From: Physcomitrium patens
Taxonomy: Eukaryota > Streptophyta > Bryopsida > Funariales > Funariaceae
NCBI RefSeq assembly: GCF_000002425.4
Contig: NC_037253.1
Location: forward strand, 12,307,145 to 12,371,144
Reading direction: 5' to 3'
DNA length: 64,000 nt
Position 1 is the stretch's first letter. Every line of letters starts with the position of its first letter. Position numbers and translations under genes: made by a program. Below the pieces are notes generated by a model. It worked only from the letters and a program-made list of their open reading frames with translations. It made no database searches and had not been told where the DNA came from. This document shows, in pieces, positions 1-64,000 of the stretch.

Positions 1-789
1 AGGTTCCTATGATATTGTTATGATAGCATGTCAAGTCAAGTCTATATGAGTTGACGTATCAAAACATTTTCACTTAAGATTTGGATTTTTTTTTCAAGGA
101 TTTTATATTATTTCCCAAATTTCCATTATATTGTAAAAATATACCATTTAAAAAATTAAGCTCAAAAAAAAAAAAATTAAAATGATAGTTATAGTTTATA
201 ATTCTAAATAGTGCACATAATAATGATAATAATCAGTTAATTAAAAATTAATATCCTAATTTTTTAATATTAATTCAAATTCATGAATAAGATAATGAGT
301 GTATATGTTTTTATAAATGTATAAATTTGGAAAGAAAAGAAAAAAAAAATACTATGAAAAAGTTGTTTCCTACTTGTATTTGTCACAATCTCTTCAACAA
401 AAGATAAAAGCAAAATCTACCTATCTTAAAAGATAGGAACTATTGTAAAAAATACTAAAATAAATACCACACAATGCAAAATATGTGAAATATCCAAATA
501 TTTAATAAAAATCTTTTAATACCTAAATAAATCTTAAATACATGGGAGTATTTAGATATGTTCTTTAATGGTGTTGTTTTATAATAAGTATCTTTTTACT
601 AAGGTAATTGTCTTACAAATACCCTTTTTTATAACATTTTCTTCAGCAAATCAAGGCATTCAATACAGGAAGTAGTTCCTTATATAAGTACTTTCACAAC
701 TTACTTATAGATCTAGTTAATAATGTCATACCACCTTTGCATGTTAAGCTAATAACAAACACAATAAGTGGTAATTGTCTTTTATGATT
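1..789. other. AT-rich DNA without recognisable gene
   Basis: I see no supported gene here. The stretch is dominated by A/T runs and short low-complexity tracts, and no retroelement domain could be read on either strand. Confidence 0.5.
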
Positions 790-2300
790 CCACTATTATA
801 TAAAGTGAATTCTTGCTTGAGAATGCATGAGATACCTAGGTGTAGAAGATAAATAAAAAATGTAACAATAAGATCCAACCAAGTTTAATACAACCTTAAT
901 TAAATTCTTATTAATCCTTAAAAATTCTAATCAAAATTTTACCAATTAAAAAGAAATTTAAATAAAATTACAAAAGATTTATAAAAAACCATAAATTAAA
1001 TTTTAAAAAATAATAAAGAAATTATAAAAAAATAAAAAAATAAAAAATTTAAAGAAATAAAAATAATCTTACAGAAATATTTTAAAAAAAAATTTAAAAA
1101 ATTAAAAATCTTAAAGAAATATTAAAAATTAAAATCCTAAATAAATTCTAAGTAAATCCTAAGTAAATCCTAAGTAAATCCTAATCAAATCTTAATTTTA
1201 CCTTAATCAAATTCTAATAAAATTCTAACAATCTTAAACAAATCTTAATAAAATTCTAATCATATTTTGATTAAATTTAAGACTAAATCCTAATGAAATC
1301 TTAACCAAATTCTAATCAATCTTAATCAAATCTTAATCAAATCCTAATGAAATTTTAATAAAATTCTAAACAATCTCAAGTAAATTCTAAATAAATGTTA
1401 ATAAATCATTATAGTTGTTTTAGAAATTCGATAAACATTAATTAAACTATCAATTTTAATTGAAATTTTACTTTGATTTCAATCCACATGTAGTTAACAA
1501 GCATATAAAATTCAAGAAGAATCAAACTCACCAACTAAAAGCAAAGCTTCCAAAACCTCTTGGATATTGGCTGCCCTTATTTTTTAACTTAAATATTGAT
1601 ATTCCAAGTAATTTTTCTTTGCTAAATCATTCAATTGCTTTAAAATTTGATTGGTGTGTAGGTTTTTAAGTCTAAATTGCTCTCACTAATTTTGCTTCAA
1701 TCAAACCAATATATATTGTAAGATTATAAAAGCCTTCATTGATCCTAAATTTTAACTATCTAATTCCAAAATCTACAAAAACCCTTACAATCTTCAATCT
1801 AATTATTTGATTGATATCAAATTTTTTATGCACATTCAAAAAAAGTACAATAAAAAATTAACAAAATTTTACCTATAAATATGCTATGATATTCATACAA
1901 TCTTCAAATTTGTGATTTTATTTATTTATTTATTTATTTCTTAAAATCCAAATTCACTAAATAATCTCTCATTTTTAAGAGCTTTCAAAACCTGAATATG
2001 CCTTCAAATCATGTAAAATCAACTCTCAAAATCCTTTTGCAAGTATTCTTTCAAAATTCACTCTCTAATCAACTAAAAAATCTTAAAGTTACTGTACGTG
2101 CATAATTTTGTATCTTAAGATTGATTTCAATCTTGATTCATGATCAAGTTTCTCCATGTATTAATTCTTTATACTTTGAGCTGATTTTTGCTAAAAACTA
2201 TTTTTAATCTCTTCTTAAAAATTCCTATATTAATTATATAACTTATTTACTTTGATTAGACTCACTTAAGTCCCTACAAAATAAATAAAAGTTTCTTCTT
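790..2300 (-). repeat. Decayed long-LTR remnant with AATCCTAA-type arrays
   Basis: Positions 811-848 are a diverged reverse complement of the end of the solo LTR at 8360-9746, sharing the stretch TTGCTTGAGAATGCAT. Downstream, 1137-1400 is a degenerate array of AATCCTAA/AATCTTAA-like units. It is the reverse-strand counterpart of the AGGATTT-type array at 34915-35415. I infer a minus-strand relic of that long-LTR family. The far boundary is not resolved, and element A begins at 2309. Confidence 0.45.
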
Positions 2301-2308
2301 CAAAAAGG

Positions 2309-2852
2309 TGTCACAAACATACATACTTACTTTAATAATTACCTATATGATTAAATAGAAGTATGTAAAAGTAGATTAATTTTATAATATCTTTTAGAAA
2401 AGCTTCTTAGAAGCTTTATAGATACATTTTTGACTTTATATGTATTTATAGTTGACTTTTAGGTTAGAAACTTAGTCAATAAATTAGCCACATATCACAT
2501 GTATAGGTAGCTTGTAGAATAAGCTAACTATGTAGTACACACATAGAAAACTTATCTTACGAGTTAAGACATGTGACTTACAAACTCAACACATATTAGA
2601 GGTCTTATAGAATATTGCCACATAACTCTTAGGCGGATAGTATATATAGAAGTAGAACTAAAGCCTTCTTCATTCTTGTGAATTATTTTTTTGCTCTAAT
2701 CTAGATTCAAGAGTCTTTAATTTTCTTGAGTTTTAGCAATAGCCATTCCAATTTTTTTTCAATATATATATTTTTTTACTTTTATTTTGTCATACTTCTT
2801 TAAAAAAAATTCTACTTATTTATTTACTTTTATTGAATTCTTGTCCTTGATA
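2309..2852 (+). repeat. Element A 5' LTR
   Basis: It starts TGTCACAAACATAC and ends CCTTGATA, where the usual CA end has become TA. It shares with the B-family LTRs the paired GAAGC/GCTTC block near 2400, a TATATATA box near 2641 and the later CAATAGCCATTCCA block. A decayed primer site (TTAATAAGAAT) follows after 2 nt, as in B, G and I. Confidence 0.75.
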
Positions 2853-2873
2853 AATTAATAAGAATACACTTAT

Positions 2874-2979
2874 AATATCAGGGCTTTGTCTTTTCATAAT
2901 TAAGAGTAGATTACTCCTTATTTTTTATAAGAAATAAGTATATTAAATATTTTGGATTACCTTCTTTGAAACTGATATT
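2874..2979 (+). other. Leader module of element A (inverted-repeat bounded)
   Basis: The module opens with AATATCAG and closes with CTGATATT, an 8-bp perfect inverted repeat about 100 bp apart. Two GGATTAC-like motifs lie inside. The same module is found after the primer site in B and I and, on the minus strand, in G. Confidence 0.6.
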
Positions 2980-3063
2980 ATCCTTAGTACTTTCTTTGTT
3001 TTCAAGTCCTCTCTTTTATTTGTCTTGAGCAATATTAAATATTATCATAATAGAGTTTTTTGA

Positions 3064-3825
3064 AATATAAATATAATGATAAAAATGCAAGAGCAATAGA
3101 GGAAGTTAATGCTTACAATGCATCAACTCAATTTATTACTATGAAGAATAATAAGAATGATATGAAGGAAAGATATAGAGATGATTGGAGTTATTTCAAC
3201 ATCTACACCAAATCATATCCCTTTTCTTATAGTAGAACATCCTTCTAGTATTAAAGAATCAAAGGTTGCACTATCTAAAAAGTTTGATGGTATAAGATCT
3301 AAGTTTCATGGATTTATCAATCAAATATAATTTGTGATTGAACTTCAATTCCAAAGCTATTCTACTCTAGAATCACAAGTTAGATTTATTAATATATTTA
3401 TTTTAGGTCCAACATTATCATAGTTTCATCTTTTTTTAAATGATGCAATTCAATACTTGATAATTTGGAGGCTTTTTTGGCAGAGTTTTGATCCATATAT
3501 GGAGAACATGATACAATTCACGTTGCAACCAATAAAAGCCATATTTTACAACAAAGCAATCAATCAATAATATTGTATGCTTCATAATTTTATCAACTTG
3601 CAATTAATATTAAGTAGAATGATGCTATATTTGTTAGCCAATTTTTATACAAATTAAAATATGAGGTAAAAAAAATTAATGTTCAACTTATGTGATCATC
3701 AAACATTGAATCAAATAATTGACTTTGCTTTGAAGTGTGATAATCAACTTTTAAAATTTTGATTTGATAATCGCATAAGTTCACTTCAATATTACTATAA
3801 TTTAATGGCATATATATATCTCTTC

Positions 3826-3888
<63 letters not shown>

Positions 3889-4092
3889 GATATGTAAATT
3901 GATGTAGTATATTTTAAATTTCCTGTTGAACAAAAAAAGATTCATAGTTGTCAGAATGGATTGTGCTTATATTATAGAGAACCTAAGTACATTCTTCAAC
4001 ATTGTCCAAAAAAATGATATAAGTAAAAAAATAAAGAATATAGTTGTTAAATAAGATAGTATATCAAAAAATGAGTTTATCCAGCTACATTA
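3064..4092 (+). pseudogene. gag pseudogene of element A
   Basis: Alignment by eye with the gag of element B places the start near 3064 and the end at the TAG at 4090-4092. The recognisable core contains the KFDG-to-GFINQ segment of the plant Gypsy capsid (about 3280-3330). Near 3960-4010 there is a degraded CCHC region reading C-x2-Y, so one zinc ligand is lost. Frequent stop codons and lost Trp and Gln codons mark it as dead. Confidence 0.7.
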
Positions 4093-7000
4093 GGAGTTGT
4101 GTAGTTGGAACCTTATACAATACCTGGTGAAGGTTCTATTTTCTTTTTAGAGCCCTTTCTTTGTTTTATAATAAATATTATTTTATGACCTAAATATCAC
4201 AAAATCTTGTTAGATTTAGGAGCCTCAGCATATTTTTTAGATGAAAAATTTGCTACAAGACATATCATACTTTTAATGAAAAAAATTAAATCTATTCATG
4301 TAGAAGTTATAGATGGTCATCTATTATCTTCAAGAGATGTTACTCATGAAACCTTTCCTATAGAAGTAACAACTAATAGTCATAGTAGCTTTGTAATATT
4401 TAATATCATTAGATCTTCTTCTAATCTAATTATTATAGATTTATCATAATTAAAAAAAATATAATCCTAAAATGGATTGGATTTCTTGTAATCTTGATTT
4501 TTTTGAAAGTATAACTAAGAGTGTAGTTAATGAAGTAGAGGGTCATAAGTCTAGTACAAATAAACTTATATTTATAGGTTCAAGAGCTTTCTTGCATGCT
4601 ACAAAAGAAAGATTATCTTATGTCATTTATACTACACCTATTTTTAATGGTGGAAAGACTCCAATTAACATTCTAAGCCAATATTAAGATTTTCAAGATG
4701 TATTTGAAAAGAAAAATGTAGATATTCTTCAAAACATTGTTCCTATGACTATTCAATTGATTTTCAAGAAGGAACTCAACTACCATTTGAATCAATCTAT
4801 AGTTTGTGACAAAATGAGTTGGTTGAATTCAAGGAATATATTAGAGAAAATCTGGCTAAGAACTTCATATGCCATTCCAAATTTCTAGTAAGAGCTTTAA
4901 TTTTATTTATAAAGAAAAAAAATAAATCATTGCAAATATATGTTGATTATCAAAAATTCAACATTATTACTATTAAGAAAAAATATCCACTACATTTGAT
5001 ATGTGAACATCTTGATCAATTGAATCAAGCTAAGATCTATACAAAAATAGATTTATAAAATAAGTATAATCTAGTATGTATTAAAGAAAGAGATGAATAG
5101 AAGATTGTATTTCAAACTAGGTATAGACATTTGAAATACAATATCATGCCTTTTGGGCTTATAAATACATCAACAACTTTTCATTATCTAATAAATGATG
5201 TCTTTTGAAAGTTTTGTTGTCTATTATGTAGACAACATCTTAATCTATTTTAAGAATATAAAAAAATATAAACTTTATATTTATTGTGTGTTACAAAAAC
5301 TAAGAGATGCAAGACTCTATGCCAAGTTTGAAAATTATATATATTTTATATTATTCAAATTAACTTCTTAGGATATATTATTTCAAATAATAGACTTATG
5401 ATGGATTCTAAAAAAATTCAAATTATTATGAATTGAAAGATTCTAAAAATGGTAAGAAATATCCAATACTTTTTAGTATTTTCCAATTACTATTATATCT
5501 TCATTAAGGACTTCTTTTAAGTTACAGCTCTACTTATATGTTTGACTTGAAAATTCAAGTTCTAATAGAATCAAGAAGTAGAAAGATAATTTGAAGCTTT
5601 GAAGATAACTTTTATTTTTGTACTAATCATGTATTACATTGAATTTTTTAAGCCATTCTTTATGGAAATAAATCCATCAAACTTTGCTTTGGGTGCCATA
5701 TTATTACAAATAGGAACAAATGATAAGCTTTACCTAATAGATTTTTCAATCAAAAAAATTTTTTAGTAGCCAAGATCAATTATAAGATTCAAAACAAAGA
5801 ATTTCTAGCAACTACAGATTTGTTTCAAAAATAGTGCCATTATTTAGAAGGTGCTTCTAATCTGATCATTATTTATATGCACCACAAGAATCTTGAATCT
5901 TTTATGTCAACATGTATTTTGAATTTTCACCAAATTTGTTGAAATATGTCTTTATTAAGATTTGATTTTAAGATCACTTATCAACTCAAAAAACAACAAG
6001 ATTTCTTAAATGCCTTTTTTAGATATTTTTATCTTATACCAAAAGAAAAAGATGCAACTTTTCATCAATAAAAAATAATTTTCTTGAAGCTAGAGTATTT
6101 TTATTTTTGAACAATAAATCAACATTGGTTATTGATTCAACCTTTGTCAAATAAATTTAATCAAGCATGTCTTCTATTCTTCTTCTTCATGATATAAAAA
6201 ATCTTTTTTCTAAGTTTCATGATGCTTCTAAGTTTAAGTTTAAGAATAACCTACTCTATTTTGAAGGACGCCTATGTATTCTAAAAAGAGAAACATGTTT
6301 ATATGTTCCTCAAGCACGTCATGATTTTCCAATGATCAGACATTTTAGATACAACAAGACTTTCAAACTTATATCTAGAGACTTTTGCTAATCACAAGTG
6401 TGGAACAAAGTAAAAGACTTTGTTCAATCATGTAACATTTGATCAAGGTCAAAAACTCCTTGTCATCAATTCTATGGTCTTTTTCAACCATTGCCTATAT
6501 TCAAATAAGTATAGTCTCTTATTTCTATGGATTTTATTATGGATCTTTTAGTCTCAAATTTGTATGATTCTATGTTCATGATAGTAGATTTTTTTAATAA
6601 AATGGCATATTTTGTACCATGTATAAAATCTATCATAGGTAAAAAAAAAATAGCTGAGTTTTTTTTTTTAAATATTTAATGCTATCGTAGATTACCTAAA
6701 GATATTATATCAAATATAGAAACTCAATTTGTATTAAGATTTTAGATAATCATTTTTAAGATTTTAAAAGTAGATATAAAATTATCTTTGGCTTTTTATC
6801 TTCAAATTGATGGACAAAAGAGACATATTAATTAAGTTTTGGAGTAGTATTTGAGGTGTACTATCAAATACCAATAAAACAATTGAACAATTCTTTTACC
6901 AATGATAAAGTTTATCTATAATAATATGATATACTCCTCTATTTATCAAACATATTTTTTTTCTAATTATGGTTATTATTCATAATTTGATACTTTTGAC

Positions 7001-7575
7001 TTTTGAAGATTTGATAATGCTATAGCAAAATATTTGACAAATCATTTGTCAAAGCTATATGAAACAATGAAGGTGCAATTAAAAGAAGCTTAAGAACAAC
7101 AAAAGATACATGCAAATGCCTATTGCAAGGAACAACTATAATTCAATTTTGGTAATAGATTATGGTTACTTTGTTGTAATATCAAGATTACTTGCCATTG
7201 TAATAAGTTGGACTATCGTAATCTTGGATCTTTTTTTATTTGTAAATAAATCAATCCAATTGCTTATTGATAATATCTACTAAAGTTAATAAAGATCCAT
7301 CTTGTATTTATGTACCTTTTCTTAAATTATATAAAAAAATAAATATTCTAATAAGAAAATAGATGCCACTTCCTCTTATAGAAGTGGACAACAATAAAAA
7401 ATTTGAGGTGGAAGAAGTCATAAACTCAAAGTGGCACAAAAATAAGTTGAAATATCTTATTTATTAGTATAAATATGATATTAATAAATGTACATGGTAG
7501 CTAGCAAAGAACCTTGTAAATATAACAAAGAAGGTAGAAGCTTTTCATCAATGATATCTATCAAAATTTAGATAA
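4093..7575 (+). pseudogene. pol pseudogene of element A (PR-RT-RH-IN-chromodomain)
   Basis: Domains in order are as follows. Protease: the LDSGAS motif reads LDLGAS near 4207. [14 protein letters not shown] sequence is degraded near 4930, and MPFGL lies near 5148. RNase H lies near 5640-5990. Integrase follows: its zinc region is near 6300-6440 and its DFI-D core near 6530-6850. A chromodomain relic at 7385-7560 has the WEP motif decayed. RT carries TGA at 5206-5208, the same codon as in B, C and I. Numerous nonsense codons and no long open frame show it is inactive. Confidence 0.8.
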
Positions 7576-7677
7576 AAAATAATAAATCTTTGCTATAAAA
7601 AAATAAGATCTAAAAAAAATGATATTCTATCTTTTATCTTTATATGTAGCTTTTGTGTATATTGTAGCATTAAAGAG

Positions 7678-8100
7678 ATGGAGAACCAACAACTAGTGGA
7701 TTTAACTCAAGATCTATCATTTGTTAACTTGCCAAATGAGACATTGTGATTGTTTCAACTTTCAAGATAACATAATTAAGATGAAGATCATTAAGAATGA
7801 CATATTCTTCTTCAAATAGATGGCAAGATATAACATGTTTGATATTACAACCTTAGAAAAGACTCTTAATGTTTCATGATTTTATTAGAAGTAGAAACAA
7901 TTCTTGACAGTATTTCAAATATTTTATTTGAAGAAAGCTATGAAGGCTTTAACAATGATTAAATAATAGGGTGGTCTTTCCACCTTGGTATAAAATATTA
8001 TCAATGGATGAGAGGACCTATTAAGTGTCTTTGAAGAAAAGAAAGATTGGAGTATGTGGCAAATATAATTTATTACATCTTAGATTTCTTCAATATATGA
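7678..8100 (+). pseudogene. ORF3 of element A (decayed extra 3' ORF)
   Basis: From the ATG at 7678 to the TGA at 8098-8100 the frame is exactly 423 nt, the same length as ORF3 in B, C and G. Reading in that frame recovers the core seen in the other copies, with a LEVETILD-like start, a YYQWMRGP segment and a DFFNI end. Several nonsense codons interrupt it. Its function is unknown. Confidence 0.65.
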
Positions 8101-8141
8101 TGACTATACCTTGTGGAACTTGTTCCTAGAAGTAGGAATAA

Positions 8142-10101
8142 TGTCATAGAAATTCTATCATAGACATACATACTTATTTAAATAATTATCTATATAATTA
8201 AATAGAAGTAGGTAAAAGTAGAAAAAAATAGATTGATTTCATAATATCTTCTAGAAAAGCTTTCTAAAAGCTTCATAGATATATTTTTGACTTTATACAT
8301 ATTTATAATTGATTTTTAGGTTAAAAACTTAATCAATAAATTAGCCACACATCACATGTTGTCATGTTATAACACGACTATATGGTGAAAATATAAATGA
8401 AAAAGATTTTATTAATATTTAATTATCTTAGTTGATAAGAGCTTAAGACAATTTAGAAAGGCTTTATAAAAGCTTTTAGAGTATTTTCTTGTCTTGATAG
8501 CTAGTAGATAAAAGCTTGTCATTAAATTTTCTTTCTAGATTGTTGAAACTATTTTACTACTTTAGAAAGGCCATAAATTAATAAAAATAAGGTAGATGAA
8601 GTAAAAAAATGATATGATAGATAATAAGGTGAAGTTGAGGATAGGAAAGTGCTGAAAAATTTCTAGGATAAGTAGGATTTATATTTAGGAGATGTCCATT
8701 TGAGGGTCGGGGTCGAAACCAGACCTCTAGCCACTAAAACGGCTGCTTAGGGCAAAGTAGGGAGGCATTTGGAGATCGGGATTTGAAATTGGATAGCTAG
8801 CTTCAAGTTCCTTCCAAAGGTATAAGATTTAATTTTATAGGATTTGAGAAGACTTTGCAATCATTGTTCAAAGTCAGTGTTTGTATTCGTGATTTGGATT
8901 TTTTGCAATAAAGTTAGGGCTAGTATTCTTGATTGTTTTGTAAAATTGAAGAAACATCTACTGTTCAAATTTTAGAATTATCTAGATGGTTGAGTATGCC
9001 AAGTTCATGCAAAATTTTGTATTAATCTAACGGTACGGATAGAGGATATTTGATCATTAGTATAAAGAGGTATCAAAAGTTGGCAGATTGGGGTTGTTTA
9101 GGGTTTCTATAATATCTAGAGATCTACTAGCTGGAATAAGGTGAATTTTAGAGTAATAAGTCAAGGACTTAAAGATAGAGCTGCACACAAAGTTTGAATG
9201 AGAATTAACGATTGGAGAAGGAGAAACTGTAATTCAAAGTTCATCAGCAACTTTCTATATGGCGGTCAAGGGATATCAGTGTGGATTTATGGCGTTTTCT
9301 TGCAATCTATAAGTTGGATTGGATTGAAACTTCTTGAGCATTTAGAAGACTTGCAAAGATACTAGTGGTAGAAGTTTTATAACAATCGAACGGTTAGATT
9401 GAGAATTACAGCTTACCAAAGCTCACTGTCTAGAATTAGGATTTAAAAATTAAAAAATTAAAAATTAATTTTTTTTAAAAAAAAAATATGAATAAAAAAA
9501 TAAAATAAAACTAAAAAATTAACAAAAGAATTTGTACTTATAATAGCTTGAAATCATTAAAAATAGTGTTTCTAAGCACTTCGTAATGGGATTAAGCTTT
9601 TACATTGAAATCCAAAATAGTTTGTATTTAGATGGTTGGAACCTATTAGACTACTTGCATACTTGCAAATACTTGCAAAACATTGTTTTATCTTCCACAG
9701 CTAGATGCCCGATGCATTCTCAAGCAAGATAGCACGTAATACAACAATGTGTGGATAGCTTGTAAAACAAGCTTATTATGTGGCGTACATATAAAAAACT
9801 TGACTTGTAAATTAAAAAATGTGATTTAAAAAATAAATATATATTAATAGTTTTGTAGAATATTATCACATAGCTCTTAGGTAGATAGTATATATAGAGG
9901 TAAGAATGAAGCCTTCTTCACTCTTCTCAATTCTTTTATTGCTCTAGTCTAAATTCAAGAGTCTTTAATTTTTTTATCTTTTGGCAATAGCCATTCCAAT
10001 TATTTTTTTAATATATATGTCTCTTTATTTTTTTTTTGTCATACTTCTTTGAAAAAAGTTTTACTTGATTATTTGCTTTTATTGTATTTTTATCCTTGAT
10101 A
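8142..10101 (+). repeat. Element A 3' LTR, interrupted by a solo LTR
   Basis: The left part (8142-8359) and right part (9747-10101) together match the 5' LTR of A. The match breaks within the ACATCACATG block, exactly where a TG..CA sequence has been inserted. The right part carries the TATATATA box near 9892 and the CAATAGCCATTCCA block, and ends CCTTGATA. Confidence 0.75.
8360..9746 (+). repeat. Solo LTR (about 1.39 kb) of a second, long-LTR Gypsy family
   Basis: The segment begins TGTCATGTTATAAC and ends ATACAACA. It is flanked by ATGT on both sides (8356-8359 and 9747-9750), with the fifth base of the duplication diverged (C versus A). It has no coding domains and splits the 3' LTR of element A cleanly, so it is a solo LTR left by LTR-LTR recombination. 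Related copies appear at 28740-31892 (interrupted), about 33877-35415 and, in reverse, at about 790-2300. Immediately 5' of one of these (28120-28730) lies a Gypsy integrase remnant, which links the family to Ty3/Gypsy. Confidence 0.75.
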
Positions 10102-10193
10102 GAGTGTAGTATAAGCATTTATTAATTTTTGCTATCTCCTTATCTACTATCTATATTTTTAAGATAATTTGCTAAAATATCTTCATTTAAGTT

Positions 10194-10234
<41 letters not shown>

Positions 10235-11569
10235 CATCATACAGTAATATTATCATACAATACTAATTTATATTAAATAGAAATAAAGCTACTATTAATA
10301 ATACCAATAATATTACAAAAGAAAACAAGATTTTCTACTTATATTAAGATCTAAGTTCTTACAATGAATTATTATTAGAAACTATAGAGGTTGAGTTACT
10401 TGCTTTACCTCCTCTCAAATCAAATAGTTGCAATGCTTATCTATAATGTAATAAAGCTTCTTACTTCATTTTTTTAAGGTGGACCTTTCAAAACTCTGTA
10501 ATATCTTTCAAGTGATAGAAAGGATTTATTAGAATTAAGTTCTTTAGGATTGAAAACTCCTTATTTTAGTTTACATACTCTCTACTCATAATATAAGCAT
10601 GAGGCATCTTCTTATTATATCTACTAGTTGTGTTTCATGATACTATATTTAAAAATTATATATATCATAAGAAAAACTATTTGTGATTAATTGATTTTTT
10701 AAGTAATTAAGAAATTTTGGTACTATTTTTGATTATTCAACTTAAAAAATTTAAGATGATATAGCTACTATTATAGGTGAGTAGTTTTATCTCTAAGCCA
10801 TTGGCTATTTTATTACTATTTTTTTTATATAGTATTTTTTATTGTTGCTTATTTATTTAATACTGATATTTTGAATGTGATGACAACAAACCTATGATAT
10901 TGCTATATATACTACAATCCAATTTACTATTTGAATGGTTTTAGTGATCATACAATAGAAATCATTTGTCTTTGTAATTCATTTATAACTTATTAGAAGT
11001 TAAAAATCACATAATTAATAAATAATTAATATTTATTAATATCAATATTAATTTTTTTTTGAAGAATTTCAATTCTTTGTGGTTCATCTTCCTCAATAAG
11101 ATAAAGCAAAAATACAATACAATGTAATAACACTCTCTTATTTATAATGAAAGTAATAATTTAATATTAGAATAATATTCATGATTCCAATATGGTATTA
11201 AATGTTAGAAAATAATAGAAAAATAAAGAAAAAAAACCTACAAAAAGAAGGATTGTGATAAAGACAACCTTTACAAAAATTGCAACACCAATAGACCATC
11301 TTTTACAGAGATGGCTTCAATAACATCATTATTAAAGAATGGCCAAAAATTTGAAGGATCTTGGTACATAGTCTAGAGGCAAAAGATCAATATGAAATTA
11401 AAAACAAAAGAATTAAGAGAGATAGTATATAAAAAGAAAGTGAATAAAAAATAATAATAATAATAATAAAATACATCAATAATAAAAAATCGAATAGCAA
11501 TATAGACATGAAAGAAAAAAAAATCATGATATACTACTAAAGTCATAATATCAAAATATATTAGAATAT
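10102..11569. other. AT-rich DNA with (AT)n microsatellite
   Basis: No gene is supported. A pure (AT)n run lies at about 10197-10231, similar to the one inside element A at about 3838-3881. Another short A/T-rich repeat, (AAT)n, occurs near 11450-11470. Confidence 0.5.
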
Positions 11570-11715
11570 ATTGTAATAAGTTGGATTATCATAGGCTTAA
11601 AGTATTTCTTATTTGTAAATAAATGAATCTAATTGCTTATTGATTATATCTACCAAAATCTATAAAGATCCATATTATATTTTATATGTTTCTTCTTGAA
11701 CCATATAAGATAATG
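11570..11715 (+). pseudogene. Chromovirus integrase C-terminal fragment
   Basis: Read on the plus strand, this piece matches the region after the integrase core in element B. It runs from the LDYRRLGPF segment through [16 protein letters not shown], here degraded to forms such as LDYHRL and FLLEPYK. It is an isolated scrap of the chromovirus family abutting element F. Confidence 0.6.
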
Positions 11716-11717
11716 AC

Positions 11718-14057
11718 CATAAATGAGATCCAATCTATTATTTCTATTGATTTAATAAAAATAGCTTATAACAATTTTTTCAATTCTCTCTTAACAATCA
11801 ATTGGAGTTGAGGGCTCATATATCTTTTTATTTGTCTAATTGCCTTAGTACCAAGAATAATGAGAATATGGTGTTGAGCCACCTCAGATCATATATCCTT
11901 CAAATCCTTATAGGACCATGCTAAAATACCTTGATATTTCATAATCAAATCATGATATCTATACACCTCCTCTTGATTCAAATGAATTCTCTTTTTAATG
12001 GTTGTGAGCTCTTTTCTTTCATAAAAAATACCTATGAGTTTTTATTTAGATTCTCATAGTAGAGATTATTTTTAAGAATTTTTATATCAATCATTAGGTA
12101 TAGAAATATAGTTGAAAATCCCATTGCCAACCAAATTTTTTGATGAAGTATTTTGAAATCTAAGAAATAGAACTTAGTCGTCATCTCTTTTAAGGACCTC
12201 AATTTATTCTTCTACTATTCTTTCTATATTAATGTTAAGGACATGGATGTTCTTGACTTCCATAATGTCCAACATACCTTCCAAAAAATTAACTAATTTA
12301 TAAAAATCCGAATTGGAGTCTAAAAGATTGTTTAGCCATTGTTTAAATTTTTTGTCATTCTTCCAATAATAAAGGTTGGGACCTAAGCATTCTATTTTTT
12401 TTTTAATCTTGTTCAATTGAATTAGCCACTTTTATTAATTTTCCTTATATTTTACATTATTATATATCTTCTAACAAATCAATGGGATTATTTTTTCCAT
12501 GATCAACAATAGGTCGTATGAAAATTTTGGTTCTATTCTTCCATAGACCTAAGGTAATGTAGGACATGTCTCCTCTCTAATTCACTATAGCTTTTGAATC
12601 CTTTAACCATGGCCTACTAAACAACAAGAAAAATGAATCTTTTGATGCATGTATCCAAATGACATGACATATTAAGGCGTACTCTTTTCTTTTAATCCAC
12701 ATCTTGAAAAAAATTATTTGGCCCACAAAAATAGATGGGCTTTGATTTGTCATTTTAATAACAAAAAGAGATGGACTAGTGATATTTAGTCCTAATTTCT
12801 CTATAGTTTAGAAGGGCATAATATTCAAACCACTTCCACCATCTACAATGATATAAGATATTTCTTTATTTATAATAGAAACCTCAATTTTAATTGCTTT
12901 CACCTCACTTTATTTTGTATAGGCATTTATTTTTGCTGCAATCCTAATTTTAAGCCTTTTTTGATTCTTTTTTAGGAATACAAATTTTTAGTGCCTTCCT
13001 AACTATTAGAAAAATATCCAATAATTGAGAAACTATAATATTTACTTTTAACTTACTAAGATCATCTCATAAGTTATAAGTTCCTATAAGAATTTTTTTT
13101 TTTATTTTTATATTATTGAAAGATTTATACTATAGAGATTTTAAAATCCTTTCAATTATAAGTATCTAAATTAACACTTGGTTTGTGTTCAACTCCAAAA
13201 TTTTGAAAGAATAATTTCTACCAAGGGATCAAATTTCATAGATTTAATCGTGTTATTTCAAGTTACCTTAATTATATTCCTTATAATTTTTTCTAAATTT
13301 AAGAAGCACGGTAGACACTCTAAAGCTCTCTTCTTCAAGATAGATAGGTAAAGATGTGGTCCTAGATCTAGTCATTATTGCTAAGAATAATAATATAGGT
13401 AGGTTTTTTTTATTTGATTGATTTTTTTCACAGGTCATTAAATTTAATTTTAGAAAAAAAGCTAGATTAATATTAAATTGGATGGAATTTTGAATAGCTT
13501 CCAACTCTCTTAAAGATTGAGATATAAATCTTACATCTTGAAATCTTTGGCCTTGTCTTTATTGATTAAAAAGATTTTGACCTTAACTAAGATTTAATAG
13601 AATATATCTAAAATTGATTTGTAGCCCATTCTATTTTTTTCTATTATTATTATAGTCATAATAAAAATTTAAGAGCCTTAGATTGTTATTTATTGGAGGC
13701 TGTTGTACTCATCTATAATTGTCAAATAATTATTGAGGATAAATATCAAATGAAGGTTATAAGAGAATCATTCTATCTAATTTTCTATAAAATTTTGAAA
13801 GATGGTTACTACCACAATTCCCACACTTTACTTGGTTTTTATCCAACATTGACTAAAAGGGTATTTTTTTCTACAAAATGTAAAAAATTTTACTTGTCTT
13901 GTTTGATTCATCAAACCTTGATTCTTAGAATTAAATCCTTGCTACCAAAGACTTCATCTTTAAAAGATTTGATTTTTATGTGGAGAGGCATATAGTTGAA
14001 AACATTAGTTTTTTGAGAGCATGAAGTTATAAAATTTGACCAAATATCCTCACTATT
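11718..14057 (-). mobile_element. Element F, distal part: non-chromoviral Gypsy (gag end, PR, RT start)
   Basis: Read on the minus strand, three landmarks appear in the expected order. The first is a zinc-knuckle-like CGNCGSNH near 13800-13840. The second is a protease with a DGGSGLNIM active-site region near 12850, followed by a GRPWLK segment near 12615. The third is the N-terminal RT linker at 11718-11990, with YQGILAWSYKDLKDI, a QHHI segment and IRQIKRYMSPQLQ. These are typical of the plant Tat/Athila-like branch rather than the chromovirus branch. All are broken by stops. The gag start lies beyond element B, at 20502-21725, so B inserted into F. Confidence 0.7.
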
Positions 14058-14263
14058 TGTCACGGACATACTCATGTAAGCTAGTAATTACATATACAAA
14101 TAGGTGGAAATAAGTAAAAGTAAGTAAAAGTAAGTTAATTCTATAGTATTTAATATGGAAGCTTCTTAGAAGCTTCATAGACGTTGCTTTGACTTCATAG
14201 GTGTCTTTAATTGACTTTTTGGATTAGAAACGTGGTCAATAAGTTGGCCATGTGCCACACATA

Positions 14264-14343
14264 TTGTTAGCTTGAAGATCAAGCTAACTATGTGGCCCAC
14301 ATGTTGTTAGCTTGAAGATCAAGCTAACTATGTGGCCCACATG
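14264..14343 (+). repeat. 40-bp tandem duplication inside the 5' LTR of B
   Basis: Two adjacent identical 40-bp units (14264-14303 and 14304-14343) each contain GTTAGCTTGAAGATCAAGC. The 3' LTR has one unit. The unit itself contains the inverted repeat GCTTGA/TCAAGC. Confidence 0.85.
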
Positions 14344-14441
14344 TAGAAAAACTTGCCTTGTAAGTCAAGGCATGTGTCCTATAAAGTCAACACATATTAA
14401 AGGTCCTATAGAACGTCGCCACGTAACCTCTAGTTATATAG

Positions 14442-14483
14442 TATATATAGAGACAAGAGTGAAGAGGGCTTCATTCTTGTCAA
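14442..14483 (+). promoter_or_regulatory. Core promoter and U3/R hairpin of element B 5' LTR
   Basis: TATATATA lies at 14442-14449. The segment ATTCTTGTCAA (14473-14483) begins 31 nt after the first T of the box, where plant transcription usually starts. The upstream arm GACAAGAGTGAAG (14452-14464) and the downstream arm (14469-14481) form a 13-bp stem with a 4-nt loop. One C-to-T change in the downstream arm, relative to the 3' LTR, gives a G-T pair. The start site is predicted from spacing, not measured. Confidence 0.6.
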
Positions 14484-14662
14484 CTCCTTTCTTACTTCCA
14501 GTCTAGTTTCAAGGGTCTCTAGTTTTTCTTATCTTTTGGCAATAGCCATTCCAGTTTCTCTTTCAATATACATATTTGGTTATTTATATTTTGTTAGCTT
14601 TCTTTGAGTGAAGGCTCACTTGTCTGAATTACTTTTTTCATCAAGTTCTTGTCTTTGACAGA

Positions 14663-14673
14663 TTGACAAGAGT
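14663..14673 (+). other. Putative self-complementary primer-binding site of element B
   Basis: TTGACAAGAGT lies 2 nt after the end of the 5' LTR. It is the perfect reverse complement of ACTCTTGTCAA at 20305-20315 in the 3' LTR, and differs at one base from the 5' LTR copy. It does not match the usual initiator-Met tRNA primer site. This arrangement matches the self-priming known for Tf1 of fission yeast. That it works this way here is inference. Confidence 0.6.
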
Positions 14674-14681
14674 ACACCTAC

Positions 14682-14787
14682 AATATCAGAGCTTTGTCTA
14701 ATCTTGATTAAGAGTAGATTACCCCTTTTTCTTAATAAAATATAAGCATATTAGAAGTTACGGATTACCTTCTTCTAAACTGATATT
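14682..14787 (+). other. Leader module of element B (single copy)
   Basis: It is bounded by AATATCAG (14682-14689) and CTGATATT (14780-14787), a perfect 8-bp inverted repeat. Inside are two GATTACC motifs about 48 bp apart. The first bases resemble part of a tRNA-Met primer site (TATCAGAGC), but they sit about 22 nt from the LTR and lack the leading TGG. Element I has three such modules. Confidence 0.65.
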
Positions 14788-14890
14788 GTCCTTAGTATTT
14801 TCTTTGTTTTTAAGTCCTCTCTTCTATTTGTCTTGAGCGATATTAGACATCTTTTCTTTTCTAAGTGTTATCATAGCAGAACTTATTGAA

Positions 14891-15880
14891 ATGAAGAATG
14901 CAATGGCATAAATACAAGAGCAATTGAGGGAGTTAATGCTTGCGATGCATCAACTTAATTTACCACCACAAAGAGCAACAAGATTGGCAGGAAGTGAAGA
15001 TATAGAAATGGTTGGAACTGCTTCAACATCTGTACCAAATCATATCCTTTCTCCTATAGTAGAATGCCCTTCCAGTATAAGAGAACCAAAAATTATCCTA
15101 TCCAAGAAGTTTGATGGCATCAGATCCAAGTTTCGAGGATTTATCAATCAAGTGTAACTTGTGATTGAACTTCAACTCCAAAGCTATCCAACTCCAAGAT
15201 TGCAAGTTAGATTCATTAGTACGCTTCTTTCAAGTTCAACACTATCGTAGTTTTCATCTTTTCTTGAATGATGAGATCCAATATTGGATAATCTAGAGAC
15301 TTTTTTGGCAAAGTTTCAATCCATGTATGGAGAACATGATGCAATTCGTATTGCAACCAATAAGATCTATATTTTACGACAAGGCAATCGATCAGTAACA
15401 TTGTATGCTTCACAATTTTGACAACTTGTAACTGATATCAAGTGGGATGATGCTGCACTTATTAGCCAATTTCTCTACGGATTACAATATGAGGTAAAAA
15501 AATTAATGCTCAACTTACTTGATCCTCAAACATTGAGTCAAGTAATTGACTTTGCTGAGAAGTGTGACAATCGCCTTTTTGAATTTCGATCTAACAACCG
15601 TACAAGTGGACTTCAACGTTACTATAATTCAATGGCAATACCAACACCTCTTCAACACATACATTCGGAAGTAGAGGATATGCAAATTGATGCAGTACAT
15701 TTCAAACCTCTTATTGAGCAAGAAAAGATTTGTCGTCGTCAAGAAATATTATGTTTATATTATGGAGAACCAAAGCACACTGCTCAACATTGTCCAAAAA
15801 AATGACCCAATCACAAAATGAGGAGTATGGCTGTGAAAGAAGATAATATGTCGGAAAACGAGTTTGTCCAACTACAATAG
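14891..15880 (+). pseudogene. gag pseudogene of element B
   Basis: The frame runs from the ATG at 14891 to the TAG at 15878-15880 without frameshift. It is interrupted by several stops, including TAA soon after the start, TAA after FRGFINQV, TGA codons in the capsid core and TGA at 15803. The capsid-like part includes KKFDGIRSKFRGF and the LRQGN segment. The zinc knuckle near 15752-15793 reads CLYYGEPKHTAQHC, so the second cysteine has become tyrosine. Family gag proteins form the particle and bind RNA. This copy cannot make a full product. The end of gag overlaps the start of pol, which is in the -1 frame. Confidence 0.85.
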
Positions 15881-18800
15881 GGACCGTGCGGCTCGAACCT
15901 TGTACAATATCTAGTAAAGGTCCTATTCTCTCCTCAGAGCCCTCTCCTTGTTTTACATTAAATGTTATTTTAGGACCTAAATATTATAAAGCCTTTGCCT
16001 TGTTAGATTCAGGAACCTCGGCGTGTTTCTTAGATGAAGAATTTACTAAAAGACATAACATATCTTTAATAAAGAAAACTAAACCTGTTCATGTAGAAGT
16101 CATAGATGGTCGTCCATTGTCTTCTGGAGATATTACTCATGAAATCCTTCCTATAGAAGTAATAATCAATGGTCATAATAGCTTTGTAGTATTTAATATC
16201 ATTAGATCTCCGTCTAATCTAGTCATTTTAGGTTTATCATGGTTAAAAAAATACAACCCTCAAATAGATTAGATTTCTCGAACTCTCACTTTCTCTAAAA
16301 GTATAACTAATAGTGTAGTTAATCAAGTAGATAGTCATAAGTCTAATTCAATTAAATCCGTATTTATAGGTGTAAAATCTTTCTTGCATGCTGCTATGAA
16401 AGAATCACTATATATTATTTATGCCACACCTATTTCTATTGGTGGAAAGACTTCAAGTGGCATTCCAAGCCAATATCAAAAATTTCAAGATGTATTCGAA
16501 AAAAAGAATGCGGATACACTCCCAAAACATCGTCCTTATGATTGCTCAATTGACCTTCAAGAAGGAGTACAACCGCCATTCGGATCAATCTACAGTTTAT
16601 CACAAAATGAGTTGACTGAACTCAAGGAGTATATTGAAGAAAATCTAAGTAAGAATTTTATATGCCACTCTAAATCTCCGGCAAGAGCTCCAATTCTATT
16701 TGTGAAGAAAAAAGATGGATCATTGCGGATGTGTGTTGATTATCGAGGACTTAACAAAATTATCATCAAGAATAGGTATCCACTATCTTTAATATCTAGA
16801 CTTCTTGATCAGTTGAACCAAGCTACGATCTATACAAAAATAGATCTTTGGGGAGCATACAATCTAGTATGCATCAAAGAAGGAGATGAATGGAAGACTA
16901 CGTTTCGAACTAGGTATAGACATTTTGAATACAACTTCATGCCTTTTGGACTTACAAATGTACCAGCAGCTTTTCAACATCTAATGAATGATATTTTTTG
17001 AGAGTTTTTGGACGATTTTGTGGCTTTTTATCTAGACGACATCTTGATCTATTCTAAGAATCCAGAAGAACATGAACTTCATGTTCGTCATGTGTTGCAA
17101 AAATTAAGAGATGTAGGATTCTATGCCAAGATAGAAAAGTGTATATTCTATACTATTCAAGTTGATTTCTTAGGTTGCATCATTTCAAATGATGGACTTA
17201 TGATGGATCCTAAGAAAGTTCAAACTATTATAGATTGGAAGATTCTAAAAACGATAAGAGATATCCAATGCTTTTTGGGATTTGCCAACTACTATCAGAT
17301 CTTCATCAAGGACTTCTCTCAAGTTGCAGCTCCACTTACATGCTTGACTTGTAAAGACAAACTCCAATGGAATCAAGAAGCGGAAGTTGCTTTTGAATCT
17401 TTGAAGACAGTGTTTGTTTCTGCACCAATCTTGTATCGTGTTGATTTTTCCAAAGCATTCTTTATGAAAATAGATGCATCAGACTTTGCTCTGGGTGCAG
17501 TTTTATCACAAATGGGAATAGATGACAAACTTCATCAAGTAGCCTTTCATTCAAGAAAATTTTGAGCAGCAGAAATTAATTATGAGATCCATGACAAAGA
17601 ACTTCTTGCAATCGTGGATTCTTTTCATGAATGGCATCATTATCTAGAAGGCGCTTCCAGTCTAGTCACCATATATATGGATCACAAGAACCTCAAGTAT
17701 TTTATATCAGCATATGTATTAAATCGTCATTAAGCTCGTTGGAGCATGTCTTTATCAAGATTCGAGTTCATCATCACTTATTGGCCAAGAAAACAAGTTT
17801 TCTTCGATACCTTATTTAGACGTTCTTATTTTGCACTAAAAGAAAGAGATGCAGCTTTTGAGCAACAAAGAACAATTTTCTTGAAGCTGGAGTAATTTCA
17901 TCTTTGAGCAATAAAATCAATATTGACTATTGATTTAACTTTTCTTAAGTAAGTCCAGTTAAGTATGTCTTCAGACCCTCTTGTTCATGATATCAAGAAT
18001 AATTCTTCTAAATCTCATGATCCCTCTAAATTTGAGTTCAAGAACAACCTACTCTATTTCGAAGGACACCTATATGTTCTAGAAAGAGAAGCACGTTTAC
18101 GTGTTCTTCAAGCTCGTCACGACTTTCCAACAGTAGGACATTTTGGGTACAATCAAACTTTAGAACTAATATTTAGGGATTTTTCATGGCCACAAATATA
18201 AAAAGCAGTCAAAGATTTTGTACAATCATGTGATGTTTACTCGAGATCAAAAACTCCTCATCATCGACCTTATGGACTTCTTCAGCCATTATCCATTCAA
18301 GAACAATCATGGTCTTCTGTTTCTATGGACTTCATTATGGATCTTCCAATCTCTGGTTCTTATGACTCTATATTCGTGATAGTAGATCATTTTACCAAGA
18401 TGGCACATTTTGTACCATGTACAAAATCTATCACAGGTGAAGAAATAGCTAAGCTCTTTCTTGACAATATCTATCGCTATCATGGATTACCTAAGGATAT
18501 TATATCAGATAGGAGAACTCAATTTCTATCAAGATTTTGGCGGACTCTTTTCAAGATTCTAAAAGTGGATATAAAACTAACTTCGGCATTCCATCCTCAA
18601 ACTGATGGACAAACGGAGTGTGTTAATCAAATTTTGGAGCAATATTTAAGATGTACCATTAACTACCAACAAGATGATTGGACAACTCTTTTGCCATTAG
18701 CAGAGTTTACTTACAATAACACGATATATTTTTCTACAAAACAAACACCTTTCTTTGCTAATTATGGTTATCATCCACGACTTGATACTTTTGACTTTTT

Positions 18801-19371
18801 AAAAGTTGATAATCCTGCTGTGAAAGATTTGGCGATTCATTTATCAGAGCTACATGCAACGATGAAGGCGTAGTTAAAAGAGGCTCAAGAACAACGAAAG
18901 GTCAATGTGGATGTCTATCGAAAGGAACAACCACCATTCCTCTTGGGTGATAAGGTATGGCTACTTTGTCGCAATATCAAGACCACTCGTTCTTGTGACA
19001 AGTTGGACTATCGAAGGCTTGGACCATTTTCTATTTCTGCACAAATCAATACAGTTGCATATCGTTTACATCTACTGGAGTCAATGAAAATCCATCCAAT
19101 ATTCCACGTGTCTCTTCTTGAACCATACAAGACAATGGATATATCAAGAAGACGACAAGCTCCACCTCATTCTATAGAAGTGGACAATAATGAAGAGTTT
19201 GAAGTAGAAGAAGTCTTAGTTTCAAGGCGGCGCCGAAATAAATTAGAATATCTTGTCCATTGGCACGGATATGATATTAGTGAATGCACATGGGAGCCAA
19301 TAAAGAATCTTGCAAATGCAACAAAGGCAGTGGAGGCTTTTTATCGACGACATCCATCAAAATCAAGATGA
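15881..19371 (+). pseudogene. pol pseudogene of element B (PR-RT-RH-IN-chromodomain)
   Basis: One reading frame, with no shift, covers the protein. Protease: LLDSGTSACFLDEEF near 15998. [14 protein letters not shown] near 16725, MPFGLTN near 16940, and YLDD at about 17029. RNase H: IDASDFALGAVLSQ near 17473. Integrase: an HHCC-type region near 18116-18240, then a catalytic core with DFIMD near 18330, the SDRRTQF Asp near 18508, and the TDGQTE region near 18603. The GPF segment is near 19020. The C-terminal chromodomain (about 19195-19350) contains YLVHWHGYD and TWEP. Stops include TAG 16270, TGA 16999, TGA 17563, TAA 18199 and TAG 18871; most fit C-to-T or G-to-A change. The chromodomain is the hallmark of chromoviruses and is thought to steer integration into heterochromatin. 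Confidence 0.9.
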
Positions 19372-19465
19372 AAACCTTCTTTATAAAAGAAACAACATCT
19401 AGGCAAGATAACATTCTACTTTCAATCCTTGTTCGTAGCTTTTTTGTAGTTGTGACGCTCAAGAG

Positions 19466-19888
19466 ATGGAGAACCAACAACGAGCGGATTTGACTCAAGA
19501 ACCTTCATTTGCTGACCTGCCAGACGAGACATTACGATTGTCACAACCTTCAAGACGACACAATCGAGATGAAGATCTTCAAGAACGACATGTTCTTCTT
19601 TGAATAGAAGGCGAGATACAATGCGTTTGGTATCACGATTTTGGAAGGGACTTCCGATGTTTGGTGATTTTGCTAGAAGTAGGAACAATTCTTGATGGTC
19701 TTCCAAATGTTCTATTCAAAGGAAGTTATGAAAGCCTCAAGAATGATCAAATAATTGGGTGGTCTTCCCACCCTGGTATGGGATACTATCGATGGTTGAG
19801 AGGCCCTATCAATCATCTTCAAAGAGAACAAAGATCAGAGTATGTGGCGAATATAATTTGTTGCATCATAGATTTCTTCAATATATGA
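19466..19888 (+). pseudogene. ORF3 of element B: conserved extra 3' ORF with one stop
   Basis: The frame starts with the ATG at 19466 and ends with the TGA at 19886-19888 (140 codons plus stop). It has a single internal TGA at 19601-19603. The N-terminal third is charged and contains SRRHNRDED. The C-terminal part holds two motifs also found in element I: WS-x4-GxGxYRWL and GPxNHLxREQ. The frame is exactly 423 nt, as in A, C and G. It lies between pol and the 3' LTR, where chromoviruses normally have no gene. I do not recognise the family. Confidence 0.75.
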
Positions 19889-19913
19889 TGACCGCTCCTC
19901 ATGGAACTCGTTC

Positions 19914-19929
19914 CTAGAAGGGGAGATAA
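19914..19929 (+). other. Polypurine tract of element B
   Basis: AGAAGGGGAGATAA directly precedes the 3' LTR at 19930. A purine tract here is the standard primer for plus-strand DNA synthesis in LTR elements. Confidence 0.7.
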
Positions 19930-20492
19930 TGTAACGGACATACTCCTGTAAGCTAGTAATTATATATACAAATAGGTGGAAGTAAGTAAAAGTAAGTAAA
20001 AGTAAGTAAATTCTATAGTATTTAATATGGAAGCTTCTTAGAAGCTTCATAGATGCTGCTTTGACTTCATAGGTGTCTTTAATTGATTTTTTGGATTAGA
20101 AACATGGTCAATAAGTTGGCCATGTGCCACACATGTTGTTAGCTTGAAGATCAAGCTAATTATGTGGCCCACATGTAGAAAAACTTGCCTTGTAAGTCAA
20201 GGCATGTGTCCTACAAAGTCTACACATATTAAAGGTTCTATAGAACATCGCCATGTAGCTACTAATTAGATAGTATATATAGAGACAAGAGTGAAGAGGG
20301 CTTCACTCTTGTCAACTCCTTTCTTACTTCAAGTCTAATTTTAAGGGTCTCTAGTTTTTCTTGTCTTTTGGCAATAGCCATTCTAGTTTCTCTTTCAATA
20401 TACATATTTGGTTATTTATATTTTTTTAGCTTTCTTTGAGTGAAGGCTCACTTGTCTGAATTTCTTTTTTCATCGAGTTCTTATCCTTGACA
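19930..20492 (+). repeat. Element B 3' LTR (563 bp)
   Basis: It starts TGTAACGGACATAC and ends CCTTGACA. TATATATA lies at 20274-20281. The U3/R hairpin is perfect: GACAAGAGTGAAG (20284-20296), loop AGGG, CTTCACTCTTGTC (20301-20313). The predicted transcript start ACTCTTGTCAA begins at 20305. Confidence 0.9.
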
Positions 20493-20501
20493 TTGTCTAC
20501 A

Positions 20502-21725
20502 TTGGATATACTATAATTCCATTGTATGTCTTCTTGATTCAATAGAAGATAGAAGAGGGTTGTAATTGGAATTTCTAATCAGTCCAACTAATTTTTTTAT
20601 CATCAATTTCATTTGATGAAAGATTTGGATTTTAAATTATAACTAGAATATCGTCATGTCTTTTTGTAAATTCTCTTTTTATATGTTATTATCAATAAGA
20701 TAGATTTAAGCCACTGAAAGAAGTAGAGGTCTAATATTTAAAGGTATTTAATAGGCTTCTAGGTTTGTTAGAACTAATGGTGATTGTTCTTGCAATTAGG
20801 AGCTTGATGCATATGGATGCCTAGCATGTATAGATATGAAGCTAGAGATACTGTGGTCTTCTTTATGTAATATTCTTTTATATTCTTTGTTGATTTATTC
20901 TACTTTTTTTGCTACATATTTGGTTACTATAAGTTCTTTAGGAAGTGCATGGAGGATTTCTTTAATAGTTTTTTCTTTAACAAATCCTTGAATGAAAAAA
21001 TGCTTCAAAGTATTGTTAGTAAGTAAGGTCCCTACAAATCTTATTATTATTAATTTGAAATGTCAAATATATGACATAATGTCTTTATTGTTTTCTTATC
21101 TAAGAGAAGATAAAATAATCAAAGTTGTGCTTTATTCTACTTTAGGCTAAAATTATTCTAAAAAAATATGTTGGATCATATTCTAACTTATAAGGATATT
21201 AAAAGAGTAGTTGTAGTACCACTTATATGCTATTTCTTTTAATGTGATTGAAAACCATATTAAATAATAATAGCCATCTATTATCAAATATATAGTGAGG
21301 GTTTCTATGATACATTCTACGTAGGTCAAAGTATCTTCATTCTTTGTACCTTTAAAAATAAGAAGATTAGAAGACATAGGAATAGTTTTAAGTCCTTCTA
21401 TAAATCAAATAGATAAATCATTTAGTTGTACTAAAGAATTAATTGATATAGGTGGTGGTTCTTTCTTTTTTCTTCTATTTGGATCTATTTTTTTTGATAG
21501 ATGAAAAGAAAGAACAGTGCTTTGATCTAAATTACTTGTATTATCTATCAAAGATTTTAAAAGCAAGGTTTTTGAACTTCCTTTAAGGTCTTTTAAAGAA
21601 AAGTATTCAAACACTTCAAAGAGGTTTCTAGGCATATTTAAATTGAGTATAGGAGTCAAAGTTCTAATATTTGGGAAAAGAGGTTTGATAGTTCTTAAGG
21701 ACTCTGGATTTTTGAAGGATTGCAT
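20502..21725 (-). pseudogene. gag pseudogene of element F
   Basis: On the minus strand, 21183-21377 reads as a plant Gypsy capsid core, FKGTKNEDTLTYVECI followed by TLKEIAYKWYY. The part at 21405-21725 is the N-terminal extension with KKIDPNRRKKKEPPP. Downstream, 20880-21180 continues with decayed capsid sequence. Element B interrupts the element after this point, and the zinc knuckle appears beyond it at about 13800. The style of the core matches the Tat/Athila-like branch. It is broken by stops and frameshifts. Confidence 0.65.
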
Positions 21726-23689
21726 TAATACAATTTTATAGAATTTAGTGGAGTAGTATACAAAACTACTATAATTAGAACATCATCTCTAAATATTAAT
21801 AATTAAAATAATTAAATAAGCCAAATAAGTAACTTATAGAATTTAAATTTATATTATCTTGTATTCATCAACTTACATTCTACTTAAATACTCCTTTCAA
21901 CAAGAAAAGATAACATAATAAAAATAAATAAATAAATAAATGCTTATTTGAATATTACTTCAAGCAAGGCTTTTCTTTTCATAGATTATAATATGAAACA
22001 ACCTTGTGTTGGAATAATCTTAAGCAATATTTAATGCAAAGGCATTCCATTGTTATCAAGGAGCTTGAGCTATCAATTTTTTTTATCCTTTACACCAATG
22101 TAGTTAAGAAATTATCCACTACTTGATTAATAACAAAAATACTAGACAAAAAGAATTCTTTGCATGCATCAATTCAACTTCAAAGAAAACTCACCTAGTT
22201 GCATTGCCAACCACTATATTACTTATTAACAAATCAATACAAAAAAAAAAATTCTAAACAATCTTCATAATAGATCACAGACCACATTAAAAAAATAAGA
22301 TCATAAATATATGTTCTATTCTAAATTAATACTTTTAAGTCTTAAAAGAGGGAATAGATGAATACTTCTTTTGCTTCTTCTTTCTAGCTTCTACCTTCCA
22401 ACTCTTTACTCATTGCTAAAAATGTAGCCTTTAAACTTAAATTTCTTTCCTTCTTCTTTATTTTTCTTTCACCTCTATCTCTTCTTTGTTACAATTTTCT
22501 CTTCCAAATATTTTTCTTGAATTTTTGATGAAAAAATTCTTAAAATATTGATGAATAATTCTCATATATTATATTTGTGAATAGAAAGGATATAACAAGT
22601 GGAGAAGGTGATTAAATCCTTCCACCGCCAAAGAATTGCCGTCAATAAGGAATTTACAATTAGATAAAAAGAAAAGAAATATGAGATGGAAAGAGTGATT
22701 AAATTCTTTTAACGACTAGAGATGGACCTTTAACAAAGAATTAACAAGAAAAAAAAGTAATCACCAACTTTGAAATGATCTCCACTTTTGATGAAGATCT
22801 TTGACTAATCTTACTTTAATTCTAGTCCTTAAAATAATTCTAATCTTTTAATTAAGCTCTTTTCTACTTTATTCTAAAATTCTTCAAGCTCTCTCTTTAA
22901 TTTGAATTCCTACTCACAAAAATCCACATAAATATAAGGAGATTGTAGTAGTATAAGATAAAATAATTTAAAAGCATATAATAATTAAATAATTTCCTTC
23001 TAAGTAATCTTAAGACTTATAAGATCTTGCTTCCAAAAAAGGCATCAAAATGTGAGCTAAAATAAACCTCCACTAGTTGAAAGTTTATTTTAATTTACAA
23101 AGAGTGAATCAACTATGTGAATTTTAAAAAAATCATAGCTACTAATTAAATTATAATTAAATTACTCTTTATTCTTAAATAATTCAAGAAATTAAGTTCT
23201 AACTCTATAATTAGTTTATATTTTCAATAATAAACCATTCAATAATTTAATGCCATAAAATTCTTTCTTTTAGTTATTTATTTATTATTTTATTATTATT
23301 TTATTATTTTTTATTAATAATAATAATAATTATTATTTTTAATCAAATTTCATCTATTAACAAAAAAATCATCCATAAATGAGAATTCATCTTTGATTAA
23401 AAAATTCATCTAATAAATTTCGTCCAAACTCTAATACATCAAATCTTAATTGTTTCTTCTTTAATCTAGAATACTTTTATAAATATTGACATAACTTTTT
23501 TTGTAAACTTTTATTAATAACTTTTGTTGAAGAATAACTTCCATCCACATGCACTCCTTAACTCCTCAAATTAATGCCTCCACTTGCATTATATAATCTA
23601 ATTTACTTGTATAGTTGCTTATCTCCAATTCATTGTACTTCAAATTATTGTACCAATTCACTTCTACTTACAAATCAAAGTTGGCCAAA

Positions 23690-23779
23690 TTCAATCTTAT
23701 TATCTCACTTTATAAGAGTCTACTACTAATATCTTTCAATCTTATTATCTCACTTTGTAAAAGTCTACTAGTTTTTATA
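23690..23779. repeat. 45-bp tandem duplication
   Basis: TTCAATCTTATTATCTCACT occurs at 23690 and again at 23735, followed in both by a diverged AGTCTACTA segment. This gives two units of about 45 bp. Confidence 0.7.
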
Positions 23780-26329
23780 ATAAAATTTTATGATTACTTA
23801 ATGGTAGTAGATGTTCAATAATTCAACTTAAAGCATCCGATTCTTTATCAAGAATATATAATAATAAGGCTATATATATATTCTATTAATAGATAATAAT
23901 CTTGTAATATAGATGCATTATAAAGAACATCATCTACAAATTCCATCTACCATTTCTTGGACTGAGTGATCTCACACTAGCCTCATCACTATAGTACCAA
24001 CAATCAATAAGCTTATTCTAGAGCAACTCTAGTTGGATTGTAATTATCTAGCTCAGAAAGGTAAGAAAATGCCAACAATTAGATCTTTCAAGGCAAATAC
24101 ATTCAAAAAATAGAAATTGAGATTATTCTTGCAAACAACCTCAATTACTGAGCATTCATCCTATACTATGTTATAATACAGTAGCTAAGAGCTCCAAAAT
24201 TGTCTTGCATAGAAATCCAAATGTACAAATTTTGACTTCTATTGCTAATCAAGATTCAAAACTTAAAGCACTAACTTATGTTGCTTGAAGAAGAGAATGC
24301 AACCTGATTATAAGACTATATTAATTTTTTTTTTTTTATTATTTTGATTGCTTTAGTATCGCTGTAACTTATTTGAGATTGATTCAAGATTCTAAGCTTT
24401 GTTGATACGACACTTAGATGACTACCTTTGTACTATTGTCCATTATCAACTACCAATGAGGTTCAGATCAAGCTAAGATTAGAAAAAAACCATGTCACTA
24501 GACTATTGTATCTTTTACAACAAGACAAGGAGAAAAAATAATAAGATCCACACATACACTACAATTCTTTTGACATTGAGTAGTATAGCACCAACAATGT
24601 TTGAATGTTGTAATACCCCCAATGAGACCACCATTAAGTTTGTAATATGCTTAATATTATTGTCATGCAGATTTGACTGCAAGAGTAAAGCAGTTGTCAC
24701 CTTGTAGCTGCTTAAACATAATTTTTTAGAGGAGAATTTATCATAGTCACTTGACATTTAAGTTGATTAATAACTGGCCTTAGTGCAGTTGAGCCTTTAT
24801 TATACATAGACTAACAATCTTATACAACAAGGAAGGAAAAATAAAACTAGCTACTTTAAATTGTACTATAGTATTATTATTGTTATACTATAATTATTTA
24901 TAATATATAAAAATAAATTAAAATATATAATTTATTTATAATTTTTTTATGTATATTAAAATAATTAATAGATTAATTTAAAAAAAGTTGATATAAGAAA
25001 ATTTATTTTGAGATTTACTTATTTTGATTAAAATATTTAAATTATATAAAATTTAGATATTCAATATAAAATTTAAAGAAAAATTTGAAGCTTAAAGATA
25101 AAAATCCAAACTTCTAAAAAACTTATTTGGAAGGATGAAAGTAAGGTATGGATAGATGAAGGCAAGAAGTGAAGATCTTCATTCCTATTGGTTGAAAGCC
25201 ATACACAATAGGCTCTCAAGAGGCTATCTACGACCATAATAAAGATTTCAATGACTTCAAAAGAAGAATTCAAGAATTAAAGACAAGTGTTGTAAGATTT
25301 AGAATTTGGACTACAATTTGTATAAAAATTTTAGAGAATTTGGAATTAGAGTGATGAAATTATAGCCATTTGAAATTAATGTGTCTTTTTAAGACATATT
25401 GTTGCTCTTTTGATAATACAAGGAGTTTTACAATAGCTTTTGGAGATCAAAAGATGTGGTTGCAAAGGTGATTTTAAGATCTATGTCTTTTATAAAAGTT
25501 TTTTTTTTTTAATTTAAAATTTATATGAAGGAATAATAAAGCATCAAAGATAATATATATAATTCAAAGGCAATAAGTAAATTGTTTTGTTGATAGTAAT
25601 GGTTGGAGCCATATCTTGAGTTTCTAGACAAATTTTTGTCTCAAAATTTCTAAAAGTGTTTGTTATTAGGTTAAAAAACTATATATCAAAATTTTATGGT
25701 ATTTGAATACTTATTTTGTGAGATATGAAGAAAATTGCACATGAGTGTATATAAGTAAGGATTTGAAGCTACTATTAGGATTATGATAATATCTTAAGCT
25801 TCATAACAAATTTGTAATCAAAATTTGTTGTGGTAGTTTTTGAAAGTACATCAATACTTTATATAAAATTTTAGTTTTTTTTTTAATAGTCCAATTGTGA
25901 AATATGACTTGTTGAAATTTGAGAAGATTTCATTATAAGGATATATAAGGGTTTAGGATATTTTTATCATATTTAAGATGAACTTTGGTATTTAGGACTT
26001 ATATGTGGATGTAATTGCCTTTAAAGGGACAATTTTACATATAAACTTAGTATTTTTTTTTATCTTGGGACTTGGTTAAGCAATTAGTGACAACCAAAAG
26101 TCCAATACTTTCTTATGATAAATTCTTTCTATCCCAATACCATAGTGATACATCTAAATATGAAAAAAAAAATAACACATAGAAGGATCCTTAGAATGGA
26201 GCGAGATGCCCTAAAGAAAAATAAAAAAATAAAAATAAAAAAACAAAAGAATAAAGGATACAATTGCTAGATCCTTGTCAACAGGAAAGGTGTCGCCATT
26301 TATGGACAACCTCTCGCCTTCTTAATCAT

Positions 26330-26465
26330 CTTTTAATTTTTAATTTTTTATTCTATTTTTTTTCCTTCTTTTTTCTTTTCTTGTTTCCTTCTTTTTTTTT
26401 CCTCTTTTATTTTTTCTCTTTTTTTTACTCTTTTTTTTACTTCTTTTTTTTTTCTTTACTATTCT
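26330..26465. repeat. Pyrimidine-rich low-complexity tract
   Basis: The tract is almost entirely T and C with long T runs. The open frame through it is rich in Phe, Leu and Ser purely because of composition and should not be read as a gene. Confidence 0.8.
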
Positions 26466-27610
26466 TTTGATCTTTATATATATATTGACAACAAGGCCTA
26501 TTTCTATTAGATTATCATCAAATATTAGCTAATCAAAATTATATTCTTTGTAGAATTTTTCTTACTAAATTCTATCATAGATTGTGTATCTACTATTGGT
26601 TTTTTTTTTAAAAATTCTATTATTAATTCACAAAATCTAAGATTTTAAGCACCATAAAAGTATTTTTTTATATTAAATATCAAAGTGAGTCAATTCAATG
26701 ACTCATATAATACTATTTGATAAAAATAATCCTATTGGATGAAACAACATAGTCAGATGAAAACAATACTATTAAATGATAATAACATTGTTGAAAGGAA
26801 CAATACTAATGGATAAAAACAACACTGAGCAATAGCAAAAAACCTTTAAGATAGAGCAGCAAAAGCAGCAAACCTCTAGGATAGAGCAAAAATATTAAAA
26901 AGCCTCCTAACTTCAAATTCTTATAATTTTTTTATTTCAACTCTAAATTTGATGATACTTTTGTCCAACCTTAATAATTTTCTTTCTTCTATATAATAAA
27001 TATGTCTAATCAAAAAAGAGTGAGCTCCAAGAAGATTAATAAAGATATAAAATAAGTAATTTATAACATAAGTTTATAACAAATAAAAATACTACAATTC
27101 TTTGGTGCCTCAATGGTCCATCTTTATAAAGGATTCAAATCAAAGATAGAAGAAAGGAATATGAAGAACAAAGCTTTGAGAAGGTCTTATATACCTAATC
27201 CTTCAAGCCATTTACAGGCAATTATCTTGCTGAGAAGTTACAAATAACAACTAATTTGAGAGCCTTTTCTTTAACTAATCTATGCAAGTAGTATTACTTA
27301 TATGTCATTTTATTATATTTTAAAGAATTTTAACTATCAACTAATATTTTTAATAATAGTAGTCATTAAGAGGTCAATTTATACCTCTATAATCTCTAAC
27401 CAATATCATTTGCAAAAAAACTATTGATTGTCATCCATTTATTACAAAATAATGATAAATCACTATAAATACTAATCAATGGATAGATTTTAGTTCTTAA
27501 TAATCATTTAACTAAAACTTATATAAAACAACTAACTAACTTTTGAGAGAAATTTGTTAGGAGTGGACTTGATTTATTGTCATGGGAGTAATAGTTAAAA
27601 GATAAAATAG

Positions 27611-27760
27611 CTCTCCATCTTCTTTCTTCACCATCACTTATGGCTTCAAGAAAAAAATAACTCTCTATCTTCTTCTTTCACTATCTCTTGTAGCTTCAAG
27701 AATAAAATGGTTCTACATCTTTTTTCTTCACAATTTCTTATGACTTCAAGAGTGAAATAA
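27611..27760. repeat. 50-bp tandem repeat, three units
   Basis: Units start at 27611, 27661 and 27711, with CTCTCCATCT, CTCTCTATCT and TTCTACATCT. Each contains TTCTTTC-type sequence and an xGCTTCAAGA or GACTTCAAGA segment at the same offset. Confidence 0.75.
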
Positions 27761-28119
27761 ATTCTTATGATTTTTTTACCATGCTTTGACTACAATTAAT
27801 TCCAAATTTCTTCACAATCTCATCTTAAATAAAAATTATTTTTTTTTAGAATCTAATTTTTTATAATTAGATTCTATTAAAATTAATTTAATAATTTAAG
27901 ATCTTGATTCAAAATTTAGACCAAAAATCTCTATTTTTTTATAATTAATAAATAAATAATATTATATTTTTTCAAAATATTAAGAAATTTCATAATAGTC
28001 TACAAGCAAGGCATAGAGAAATTTGGACTATCTTTGCTAAATTGAAGGAATAATATTGGTAGAAGAATATATATTGAAATAAAATTTATTTACAAAATTT
28101 AGTATGACTTATCAAATAT

Positions 28120-28730
28120 ATTCAAATATATAACATTAAAATAGTCTACATCCAACATATCTTTTAGCTATTCATTTTAAATGGATTGTGGATTTGGTTA
28201 TTATGTCAATTCAACTATAGAAAATAAGGTATTTAGTTTTGGCTTGTGAAGATTTATTAAACCAAGTAGAAGGCAAGGCACTAGAAACAAAGTTTACAAA
28301 GAAAATTTGTAGATTTTTGCTTGAGGATGATATTTGTTGCTATGGATGTATAAGAAAGATTATTGCAAATTGTAGAGAATTGGATGCATATAAAGCTTGT
28401 GAATTTTTAAAGAAATATAGAATTAAATTATTATTGATTATTATTTATAATCCAGAAGAAAATGCAAAGAGTAAACATGGACATCTATCAATTGTAAAAG
28501 CTTTGGTTAAAACTTGCAATAGAAGAGTGAAGGAATGGCCTCAACTTTTATCTTATGCATTATGAGTTGATCAAACTATACATAGTTCAATGATAGAATA
28601 TACACCAATGAAACTCATGACAAGTCAAAAACCTATTATGCCAATTGAAGAACATATGTCAAGTTGGAGTGTGCTACATTAGGAAGATGAATTGACAAGA
28701 GAAGAGTTGTTGGCTATTACATTTTGACAA
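28120..28730 (+). pseudogene. Gypsy integrase fragment (element D, non-chromoviral)
   Basis: The open stretch 28239-28565 and its continuation read as the core and C-terminal part of a Gypsy integrase. ICRFLLEDDI-like and IRKIIANC segments come first, then the YNPEENAKSKHGH region in place of the usual YHPQGNGQAERGH. A WPQLLSYALW segment and TPMKLMTSQKPIMPIE follow. Downstream, WEDELTREELL is typical of Tat-like Gypsy elements. The second catalytic Asp region is altered (IIANCRELD for IVTDRGSEF), so it would be inactive. The LTR follows almost directly. Confidence 0.7.
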
Positions 28731-29349
28731 CTTGAACTGTTTATGAGACAGGATCAAAATCAGATTTTTAGCCATTAAAATAATTGCTTAAAATAAAGTA
28801 TGGAGAAATTTGTAAATTAATAATTAAGATTACAGGACTAACTTAAAGCTTCTTCTAAAGATATAAATATTATTTTTATAAGCTTTGAAATGAATTTGCA
28901 ATTATTGTTCAAAATCATAGTTTGTATTGGTGACTTTGGATTTATGCAATAAAATCAGGGTTAGAATTTTTACCTACTTTACGCAATTGATGTCACATCT
29001 ATGGTTCAAAATTTAAAAGTACTTGATTAATTAGGTATATTAAGTATGTATAAAATTTTATATTAATCTATCAATGTGGTTGAAAGATATCTGATTTTTT
29101 TATATAAATCAATATCAAAAATTGGCAAGTTGAAGTTAGATAGGATTTTTATGGTATCTCAAGCTATATTCGTCAAAATAAGATGAAATTTGGCATAATG
29201 TTAGAAGACTTGAAGATTAAGCTATATATCAATTTTGAATTAAAGTTAATAATTGAAGAAAGAAAAATTGCTATTGAAACATCTGTATTAACTTTCAAGT
29301 TGATAGCCAAGTGACATCTATGCAATTTTTTTTTATATTTCTTATAATC

Positions 29350-31493
29350 TGAGAGGCCAAATTTCACCACTTGATGAAACCTATGCCACATAACAAGTCC
29401 AAGAGGTGGAATTGGAGAGCTACGAATTGTGTAATTATTAGATTAATTTAAATCTTTATATTAAAAATTTAATTAATTTTAGGCCTTCCAAGCAATGGTT
29501 ACCAACATTAAATTAACATGTTAAATAAAATTTACTATGCAAACATAATAAAAATAATTAACTAAGTTATTACTATTAATTGACCATAAGAATAAAAATT
29601 TAATTTTGAACTAAAAGCTAAGTTAAAAATTAAGTTACAAAAAAGTTACTGTTAAAAATTAATATTAAAAAATTATGTTAAAATTTAAAATTAAAATGTT
29701 AAGTTAAAAGTTAAAATTAAAAGGTTAAGTCAAAAAAAGTAATTTAAAAGTTAAAATTAAAGGTTAAGTGAAAAATTAAAGTTAAAAGTTAAAAGTTAAA
29801 CTTAAAATTTATTAGCCAAATAGTGAAATGTCGAGCTTACAATTCACTGTGAAGACGATAGTAAAAATAAAGTGAGAGGTAAAAGCGAAGATACCTTGAC
29901 AACATGTAAGGGTTGAAGGCAGGAACCCCCTTCTACTCCAAAATTTGCCAAAATTTGTAATCGGCTTCAATTGGAATGATTCTTAGCTTGTTGCAAGGCT
30001 GACTTGAAGACGCTTTTGATCCAACAATTCTTGTTGCAATCTAATGATCCAATCATGAGAATTCCTCCTTTGAAGTTGAGTGATCCAAACTGCTGTGGTG
30101 ACTAACCCTCTTCACTTAGAGATTCACTAAAAATTCAGATTGTATTAAAATTCACCAAATCTTATGCTTTTCAGAGCTTAGCTTATAAATCTTGATTCTC
30201 CCAAAATTTCAAATAAATCCAATCACTAGGCACAGAGAAATACCTTTCCAAACTTGATTGATTCAAACTGCAAAGGCAATCGACTCCCTCAAACTCAAAA
30301 ATTCACAAAAAATTCCTTCTTATTCCAAATCAAGAAAATCTTATCTTTTTGGAAAGCTAACAACAAAAGCTACAACTATTCAAAATCTCACATTGAGACA
30401 ATAGAAATTGAGTGACTGACTAAAGAAAATCCGAGGCCCCTGAAACCCTTGGGGTATTTGAAAGGCTGAGGAGATATCTACCTCAATGAAACATATTTTA
30501 AAACTTAATGACCATCCTTCACAATACAAAATCCATACATACACAATCACAAGGTTCACAATGAGAATTAAAATCTAAATAAAATTGAAATTAGGGTTTC
30601 GGCCAAATTTTGGCATGGCTCCGCCCTTCACCCAAAAGAGGAAAGAGAGAGGGCTTGGAAAACCAAGCCTCTCTTATACAATTGAGTGGAGGCTCGTAGA
30701 AGGGTGGCTACATCTCTACCCTTGATTTTTAAGATCCCTAATCTAGATCTACGACCTTCATTCATCCAAGAGCCAATCTCGTTACCAAGGCTCATGGCTC
30801 TTGTAAGTGGTCAAGAAAGCATTTTTTTTGTAAATCTAACTTCATTATTGTGTTCAAAACAACTTTTTAAGCTAAGATCGACTACTCACATGCCTCAATC
30901 CATGCTCAATTATAATTTTTATGGAAGTTTTTACTTACAGGGATCTTGGCAATTTTTGTGAAATTCTTCAAAATGAGAATTTCTTTGCTTCTCTTGTATT
31001 TTGAAGGAGAGGTTGCTGATCTTGTTTTCTTCACTCCACGAGGTAAATCCGGTGCCATCATTGCATTAAAAAGACTCCCATTAAGTAGAAGAACCACCAT
31101 GCCACTTAAATTTTTTGAATTTGGAGGAAAATCCAAAATTATCATTGCTAACTTCCCTAAATCTTTTAGAGAATTATAATTCCAACTCCTAAATCATGTG
31201 AATGATTATAGTTGCACTCATAGGCTTTTATTCAACCCTTATAGTAATGTCTAACAACCTCTAAATTATTAAACTAACTAAGTTGCTATTCTAATTTTCT
31301 AACTCTTATCACTTTAGTCCTAATTAACCTAATTCAAGGAATTAGGCTATGATTTATACCATGAGGGGTTGTAATCCTAAAAATTCTATAAAACTAAATT
31401 CTACTTATATAAATCTTAATATAACATGTTTAATTATCATAAAATAGAAAAATAACAAAAATTTAAATTTTAGAGTATAATTGAGAACTCATA
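29350..31493 (+). repeat. TG..CA-type repeat, copy 1 (2.14 kb), nested in a long LTR
   Basis: It begins TGAGAGGCCAAATTTC and ends near GAGAACTCATA. TAATC (29345-29349) and CAATC (31494-31498) are the likely target duplication with one C/T change. The flanks match contiguous sequence in the solo LTR at 8360-9746. It aligns with the copy at 36218-38259. No RT, integrase or protease domain was found, so it is probably a solo LTR or a non-autonomous element. Short open frames (30686, 30946) are shared by both copies but resemble nothing I know. Confidence 0.7.
30646..30675. other. Conserved stem-loop in the 2-kb repeat (copy 1)
   Basis: AGAGAGGGCTTGG, loop AAAA, then CCAAGCCTCTCT: a stem of about 12 bp with one bulged G. 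It is present in the same form in copy 2 at about 37407-37439. Confidence 0.65.
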
Positions 31494-31892
31494 CAATCTA
31501 TAAGTTGGATTGATCTAAAATTTTTTAAACATATAGAAGATTTATAGTGGCATTTTTTTACAAAATTTTACTCTAAGTGGATGGTCAAATTAGAAGTTAG
31601 AGCTTATTGAAGCTTATTGACTAGGATAAGGGCTTGCAAAGAAAAATCATAATTTCTTAATTATAAAAATAATATAGAAATTGGAGTTTATATATAATTA
31701 AAATTATTAATAAGAGTATTTTTGAGCACTATATATTGGTTTTAAGCACTTCTGAATTAAAATCCAAATTAAAATTTTCTTGTATATGTAAAATCTATTA
31801 GGATCTTTTAGATACTTATAAAGTACAACTTCACCTTCTAGAACTAGATATCCAATGCATTTCCAAACAAGACAACATGCAATATGACACTC

Positions 31893-33184
31893 ATTTCAAG
31901 ATAAAGTAAGAATAGTTTAAAAAAAATTCTTCACTTCTATAGTTTAAACAAAGCCACAAAAAATATAATAGATAACATAAAGAAATTAAGACAATTTTCT
32001 CATAATTTAGAATATATTACCACTTCAAAAACTAAGATAGTAAAGGAGAAATTCTTGTAGAAGAATTTTCTTTTATGAAAGAGTAGAAAGGTCTTAAGAT
32101 CTCAAAACCAAAATTTAATTTTCTTATTTCTTTAAAAAATAATGATTAAAGAAAATCTTATGATTTGTAGAAAGACTTGAAAAAAATCAAGGCAAATATA
32201 TCCATTGATCAATTTTTAGAGGTTTTTTTAATAATAAAAAGAGTTTTAAAATAAGCCTATCTATTAAAAGATATTAAAGGTCTAAATATAATTTTTGTAT
32301 AAATGATAGAAAATTTAGGCTTTAATATAACTAATCTTTCTCTTTATATAATTAATAGGACTAATCGAAGCCAAGATACCTCCTTTGGATTAGATTAGTG
32401 GCTCTAGAATGATAGTAGGTAGTAAAAGATATTTTCTTCACTTTTCATGTTATTCACATACATCCAAGTGAGAATTCTTACCTATTGTTGTTAGATAGAT
32501 CTTGATTGAGGGTGATTGAAGCAAAAATTTATTGGAGTGAATAAAAATCCATATCATTTCTTGCTCTCCAAAAAATCTTATAAAAATCTTTATTTAATTC
32601 CAAGGACTACTACTAAGAAGAAGCTTGATCAATTCTAATGATGATAAAACTTACATTCATCAATCTAAAGAAGAATTAAAGAAAAAAGTAAGATTTATTA
32701 ATTTAGAAAAAAATGAGTGAGCTCAATTAAAAATAATCAAATTTATTCAATTGAATTGTATGGGCTTTGAATTATATAATTAAGAAGATGATAGGAAATT
32801 TGTCCAATGATTAGAATTTAATTGAAATTTATTTAAGATATATTTATGATTTATTTAAGATATAATTGTGATTATTCTAATAATTTTAAGGACTTCTTAA
32901 GGATTCTTTTAAGGTTTATTTTAGATTTTTTTTCAACTCTTTTAAAATTTTTTATTGTTTCTTTCTTAATTTCTTTAAGATTTATTTTGAATTTTATTAA
33001 TTTTTTTTATTATTATTAAGGTTTAATTAGAATTTATTTAGTATTCTATTAGAATTATGATTTTTTTGTTGCAATTTCCATTCTACTTTCTACAACTAAG
33101 TGCTTAGTACACTCTTGAGCAAGACTTCAAATAATACAACAATGAATATTTGGAATATAATCAAATATCCATAATTCAAGAAGA
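31893..33184 (+). repeat. AT-rich segment ending in a decayed long-LTR terminus (element E)
   Basis: 33084-33146 resembles the end of the solo LTR family, with a CTACAACTAAGTGC block, CTTGAGCAAGA and AATACAACA. The tract 32820-33060 is rich in TTTATTTAAGAT and TTAGAATTTA units, a weaker form of the array at 34915-35415. I read this as a decayed 5' LTR, but its left boundary is not resolved. Confidence 0.4.
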
Positions 33185-33876
33185 CTACCATAAAATTACT
33201 TTTACTATATATTGAAGCTTCTTCATCTATGTGATCATGCCTTTTGGACTTTGCAATGCTCATGTGACATTTCAAAGAACAATCTTGTATACTTTTTCAG
33301 ATCTATTATATAAATCAATGACAATATTTATTGATGATTTTAGCACCTAACTTCTAGGACAATACATCATAGTTCTATAAGGGTTAGTCTTTAAAGGTAT
33401 AGAAAAGTTAGAATAGTTTTGAATCCTAACAAAATATTCTTAGAAATTAAAAAAAGAGTCCTACTAGGATATGTAGTGTCAAAAAAGATAAGAAATCCAA
33501 TCCAAAGAAAGTCAAAATAATTATAGAATTAAGTCTTTTTTCAATGATAAAAGAAGTACAAAGAATCTTATGATATATTAGATGGTATTAGAAGGTCATA
33601 AAAGACTATGCTACACTTTTTATGCCCATCAATTGACTAATATAAAAAGAAGTGAAGTTTGAATGAAGTAAAAAAATGCCAAGAGGCATTTGATATTTTT
33701 TTAAAAAAAAACTTAGTATCTTTCTAATTTTAAGACCATCCAATTAGTCATTATCTTTCTATGTACTTTGTTATGTTTTTTTAGTAGCAATAGAAAGCAC
33801 CTTCTGTCAAGCAAGTAGAGAAAAAGACAAAGACTATTTTATAGCCTTGTTAGTAGACTATTGAATTGTACAATGT
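33185..33876 (+). pseudogene. RT/RNase H fragment of non-chromoviral Gypsy element E
   Basis: The plus strand reads MPFGLCNAHVTFQR near 33237, then an IDDF motif near 33332 in place of the MDDF box. A LLGYVVS-like piece follows near 33460, with further RT connection sequence. This is the Tat/Athila style of RT (GLCNAPATFQR, MDDF), unlike the chromovirus RT (GLTNAPAAFQH, YLDD). It sits about 40 bp after an LTR end, so gag and protease have been deleted. Multiple stops interrupt it. Confidence 0.65.
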
Positions 33877-35415
33877 CATATTACTTTGTTGTATTGTAAC
33901 ACAACTATATGGTGAAAGATGATAGTATGGATTTTATTATAGAAGAGCCAAGTTAAAGGATAAAGTAAAAAAAAATATGAATAAAAGATGAAAGGTAATA
34001 AAATTTTTAATAGTAATATTGTCTTTTTAGAAAAGTAACTTCTACTTACTTTGTAGGGCCATAATAAGGCAAAATAAAGTAGATTGGAAAAACAAATGAT
34101 ATAAGCATCTTTAAAAAAAATTTAAGAATAAATTTTAGTAAAAATTATCTAAAAAAACTAGATATTGATACTCGGAGAGAGTTGGCTATGAACCAAGGTC
34201 GAAATCAGACCTTGAGGCACAAAACCAAGCCTTGGCGATGATTTTGGGATTCTTTGGTAAATCAAAGAGTAAAGTTAGAGAGAAAAATTGATAAGATTTG
34301 AATAAACATTATTTTGGAGTAATTTGAATGTGTATTGATTTGTAAGAGCTTTGCAAAGTCGGAGTTTATTTTGGGTGACTCTAGATTTATGAAATAAAGT
34401 AGATAATACTTTATAGATAATTTTGTAAGTTTAGCAGTAGATTTATAAGTAATTTTTTTTAGATTTGTAGGTGTAGTTGTGTTTAATGTGTATTATGAAT
34501 TTGGATTTGATCAAAGGTTAGATTAAAAAGCATGAAGGTTTTTATTAGTTATGGTCTTATAATTTAAGGTTTTGAAGACCACTAAGGTTTTCTTAGATAT
34601 CTATCAATTTGTTAATTAAATTAAAGATTTTTTTTTATAGAGGTAGTTAGCTTAATTTTTAATAAGTATATAAAATTTGGAAGGAAAGTAATAGTTCAAT
34701 TAGGGATAATTGGCTCTAGAATATTGGCATCAAGGTTACAAAAAGAGGCCGGTCGATACCTGAGCACATTTTTGAGATTATCATCTATTTGGTTATTTTG
34801 ATCTTTTTCAATTTTTTTTGTATTTGTTTTTAACTTAATTGTTAAGAAATATTCAAAATTTGAGTTAAAATCAATGATTCATTTATTAGTTATTGAGGTT
34901 TAAATGTATTGTAGAAATTACTTAGGATTATTTAGGATTTGATTTAGGATTAGGATTAGGGTTTTGGATTCATTTAAGATTTGATTAGAATTAAGGTTAG
35001 GATTTTGGATTGATTTAAGATTTGATTAGAATTAGGGTTAGGATTTTGGATTGATTTAAGGTTTGGTTTGGATTTAAGATTTGGTTTAGGATTTGGTTTG
35101 TCTAGGATTTAATTAAGGTTCAATTAGTATTTGATTAGGATTTATCTGGGATTTTTTTAGGATTTATTAGGATTTTTTTAGGATTTGATTAAGATTTGAT
35201 TAGAATTTGACTACCATTTGTCTAAGATTTATTTAAGATTTGGTTAGGACTTATTTAAGATTTATCTAGGATTTGATTAGAACTTATTTAGGATTTTTTA
35301 GGATTTATTAAGAATTCGATTAGGGTTTGATTAAGATTTATTTGAAATTTGATTAGGATTTATTTAGGATTTGACTAGGACCATTTAGGATTTGACTAAG
35401 ATTTGATTAAGATTT
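33877..35415 (+). repeat. Long LTR of element E (partial), with AGGATTT array
   Basis: GTAACACAACTATATGGTGAAA near 33897 matches the start of the solo LTR at 8360. The segments near 34180 (GGTCGAAATCAGACCT) and 34370 (GTGACTCTAGATTTATG) match internal parts. The terminal block is missing where the sequence joins the LTR of element C near 35420. Confidence 0.55.
34915..35415 (+). repeat. Degenerate AGGATTT / TTAGGATT array
   Basis: About 500 bp consists of variants of GGATTTGATTA, GGATTTATTTA and TTAGGATTAGGGTTTTGG. A few units come close to the plant telomere repeat TTTAGGG, but most do not. The mirror-strand version lies at 1137-1400. Confidence 0.8.
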
Positions 35416-35419
35416 GACT

Positions 35420-35632
35420 CAAATCAATGCCTATGGAATGAAGTCTTTTTTACTCTTTTCAATTCCTTTTTTGCTTAAAATCTACTTTCAAGACTCTTTA
35501 GTTTCTTTGTCTTTTAGCAATAGCCATTTTATTTTTTTTAACATACATGGTTTTTTATTTTTTTATTTTTTCATATTTCTTTGACAAAGTCTCATTTATT
35601 TATTTGCTTTCATCAAATTATTATCCTAAAAA
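35420..35632 (+). repeat. Element C 5' LTR remnant (R/U5 part)
   Basis: It matches the last 200 bp of the B-family LTR, including the AATGAAGTC start and the CAATAGCCATT block. The leader module follows at about 35654-35759, with AATATCAA and CTAATATT ends. Confidence 0.7.
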
Positions 35633-35864
35633 GATTGAAAAAAATATACTTACAATATCAAAGCTTTGTCTTTTCTTAATTAAGTGTGGATTATCCATTT
35701 TTCTTGATAAGACTTAAGCATATTAAGAGTTGTAAATTATCCTCTTCTAAACTAATATTGTCCTTAGTATTTTTCTTTTGTATTTAAGTCTTTTCTTCTA
35801 TTCATCTTAAGAAATATTATATATCTTTCCTTCTTTAAGTATTATTATGGCAGAGCTTTTTGAA

Positions 35865-38800
35865 ATGAAGAATGCAATGGAAAAAATGTAAGAGCAATTG
35901 AGAAAGTTAATACTTGCAATGCATCAACTCAATTTATTGCTATAAATAGCAATAAGAATGGCAAGGAATTAAGATATAGAAATGATTAGAGCTACTTCAA
36001 CATCTCCACTAAATCATGTCCCTTCTCCTAAAGTGGAACATCCTTCCAATGACGGAAAATCAAGGATTTTACTACCTGAGAAGTTTGATGGCACAAGATT
36101 TAAGTTTTGAAGATTTATCAATCAAGTACAATTTACAATTAAACTTCAATCCTAAAGCTATCCAACTCTATGATCGCAAGTTAGATTCATTAGTATACCT
36201 CTTTCATGTTTGATATTTGTGAGCCTAAAATCCACCACTCTATGGATTTAGTACTACACAATGAGCTCAAGAGGTAGAATGGAAGAACTCCCAATTGTAA
36301 AATTGTTAGATTAATTAAAATGTGGGTGTTTGTAATTCAATTAAAACTAACGCCTTCCAAGCAATGGTTACCGATATTAAATTAAAATATCAGATGAAAT
36401 TCACCACACAAAAAAAATGATAAAATTAATTAATTAAGTTTTTTTTATTAATTCATAATAAGAATAAAAACTTAAGTTTAAATTAAAAGTTAAAAGTTAA
36501 AGTTAAAAGTTAAGTTCAAAGTTTAAAAATTTAAGTGAGAATATTAAAGATTAAAAGTTAAAAGTTAAAATTTATTAGTCAAAAGTTGAAATGTGGAGAT
36601 TACAAGTTACTGTGAAGATAAAAGTAAAAATAAAATAAGAGGGGTAAAAGCGAAGGTACCTTGACAACGCCAAGGATTGAAGGCAGCGACCCCCTTCTAC
36701 TCCAAAATTCGCCAAAAATTTTAATTAGCTCCAAATTGAATGATTCACAGGTTTTTGCAAGGTTAACTTAAAGGCACTCGTGCTCCAATAAATCTCATTG
36801 CAATCTAGTGATCCAGTCGTGCGAATTGCTCCTTTGAAGTTGAGTGATCCAAACTGCCGCGGCGACCAACCCCCTTCACTTAGAAATTCGCTAAAAATTC
36901 AAATTGTCTTCAAATATAGCGAAACTTGTGCCCTTCAAAGCTCAGCTTACAAATCTTGATGCTCCCAAAATTTGAAACGAATCCAGTTATCAGACACTGA
37001 GAAATATCTTCCCAAACTCGATTAATCCAAACTGCAAAGGCAGTCGACCCCCTCTTATTCAAAATTTCACCAAAAATTCAGTTCAACTCCAAATGGAGCG
37101 AGCCTAACTTTTTTGGAAAGCTAAAAACAAAAGATACAACCACAAAAAAATCAAATTGGAAATAAAACAATTGAATGACTGATGGATGGAAATCTGAGGC
37201 TCTTGAAACCCTTAGAGTAATTGAGAGGCCAAGGGAGCAATTCACCACAATGAAACGTGTTTTAAGACCCAATGACTATCATTCACAACTTGAAATCCAT
37301 GCACATCCACCTAAAAAATTCATAATGAGATTTAAAATCTAAATGAAATTAAAATTAGGGTTTTTGGCCAAATTTTAGCATGGCTTTGCCCTTCACCAAA
37401 AGAGGAGAGAGAGAGGGCTTGGAAAACCAAGCCTCTCTTATACAATTGAGTGGAGGCTCGTAGAAGGGTGGCTACATCTCCACCCTTGATTTTTCAGATC
37501 CCTAATCTAGATCTATGGCCTTCATTCATCCAAGAGTCAATCTCATTACCAAGGGCTGATGGCCCATGTAAGTGGTCAAGAAAGCATTTTTTTTGTAAAT
37601 CTAACTTCATTATTGTATTCAAAACACCTTTTTAAGCTAAGATCAACTACTCACATGCCTCAATCCATGCTTAATTATAATTTCCATGGAAGTTTTTACT
37701 TACGAGGATCTTGGCAATTTTTGTGAAATTCTTCAAAATGAGAATTTCTTTGCTTCTCTTGTATTTTGAAGGAGAGGTTGCTGATCTTGTTTTCTTCACT
37801 CTACGAGGTAAATCTGGTGCCACCATTGCATTAAAGAGACTCCCATTAAGTAGAAGAATGACCATGCCGCTTAAATTTGTCAAATTTGGAGGAAAAATCC
37901 AAAATTATCATTGCTAACTTCATTAAATCTTTTAGAGAATTATAATTCCAACTTCTAAATCATGTGAATGATTATAGACATACTCATAGGTTTTTATTCA
38001 ACCCTTATAGTAATGACTAACAACCTCTAAATTATTAAACTAACTAAGTTGCTATTCTAATTTTCTAACTCTTGTCACTTTAGTCCTAATTAACCTAATT
38101 CAAGGAATTAGGCTATGATTTATACCATGAGGGGTTGTAATCCCAAAAATTCTATAAAACTAAATTCTACTTATATAAATCTTAATATAACATGTTTAAT
38201 TATCATAAAATAGGAAAATAATAAAAATTTAAATTTTAGAATATAATTGAGAGTTGACAATATTATTATAGTTTTCATCTTTTTTTGAATGACAAGATCC
38301 AATATTGGATAATCTAGAGGCTTTTTTGGCAAATTTTTGATCTGTGTATAGAGAACATGATGCAATTTGTATTGCAATCAATAAGATCTATATTTTTTAA
38401 TAAGATAATAAATTAATAACATTCTATGCTTCACAATTTTGACAACTTGTAATTGATATCAAATGAAATAAGGCATTTGTTAGCCAATTTTTCTATGAAT
38501 TATAATATGAGATAAAAAAATTGATATCCACCTTATTTGATCCTCAAACATTGAGTCAGAGAATTAACTTTGCTGTGAAGTGTAATAATCAAATTTTTGA
38601 TTTTTAATTTGAGAGTCACATAAGTGCACCTCAACATTAATATAATGCAATGACAATGCCAACATCTTCTCAATACATATATTTAAAAGTAGAAGATATG
38701 CAAATTGATGTAGTATATTTTAAACCTCTTACCGAGCAAGAAATGACTCATTGTCATAAAGAAGGATTGTGCTTGTATTATGGAGAACCTAAATATACTA

Positions 38801-38898
38801 CTCAACATTATCCAAAGAAGCAACACAACCATAAAATGAGGAGTATGGTTGTCAAAGAAGATAGTATGTCAAAAAACAAGTAATTCCAACTATATTAG
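35865..38898 (+). pseudogene. gag pseudogene of element C, split by a 2-kb repeat
   Basis: Part one (35865-36217) starts at an ATG in the same context as in B (GAAATGAAGAATGCAATGG) and runs to the capsid core (KFDGTRF). Part two (38265-38898) resumes inside the same segment, reaching a degraded zinc knuckle near 38770 (CLYYGEPKYTTQHY) and the TAG at 38896. The join restores continuity with element B, but stops are frequent in both parts. Confidence 0.75.
36218..38259 (+). repeat. TG..CA-type repeat, copy 2 (2042 bp), with perfect target duplication
   Basis: It starts TGTGAGCCTAAAATCC and ends GAGTTGACA. It is flanked by ATATT at 36213-36217 and 38260-38264, a perfect 5-bp duplication. Removing the insert rejoins the gag of element C in register with element B. 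It is homologous over its length to copy 1 at 29350-31493. No coding domain was recognised. A 5-bp duplication and TG..CA ends fit an LTR-retrotransposon product, most likely a solo LTR of about 2 kb. Confidence 0.8.
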
Positions 38899-39086
38899 GA
38901 ATTATGCAGCTAGAATCTTATATAATACTTATTGAGGGTCGTATTATCTCCTGAGAACCTTCACTTTGTTTTATAATAAACATTATTTTACGACCTAAAC
39001 ATCACGAAGTCTTTACCTTGTTAGATTTAAGAGCCTCAACATGTTTCTTAGATGAAGAATTTTCTAAAAGAAAAGGCATACCTTTA

Positions 39087-39089
<3 letters not shown>

Positions 39090-39119
<30 letters not shown>
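39090..39119 (+). repeat. A-run of about 30 bp inside pol of element C
   Basis: It is an uninterrupted A tract within the protease region. It replaces the short lysine-coding A-rich stretch seen at this point in element B, so it is slippage expansion rather than a polyA tail. Confidence 0.8.
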
Positions 39120-39121
<2 letters not shown>

Positions 39122-39897
39122 ATATCTATTTACATAAAATTCATAGACAATTGTCTATTATCTTTAAAAAATATTATTCATTAAATCTTTCCTACAAAAA
39201 TAACAATTAATGGTCATAGTAGCTTTGTAATACTAAATATCATTAGATCTACTTCTAATCCAATCATTTTAAGTTTATTATGGCTAAAAAAATATAATCC
39301 AAAAATAGATTAAATTTTTCATAGTCCTAATTTTTTTGAAAGTATAACTAAGAGTATAATTGATCAAGTAGAAGGTCATATGTCTAGTACAATTAAACTT
39401 ATATTTGTAAGTACAAGAGCTTTCTTGCATACTCTAAAAGAACGATTATCTTGTGTCATTTATGTTGTACTTGTTTCCAATGGTGCAAAGACATCAAGTA
39501 GCATTCTAAGCCAATATCAAGATTTTCATGATATATTTGAGAAAAAAAAATGTAAAAACTCTTTTGAAACATCATTCCTATGACTATTTAAATGAACTTT
39601 AAGAAAAAGCTCAATTACCATTTGGACCAATTTATAGTTTATTATAAAATAAATTGGCTAAATTCAAAGAATATATTGAAGAAAATTTAGCTAAGAACTT
39701 TATATTCCATTTCAAATCTTAAGCAAGAGCTTCAATTTCATTTATAAAAAAAATGATAGATCATTGTAGATGTATATCAATTATTAAGGATTCAATAAAA
39801 TCACCATCAAGAATAAATACTTACTATCTTTGATATTTAGACTTCTTAATTAGTTGAATTAAGGTAAGATCTATACAAAAATATATTTATGAGGAGG

Positions 39898-40443
39898 TGT
39901 CAAATATACAAAGTAGAAGAAGATAAATAAATTCATAGAATTAGTATCAAAAAGAAGGTGACAAAATAGAAGAAAGTATCTATATTCAAGGAAGAACTTA
40001 AATGGCTATTGCCAAAGACTAGAAAACATAAGACTTTTAAAACTAGACTAAAAATAAGAAATGAGTTGACAAGAGTGAGGAAGGCCTCACTTTTGTCTCT
40101 ATATATACTACTTAAGTAAGAACTATATGGTAATATGCTATAGGGCCTGTAATATACATGTCTAATTTGCAAGACACATGTCTAATTTATAAAGTAAGTT
40201 TCTTAGGTGTGCACCATATGTCCAACTTGTACTACAAGTCGTCAACATGTCCACCACTGGCATACTTGTTGGTCAAATTTTCAACCTACCAATCACATAT
40301 AGACATGTGTAAAGACAAAGCATCATCTATGAAGCTTCTAAAAAGCTTTCTATAAGATATTATCATTTTTATCTACTTTGACTTACTTCTACCTATTCTT
40401 ATTATCTAGATAATTATTAGGATAAATATATATGTCCATGACA
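39898..40443 (-). repeat. Element G 3' LTR (546 bp)
   Basis: On the plus strand it reads TGTCAAATATAC to CCATGACA. It contains the TATATATA box near 40099-40106 and the U3/R hairpin at 40068-40097 (arms GACAAGAGTGAGG and CCTCACTTTTGTC, loop AAGG). The hairpin arm pair differs from B by a matched AG/CT change. Confidence 0.8.
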
Positions 40444-40485
40444 TTATCTCCCCCTTCTAGGAACGAATTCCACGAGGAGCGGTCA

Positions 40486-40908
40486 TTACATATTGATGAA
40501 ATCCAAGATGCACCAAACTATATTTGCTATGTAGTGTGATCTTTGTTCCCTTTGAAGGTAATTGATAGGTCCCTTCAACCATCGATAATGTTCTATATCA
40601 GGGCAAGAAGTCCACCCTAATAGTTAATCATTATTGAGGACTTCATAACTTCTTTCAAATAAAACATTAGTAATACCATCAAGAGTGGTTTCTACCTCCA
40701 AAAGTATCACTAAATATTGAGAGTTCCTTCGAAGGTCATGGTACCAAATACATTACATCTCGCCATCTATTTGAGGAAGAACATGTCATTTTTTAGGATC
40801 TTCATCTCGATTTTGCCATCTCAAAGGTTGTGATAGTTGCAATGTCTTGTTTGGTAGCTCAATAAATAATAATTTTTGAGTTGAATCTTCTAGTTATTGG
40901 TTCTCTAT
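40486..40908 (-). pseudogene. ORF3 of element G (start codon lost)
   Basis: The frame ends with TAA (complement at 40486-40488). Counting 423 nt upstream lands exactly on ATA (complement at 40906-40908), where A, B and C have ATG. The core is well kept: LEVETTLDGI, then YRWLKGP and INYLQREQ segments and an FINM end. This is the same extra ORF as in A, B, C and I. Function unknown. Confidence 0.7.
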
Positions 40909-41007
40909 CTTCTAAGCACTAAAAAATCTAAAAAAAATAATAATACAAGATAGAATGAAATCTCCATTGAGATTACTTTGCTTTATAGCAAAGAATTTCT
41001 TCACTCT

Positions 41008-44000
41008 TCATCTTGGTTTTAATGGATGTCATCAATGTAATACTTTAACTTTGACTAGTACATTTGTTAGATTTCTAGATGGCTCCCATGTATATTCATT
41101 AATGTCATATCCACGCCAATGTACTACATATTCAAACCTATTTTAGTGCCGCTTTGAATCTAAAACTTCTTCCATCTCAAATTTTTTTATTATTATTCAC
41201 TTCTATAAGAGGTGATGGTATTTGTCTCCTTTCTTATATATCAATTGTCTTGTATGGCTCAAATAAAGACACATGGAATATAAGATAGATTTTCATAGAC
41301 TCTAGTAGATATAATCTATAAGCAATTGGATTAATTTGTTCATAAATAAAAAAAATGGTCCAAACTTACAATAACCCAGCTTGTCACAAGGATGAATGGT
41401 TTTAATATTATGACAAAGTAACCATATCTTATCCTCCATATGGAATTGAGGTTGTTTTTTGCAATAGACATCTGCGTTGGCTTTTTGTTGTTCTTGAACT
41501 TTCTTTAATTGTGCCTTTATTGTTGCGTGTAGCTCTGACAATCAATTTGCCTCATCTTATGTTGTAGAATTATCAACTTTTAAAAAGTCAAAAGTGTCAA
41601 ATGACATATACTAACCATAATTGGAAAAAAAAAAATGCTTGTTAAATAGAAGAATATACTGAATTATTGTAAGCAAACTCTATCAATAACAAAAGAGTTG
41701 TTTGATCATCTTATTGATAATTGATGGTACATCTCAAATACTACTCTAAAACTTGATTTGTCTCTTTTATTTGTCCATCAATTTGAGGGTGGAAAGCCAA
41801 AGATAGTTTTATATCCACCTTCAATATCTTAAAAAGAGTTCTCTAAAATCTCCATAAAAAATGATTTCCTCTATTTGATATAATATCTCTTGGTAATCCA
41901 TGATAGCGATAGATGATGTCAAAGAAAATTTTAGCTGTTCCTTCACTTGTGATAGATTTTGTACATAGTATAAAATGTGCCATCTTGGTGAAACAATCTA
42001 CAATCATAAATATGAAATCATATGAACTTAAAATTGAAAGATCCATAATAAAATCCATAGAGATAGAAGACCATGGTTGTTCTAGTATAAGTAATAGTTA
42101 GAAGAATCCATAAGATCAATGATGAGGAATTTTTGATCTTAAACAAAAATCATATGTTTGAACCAAATTCTTTAATAGCCTTCCACATTCAAAAATCTGT
42201 GAATAGAAGCTCTAAAGTCTTATTATATCCAAAATATTTTACTATAAGAAAATTGTGACAAGCTTCAAGAGCACGTAATTATGCTTCGCTTTTTAGAAGA
42301 TATAAGTGTCTTTTGAAATAGAATAAGTTCTCTTTAAATTCAAACTTAGAAGTATCTTGAGACTAAGAGGAATTATTTTTAATATCATGAACAAGAAGAT
42401 CTGAGGACATACTTACTTGGATCTGCTTGAAAAAAGTCAAATCAACAGTCAATGTTGATTTCATTACTTAAAGATGAAATTATTTTGACTTTATTAAAAT
42501 TATCTTTTGTTAGTCAAAATTTACTTCTCCTTCTTTTGATATAAGATAAGAACATCTAGTAAAGACAACAGACAAATCTTATTGTTTTCTTGGCCAATAA
42601 GTGATATTGAACTCAAATCTTGACAAAGACATACTCCAACAAGCTTGACAATGATTCAAAACATGTGATGACATAAAAAATATGAAATTCTTGTGATCCA
42701 TATATACGATGATTAGACTTGAAGTGCCTTTTAAATAATGACAATATTCTTAAAAAAAATCTTTAATTGCAAGAAGTTTCTTATCCTTGATCTCAAAATT
42801 AATCTTGACCACTCAAAATTTTCTTGAATGAAAAGCTATTGGATGAAGTTTGTCATTTATTCTTATTTGTGAGAAGATTGTACCTAAGGCAAAGTTAGAT
42901 ATATGTGTCTCCATAAAAAAATGCTTTAGAAAAGTCAACACAAAGCAAGATTACTACAAAAGTAAAAGTTTTCTTCAAAACTTCAAATAATATTTTTGCT
43001 TCTTTATTCCACTTGATCTTGTCTTTATAAATTAAGTATGTAAGTGGCACTATAACTTGAAAAAAGTTCTTGATGAAGATCTAATAGTAATTGAAAAATT
43101 CCAAAAAATATTATATATTTTTTATTATTTTTTAAATCTTCTAATTTAAGATTGTATGAATTTTTTTAGGATCTATTATTAGATCATTGTTTGAAATGAT
43201 GCATCCTAAGAAGTCAACTTGAGTAGTGTGGAATACATACTTTTCTATCTTGGCATACAATTCTGTATCTCTAAGTTATTCTAACACACAACAAACATGA
43301 ATTTCTTATTCTTTTATATTGTTAGAGTAGATTAAAATGCCATCTAAGTAACAGACAATAAAATCACCTAAAAACTCACAAAAAACATCATTTATAAGAT
43401 GTTGAAAAGTAGTTGGTGCATTCATGAGTCCAAAAAGTATGACATGATATTCAAAGTGTCCATACCTTCTTCAAAATACTGTCTTCTATTCATCTCTTTC
43501 TTTAATGCAGACTAGATTGTATCTTCCTCATGGATCTATTCTTGTATAGATCTTAGCTTAGTTTAATTGATTAAAAAATCTAGATACCAAAAGCAAAGGA
43601 TATCTATTCTTGATGGTAATCTTTTGAATCTTTGATAATCTACACAAATTTGCAATGATCTATCTTTTTTCTTCACAAATAAGATAGAAGCTTTTATTGG
43701 AGATTTTGAATAGCATATGAAATTCTTTGCGAAGTTTTCATCAATTTACTTCTTGAGTTTAGCCAACTCATTTTGTGATAAACTATAGATTGGACCAAAT
43801 GGCAGCTAAGTTTTTTCTTTAAAATCGATTGAACAGTCATATGGACGATGCTATGAGAAAATATCTGTATTCTTTTTTTCAAAAATATCTTCAAAATCTT
43901 GATATTGACTTGAAATTTTACTTGAAATCTTTCCATAATTTAAAATGAATGTGGCATAAATAAAAAAAAGTTGATCCTTCTTTTACAACATGCAAAAAAA

Positions 44001-44495
44001 AATTTATATCTAAAAGTATAGGTTTGGCTATACTAGACTTGTAGCTTTTTATTGGATTAGAAAAACTCTTAATGATATTCAAAGAAAAGTCAAGTTTATG
44101 AAAAATCCAATCTATCATAGGATTATACTTTTCCAGCCATAATAAATCTAAAATGATAGTATTAGAGGGAGATCTAATTATATTAAAAATTATGAAACTA
44201 TTATGACTATATATTACATCTATAGAAAGTATTTCATGAGTAACATCTCTAATAGGTAATGCACAACTATCTGTGACTTCTACATGTACAAGTTTAGTTT
44301 TTCATACTAATTGTATATTATGACTTTTAACAAATTCTTTATCTAAAAAAGAAGCCCATGCACCTGAATTTATTAAGGTAGAGGCTTTGTGATTATTAGA
44401 TCTAAAATGTACATCTATTGTAAAACAAGAAGAGGCTTCTGAGAAGAAAAGAAGACCTTTATTAGGAATTGTACAAGATTCCAATAGCACAGTTC
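41008..44495 (-). pseudogene. pol pseudogene of element G (PR-RT-RH-IN-chromodomain)
   Basis: On the minus strand: a protease region with SGAWASFLDKEF near 44350, and RT with the LPLVSRFF-like and MPFG-like segments near 43440. The codon that is TGA in A, B, C and I is TGT here (near 43380). Next come RNase H at about 42680-43000 and integrase with DFIMDL near 42050 and the SNRGNHF segment near 41870, where the catalytic Asp is Asn. TDGQIKETN-like sequence lies near 41760. The chromodomain, with VHWRGYDIN and TWEP, lies near 41060-41190. Many stops and several frame breaks are visible. Confidence 0.8.
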
Positions 44496-45484
44496 CTATT
44501 GTACTTGAACAAATTTGTTTTCTGACATGTTTACATCTTTGACTGCAATACTCCTCATTTTGTAGTTACATTATTTCTTTGGATAATATTGAGCAGTGTG
44601 CTTAGCTTCTCTACAATATAAATATATTCCTTTTTAATGATGACAAGTCTTTTTTTGTTTGATAAGAGGTTTAAAATGTATTGTATTAATTTACATGTCT
44701 TCTACTTCCAAATGTTTAGATTGAAAAGTTGTTGGTATCGTCATTAAATTGTAATAATATTGAAGTTCTCTTCTATGATTCTCAAATTGAAACTCAAAAA
44801 ATTGATTATCATATTTCACAACAAAATCAATTGCTTGACTTAATGTCTAAGAATCAAATAAATTCAGTATCAATTTCTTTACTTCATATTGTAATCCATA
44901 AAGAAGTTGGCTGATAAGTGTTGCATCATGCTAGTTGATATTTGTTGCTAATTGTCAAAATTGTGAAGCATATAATGTCATTGATTGATTTTTTTATTGC
45001 AAGATACAAAACTTATTGGTAGCAATATGGATTGTATCATGTTCTCCATACCTAGATTGAAACTCTACTTAGAATGCTTTCAAATTATCCAATATTGGAT
45101 CACATCATTAAAGAAATGATGAAAACCATGATAATACAAAACCTAAAAGTAGTATTCCAATAAACCTGACTTATGATTTTTAAGTTGGTAACTTTGAGAT
45201 TGTAGTTCAATCTATAGTTGTACATGATTGATGAATCCTTGAAACTTAGATCTTGTACCATCAAACTTCTCAAATAATTTAATTTTTGGTTCCTTCAAAC
45301 TTGAACGATGTTTCATTGTAGGAATAGTAGTATGGCTTAGTGTAGATGTTGAAGCAACTCTAATCCCTTCTAAATCTTCATTACTTGATAATCTTATTAC
45401 TTCTTGTTATGGTAGACTGAATTGATGTATTGCAAGCATTAATTCTTTCATTTGCTCTTACATTTGAGCCATTGCACTATTCAT
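44496..45484 (-). pseudogene. gag pseudogene of element G
   Basis: The ATG (complement at 45482-45484) lies in the same context as in B, and the end is TAG (complement at 44496-44498). The capsid segment KFDGTRSKF is readable near 45260. The zinc-knuckle region near 44600 is decayed. Several stops interrupt the frame. Confidence 0.7.
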
Positions 45485-45580
45485 TTCAGCAAGCTTTGTC
45501 ATACTAGCACAATAAAAAGAAAGATGTCTATTCTTAGACCATATAATACTCAAGAATTAAGGAAAAAAAAATCTATAAAT

Positions 45581-45705
45581 AATATCAATTTTGAAGAGGA
45601 TAATCTGTAACTTTTAATATGCTTATGTTTTATCAAGAAAAAAGAATAATCTACTCTTAATCAAGAAAGGACAAAACTTTGATATTGTATGTGCGTTCTT
45701 GTTAA
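45581..45705 (-). other. Leader module and primer site of element G
   Basis: The leader is bounded by AATATCAA (45581-45588) and TTGATATT (45679-45686), a perfect 8-bp inverted repeat. Next to the LTR, with a 2-nt spacer, is the minus-strand primer site TTAACAAGAAC (45695-45705), a decayed version of the B primer site. Confidence 0.6.
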
Positions 45706-45707
45706 TC

Positions 45708-46251
45708 TATCAAGGAGATAAATTGAAAGAAGATGCATAAACTTGTAGAAATTGTATCAAAAGGAATGTGATAGAATAAAAAAAAGTATGTATATTCAAG
45801 AAAGAAATTAAATGGCTATTGTCAAAGACTAGAAAATATAAGACTCTTGAAATTAGACTAAAAGCAAGAAAAGAGTTGACAAGAGTGAAAAAGGCCTTAT
45901 TCTTGCCTCTATATATACTACTTAACTAAGAAATATGTGGCAATATGCTATAAGACCTCTAATACGCGTCCAACTTGCAAAACACATGTTTAATTTGTAA
46001 GACAAGTTTCTTAGGTGTGCGCCATATGTCCAACTTGTACTACAAGTGATCAATATGTTGACACGTGGATTCCTTATTGGCAAAGTTTTCAACCTATCAA
46101 TCACCTATAGACATGTATAAAAGCAAAGCAGCATTTATGAAACTTCTAAGAAGCTTTCTATAAGATATTATCATATTTATCTATTTTGACTTACTTCTAT
46201 CTATTCTTATTATCTAGATAATTATGAAGATAAATATGTATGTCTGTGATA
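45708..46251 (-). repeat. Element G 5' LTR (544 bp)
   Basis: It matches the LTR at 39898-40443 throughout. On the plus strand it runs from TATCAAGG to CTGTGATA, both ends having lost the canonical C or G through transitions. Confidence 0.8.
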
Positions 46252-48872
46252 GGAATATACAATTTGGTATGCATTAAAAAAATTGTTTTATGAAAGCTTG
46301 CATTTCAAATAAGGTATAGACATTTTGAATACAAAATCATGTCTTTTGAACTTACAAATATACTCCCAACTTTTTAACATTTAATAAAAAATATTTTTTG
46401 AGAATTTTTAGATGACTTTGTTATTTAATACCTAGATGACATTTTAAACTATTTTAAGAATACATAAGAATATGAACTTTATGTTTGTTATGTGTTACAA
46501 AAATTAAGAAATATGAGACTCTATGCTAAGATAAAAAATTGTATATTCTACATTACTCAAATCGACTTCTTAGGATACATCATTTCAAATAATAGACTTA
46601 TAATGAATCCTAAGAAAGTTTAAATTATTATAGATTGAAAGATTTAAAAAACAATAAAAGATGTAAAATATTTTTTAAAATTTGCCAATTATTATTGGAT
46701 CTTCATTAGAAACTTCTTTCAAGTTATAGCTCTAGTTATACATTTGGGTTGTAAAGACAAATTTTAATGGAATCAAGAAACAGAAGCACTATTTGAAGCT
46801 TTAAAAATAACCTTTATTTTTGCATCAATCTTATATTGCATTGAATTTTCTAAGTTTTTTTTTTATAGTAACAGATATATTGGATTTTTTTTAGATTTTA
46901 TTTTATCACAAATGGGAATAAATAATAAACTTCACTCAATAGATTTTCATTCAAGAAAACTTTTAGTAGCCAAGATCAACTACAAGATTCATAACAAAGA
47001 ATTTTTTACAATTGTATATTTGTTTCAAGAATGGCACTATTATTTAGAAGGCACTTCTAATCTAGTCATTGTTTATATTAACCATAAGAATCTTAAATAC
47101 TTTATATCAAAAAATATTTTGAATTATTGCTAAGTCCATTAAAGCATGTCTTTGTCATGATTTGATTTTAAGATCATTTATTGACCTAGAAAATAATATT
47201 TGTGAAATTTGTTTTTTAGACATTCTTATCTTACACCAAAAGAAGAAGCCACATCTTTTCATCAACAAAGGATGATTTTCTTAAAGCCAAAGTATTTTCA
47301 TCTGTAAGCAATATAATCAATATTGACTATTGATTCAACTCTTATTAAACAAATTCAATCAAGTATGTCATTTAATCCTCTGGTTCATAATATTAAGAAC
47401 CCTTCTTTTAAGTCCCATGATGTTTTCAAGTTTGAGTTCAAAAACAACCTACTCTATTTCAGAGGATGCCTATACATTCTAGAAGAAGAAGCATGTTTAT
47501 ATGTTCTTTAAGTATATCATAATTTTCTAGGGGGTGAATATTTTGGATACAATAAGACTTTAAAACTTATATCTAAAGATTTTTAGTAGCCACAAATATG
47601 AAAGGCAATGAAAGACTTTGCCTAATCATGTGATATTTATTCAAGGTCAAAATTTCCTTATCATTGATCTCTATGGACTTCTCGAACCATTATCTATTTC
47701 AAAAAAATCATAGTCTTTTGTTCCTATGGATTTTATCATAGATCTTCTATTCTCACATTTTTATGACTCTATATTTGTGATAGTAGATTGTTTCACCAAA
47801 TTGGCAAATTTTGCATCATATACAAAAGCTATCACAAGTGAAGAAACAACCAAGTTTTTCCTTAATAACATCTATTGCTATCAAGGATTGCCTAAGAATA
47901 TTATATTGGATAGAGAAACTCAATTTGTATCAAGATTTTGGAGAATGCTTTTTAAGATTGTAAAAGTTGACATAAAACTATCTTTAATTTTCCATCATTA
48001 AACTGATGGATAAAGAGGGTATAAATTAAGATTTGAAGTAATATTTGTGTTGTACCATGAACTACAAATAAGATAATTTGACAACTCTTTTGCAATTGAT
48101 AGAGTTTGCTTATAATAATATAATACATTTTTCTATATAATAAATATATTTTTTAATTAATTATGGTTATTATCTATGACTTGATACTTTTGACTTTTCA
48201 AAAATTGATATTCCTACAATAGAAGATTTAACAAATCATTTATTTGAGCTACATATAATAATGAAGGTTTGATCAAAAGAGGCTCAAGAACAACAAAAGA
48301 ACAATATGGATGCTTATTGCAAGGAATACCCTCATTTCTATATTGGTGATAAGGTACAATTTCTTTGTCATAATATTAAAATTATTTGCCTTTGTAATAA
48401 GTTGGATCATCATAGACTTAGATCATTTTCTATTTGTAAACAAGTCAATTTAGTTGCTTATTAATTACATCTATTGGAATCTATGAAAATCCATCCCATA
48501 TTTAACATGTTTCTTTTAGAACCATCTAAGATAGTAAAATTTTCAAAAAAAAGACAAATATCATTGCCTCCCATAAGACTGGATAATAATCAAGAATTTG
48601 AGGTAGAAGAAGACTTAGACTCAAAGCAACACATACATTCATTGGAATATCTTATTCATTGATATAGATATAATATTAGCAAATATACATGAGAGCAACC
48701 AAAAAATCTCACAAATACAGCAAAGAAAATTAAAGCTTTTCATCAATGACATCTATCAAAATTAAGATGAAAGATAACAAACCTTTACTTTAAAAGAAAC
48801 AAAATTTAGAAAAGATTGCATTCTACCTTCTATCCTTGTTTATAATTTCTATATAATTATGATATTAAAGAA

Positions 48873-49295
48873 ATGAAGAATTAATAGCTAGCAAATTCAA
48901 GTCAAGAACCATCATTTGCTGACTTATCTAATAAAATATTATAATTATCATAGCCTTTAAGATAATGTAATAGCAATGATGACCTTCAAAAATAAAATAT
49001 TTTTTCTCAAATAGATGGTGAGATACAGTGATTTTGGTATTACGACTTAAGAAGAGATTTTTGATGTTTGGTGATTTTATTGGAGGTAGAAACAACTTTT
49101 GATGGTATTACAAAGGTTTTGTTTGAAGGAAGTTACGAAGGTTTCAACAATGATCAAATAATAAGGTGCTCTTCTTGCCTTAGAATAAGATATTACTAAT
49201 AGTTGAGAGGACCTATCAACTACCTTCAAAGGAAATAAAGATCAAAGTATATAGCAAATATAATTTGTTATATCTTAGACTTCTTCAACGTGTAA
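48873..49295 (+). pseudogene. ORF3 of element C (decayed extra 3' ORF)
   Basis: ATG at 48873 to TAA at 49293-49295 is 423 nt, the same as in A, B and G. The frame shows LEVETTFDGI, then LRGPINYLQRK and an ILDFFNV end. There are several nonsense codons. Confidence 0.65.
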
Positions 49296-49336
49296 TCATC
49301 GCTCTTCATGGAACTTGATCTTAGAAAGGAGAATAA

Positions 49337-49850
49337 TGTCATGAATATATATTTATCATAATTTTTATTTAGGTAATATGAATAGATAGAAATAAAAATA
49401 GATTAATTTCATAATATCTTCTAGATATTATTTCTATTTTATATGTATTTGTAGTTGATTGGTAGATTAAAAACTTGATCAACAAGCTAACCACATACCT
49501 CATGTATTGGTAGCTTATAGAACAAGCTAACTATATGGTGCCCATATAGAAAACTTACCTTGCAAGTTAAGATATATGTCAAGCAAAGTCAACACATTTT
49601 TAAAGGTCTTATAGAAAATTTCCACATAGATCCTTGATAGATAGTATATATGGAAGGAAGAATGAAGTCTTTTTTATTCTTGTCAACTCCTTTTTTACTT
49701 CTAGTCTAGTTTCAAGAGTCTCTAATTTTCTTGTTTTTTAGTAATAGCCATTTCAGTTTCTTTTTTAATATACATACTTCTCTATTTTGTCATATTTCTT
49801 TGATAGAGTCTCATTTTTTTATTTTCTTTCATCAAGTTCTTGTTTTTATT
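49337..49850 (+). repeat. Element C 3' LTR
   Basis: It begins TGTCATGAATATAT, after a purine tract ending AGGAGAATAA. It contains the TATATATGG box near 49645 and ends near TTCTTGTTTTTATT. The right boundary is approximate because the next sequence is rearranged. Confidence 0.7.
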
Positions 49851-49859
49851 AATATGTAA

Positions 49860-50513
49860 AAAAAAAGTCGCAACTTAAAAAAAATTCTTCATGAATATAT
49901 TATAATAATTAGCAAATTCAAAAAAGCATTGCACATTTCTTATTGTTCTTGAAATCTTCTAATCTATAATAGTCAAGATCTTCTTCAAATCTAGTATTAA
50001 ACCTTCATTAGAAATAATTTACCTTAAGAAGTCAACTTGAGTAGTGTGGAATATAAACTTTTTCATTTTGGCATATAATCTTCCATCTCTAAGTTTTTGT
50101 AACACATAATGAATATGAAGTTCATATTCTTTTATGTTCTTAAAATAAATTAGAATATTGTAGAATGAATTGACTACATAAAAAGAATATATTGATAAAA
50201 ACTTGGCTCTAAACTTCATATGCCATTTAAAATCTCCAACAAGAGCCTCTATTTTATTTGTAAAGAAAAAAATAGATCTCTACAAATATTTATAGACTAT
50301 CAAAGACTTAATAAGATCACTATTAAGAATAGGTATATCCTACCTTTGATTTTAGGACTAATTGATTAATTCAATCAAGCAAAGATCTATACAAAAATAG
50401 AACTATAAGAAGAATACAATCTATTTCATATAAAATAATGGAATAAATAGAAAATTTCTTTTCAAACTAGATATGGATATTTCAAATATAATATCTTGCA
50501 TTTGGACTCATAA
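49860..50513. pseudogene. Fragments H (left): chromovirus RT pieces in opposite orientations
   Basis: On the minus strand, 49870-50170 reads RT thumb/connection sequence (NILIYFKN, LQKLRDGRLYAKMKK). From about 50180 the plus strand reads the RT N-terminal region (KEYIDKNLALNFICH, then LFVKKK). It runs to FGL at 50509, where element I is inserted. The same plus-strand RT resumes at 57028 after element I. Confidence 0.65.
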
Positions 50514-50552
50514 TGTTAGGGACATAGTCCTTAGACCTTTCTAGAGACAAGT

Positions 50553-50599
50553 TTCTAGAACCTTCTAGAAAGAAGTCTCTAGAAACTTCCAGAAGATTC
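50553..50599 (+). promoter_or_regulatory. Two perfect four-unit heat-shock elements in U3 of element I
   Basis: TTCTAGAACCTTCTAGAA (50553-50570) and GAAACTTCCAGAAGATTC (50582-50599) each contain four alternating GAA/TTC units at exact 5-bp spacing, the known binding pattern of heat-shock factors. A further GAATATTC follows at 50603-50610. The same sites occur in the 3' LTR at 56604-56621 and 56633-56650. Heat induction is inference. Confidence 0.65.
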
Positions 50600-50806
50600 C
50601 TTGAATATTCTCTTAGGATATTCTTTAAAGATTCCCTAAAGATTCCCTAAAGATTCCTTTAGAAGGCTCTAGAAGATTCTTAGAATATTCTAGTAGATTC
50701 TAGGAAGTTACTTGAGAAGCTTCCTAGCTCTTGGGTAGTTGCTCGAGAAGCTTCATAGTTCTTGGGAAGCTTCTTGATGCGCTTCCTTAGAACCATAGGC
50801 CAGTAG

Positions 50807-50849
50807 TATATATAGGAGTCGAGGCTGAAGAGTTCTTCAGTCTCGACAA
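50807..50849 (+). promoter_or_regulatory. TATA box, predicted start site and U3/R hairpin of element I
   Basis: TATATATA is at 50807-50814. AGTCTCGACAA starts at 50839, 32 nt after the first T, and is the predicted transcript 5' end. The arms GTCGAGGCTGAAG (50818-50830) and CTTCAGTCTCGAC (50835-50847) form a 13-bp stem (one G-T pair) with a 4-nt loop. The geometry is the same as in element B although the arm sequences differ. Confidence 0.65.
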
Positions 50850-50978
50850 CACATCTCTTGAAGCTCTAGCTCAATTCTCTTGGCGTTGCTCTTGTACTCA
50901 TCTGATAATCTAGTACTTGTTATTTCTTATTGAACTTCTTGTTTAGATTTCTTGTTTGTATTTTTGGTCCGTGACAGT

Positions 50979-50989
50979 TTGTCGAGACT
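50979..50989 (+). other. Putative self-complementary primer-binding site of element I
   Basis: TTGTCGAGACT lies 2 nt after the LTR end and is the perfect complement of AGTCTCGACAA (50839-50849), the predicted first 11 nt of the transcript. No initiator-Met tRNA primer site abuts the LTR. Tf1 of fission yeast primes reverse transcription with the first 11 nt of its own RNA, and this copy has the parts for the same mechanism. Confidence 0.7.
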
Positions 50990-51000
50990 ACCTTTATCTT

Positions 51001-51374
51001 AATATCAGAGCTGAATCCTTCTTGTTTGAGAGCGGATTACCCCTCTTCTTGAAGGTATTCTAGCGCTTTAGGGGTTGCGGATTACCTTCCTCTAAACTGA
51101 TATTTTCTCAATCACAATATCAGAGCTTAGTTCTTTGAGGCAGAGAGTGGACTACCCCTTTCCTTGGAGATACTTGAGCGTTCTAAGGGTTGCGGATTAC
51201 CCTCTCTTAGACTGGTATTAATTCCTTCTTTTTGTTTAGCATAGCTAGTAAAAAAGACTGTTAACATCGATTTCAGAGCTTTGCCTTCTTGATAGAGTGC
51301 GGATTACCCCTCTTCTCGAAAGCATTGAGGCATTTTTAGAGGTTGCGGATTACCCTCCTCTAAAACTGAAATCG
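51001..51374 (+). repeat. Triplicated leader module of element I
   Basis: There are three modules of 104-107 bp: 51001-51104, 51116-51219 and 51268-51374. Each is closed by inverted repeats: AATATCAG/CTGATATT, AATATCAG/CTGGTATT and CGATTTCAG/CTGAAATCG. Each has CAGAGCT near its start and two GGATTACC or near-GGATTACC motifs about 50 bp apart. Elements A, B and G have one module. The matched changes at the ends suggest an RNA stem. A role in packaging, dimerisation or translation is only a guess. Confidence 0.75.
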
Positions 51375-51493
51375 TTTAGTGTTTTTTTTCTTTTCTCCGA
51401 GTAGGTTTCAGTGACAGGTAGTGCTACAATTTTCTCCAAGAGACTTAGCAATTTTTTCTTCTCTCAAAATTTTAATCCATCTATTCTCTAAAT

Positions 51494-52543
51494 ATGGAAG
51501 TAGACCAGGTCATAGACAGTGCATCTCCGCAAGTAGACAATAGAGTGGCAACTCTTGCATATCTTCAAGCTCTTATGAATAGTGTACGAAAGGAGATTGC
51601 ATTTCTTTGCAATCCAAGTAAAGAACCTCAAATTGATCTAGTGACCGAAAAAGCTAGACGCGAAATTCATAGCCTACAACAAGAGATTATTCGACTGAGA
51701 GAAGCAAGACATGTGTCACATACGACCCCTATGGATATTTCAAGGATTAGTACGAAAGAACCAAAAGCGAGTATGCCATACAAGTTTGATGGAACAAGAG
51801 CCAACTTCCGAGGTTTTGTGCAACAAGTACGGCTTTACCTACGCCTATACCCTTTTCGTTATCCGAATGGATTTACCCAGGTTGCTTTCATAGGTACTCT
51901 TCTATCAGGAAATGCTCGCTCTTGGTTTGCTCCACTATTGGAGAAGGATTCTCCAATATTGTACGACCTAGAGGCTTTCATAGAGAGACTTACTGCTACG
52001 TTTGGAGATAGTGATCGAGAAAGAGTGGCTGAAAGAAAGATACAAAATCTGCGACAAGGATCACGTTCTGCTGCAATCTATGCTGCAGAATTTCAACAGC
52101 TTACATGTGATCTTGATTGGAATGATAAGGCATTCATGACACGATTTCGATATGGACTGAGAGATGATGTCAAGAACTTATTGATCACCATGCCTAAGGT
52201 GGATACTTTAGAAGAACTTATATCTCAGGCAATTATTTGTGACAATCGCCTCTTTGAATTACGACAAGAAAGACGATCAGGCTGGAGAAATGATGGAGCA
52301 TTTGCTACATTTTCAAAAGGTCCAGAGAATCACTCCACAGATCCTGAACCCATGCAAATTGATGCGGTACGTTTCAAACCCCTCACAGCTGAGGAAAGGA
52401 AGCGACGGTTTGAACAAAACTTCTGTTTATATTGCGGAGAAGCGGGCCATAAAGCTGTAGATTGTCGGAAGAAACAAAAGCCTCAAACAACAAGACTCAG
52501 GAGTACAAGCATGCAAGAAAACAAGGACGCCCAGCCACAATAG
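51494..52543 (+). CDS. gag: Gag polyprotein of element I
   Basis: An intact 349-residue frame. Residues 1-75 are charged and probably helical. About residues 95-255 form the plant Gypsy capsid region, with [12 protein letters not shown] near 97-108, [10 protein letters not shown] near 138-147 and LRQGS near 189. A CCHC zinc knuckle, [14 protein letters not shown], lies at 311-324 with all four ligands present. The last 25 residues are basic and polar. Gag forms the particle and binds the element RNA in the cytoplasm. The ATG at 51494 is the first in a good position after the leader. The gene ends at TAG 52541-52543, overlapping the pol frame by about 90 nt in the -1 phase. It is the only gag in the window without lesions. 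Confidence 0.93.
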
Positions 52544-55500
52544 GGACCGTGCGACTGGACATCTCAACATCCAAAATTAATCAAGGTCCCTTTCTCTCAA
52601 CTCAACCTTCAGATTGTTTTATGGTACCTTTATATCTGGATATTCAAGAACTACAAGTCGATGCTTTATTAGACTCGGGTGCATCCGCTTGCTTTATAGA
52701 TGAAGAGTTTGCCAAGCTTCACAATATTTCTCTTGTAAAGAAACTTAAGCCTGTCCATGTAGAAGTCATAGACGGACGACCATTGTCTTCGGGCAATGTT
52801 ATCCATGAAACTAAACCATTGAAGGTACGTCTTGAAAACCATGAGAGCAATATTGTGTTTAATGTTATCAAGACCCCTTCATGTCCTATCATTTTGGGAC
52901 TATCTTGGCATGATAGATATAATCCATTGATAGATTGGAAGTTGCGGAAAGTGACATTTCCAACAAACTCCTTGAAGGTGGAATTTGCCAAGACAATGTC
53001 TAGAAACAAATCCTTGTTTATAGGTGCAAGGGCTTTCATGAAGGAAGCCAAGCAAAATACACCTCTTGTCATCTTCGCAACTCCGACTCGAGAAGATGCA
53101 ACTCCGACTTTGGTTATTCCAAAGCAGTATGAAGAATTCAAAGATGTCTTTGAAAAGAAGAATGCTGATATGCTGCCAGAGCATCGACCCTATGACTGTG
53201 CCATTGAATTGCAAGAAGGAGCACAACCACCTTTTGGACCAATCTACAATTTGTCGCAGACGGAGTTGACTGAGTTGCAGAAGTACATTGACGACAATCT
53301 AGCCAAGAACTTCATCCGTCATTCGAAGTCGCCAGCTGGGGCACCAATCTTATTTGTGAAGAAGAAGGATGGCTCATTACGGATGTGCGTGGACTATCGA
53401 GGTCTCAACAAGGTGACAAAAAAGAATCGCTACCCACTGCCTTTGATCTCTGGTCTTCTAGAACAACTTGGGCGTGCAAGGATCTTTACAAAGATTGACC
53501 TAAGGAGAGCTTACAACCTTGTGCAAATTAAGGAAGGAGATGAATAGAAGACAGCGTTCCGAACAAGGTATGGCCATTTTGAATACAATGTCGTGCCATT
53601 TGGTCTTACTAATGCTCCAGCGGTCTTTCAACACATGATGAATGACATCTTTTGAGAGCATCTAGACGATTTTGTTGTCATCTATCTAGATGATATTTTG
53701 ATATTTTCTAAGAACGAGGAAGAACATGAGAAGCACGTTCGTCTGGTACTCAAAAAACTACGGGAGCGAGGACTCTATGCCAAATTGGAGAAGTGCTTAT
53801 TTCACCAAACTGAGATGGAGTTTTTGGGATTCATCGTGACTACGGAAGGCTTGAAGATGGATCCAAAGAAGGTGGAAGCAATCATGTCTTGGGAAGTTCC
53901 GAAGACGGTTAGGGACGTACAATGTTTTCTTAGATTTGCTAACTACTATCGGATCTTCATCAAGAATTATTCTCAAGTTGCTGCCCCCCTCACTCGGTTA
54001 ACTCATAAGGACAAGCTCGAATGGGGACCTATCGCAAAAAAAGTATTTCAAGATTTGAAGATGGTATTTACTACAGTTCCAATCTTGGTACATCCGGACT
54101 TTACAAAGGCCTTTTATTTGGAGACAGATGCTTCGGATTTTGTTTTGGGAGCTGTACTTTCACAGATGGGCGTAGATGAGAAGCTCCATCTAGTTGCGTT
54201 CTATTCTCGAAAATTCTCTGCTGCTGAGATCAACTATGAGATCCATGATAAGGAACTCCTTGCTATAGTAGATTCTTTCCAAGAGTGGCGCCATTTTCTT
54301 GAAGGAACTGCACATCCAGTGACCGTGTATACGGATCACAAGAATTTGGAATATTTTATGTCGGCTCGAGTTTTGAATCGGCGTCAAGCTCGGTGGAGTA
54401 TGTCGCTATCCAGGTTCGACTTTGTTATTACTTATCGGCCTGGGAAGCAACAAGGGTTGTCCGATGCATTATCAAGGAGATCATATCTCGCGCCAAAGGC
54501 TGGAGATGCAGCATTTGATCAATAGTGCACGACATTGTTGAAGCCAGAGAAATTTCGGCTCAACGTAGTTATTGTACTAATTGATGCTGACTTCCTCGAC
54601 CAGGTACGGGCCGCAACCATTGAAGATTCTCTAGCCCTTGATATCAAGCAACATGCTAGTGATGATAAATTCAAGATGGAAGGAGATCTAGTATATTTCG
54701 AAGAGCGGTTGTATATCCCAAAAGGGCCAACACGACTCCGAGTTCTTCAATCTCGTCATGACTTTCCAACTGCGGGACATTTTGGATTCAATAAGACCTT
54801 GGAACTTATTTCCCGCGATTTCTGGTGGCCTCAAATGTGGAAGGATGTGAAAGATTTTGTTGTATCTTGTGACATTTGTTCAAGATCCAAAAATCCTCGA
54901 CATCGGCTTATGGACTTCTACAGCCATTGCCTATTCCGCGCCGACCATGGTCTTCGGTTTCCATAGACTTTATTATGGATCTACCACCATCGAATTCATT
55001 TGACAGTATTTTTGTTGTCGTAGACCGGCTTACAAAGATGGCGCATTTTGTCCCTTGCAAGAAGACATCGTCAAGCGAAGATACAGCAAGACTCTTTCTT
55101 GATAATGTGTATCGATATCATGGTCTACCAGATGATATCGTATCGAATCGAGGAACCTAGTTTGTGTCAAAGTTTTGGAAATCTCTTTTTGAAATATTGA
55201 AGATGGATATCAAGCTTTCTTCGGCATTTCATCCTCAAACGGACGGCCAAACAGAACAGGTGAATCAAGTTTTAGAGCAATATTTACGTTGCACCATCAA
55301 CTATGAACAAGATGATTGGATCGCATATCTACTGCTAGCCGAGTTCGCATATAACAACACCCTTCATGCGTCAACTCAACAAACGCCATTCTTTTCCAAT
55401 TATGGATACCATTCGAAGCTTGACTTATGGAGTTCGTCAACGATTAACAATCCGGCAGCTGAAGGATTGGTGAAGGAGCTTTCACAGCTTCAAACTACAT

Positions 55501-56021
55501 TGAAGCTTCAATTGCAAACTGCCCAAGAATCTTACAAGGCGTCCGCGGACAAATTTCGAAATCATGCACCTAAATTCACGATTGGAGACAAAGTTTGGCT
55601 GCTTCGACGAAATATTAAGACCAAGCGGCCATGTGACAAATTGGACTATCGGAGATTGGGACCATTTGTTATCCAGAAGCAGATCAATCCTGTAGCGTAT
55701 CGTCTGGAGTTACCAGCTACTATGAAGTTACATCCTGTCTTTCATGTTTCTTTGTTGGAGCCTTATCGAGAATCGTCTTTTCCTGGAAGAGTACAATGTC
55801 CACCACCTAGCATAGAAATAGAGAACCACGAAGAATACGAGGTGGAAAAGGTCCTGGATTCACGGCAAAGACGGGGTAAATTAGAATACTTTGTGCATTG
55901 GAGCGGTTACGATATTAATGAACGAACATGGGAGCCGGCCGAAAATCTCGCAAATGCACCGCAAAAGGTACAGGATTTTCATCGACGATATCCTGAGAAA
56001 CCCAAGCCGGTTCGACGATAG
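52453..56021 (+). pseudogene. pol: Pol polyprotein of element I (PR-RT-RH-IN-chromodomain), five lesions
   Basis: The pol frame opens at 52453 inside gag, one base back, so it would need a -1 ribosomal frameshift. Protease: [10 protein letters not shown] with DSG at 52672-52680. [14 protein letters not shown] near 53378, PFGLTNAPA near 53599, YLDD at 53683-53694. RNase H: TDASDFVLGAVLSQ near 54124. Integrase: the HHCC region spans about 54757-54880, the first catalytic Asp lies in DFIMD near 54967, the second is Asn (SNRGT near 55144-55158), and TDGQTEQ is near 55239. GPF lies near 55660. A chromodomain (about 55828-55960) has FVHWSGYD and TWEP. Lesions are TAG 53545, TGA 53653, TAG 54523, a one-base deletion near 54908 and TAG 55158. 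After the deletion the frame stays open to 56021 apart from the TAG at 55158. Confidence 0.92.
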
Positions 56022-56166
56022 CTTCTTACTGAAGCTTGTTCATCCAGAAAACAGAAAAGAGGAGAGAGCACCACCAAAATCCATAGTTGATGTAGTCATT
56101 CTCTCCAAGATAGCGTAGAACTTTGTTAGTAGCCCAAGTTTGTTCTTATTGTTTTAGCCTTTGAAT

Positions 56167-56514
56167 ATGGATAGCCAAGATACTACACTTGTCATGTCAT
56201 CTCAAGCAACTAGCTCACGAAGACGACTGCGAGATGAAGAACCGCTTGCACCACGACGACGTCGAAGGATTCCGAGCAACAAATCGCTGGTGATTGTATT
56301 TGAGGTCGAGCCTGCCTACAATGGTCAGCCAGAAGGAGTGTTTGCAGGACAATTTCACAATGAAGAAACGGAGGTTCATGCTTGGTCAGAAGTTGAAGGC
56401 GTGGGCCACTACCGTTGGCTTCAAGGACCATTGAATCACTTGCCTCGTGAACAACAATTGGAGTTCATAGCAGAGGTTATGCGACAGATCTTCATTTTCT
56501 TGCGTTGGTATTGA
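56167..56514 (+). CDS. ORF3 of element I: extra 3' ORF of unknown function
   Basis: An open frame of 115 residues starting with ATG at 56167, 145 nt after the chromodomain stop. Residues 15-37 are strongly basic (SSRRRLRDEE and APRRRRR), which could be a nuclear or nucleic-acid-binding signal. The C-terminal half carries WS-x4-GxGxYRWL and GPxNHLxREQ, both also found in ORF3 of the diverged element B. The position between pol and the purine tract is the same as in A, B, C and G. I do not recognise a family and do not assign a function. It is intact here although pol is not. Confidence 0.75.
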   Translation: MDSQDTTLVMSSQATSSRRRLRDEEPLAPRRRRRIPSNKSLVIVFEVEPAYNGQPEGVFAGQFHNEETEVHAWSEVEGVGHYRWLQGPLNHLPREQQLEFIAEVMRQIFIFLRWY

Positions 56515-56550
56515 CTGACGATAACATTACTTCTCAGAGACCTCGAAGCT

Positions 56551-56564
56551 AAAGGAGGAAGTGA
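56551..56564 (+). other. Polypurine tract of element I
   Basis: AAAGGAGGAAGTGA directly precedes the 3' LTR. It is the expected plus-strand primer. Confidence 0.8.
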
Positions 56565-57027
56565 TGTTAGGGACATAGTCCTTAGACCTTTCTAGAGACA
56601 AGTTTCTAGAACCTTCTAGAAAGAAGTCTCTAGAAACTTCCAGAAGATTCCTTGAATATTCTCTTAGAATATTCTTTAAAGATTCCCTAAAGATTCCCTA
56701 AAGATTCCTTTAGAAGGCTCTAGAAGATACTTAGAATATTCTAGTAGATTCTAGGAAGTTACTTGAGAAGCTTCCTAGCTCTTGGGTAGTTGCTCGAGAA
56801 GCTTCATAGTTCTTGGGAAGCTTCTTGATGCGCTTCCTTAGAACCATAGGCCAGTAGTATATATAGGAGTCGAGGCTGAAGAGTTCTTCAGTCTCGACAA
56901 CACATCTCTTAAAGCTCTAGCTCAATTCTCTTGGCGTTGCTCTTGTACTCATCTGATAATCTAGTTCTTGTCATTTCTTCTTGAACTTCTTGTTTAGATT
57001 TCTTGTTTGTATTTTTGGTCCGTGACA
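56565..57027 (+). repeat. Element I 3' LTR (463 bp)
   Basis: It aligns without gaps with the 5' LTR and differs at six bases. The self-priming complement AGTCTCGACAA is at 56890-56900 and the heat-shock elements are at 56604-56650. The right flank is CATAA. Confidence 0.97.
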
Positions 57028-58021
57028 CATAAACACATTGGCCACTTTTCAATGATTCAAAAATGATATTTTTTGTAAATTTTTTCATAATTTTGTTATT
57101 TTCCATTTAGATGTTATCTTTCAATTCATATCAAAATTGATTGACAAGAACTTTATGATTCTAGTACGCATCGCAAATAAGATTTTGGAATTCAGCAACA
57201 TATATGGTAGCTAATTTTGATGCTTATTATAAACATATGAGATTGATCTATGCTATTCTTTTTCAATCACTTTTTTTAAATGTAATCATAAATATTTTTA
57301 GAAATAAATTTAAATCATAAAAAAATTGTGAATTTTTTCCATCAAAGGTAGAAACCAAGAGAAAGCACTTCTAGATAAAAGTGTACCTATGAATCCAACT
57401 TGAGTAAATCTATCAAAGTATTAGAAGACATCCAATCTTAGATAGAGCTTAAGTTGTTGCAAAAATCTTCAAAATTTTGATCTTGTTCCATTAAACTTCT
57501 CAAGCATATTAATTCTTATCCTTATTATACTTCTAGAAGCAAAACTTCTTAGATTTGGTCGTGAGGTCAATCTACTTGTTTCTTTCAACTACATAATTTC
57601 TTGACATAGACTTTGAACTTTTATATAGGCATAAGATTAATATTTCTGTAGTTAGCATTGGTGATGCATAAAATTTCTTCCTTAAGAGTGTTAATAAATT
57701 TGTAAAGATTTGCAATAGTTACAAATGTATTTTTACTTCCATCAAGTATAGCATCTATGATTTTTTCTCTTATTTCAAATAATTTAAAAAATCTACAAAT
57801 TAATTTAAAAGAGGGTAATCTTCAATCTCTAATATCAAATAAAAGTTTTTACAAAGAAAGATAATCCGCTCTCATTAAGAAAAAAAAAATTAGTATTAAA
57901 AAACTAAATAGTTTGTTTAAAGGTTAATAATTGACAATCTCTAAAATATAATAATAAAAATAGAATAATCCTCTTATTTCTAAAACAAGTCAAGAACAAT
58001 AAATTATCACTCTTATTAAAT
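57028..58021. pseudogene. Fragments H (right): RT continuation (+), then gag and leader (-)
   Basis: 57028-57130 (+) continues the RT cut by element I, with LATFQ, NDIF and an FHLDVI relic of the YLDD box. From about 57135 to 57560 the minus strand reads gag of the element I family: KFNGTRSKF near 57490, LRLDVF, and FTQVGFIGTLLS near 57400. The leader relic (minus strand, GCGGATTATC near 57875) and a primer-site relic with TTAATAAGAGT near 58010 follow. The strand switch near 57133 shows a rearrangement older than element I. Confidence 0.65.
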
Positions 58022-58551
58022 TATCAAGGATATTAAATTCAAAGAAAATCTCAATATACTCTTAAGTCATTCCAAAAGACTAGGAAATCACTCAAAGATG
58101 ATACTATTGAACTAAAATTGCTATTACCATAGATAAGAAGACTAGAATATCTTGAAACAAGACTAAAGACTAAAAAGATGTTGATAAGAGTAAAGAATGC
58201 TTCACTCTTGCTTCCATATATTCTATCTAATTAGGAGCTACATGGCAATATTCTATGGGAACTCCAATACATGTTGACTTTGATAGATACAAATTTAACT
58301 TGCAAGACAAGTTATCTATATATGTATCATATAATTACCTTGTTCCATAAGCTATTAATATATGTGACACGAGATTAAGTTATTGACCAAGTTTTTAATC
58401 TATCAATCAACTTAAATCACATGAAAAGTAAAAATCATATCTATAAAGCTTTTACAAAGATTTTCTAAAAGATATTATAAAATTAATCTATATTTATTTA
58501 CTTTAATTTAGTCATATTTGTAATTATTAGAATAAATATATATATCCATGA
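58022..58551 (-). repeat. Chromovirus LTR (fragment H), minus strand
   Basis: It matches the B-family LTR in reverse: TATCAAGG start, paired GCTTC/GAAGC relics, a TATA box relic near 58217 and a CCATGAGA end. It appears to be the 5' LTR of the minus-strand gag fragment beside it. Confidence 0.65.
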
Positions 58552-58559
58552 GAATAATC

Positions 58560-59460
58560 CAAAATTTGGATTCTTAGAGTACAAAATACTCTCTTGACAG
58601 TTACAACTTTGTATTGGACTTATGAATCTTAAGCAACTATTTTTTTTATATGGTGTTTCTTTAAGACTTTTTTTTTTTTTTATATGCACTATTAAGGTTG
58701 AAAATAGAAAATTAATCTTCTCTTTTTTTTGCATCTCTCTTTTAAGAAATATAGATTGTACTATTTCTTTTGTGATTTCTTTTTATTTTGTCATTGCAAT
58801 TGATTAAACAAGCAAATTCCATTATTACGTCAATGCAAGAGGTGAAAGAAATGCCATGCTTTGTTTATTTATATTACCACCAAATTTAATATATTGATTC
58901 TTAAGCTCAAAAATTTCTCTAAAAAAACTCTTTATAGATTTTTTATCAATGTATGAAAGATTATGAAGTTTATTCATAAAAAAATATCTCAATAATAACT
59001 CTTGAGGACTTGTAGGTTTTAGCCAAAAGAAATAGGAGATTAACTCAAGAGGAAGTCAAAACCGAAAGCAACAATCATAAGGCTAGGCTCTAGCAACAAC
59101 GTAATTACAAGACTCTAGGAGCAGCAAGACAAGAACAATTTATCTTTAAAAATCATCCATATTTTACATCCAATAATTTTCATCCATAACTCTTGTTTAT
59201 CTAGGGCTCTAATATCATGTTACAAAAATGGGACTTCATTCACATTACAAACAAGAATGTGTTGGAGCAAAAGGGGGGGGCAAAACCTGCAGACATCTAT
59301 GAGTCACCCACCACTAGATACTTTATGATTTTAGCATTGATATAATGCGGCAATTCCTCTGTGAAAAAATTAATCCTTACTACTCATCACGTTGTGTTCC
59401 AATGCAAAAAACCTAACTTTTCAGAATTCAACGTATTAGTTTTTCCATTAGTACTAAACC
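58560..59460. other. Intergenic transition from retroelements to host genes
   Basis: No gene is supported. The GC content rises near 59250. 59203-59222 (GGGCTCTAATATCATGTTAC) resembles the reverse complement of a tRNA-Met primer site, so a trace of another LTR element may lie here on the minus strand. Confidence 0.45.
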
Positions 59461-59469
59461 AACCTACGT

Positions 59470-61579
59470 AACCACTGAAAGATGGCCCTTTCTGCCGTAC
59501 TTGTCTGCTTGCAACTTCATCTTGTAATCCCTTTTCTGTACATTGAAGGCAAAATGCTTAGCATCTTTCTCAATGGTGCTAATAATCTCATTAGCAGGCT
59601 ATGTGCTCGTGAATCTTTACTCGATCTATTGACTAAGATCCTGCGAAAGTGGATTCGTGGATTCATCTGAAAATATCAAAAAATTCAATTGATACCATCC
59701 CAAATTTCTGCACTACAATTTTAGAAAAATTGCATCGAAACCTCCAAATAACGGTGTCAATATTCAGAGGCATTCAAGAAGCGCATAACACAAATCAAAA
59801 GTAGGGGGTAGCTTACCTGGCTTTGTGTTTCAAATAAGCCAGAGAGATTAAGTCCACGAGAGAGAGAGATGAGCTCAAATGCATTCACTGCCGGTGGCTA
59901 AATATCCTTCTCCTGAGTGACCATATAATCCTCCAGCCGAAGTAGCGTGAACCTCAAGCTCCCAGAAAGGTCATTGCTCCCAAGTCCAACAGGATTACAA
60001 TCGATGCTTTAGTTTTGAACTATCTATCATAACGACGGAACTTTAGAACACTTTGCATGCACTTGCAAAATGAAACACCCTCACTGATTTCTTACAAGGG
60101 ACTACCATATCGTAACACACATTGGCTTATAGTAGGTGGTGCATGTGATTTACGATTATTCGAGCTTACTGTGGACTCACTGAATACAGCATCAATATCG
60201 TCGAGGTTGATATCCAAGTCCCTCTCAAACTTAGGAGGAGAATATCCGTTCTTAAACCAAAAGTTTTGGTAAATTTTTTCAGCTGGGATACGCTGCGAGA
60301 AGATATGCACATGCTAGTTTGTCAGAATGCGCGAGGCATATGTATCAGTAGGATATGATACGACAATCCAAGTCATTGACGGCAGCTTTCAAACGACAAA
60401 ACATCTTGGTTTCACAAAATAATGACCCGTCACTTACAGTTTTAAGATTAGGGTCCCTTTATCATTCTCCTAGCGCCAGATGAGAGAAAGGAAGGGCTAG
60501 AATACAGTGCTCGGTTTATCCGCGAATGTAAAAGATTTATGTCAATATTGTTGAAGGTCATAGTCTACAAAACAGCTCAAAGCATATTTGTTCCGATTTC
60601 TGCATGTAGTCGATTGGGATTTCTGACTCTTCGTATCTCGTTTGTTCCTTGCTTCATCTGCTTTGAGTCGCTTCTGATGAACCTGGTAACACCAACAATC
60701 GATACGTGTATCAGCTGATAGTTAAGATTTGCTGCTTGCGAACAGTTCGCAGGCAAAAGAACGCCGCCTGAGTTGGAACGGACTATGTACTTACAATTTT
60801 ATCAAAAAGCTCGCCGCCAGTCACATACTCTAGCACAATGTAGATTTTTGATTTGCTAGCCATGAAATGACACGATAAAACATCCCAAATATTAAATAAT
60901 CACATTCTAGAACCTAAGGCACCTCTAATACAAAATTAACGTTAGTACTGACAGTTTCCACAGCCCATCGTCAATTACATGCAAAAGATATCGTTAAGGC
61001 GAGTAAACACAATATCTTGGAACAACCAAGTTTGGTGAAATACCAACCCCAAGAAGTTGCACAATATACGGGTGCTTCACTAGCTTCATCATGGATATTT
61101 CTCTTTTAATCTGCAAATCCAAAGAATATTCTCTTGAAATTCCCCATATATGTCGAATGAAGAACATCATCTTTAGTACTAATGTTACAAATTCTTGATG
61201 ACGGGGCAACTTAAGAACCAGGTTGAGTATTCCAGACTAATTTGAAGCAGCATGAACTCCTCCCGCCTGACCATCGATGGAGTCCCGGCTTGGAGGCAAA
61301 TCGCATGAATGCGACTGGCTACAATCTTTCTGCAAAATCACCTGATCGTGATCAAGGAATAAATAATCTGGATTGGGTTTGTATTGAATTGGCACGATTT
61401 TGGACTACCTGCTGAACCATCTTATGTTTGAGGATCTTGTCCTTATCCAGAACTTTGATGGCTACACTTTGGCTAGTCTCCAAATTCTTTGCAAACTTGA
61501 TTTTGGCGAAAGTAACTGCTCCAAGAGATCTACCAAGTTCAGATTTCCCAACTCTCATGCCCTGATTTTTCTTATTCAT
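59470..61579 (-). pseudogene. CIPK (SnRK3) protein kinase pseudogene
   Basis: Exon-sized pieces of a CBL-interacting protein kinase appear in order on the minus strand. They are the kinase start (61409-61558, MRVGKSELGRSLG to KHKMVQQ, then a GT donor), IKREISMMKLVKHPYIVQLLG (about 61048-61110), and MASKSKIYIVLEYVTGGELF (about 60795-60864). VHQKRLKADEAR (about 60645-60682) and a C-lobe end with WFKNGYSPPKFE (about 60165-60295) follow. Last come the NAF motif NAFELISLSRGLNLSGLFE (about 59817-59892) and a C-terminal piece with NEIISTIEKDAKHFAFNVQKR (about 59470-59600). The family relays calcium signals through CBL partners that bind the NAF motif. The catalytic loop (HRDLKPEN), DFG and APE segments are absent, the glycine loop is damaged (GAVTF for GEGTF), and the acceptor before the third piece is missing. 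I call it a pseudogene. Confidence 0.8.
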
Positions 61580-61649
61580 GTCGACGGAACTTCAGTCGCT
61601 TATTTGAATTCTACCTCACTTAACGCTTTCTTATAGCAGACTTCGTAAG

Positions 61650-62132
61650 TTTTCCTTGCAAAAATACAATTATTCAAGTCTGCACGATGAACACAAAAAT
61701 TAAATATTAGTAATGTCCGCAAAAAAGACAAGTTCAAATGACACGAAAAGACTTAATCACCTTCAAGTATATCGGCAAGTGTTCGTGAACTGCAACCGTT
61801 GCTTTAGTAACGAAGTAGTCTTCGTGCCGAAAGTGTCAATTGATGGTCTCGATTAAAAACATAGTTTGCCACATTTCTAGGTCAAGATTTAAAGATTTTT
61901 ACAAAACCAGAATTGATTTGGCACAACAAAATTTGTATTCTGTTACTTGTTGCTGGAACTTCCAAAGAGCATCGAACCCTGTCTAAAAGTGAAAGGCCAC
62001 TCAACTCGAGAAGTGGCCGGGTATTCGAAGTTATCATATTACACCCACTTCCAGGGTATTGAAAGGATATCGCGTTGCACCGAGGTCCGGGTATGGTAAC
62101 CCTAACAAGCACAGACATCGTCAACCCTGTTT

Positions 62133-62167
<35 letters not shown>

Positions 62168-62218
62168 CACCTCAACCGATTGTTGTGTCGGTGGGCAGTT
62201 TTGGAGCGGGAGGCAGCG
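61650..62218. promoter_or_regulatory. Upstream region and 5' UTR of the Mago gene
   Basis: This is the space between the divergent CIPK relic and the Mago start codon. It includes a CT repeat at 62134-62167, a common feature of plant 5' UTRs. I see no certain TATA box. Confidence 0.5.
62134..62167 (+). repeat. CT microsatellite in the Mago leader
   Basis: Almost pure (CT)n, ending about 50 bp before the ATG. Open frames reading through it on either strand are composition artefacts. Confidence 0.85.
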
Positions 62219-63416
62219 ATGGCTTCAGTGCACGCCGAGGAGCTTGGCGAGTTCTATGTGCGTTACTACGTTGGCCATAAGGGCAAGTTCGGTCACGAAT
62301 TTCTGGAGTTCGAGTTCCGTCCCGATGGCAAGCTCCGCTACGCCAACAACTCCAACTACAAAAACGACACCATGATTCGCAAGGAGGTCTTTCTTACCCA
62401 GGCCGCGCTCAAGGAGTGCCGACGCATTATTACTGATAGCGAGGCAAGTGTCCCTTGCTACATTTTTTTTTTTTTTTTTTTTTTTTTTTTCATTATTCTT
62501 TGAGGCTATGTACATTTCAAGGCATGGTTAGGGTAGTACATGTCAGTTTAGGGTTTGGGAATAGTTCGCTGTTCTTGCGCGCTGGGTTTTTCCCCTTCTA
62601 TCTCCTTGGAGCTCTTTGATATAAGCCATGTGGATTATATTTTGCAATGTGTCGGGCTGATCACTCGCAACCCTGTGCTCCCATTGTCTTGGGCTTTGCT
62701 TGAACCTTGGGACTCTCTATGTTAGCTTATTCAGTTTTGGTTCTTTCTCAAGTGGGCATAGTGAAATGCTGGAAGCATGTTAGCAACTTGGCAATTGTTA
62801 GGTAGTCGACCATTTGGGTCCCCTGTTATCTGATCACTCTGATGTTCAATCCTGGATCTTTTTGGAAGCGAGGTTGTTTAGTAATGAAGAATACAATGTC
62901 ACTGATTAGAACACGGCTTTACTTATCTTAGTGGATGAACCTTACTCTAACTGCTCTTTCTTGGATTTTTCAGATATTGAAAGAAGATGATAACAACTGG
63001 CCAGAACCTGATAGAATTGGACGACAGGAGCTCGAGATTGTGATGGGAAACGAGCATATATCCTTCACTACATCAAAAATTGGTTCCCTTCTTGATGTAC
63101 AGAGCAGCAAGGATCCTGAAGGTCTTCGGATTTTTTACTATCTTGTCCAGGTACGTTTATTGAAGAATTGTGTTACCTCTCTGTGCTGGACTTCAACGTG
63201 GCTTCAACTTTAGGGTATCCCTTTTAACACCTGGAGGTCCTTTGCTTGAAATTTACTTGAAGTAATCCAAGGTAGAGGTGTTGTGCGTTGGGTTAGAGCC
63301 TGTGTAAGCCAATGATTGCCTTTTAACGCTGCTATTTTGGCACTACTATTTTGCAGGACTTGAAATGCTTCGTTTTTTCGCTCATCGGTCTGCATTTCAA
63401 GATTAAGCCTATCTAA
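62219..63416 (+). CDS. MAGO: Protein mago nashi homolog (exon junction complex core)
   Basis: Three exons, 62219-62443, 62974-63150 and 63357-63416, give 153 codons, the usual plant Mago length. Exon 1 encodes [39 protein letters not shown] and the [14 protein letters not shown] helix. Exon 2 encodes [23 protein letters not shown] and the [14 protein letters not shown] segment. Exon 3 encodes [19 protein letters not shown]. Both junctions keep phase 0. Intron 1 begins GCAAGT and ends CAG, a GC-AG intron; intron 2 is GT-AG. Mago pairs with Y14 (RBM8A) in the exon junction complex, acting in mRNA localisation, splicing memory and decay. No lesion is visible, and this is the only clearly functional host gene in the window. 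Confidence 0.97.
62463..62490 (+). repeat. T-run in Mago intron 1
   Basis: An uninterrupted T tract of about 28 bp, 20 nt into intron 1. It is low complexity and probably variable in length. Confidence 0.85.
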
Positions 63417-64000
63417 GTTTTGCTCCCATGATTGTTATCAATGGTGGATGTCGGTGTAATTTTCAAGGTTTTCAAGGCCACTGAAGTGGGCAGAGCAGTT
63501 CATACGCAAGAACGTTTTGATACCGTCAAATTGCTACTGGATGAAGAATTGTGTCAATGTGTGCGACCGGGAGTTTTTCTGTTTCAGTCCTACTGTACAT
63601 TGTTTGCACCTGATTAATGGGCAAGGCTTCTTATTCTATGTGGTGACTCGGGGTTATCCCAGTTGTAATCAATCAGACAGTACACCACATTTTTAACATC
63701 GTCAGCTGTTTTAACCATTGCATAGTCCTTGTGTATTCATCCTGTTTGATTACATTGTACGTTGGTTGGACTATGAATGACGTTCTGATGTGACGATGAA
63801 GGATTACGTCCACTACCTTGGTCAGGCTGCATTATTCCACTTTTAGTCTTGATTGAATATTATTGATCAAACTCACAATAAACCCCATTTGACAGCGAAA
63901 AAAATTGTTACTTCACCAGATCCTGAAGTTGTTTGTTTTAACGACAATGCATAGGCAATATAAACAACTTTCTGTGGGAAATTTCGTCTCTCATACAATT
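63417..64000 (+). other. Mago 3' UTR and downstream DNA
   Basis: It follows the TAA at 63414-63416. A possible polyadenylation signal, AATAAA, lies at about 63879-63884. The short open frame near 63432-63617 has no family features and is most likely untranslated sequence. Confidence 0.5.

Follow-up and report, generated by a model that had tools for sequence, protein, structure and literature searches.

The retrotransposons in this window of the Physcomitrium patens genome (the whole stretch of DNA analysed here, 64,000 nucleotides) very probably prime their minus-strand DNA with their own RNA, the self-priming mode known from Tf1 of Schizosaccharomyces pombe, whose primer binding site (PBS) is reported to be complementary to the first 11 nucleotides of its RNA (PMC7175516). 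The anatomy of the elements, the sharp 11-nt edges of the complementarity, compensated changes between two families, a footprint in another genome and the clade to which the elements belong all fit Tf1-type self-priming, as the first-pass annotation of this DNA had proposed. Thousands of copies and a second genome together provide strong sequence evidence for a tRNA-free start of reverse transcription in plants, one that for this lineage has so far been merely predicted in the literature we found.

Two elements on the plus strand of the window, called I and B here, carry a Ty3/gypsy pol with a chromodomain as judged by Pfam. The LTRs of element I (50513-50976 at the 5' end and 56564-57027 at the 3' end) are 98.7% identical over 464 nt. 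They enclose a gag frame (51482-52540; Retrotrans_gag, 3.4e-14), a frame for the protease and the first part of the reverse transcriptase (52453-53544; RVP_2 and RVT_1), one for the second part of the reverse transcriptase and RNase H (53656-54522; RT_RNaseH, 1.5e-37), and one for the C-terminal part of the integrase with its SH3_Tf2-1 domain and chromodomain (55161-56018; SH3_Tf2-1, 2.2e-21, and Chromo, 4e-17). In element B, whose 5' LTR (14058-14660) and 3' LTR (19930-20492) are 88% identical, RVT_1, rve, SH3_Tf2-1 and Chromo domains were found; the U3 of its 5' LTR also has a 40-bp tandem duplication (14250-14344) that is missing from the 3' LTR.

The PBS of element I (50979-50989) lies 2 nt past the 5' LTR, behind a GT spacer, and is the exact reverse complement of AGTCTCGACAA (50839-50849), the presumed RNA nucleotides 1-11 and start of R, which begin 32 nt from the first T of the TATATATA (TATA) box at 50807-50814; a script match reproduced this part of the first-pass annotation in every detail. 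For element B that annotation paired the 5' PBS with the 3' LTR, and this match is confirmed with a qualification: the PBS (14663-14673, spacer GA) is by script match the reverse complement of ACTCTTGTCAA in the 3' LTR (20305-20315), 31 nt from the first T of the box, but the primer in B's own 5' LTR (ATTCTTGTCAA, 14473-14483) pairs with it at just 10 of 11 positions, with one C-to-T difference. Each element, then, has a PBS 0-5 nt past the LTR that is complementary to its own presumed RNA start. The presumed +1 is an A after a C (CA at -1/+1), and the distance from the TATA box is 31-32 nt in the copies that match at 11/11, which fits the start site of a TATA promoter, the RNA start itself being presumed.

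I and B differ at primer positions 2, 6 and 8 (G/C, C/T and A/T, respectively), and the PBS compensates all three changes. The evidence for the covariation of primer and PBS that the first-pass annotation had put forward comes mainly from this one split between I and B, at three positions, with the copies within a family sharing descent. Its argument that complementarity so preserved is not due to chance has also held up: none of 20,000 dinucleotide-shuffled versions of the I LTR contained an 11/11 complement at any position, and for the B LTR 5 of 20,000 did so; the fixed distance between TATA box and primer makes a chance match rarer still than these counts. Thirteen LTR-leader junctions were scored, 12 of them from 264 kb around and including the window and one from the second genome described below. 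Five matched at 11/11 (I, the second-genome element and three B-type junctions), five at 10/11, two at 9/11 and one at 8/11. Leader homology identified eleven of these junctions; the other two, at region positions 31409 and 158191, both with the spacer AT, were picked by the complement itself and so are no independent evidence. Three of the 13 junctions would gain a further pair upstream of +1 (position -1) and one a further pair beyond +11 (position +12); since extension beyond both ends is at the level of chance, the match is one of 11 nt with sharp edges. The eight imperfect junctions together hold 12 primer/PBS mismatches, 11 of them C/T or A/G and one G/T, an excess that would be expected of methylated, silenced copies. 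In all six copies folded, the predicted probability of primer:PBS pairing was 0.83-0.95.

Genome-wide (470,438,890 bp), the B-type arrangement of primer, N(155-185) and PBS occurs at 3,614 places, as against none in the control read backward. For the I region, at least 40 matches were scored among 2,318 first-look candidates and are known by score alone; all 40 are at 98-100% over the 231-nt query, which spans the PBS. The abundance of the B pair in this 470-Mb genome resembles that of RLG1, a very abundant chromodomain Gypsy element of Physcomitrium patens reported with 5,092 complete elements (PMC7466625), and B may be RLG1.

A scan of GTDB genomes gave one relative, a 3,847-bp contig (CADCWO010000091.1, here L001) in a cyanobacterial MAG, presumably as a eukaryotic contamination. 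It is 93% identical in RT-RNase H and has a GC content of 47.7%. Its primer, PBS (282-292), spacer and TATA distance are the same as those of element I. In an alignment of the two, 281 of 398 positions are identical; the longest run of identity, 49 nt (50802-50850), takes in the TATA box, a hairpin discussed below and the primer, while the second longest, 18 nt (50972-50989), goes from the end of the LTR to exactly the last base of the PBS. Identity outside the longest run is 66.5%. As read from this alignment, the two longest runs are a clean footprint of the primer region and of the PBS. A search of the same MAG with the LTR-leader region of B gave no match, and scans of IMG/VR for relatives yielded none that was confirmed.

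Among the best 120 hits to the RT-RNase H sequence, the few with species names are from a fern (Adiantum) and from fungi. In a tree of 33 RT-RNase H rows (28 of them hand-picked from 240 listed proteins, with a midpoint root and without Tf1, sushi or Tcn1 reference rows), I, B, L001 and Adiantum fall in a clade of nine rows (100/98). This is enclosed, along with Rhizopus, Aspergillus, Podosphaera, Endocarpon and Ambystoma, in a clade of 19 rows (100/100) that stands apart from all six angiosperm rows; the amphibian Hyperolius is outside it, and L027, from the same MAG as L001, inside. The seed-plant rows carry no clade labels, and the tree rejects a place for the moss elements in any clade represented by these angiosperm rows. 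The chromodomain of element I (only I was aligned) has Y, W and Y in line with an aromatic cage of the CDYL type. By RT-RNase H, and as far as the rows used show, the elements are Tf1/sushi-group chromoviruses of the Tcn1 type. Plant Tcn1, reported from mosses and club-mosses only, has been placed with Tf1/sushi, and its chromodomain also has an aromatic cage; Neumann and others predicted self-priming for the majority of its elements, by a rule of at least 10 bp of complementarity situated 0-5 bp past the LTR, and for no other plant chromoviruses (PMC6317226). Self-priming is therefore less unusual for a plant chromovirus than the first-pass annotation supposed, having already been predicted in mosses and club-mosses, and the present case is a well-supported instance and not a first one. 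The fern protein in the tree (P0052, from Adiantum nelumboides) branches beside the moss-like elements inside the Tf1/sushi clade.

By analogy with Tf1, the 5' end of the RNA would pair with the PBS, the element's RNase H would cleave after nucleotide 11, and the released 11-mer would be extended as the primer. Plus-strand synthesis would copy the attached primer and in that way rebuild the PBS in every cycle; joint changes of the two would follow from this. As here, Tf1 is a Ty3/gypsy element with a chromodomain and a PBS complementary to the first 11 nt (for the moss elements, the presumed first 11); unlike here, its transcript start and cleavage have been shown, where those of the moss elements are presumed.

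The primer itself is part of a second structure, which the first-pass annotation had passed over. A hairpin with 13 bp in its stem and 4 nt in its loop spans -21 to +9, across the presumed transcription start, and primer nucleotides 1-9 belong to its right arm. In element I the left arm (50818-50830) lies in U3, the loop, whose letters differ among copies, at 50831-50834, and the right arm, which contains the primer nucleotides, at 50835-50847 as folded. The z score is -6.5 for I, -5.2 for the 5' LTR of B (14452-14481, 13 bp including one G-U pair), -5.3 for the 3' LTR of B (20284-20313, 13 Watson-Crick pairs), -7.1 for L001 and -4.2 for another copy; a sixth folded stretch (9902-9938), from a mutated copy and truncated within the left arm, reached just -1.95. 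The TATA-to-primer region could be tabulated for 31 LTR copies in the 264 kb, and eight of these have all 13 Watson-Crick pairs, or 13 of the 31 when G-U is counted. Over 32 rows (25 distinct), 87.7% of the pair cells are standard, compared with 43-59% when the arms are slid and 84.9 +/- 0.8% when shuffled, and seven of the 13 pairs have changes on both sides, compared with 4.0 +/- 1.0 in shuffles (a count reached in 1 of 500). Eleven loop forms are seen among the 32 rows, and conservation is lower in the left arm (0.81) than in the right (0.90). A scan of the 264 kb for perfect stems with a minimum length of 12 bp and a loop of 3-8, listed down to an arm GC of 0.25, returned eight sites; every one of them is at an R start of these elements, belongs to family B and has the same arm.

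From I to B, the left arm of the hairpin changes along with primer and PBS at positions 2, 6 and 8, and it has nearly the same sequence as the PBS. In the established model of reverse transcription the PBS tracks the primer, since the attached primer is the template for the new PBS; this leaves the change in the left arm unexplained, for which either selection on the hairpin or a further copying step is needed. Since the left arm is in U3, upstream of the presumed start, the RNA would allow the hairpin at the 3' copy of R and nowhere else. A correctly started RNA would carry the U3 left arm at its 3' end alone, closing over nucleotides 1-9 of R, and with the 3' primer copy masked, the true 5' end alone would pair with the PBS; from +10 on, R would stay open for the first strand transfer. 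We offer this masking, by which just the 5' copy would prime, as a tentative reading. Equally tentative is its fuller form, in which a hairpin confined to the 3' end might hide the wrong primer copy, primer, PBS and left arm might be a single three-way unit, and the border at +9/+10 might serve to free the strand-transfer sequence. The predicted energies, -19 to -23 kcal/mol for the hairpin vs. -12 to -16 for primer:PBS, and the result that the 32-nt hairpin stays closed in six of six copies when folded together with the 11-nt PBS were obtained with the U3-R sequence of the 5' LTR standing in for the 3' end. The hairpin raises a general question, namely how an RNA with its primer at both ends uses just one of them, which we did not find asked in the literature searched; in a moss expressing such an element it could be tested.

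That the hairpin is instead a feature of the promoter or of the DNA, or a guard against read-through transcripts that folds away their 5' primer copy, is about as likely a reading as masking. It sits between the TATA box and the presumed start, and a read-through RNA would have the left arm at the 5' copy as well. Against a purely promoter role, what is conserved in the arms is their pairing, through two-sided changes and G-U pairs, and the loop varies through its 11 forms; paired arms with a variable loop point to pairing in RNA rather than to binding of protein to DNA. The read-through guard is a close alternative that is compatible with masking, and both could hold. The hairpin over the self-primer seems new; no description of one at the U3/R border was found in the literature searched, which was mostly non-subscription. 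The words hairpin, palindrom-, inverted repeat and secondary structure are absent from the main text of PMC6317226, and word searches of PMC5445492 and PMC6934838 gave no hairpin over a self-primer at the U3/R border; such negatives are weak evidence of novelty.

The near identity of PBS and left arm also allows the thought that the PBS-like 11-mer is a by-product of a hairpin or of a promoter element at the transcription start, its complementarity real and of no use in priming. This is improbable: the PBS is at the canonical site past the end of the LTR, is sharply 11 nt long and has a footprint of its own between the two genomes, no alternative tRNA PBS that could do the priming was found in I, B or L001, and members of the clade are reported to be known or predicted self-primers (PMC6317226, PMC10085805, PMC7175516).

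More improbable still is priming by tRNA-iMet at a CAGAGC motif about 25 nt past the LTR, with the 11-nt complementarity serving some other use. In its favour, TATCAGAGC (51004-51012 in I, 14685-14693 in B) matches the PBS for plant tRNA-iMet over 9 nt, and a more distant chromovirus in the same MAG as L001 (L026, on contig C259) has TGGTATCAGAG just past its apparent LTR end. A scan of L026 for self-complements gave two pairs of 10-11 nt, neither of them at the TGGTATCAGAG site, and its PBS of tRNA-iMet type makes it a further apparent eukaryotic sequence in a cyanobacterial MAG. For I, B and L001, however, there is no TGG in the first 30 nt past the LTR, so the CCA end of the tRNA would not pair. 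CAGAGC there opens a leader module of about 104 nt that occurs three times in I (51002-51103, 51116-51219 and 51270-51372), once in B (14682-14790) and in others; the motif recurs in all three modules of I, in and beside the first strand of the stem that closes each. A three-way junction is the fold of each I copy (z -3.8, -2.2 and -3.4), and the B copy folds less clearly (z -2.0). With the structure taken from one of eight copies, 83.4% of the pair cells are standard vs. 48-60% when slid; 17 pairs have two-sided changes vs. 8.5 +/- 1.8 in shuffles (0 of 500 as high), which supports the structure, while the count of further pair types is no higher than in shuffles (92 of 500). The closing stem is altered on both strands in L001 and in module 3 of I; where CAGAGC reads otherwise, in L001, its partner strand has changed too. 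Priming by tRNA-Met at this motif, which the first-pass annotation had named as the alternative that could overturn self-priming, is rejected, the motif being one strand of a conserved leader RNA structure. The module carries GGAUUACC in both arms, and a search of the window against Rfam at gathering scores gave no match to it or to anything else; possibly, and this is a guess, it is a packaging or Gag-binding signal.

That the complementarity arose by chance in DNA rich in AT can be set aside. A de novo scan of the 264 kb did return 52 hits, many of which are simple AT repeats, vs. 56 in a reversed control (a weak control, as reversal keeps complementarity), but the shuffled LTRs, the 3,614 places vs. 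0 genome-wide and the same design in a genome of 47.7% GC all speak against it.

Among known systems, the Tf1 RNA is reported to form a pretzel, with helices between sequence adjacent to the PBS and LTR sequence downstream of the primer (PMC10085805). In the moss copies folded, the primer:PBS duplex is predicted, and no shared flanking helices of this kind were found beside the PBS. For the Tf1/sushi group we found no reported hairpin over the primer at the U3/R border, whereas one is present here. SM-Tcn1 of Selaginella moellendorffii is a plant Tcn1 element for which evidence of neither tRNA priming nor self-priming is reported (PMC2864245). The nearest published parallel that we found to the primer hairpin is the Conserved Hairpin Site of the fungal GalEa elements (Ty1/copia), which, as here, occurs without a tRNA PBS and has a loop less conserved than its arms; it is reported to lie directly past the 5' LTR, with one palindromic arm and no LTR complement found (PMC5445492). 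Unlike it, the moss hairpin is at the U3/R border, and one of its arms is the primer. Self-priming has been predicted in plants for the TAR lineage as well, which belongs to another superfamily, Ty1/copia (PMC6317226).

The decayed versions with a 2-nt spacer that had been listed for other copies in the window are there. Element A has a primer (2672-2682, plus strand) that pairs at 9 of 11 positions with its PBS (2855-2865, plus strand, spacer AA), and a minus-strand element near 45.7 kb pairs at 8 of 11 (primer 45876-45886, PBS 45695-45705, spacer GA). A truncated copy at 35.6 kb, which is not among the 13 junctions, has a plus-strand PBS at 35635-35645 (spacer GA) that by eye matches its R start at 9 of 11. 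Also outside the 13 is the copy at region position 166538, where the leader match is present and the best primer complement is merely 7/11. A variant primer seen once, AGTCGCGACAA, has a matched PBS at no place genome-wide, which rules it out as the mark of a third covarying family. The two AT-spacer copies (31409 and 158191, the latter in the window at 58181-58212 on the minus strand) may be a subfamily, with altered letters past the PBS. At position 7 these copies depart from B in primer and PBS alike, without a matching change in the left arm of the hairpin, and decay is a possible source of that pattern. Elsewhere in the window, an 11-bp unit, TAGGATTTGAT, forms a tandem array at 35103-35417 that adjoins an LTR remnant, and the first part of a Mago nashi gene is found on the plus strand at 62063-62500.
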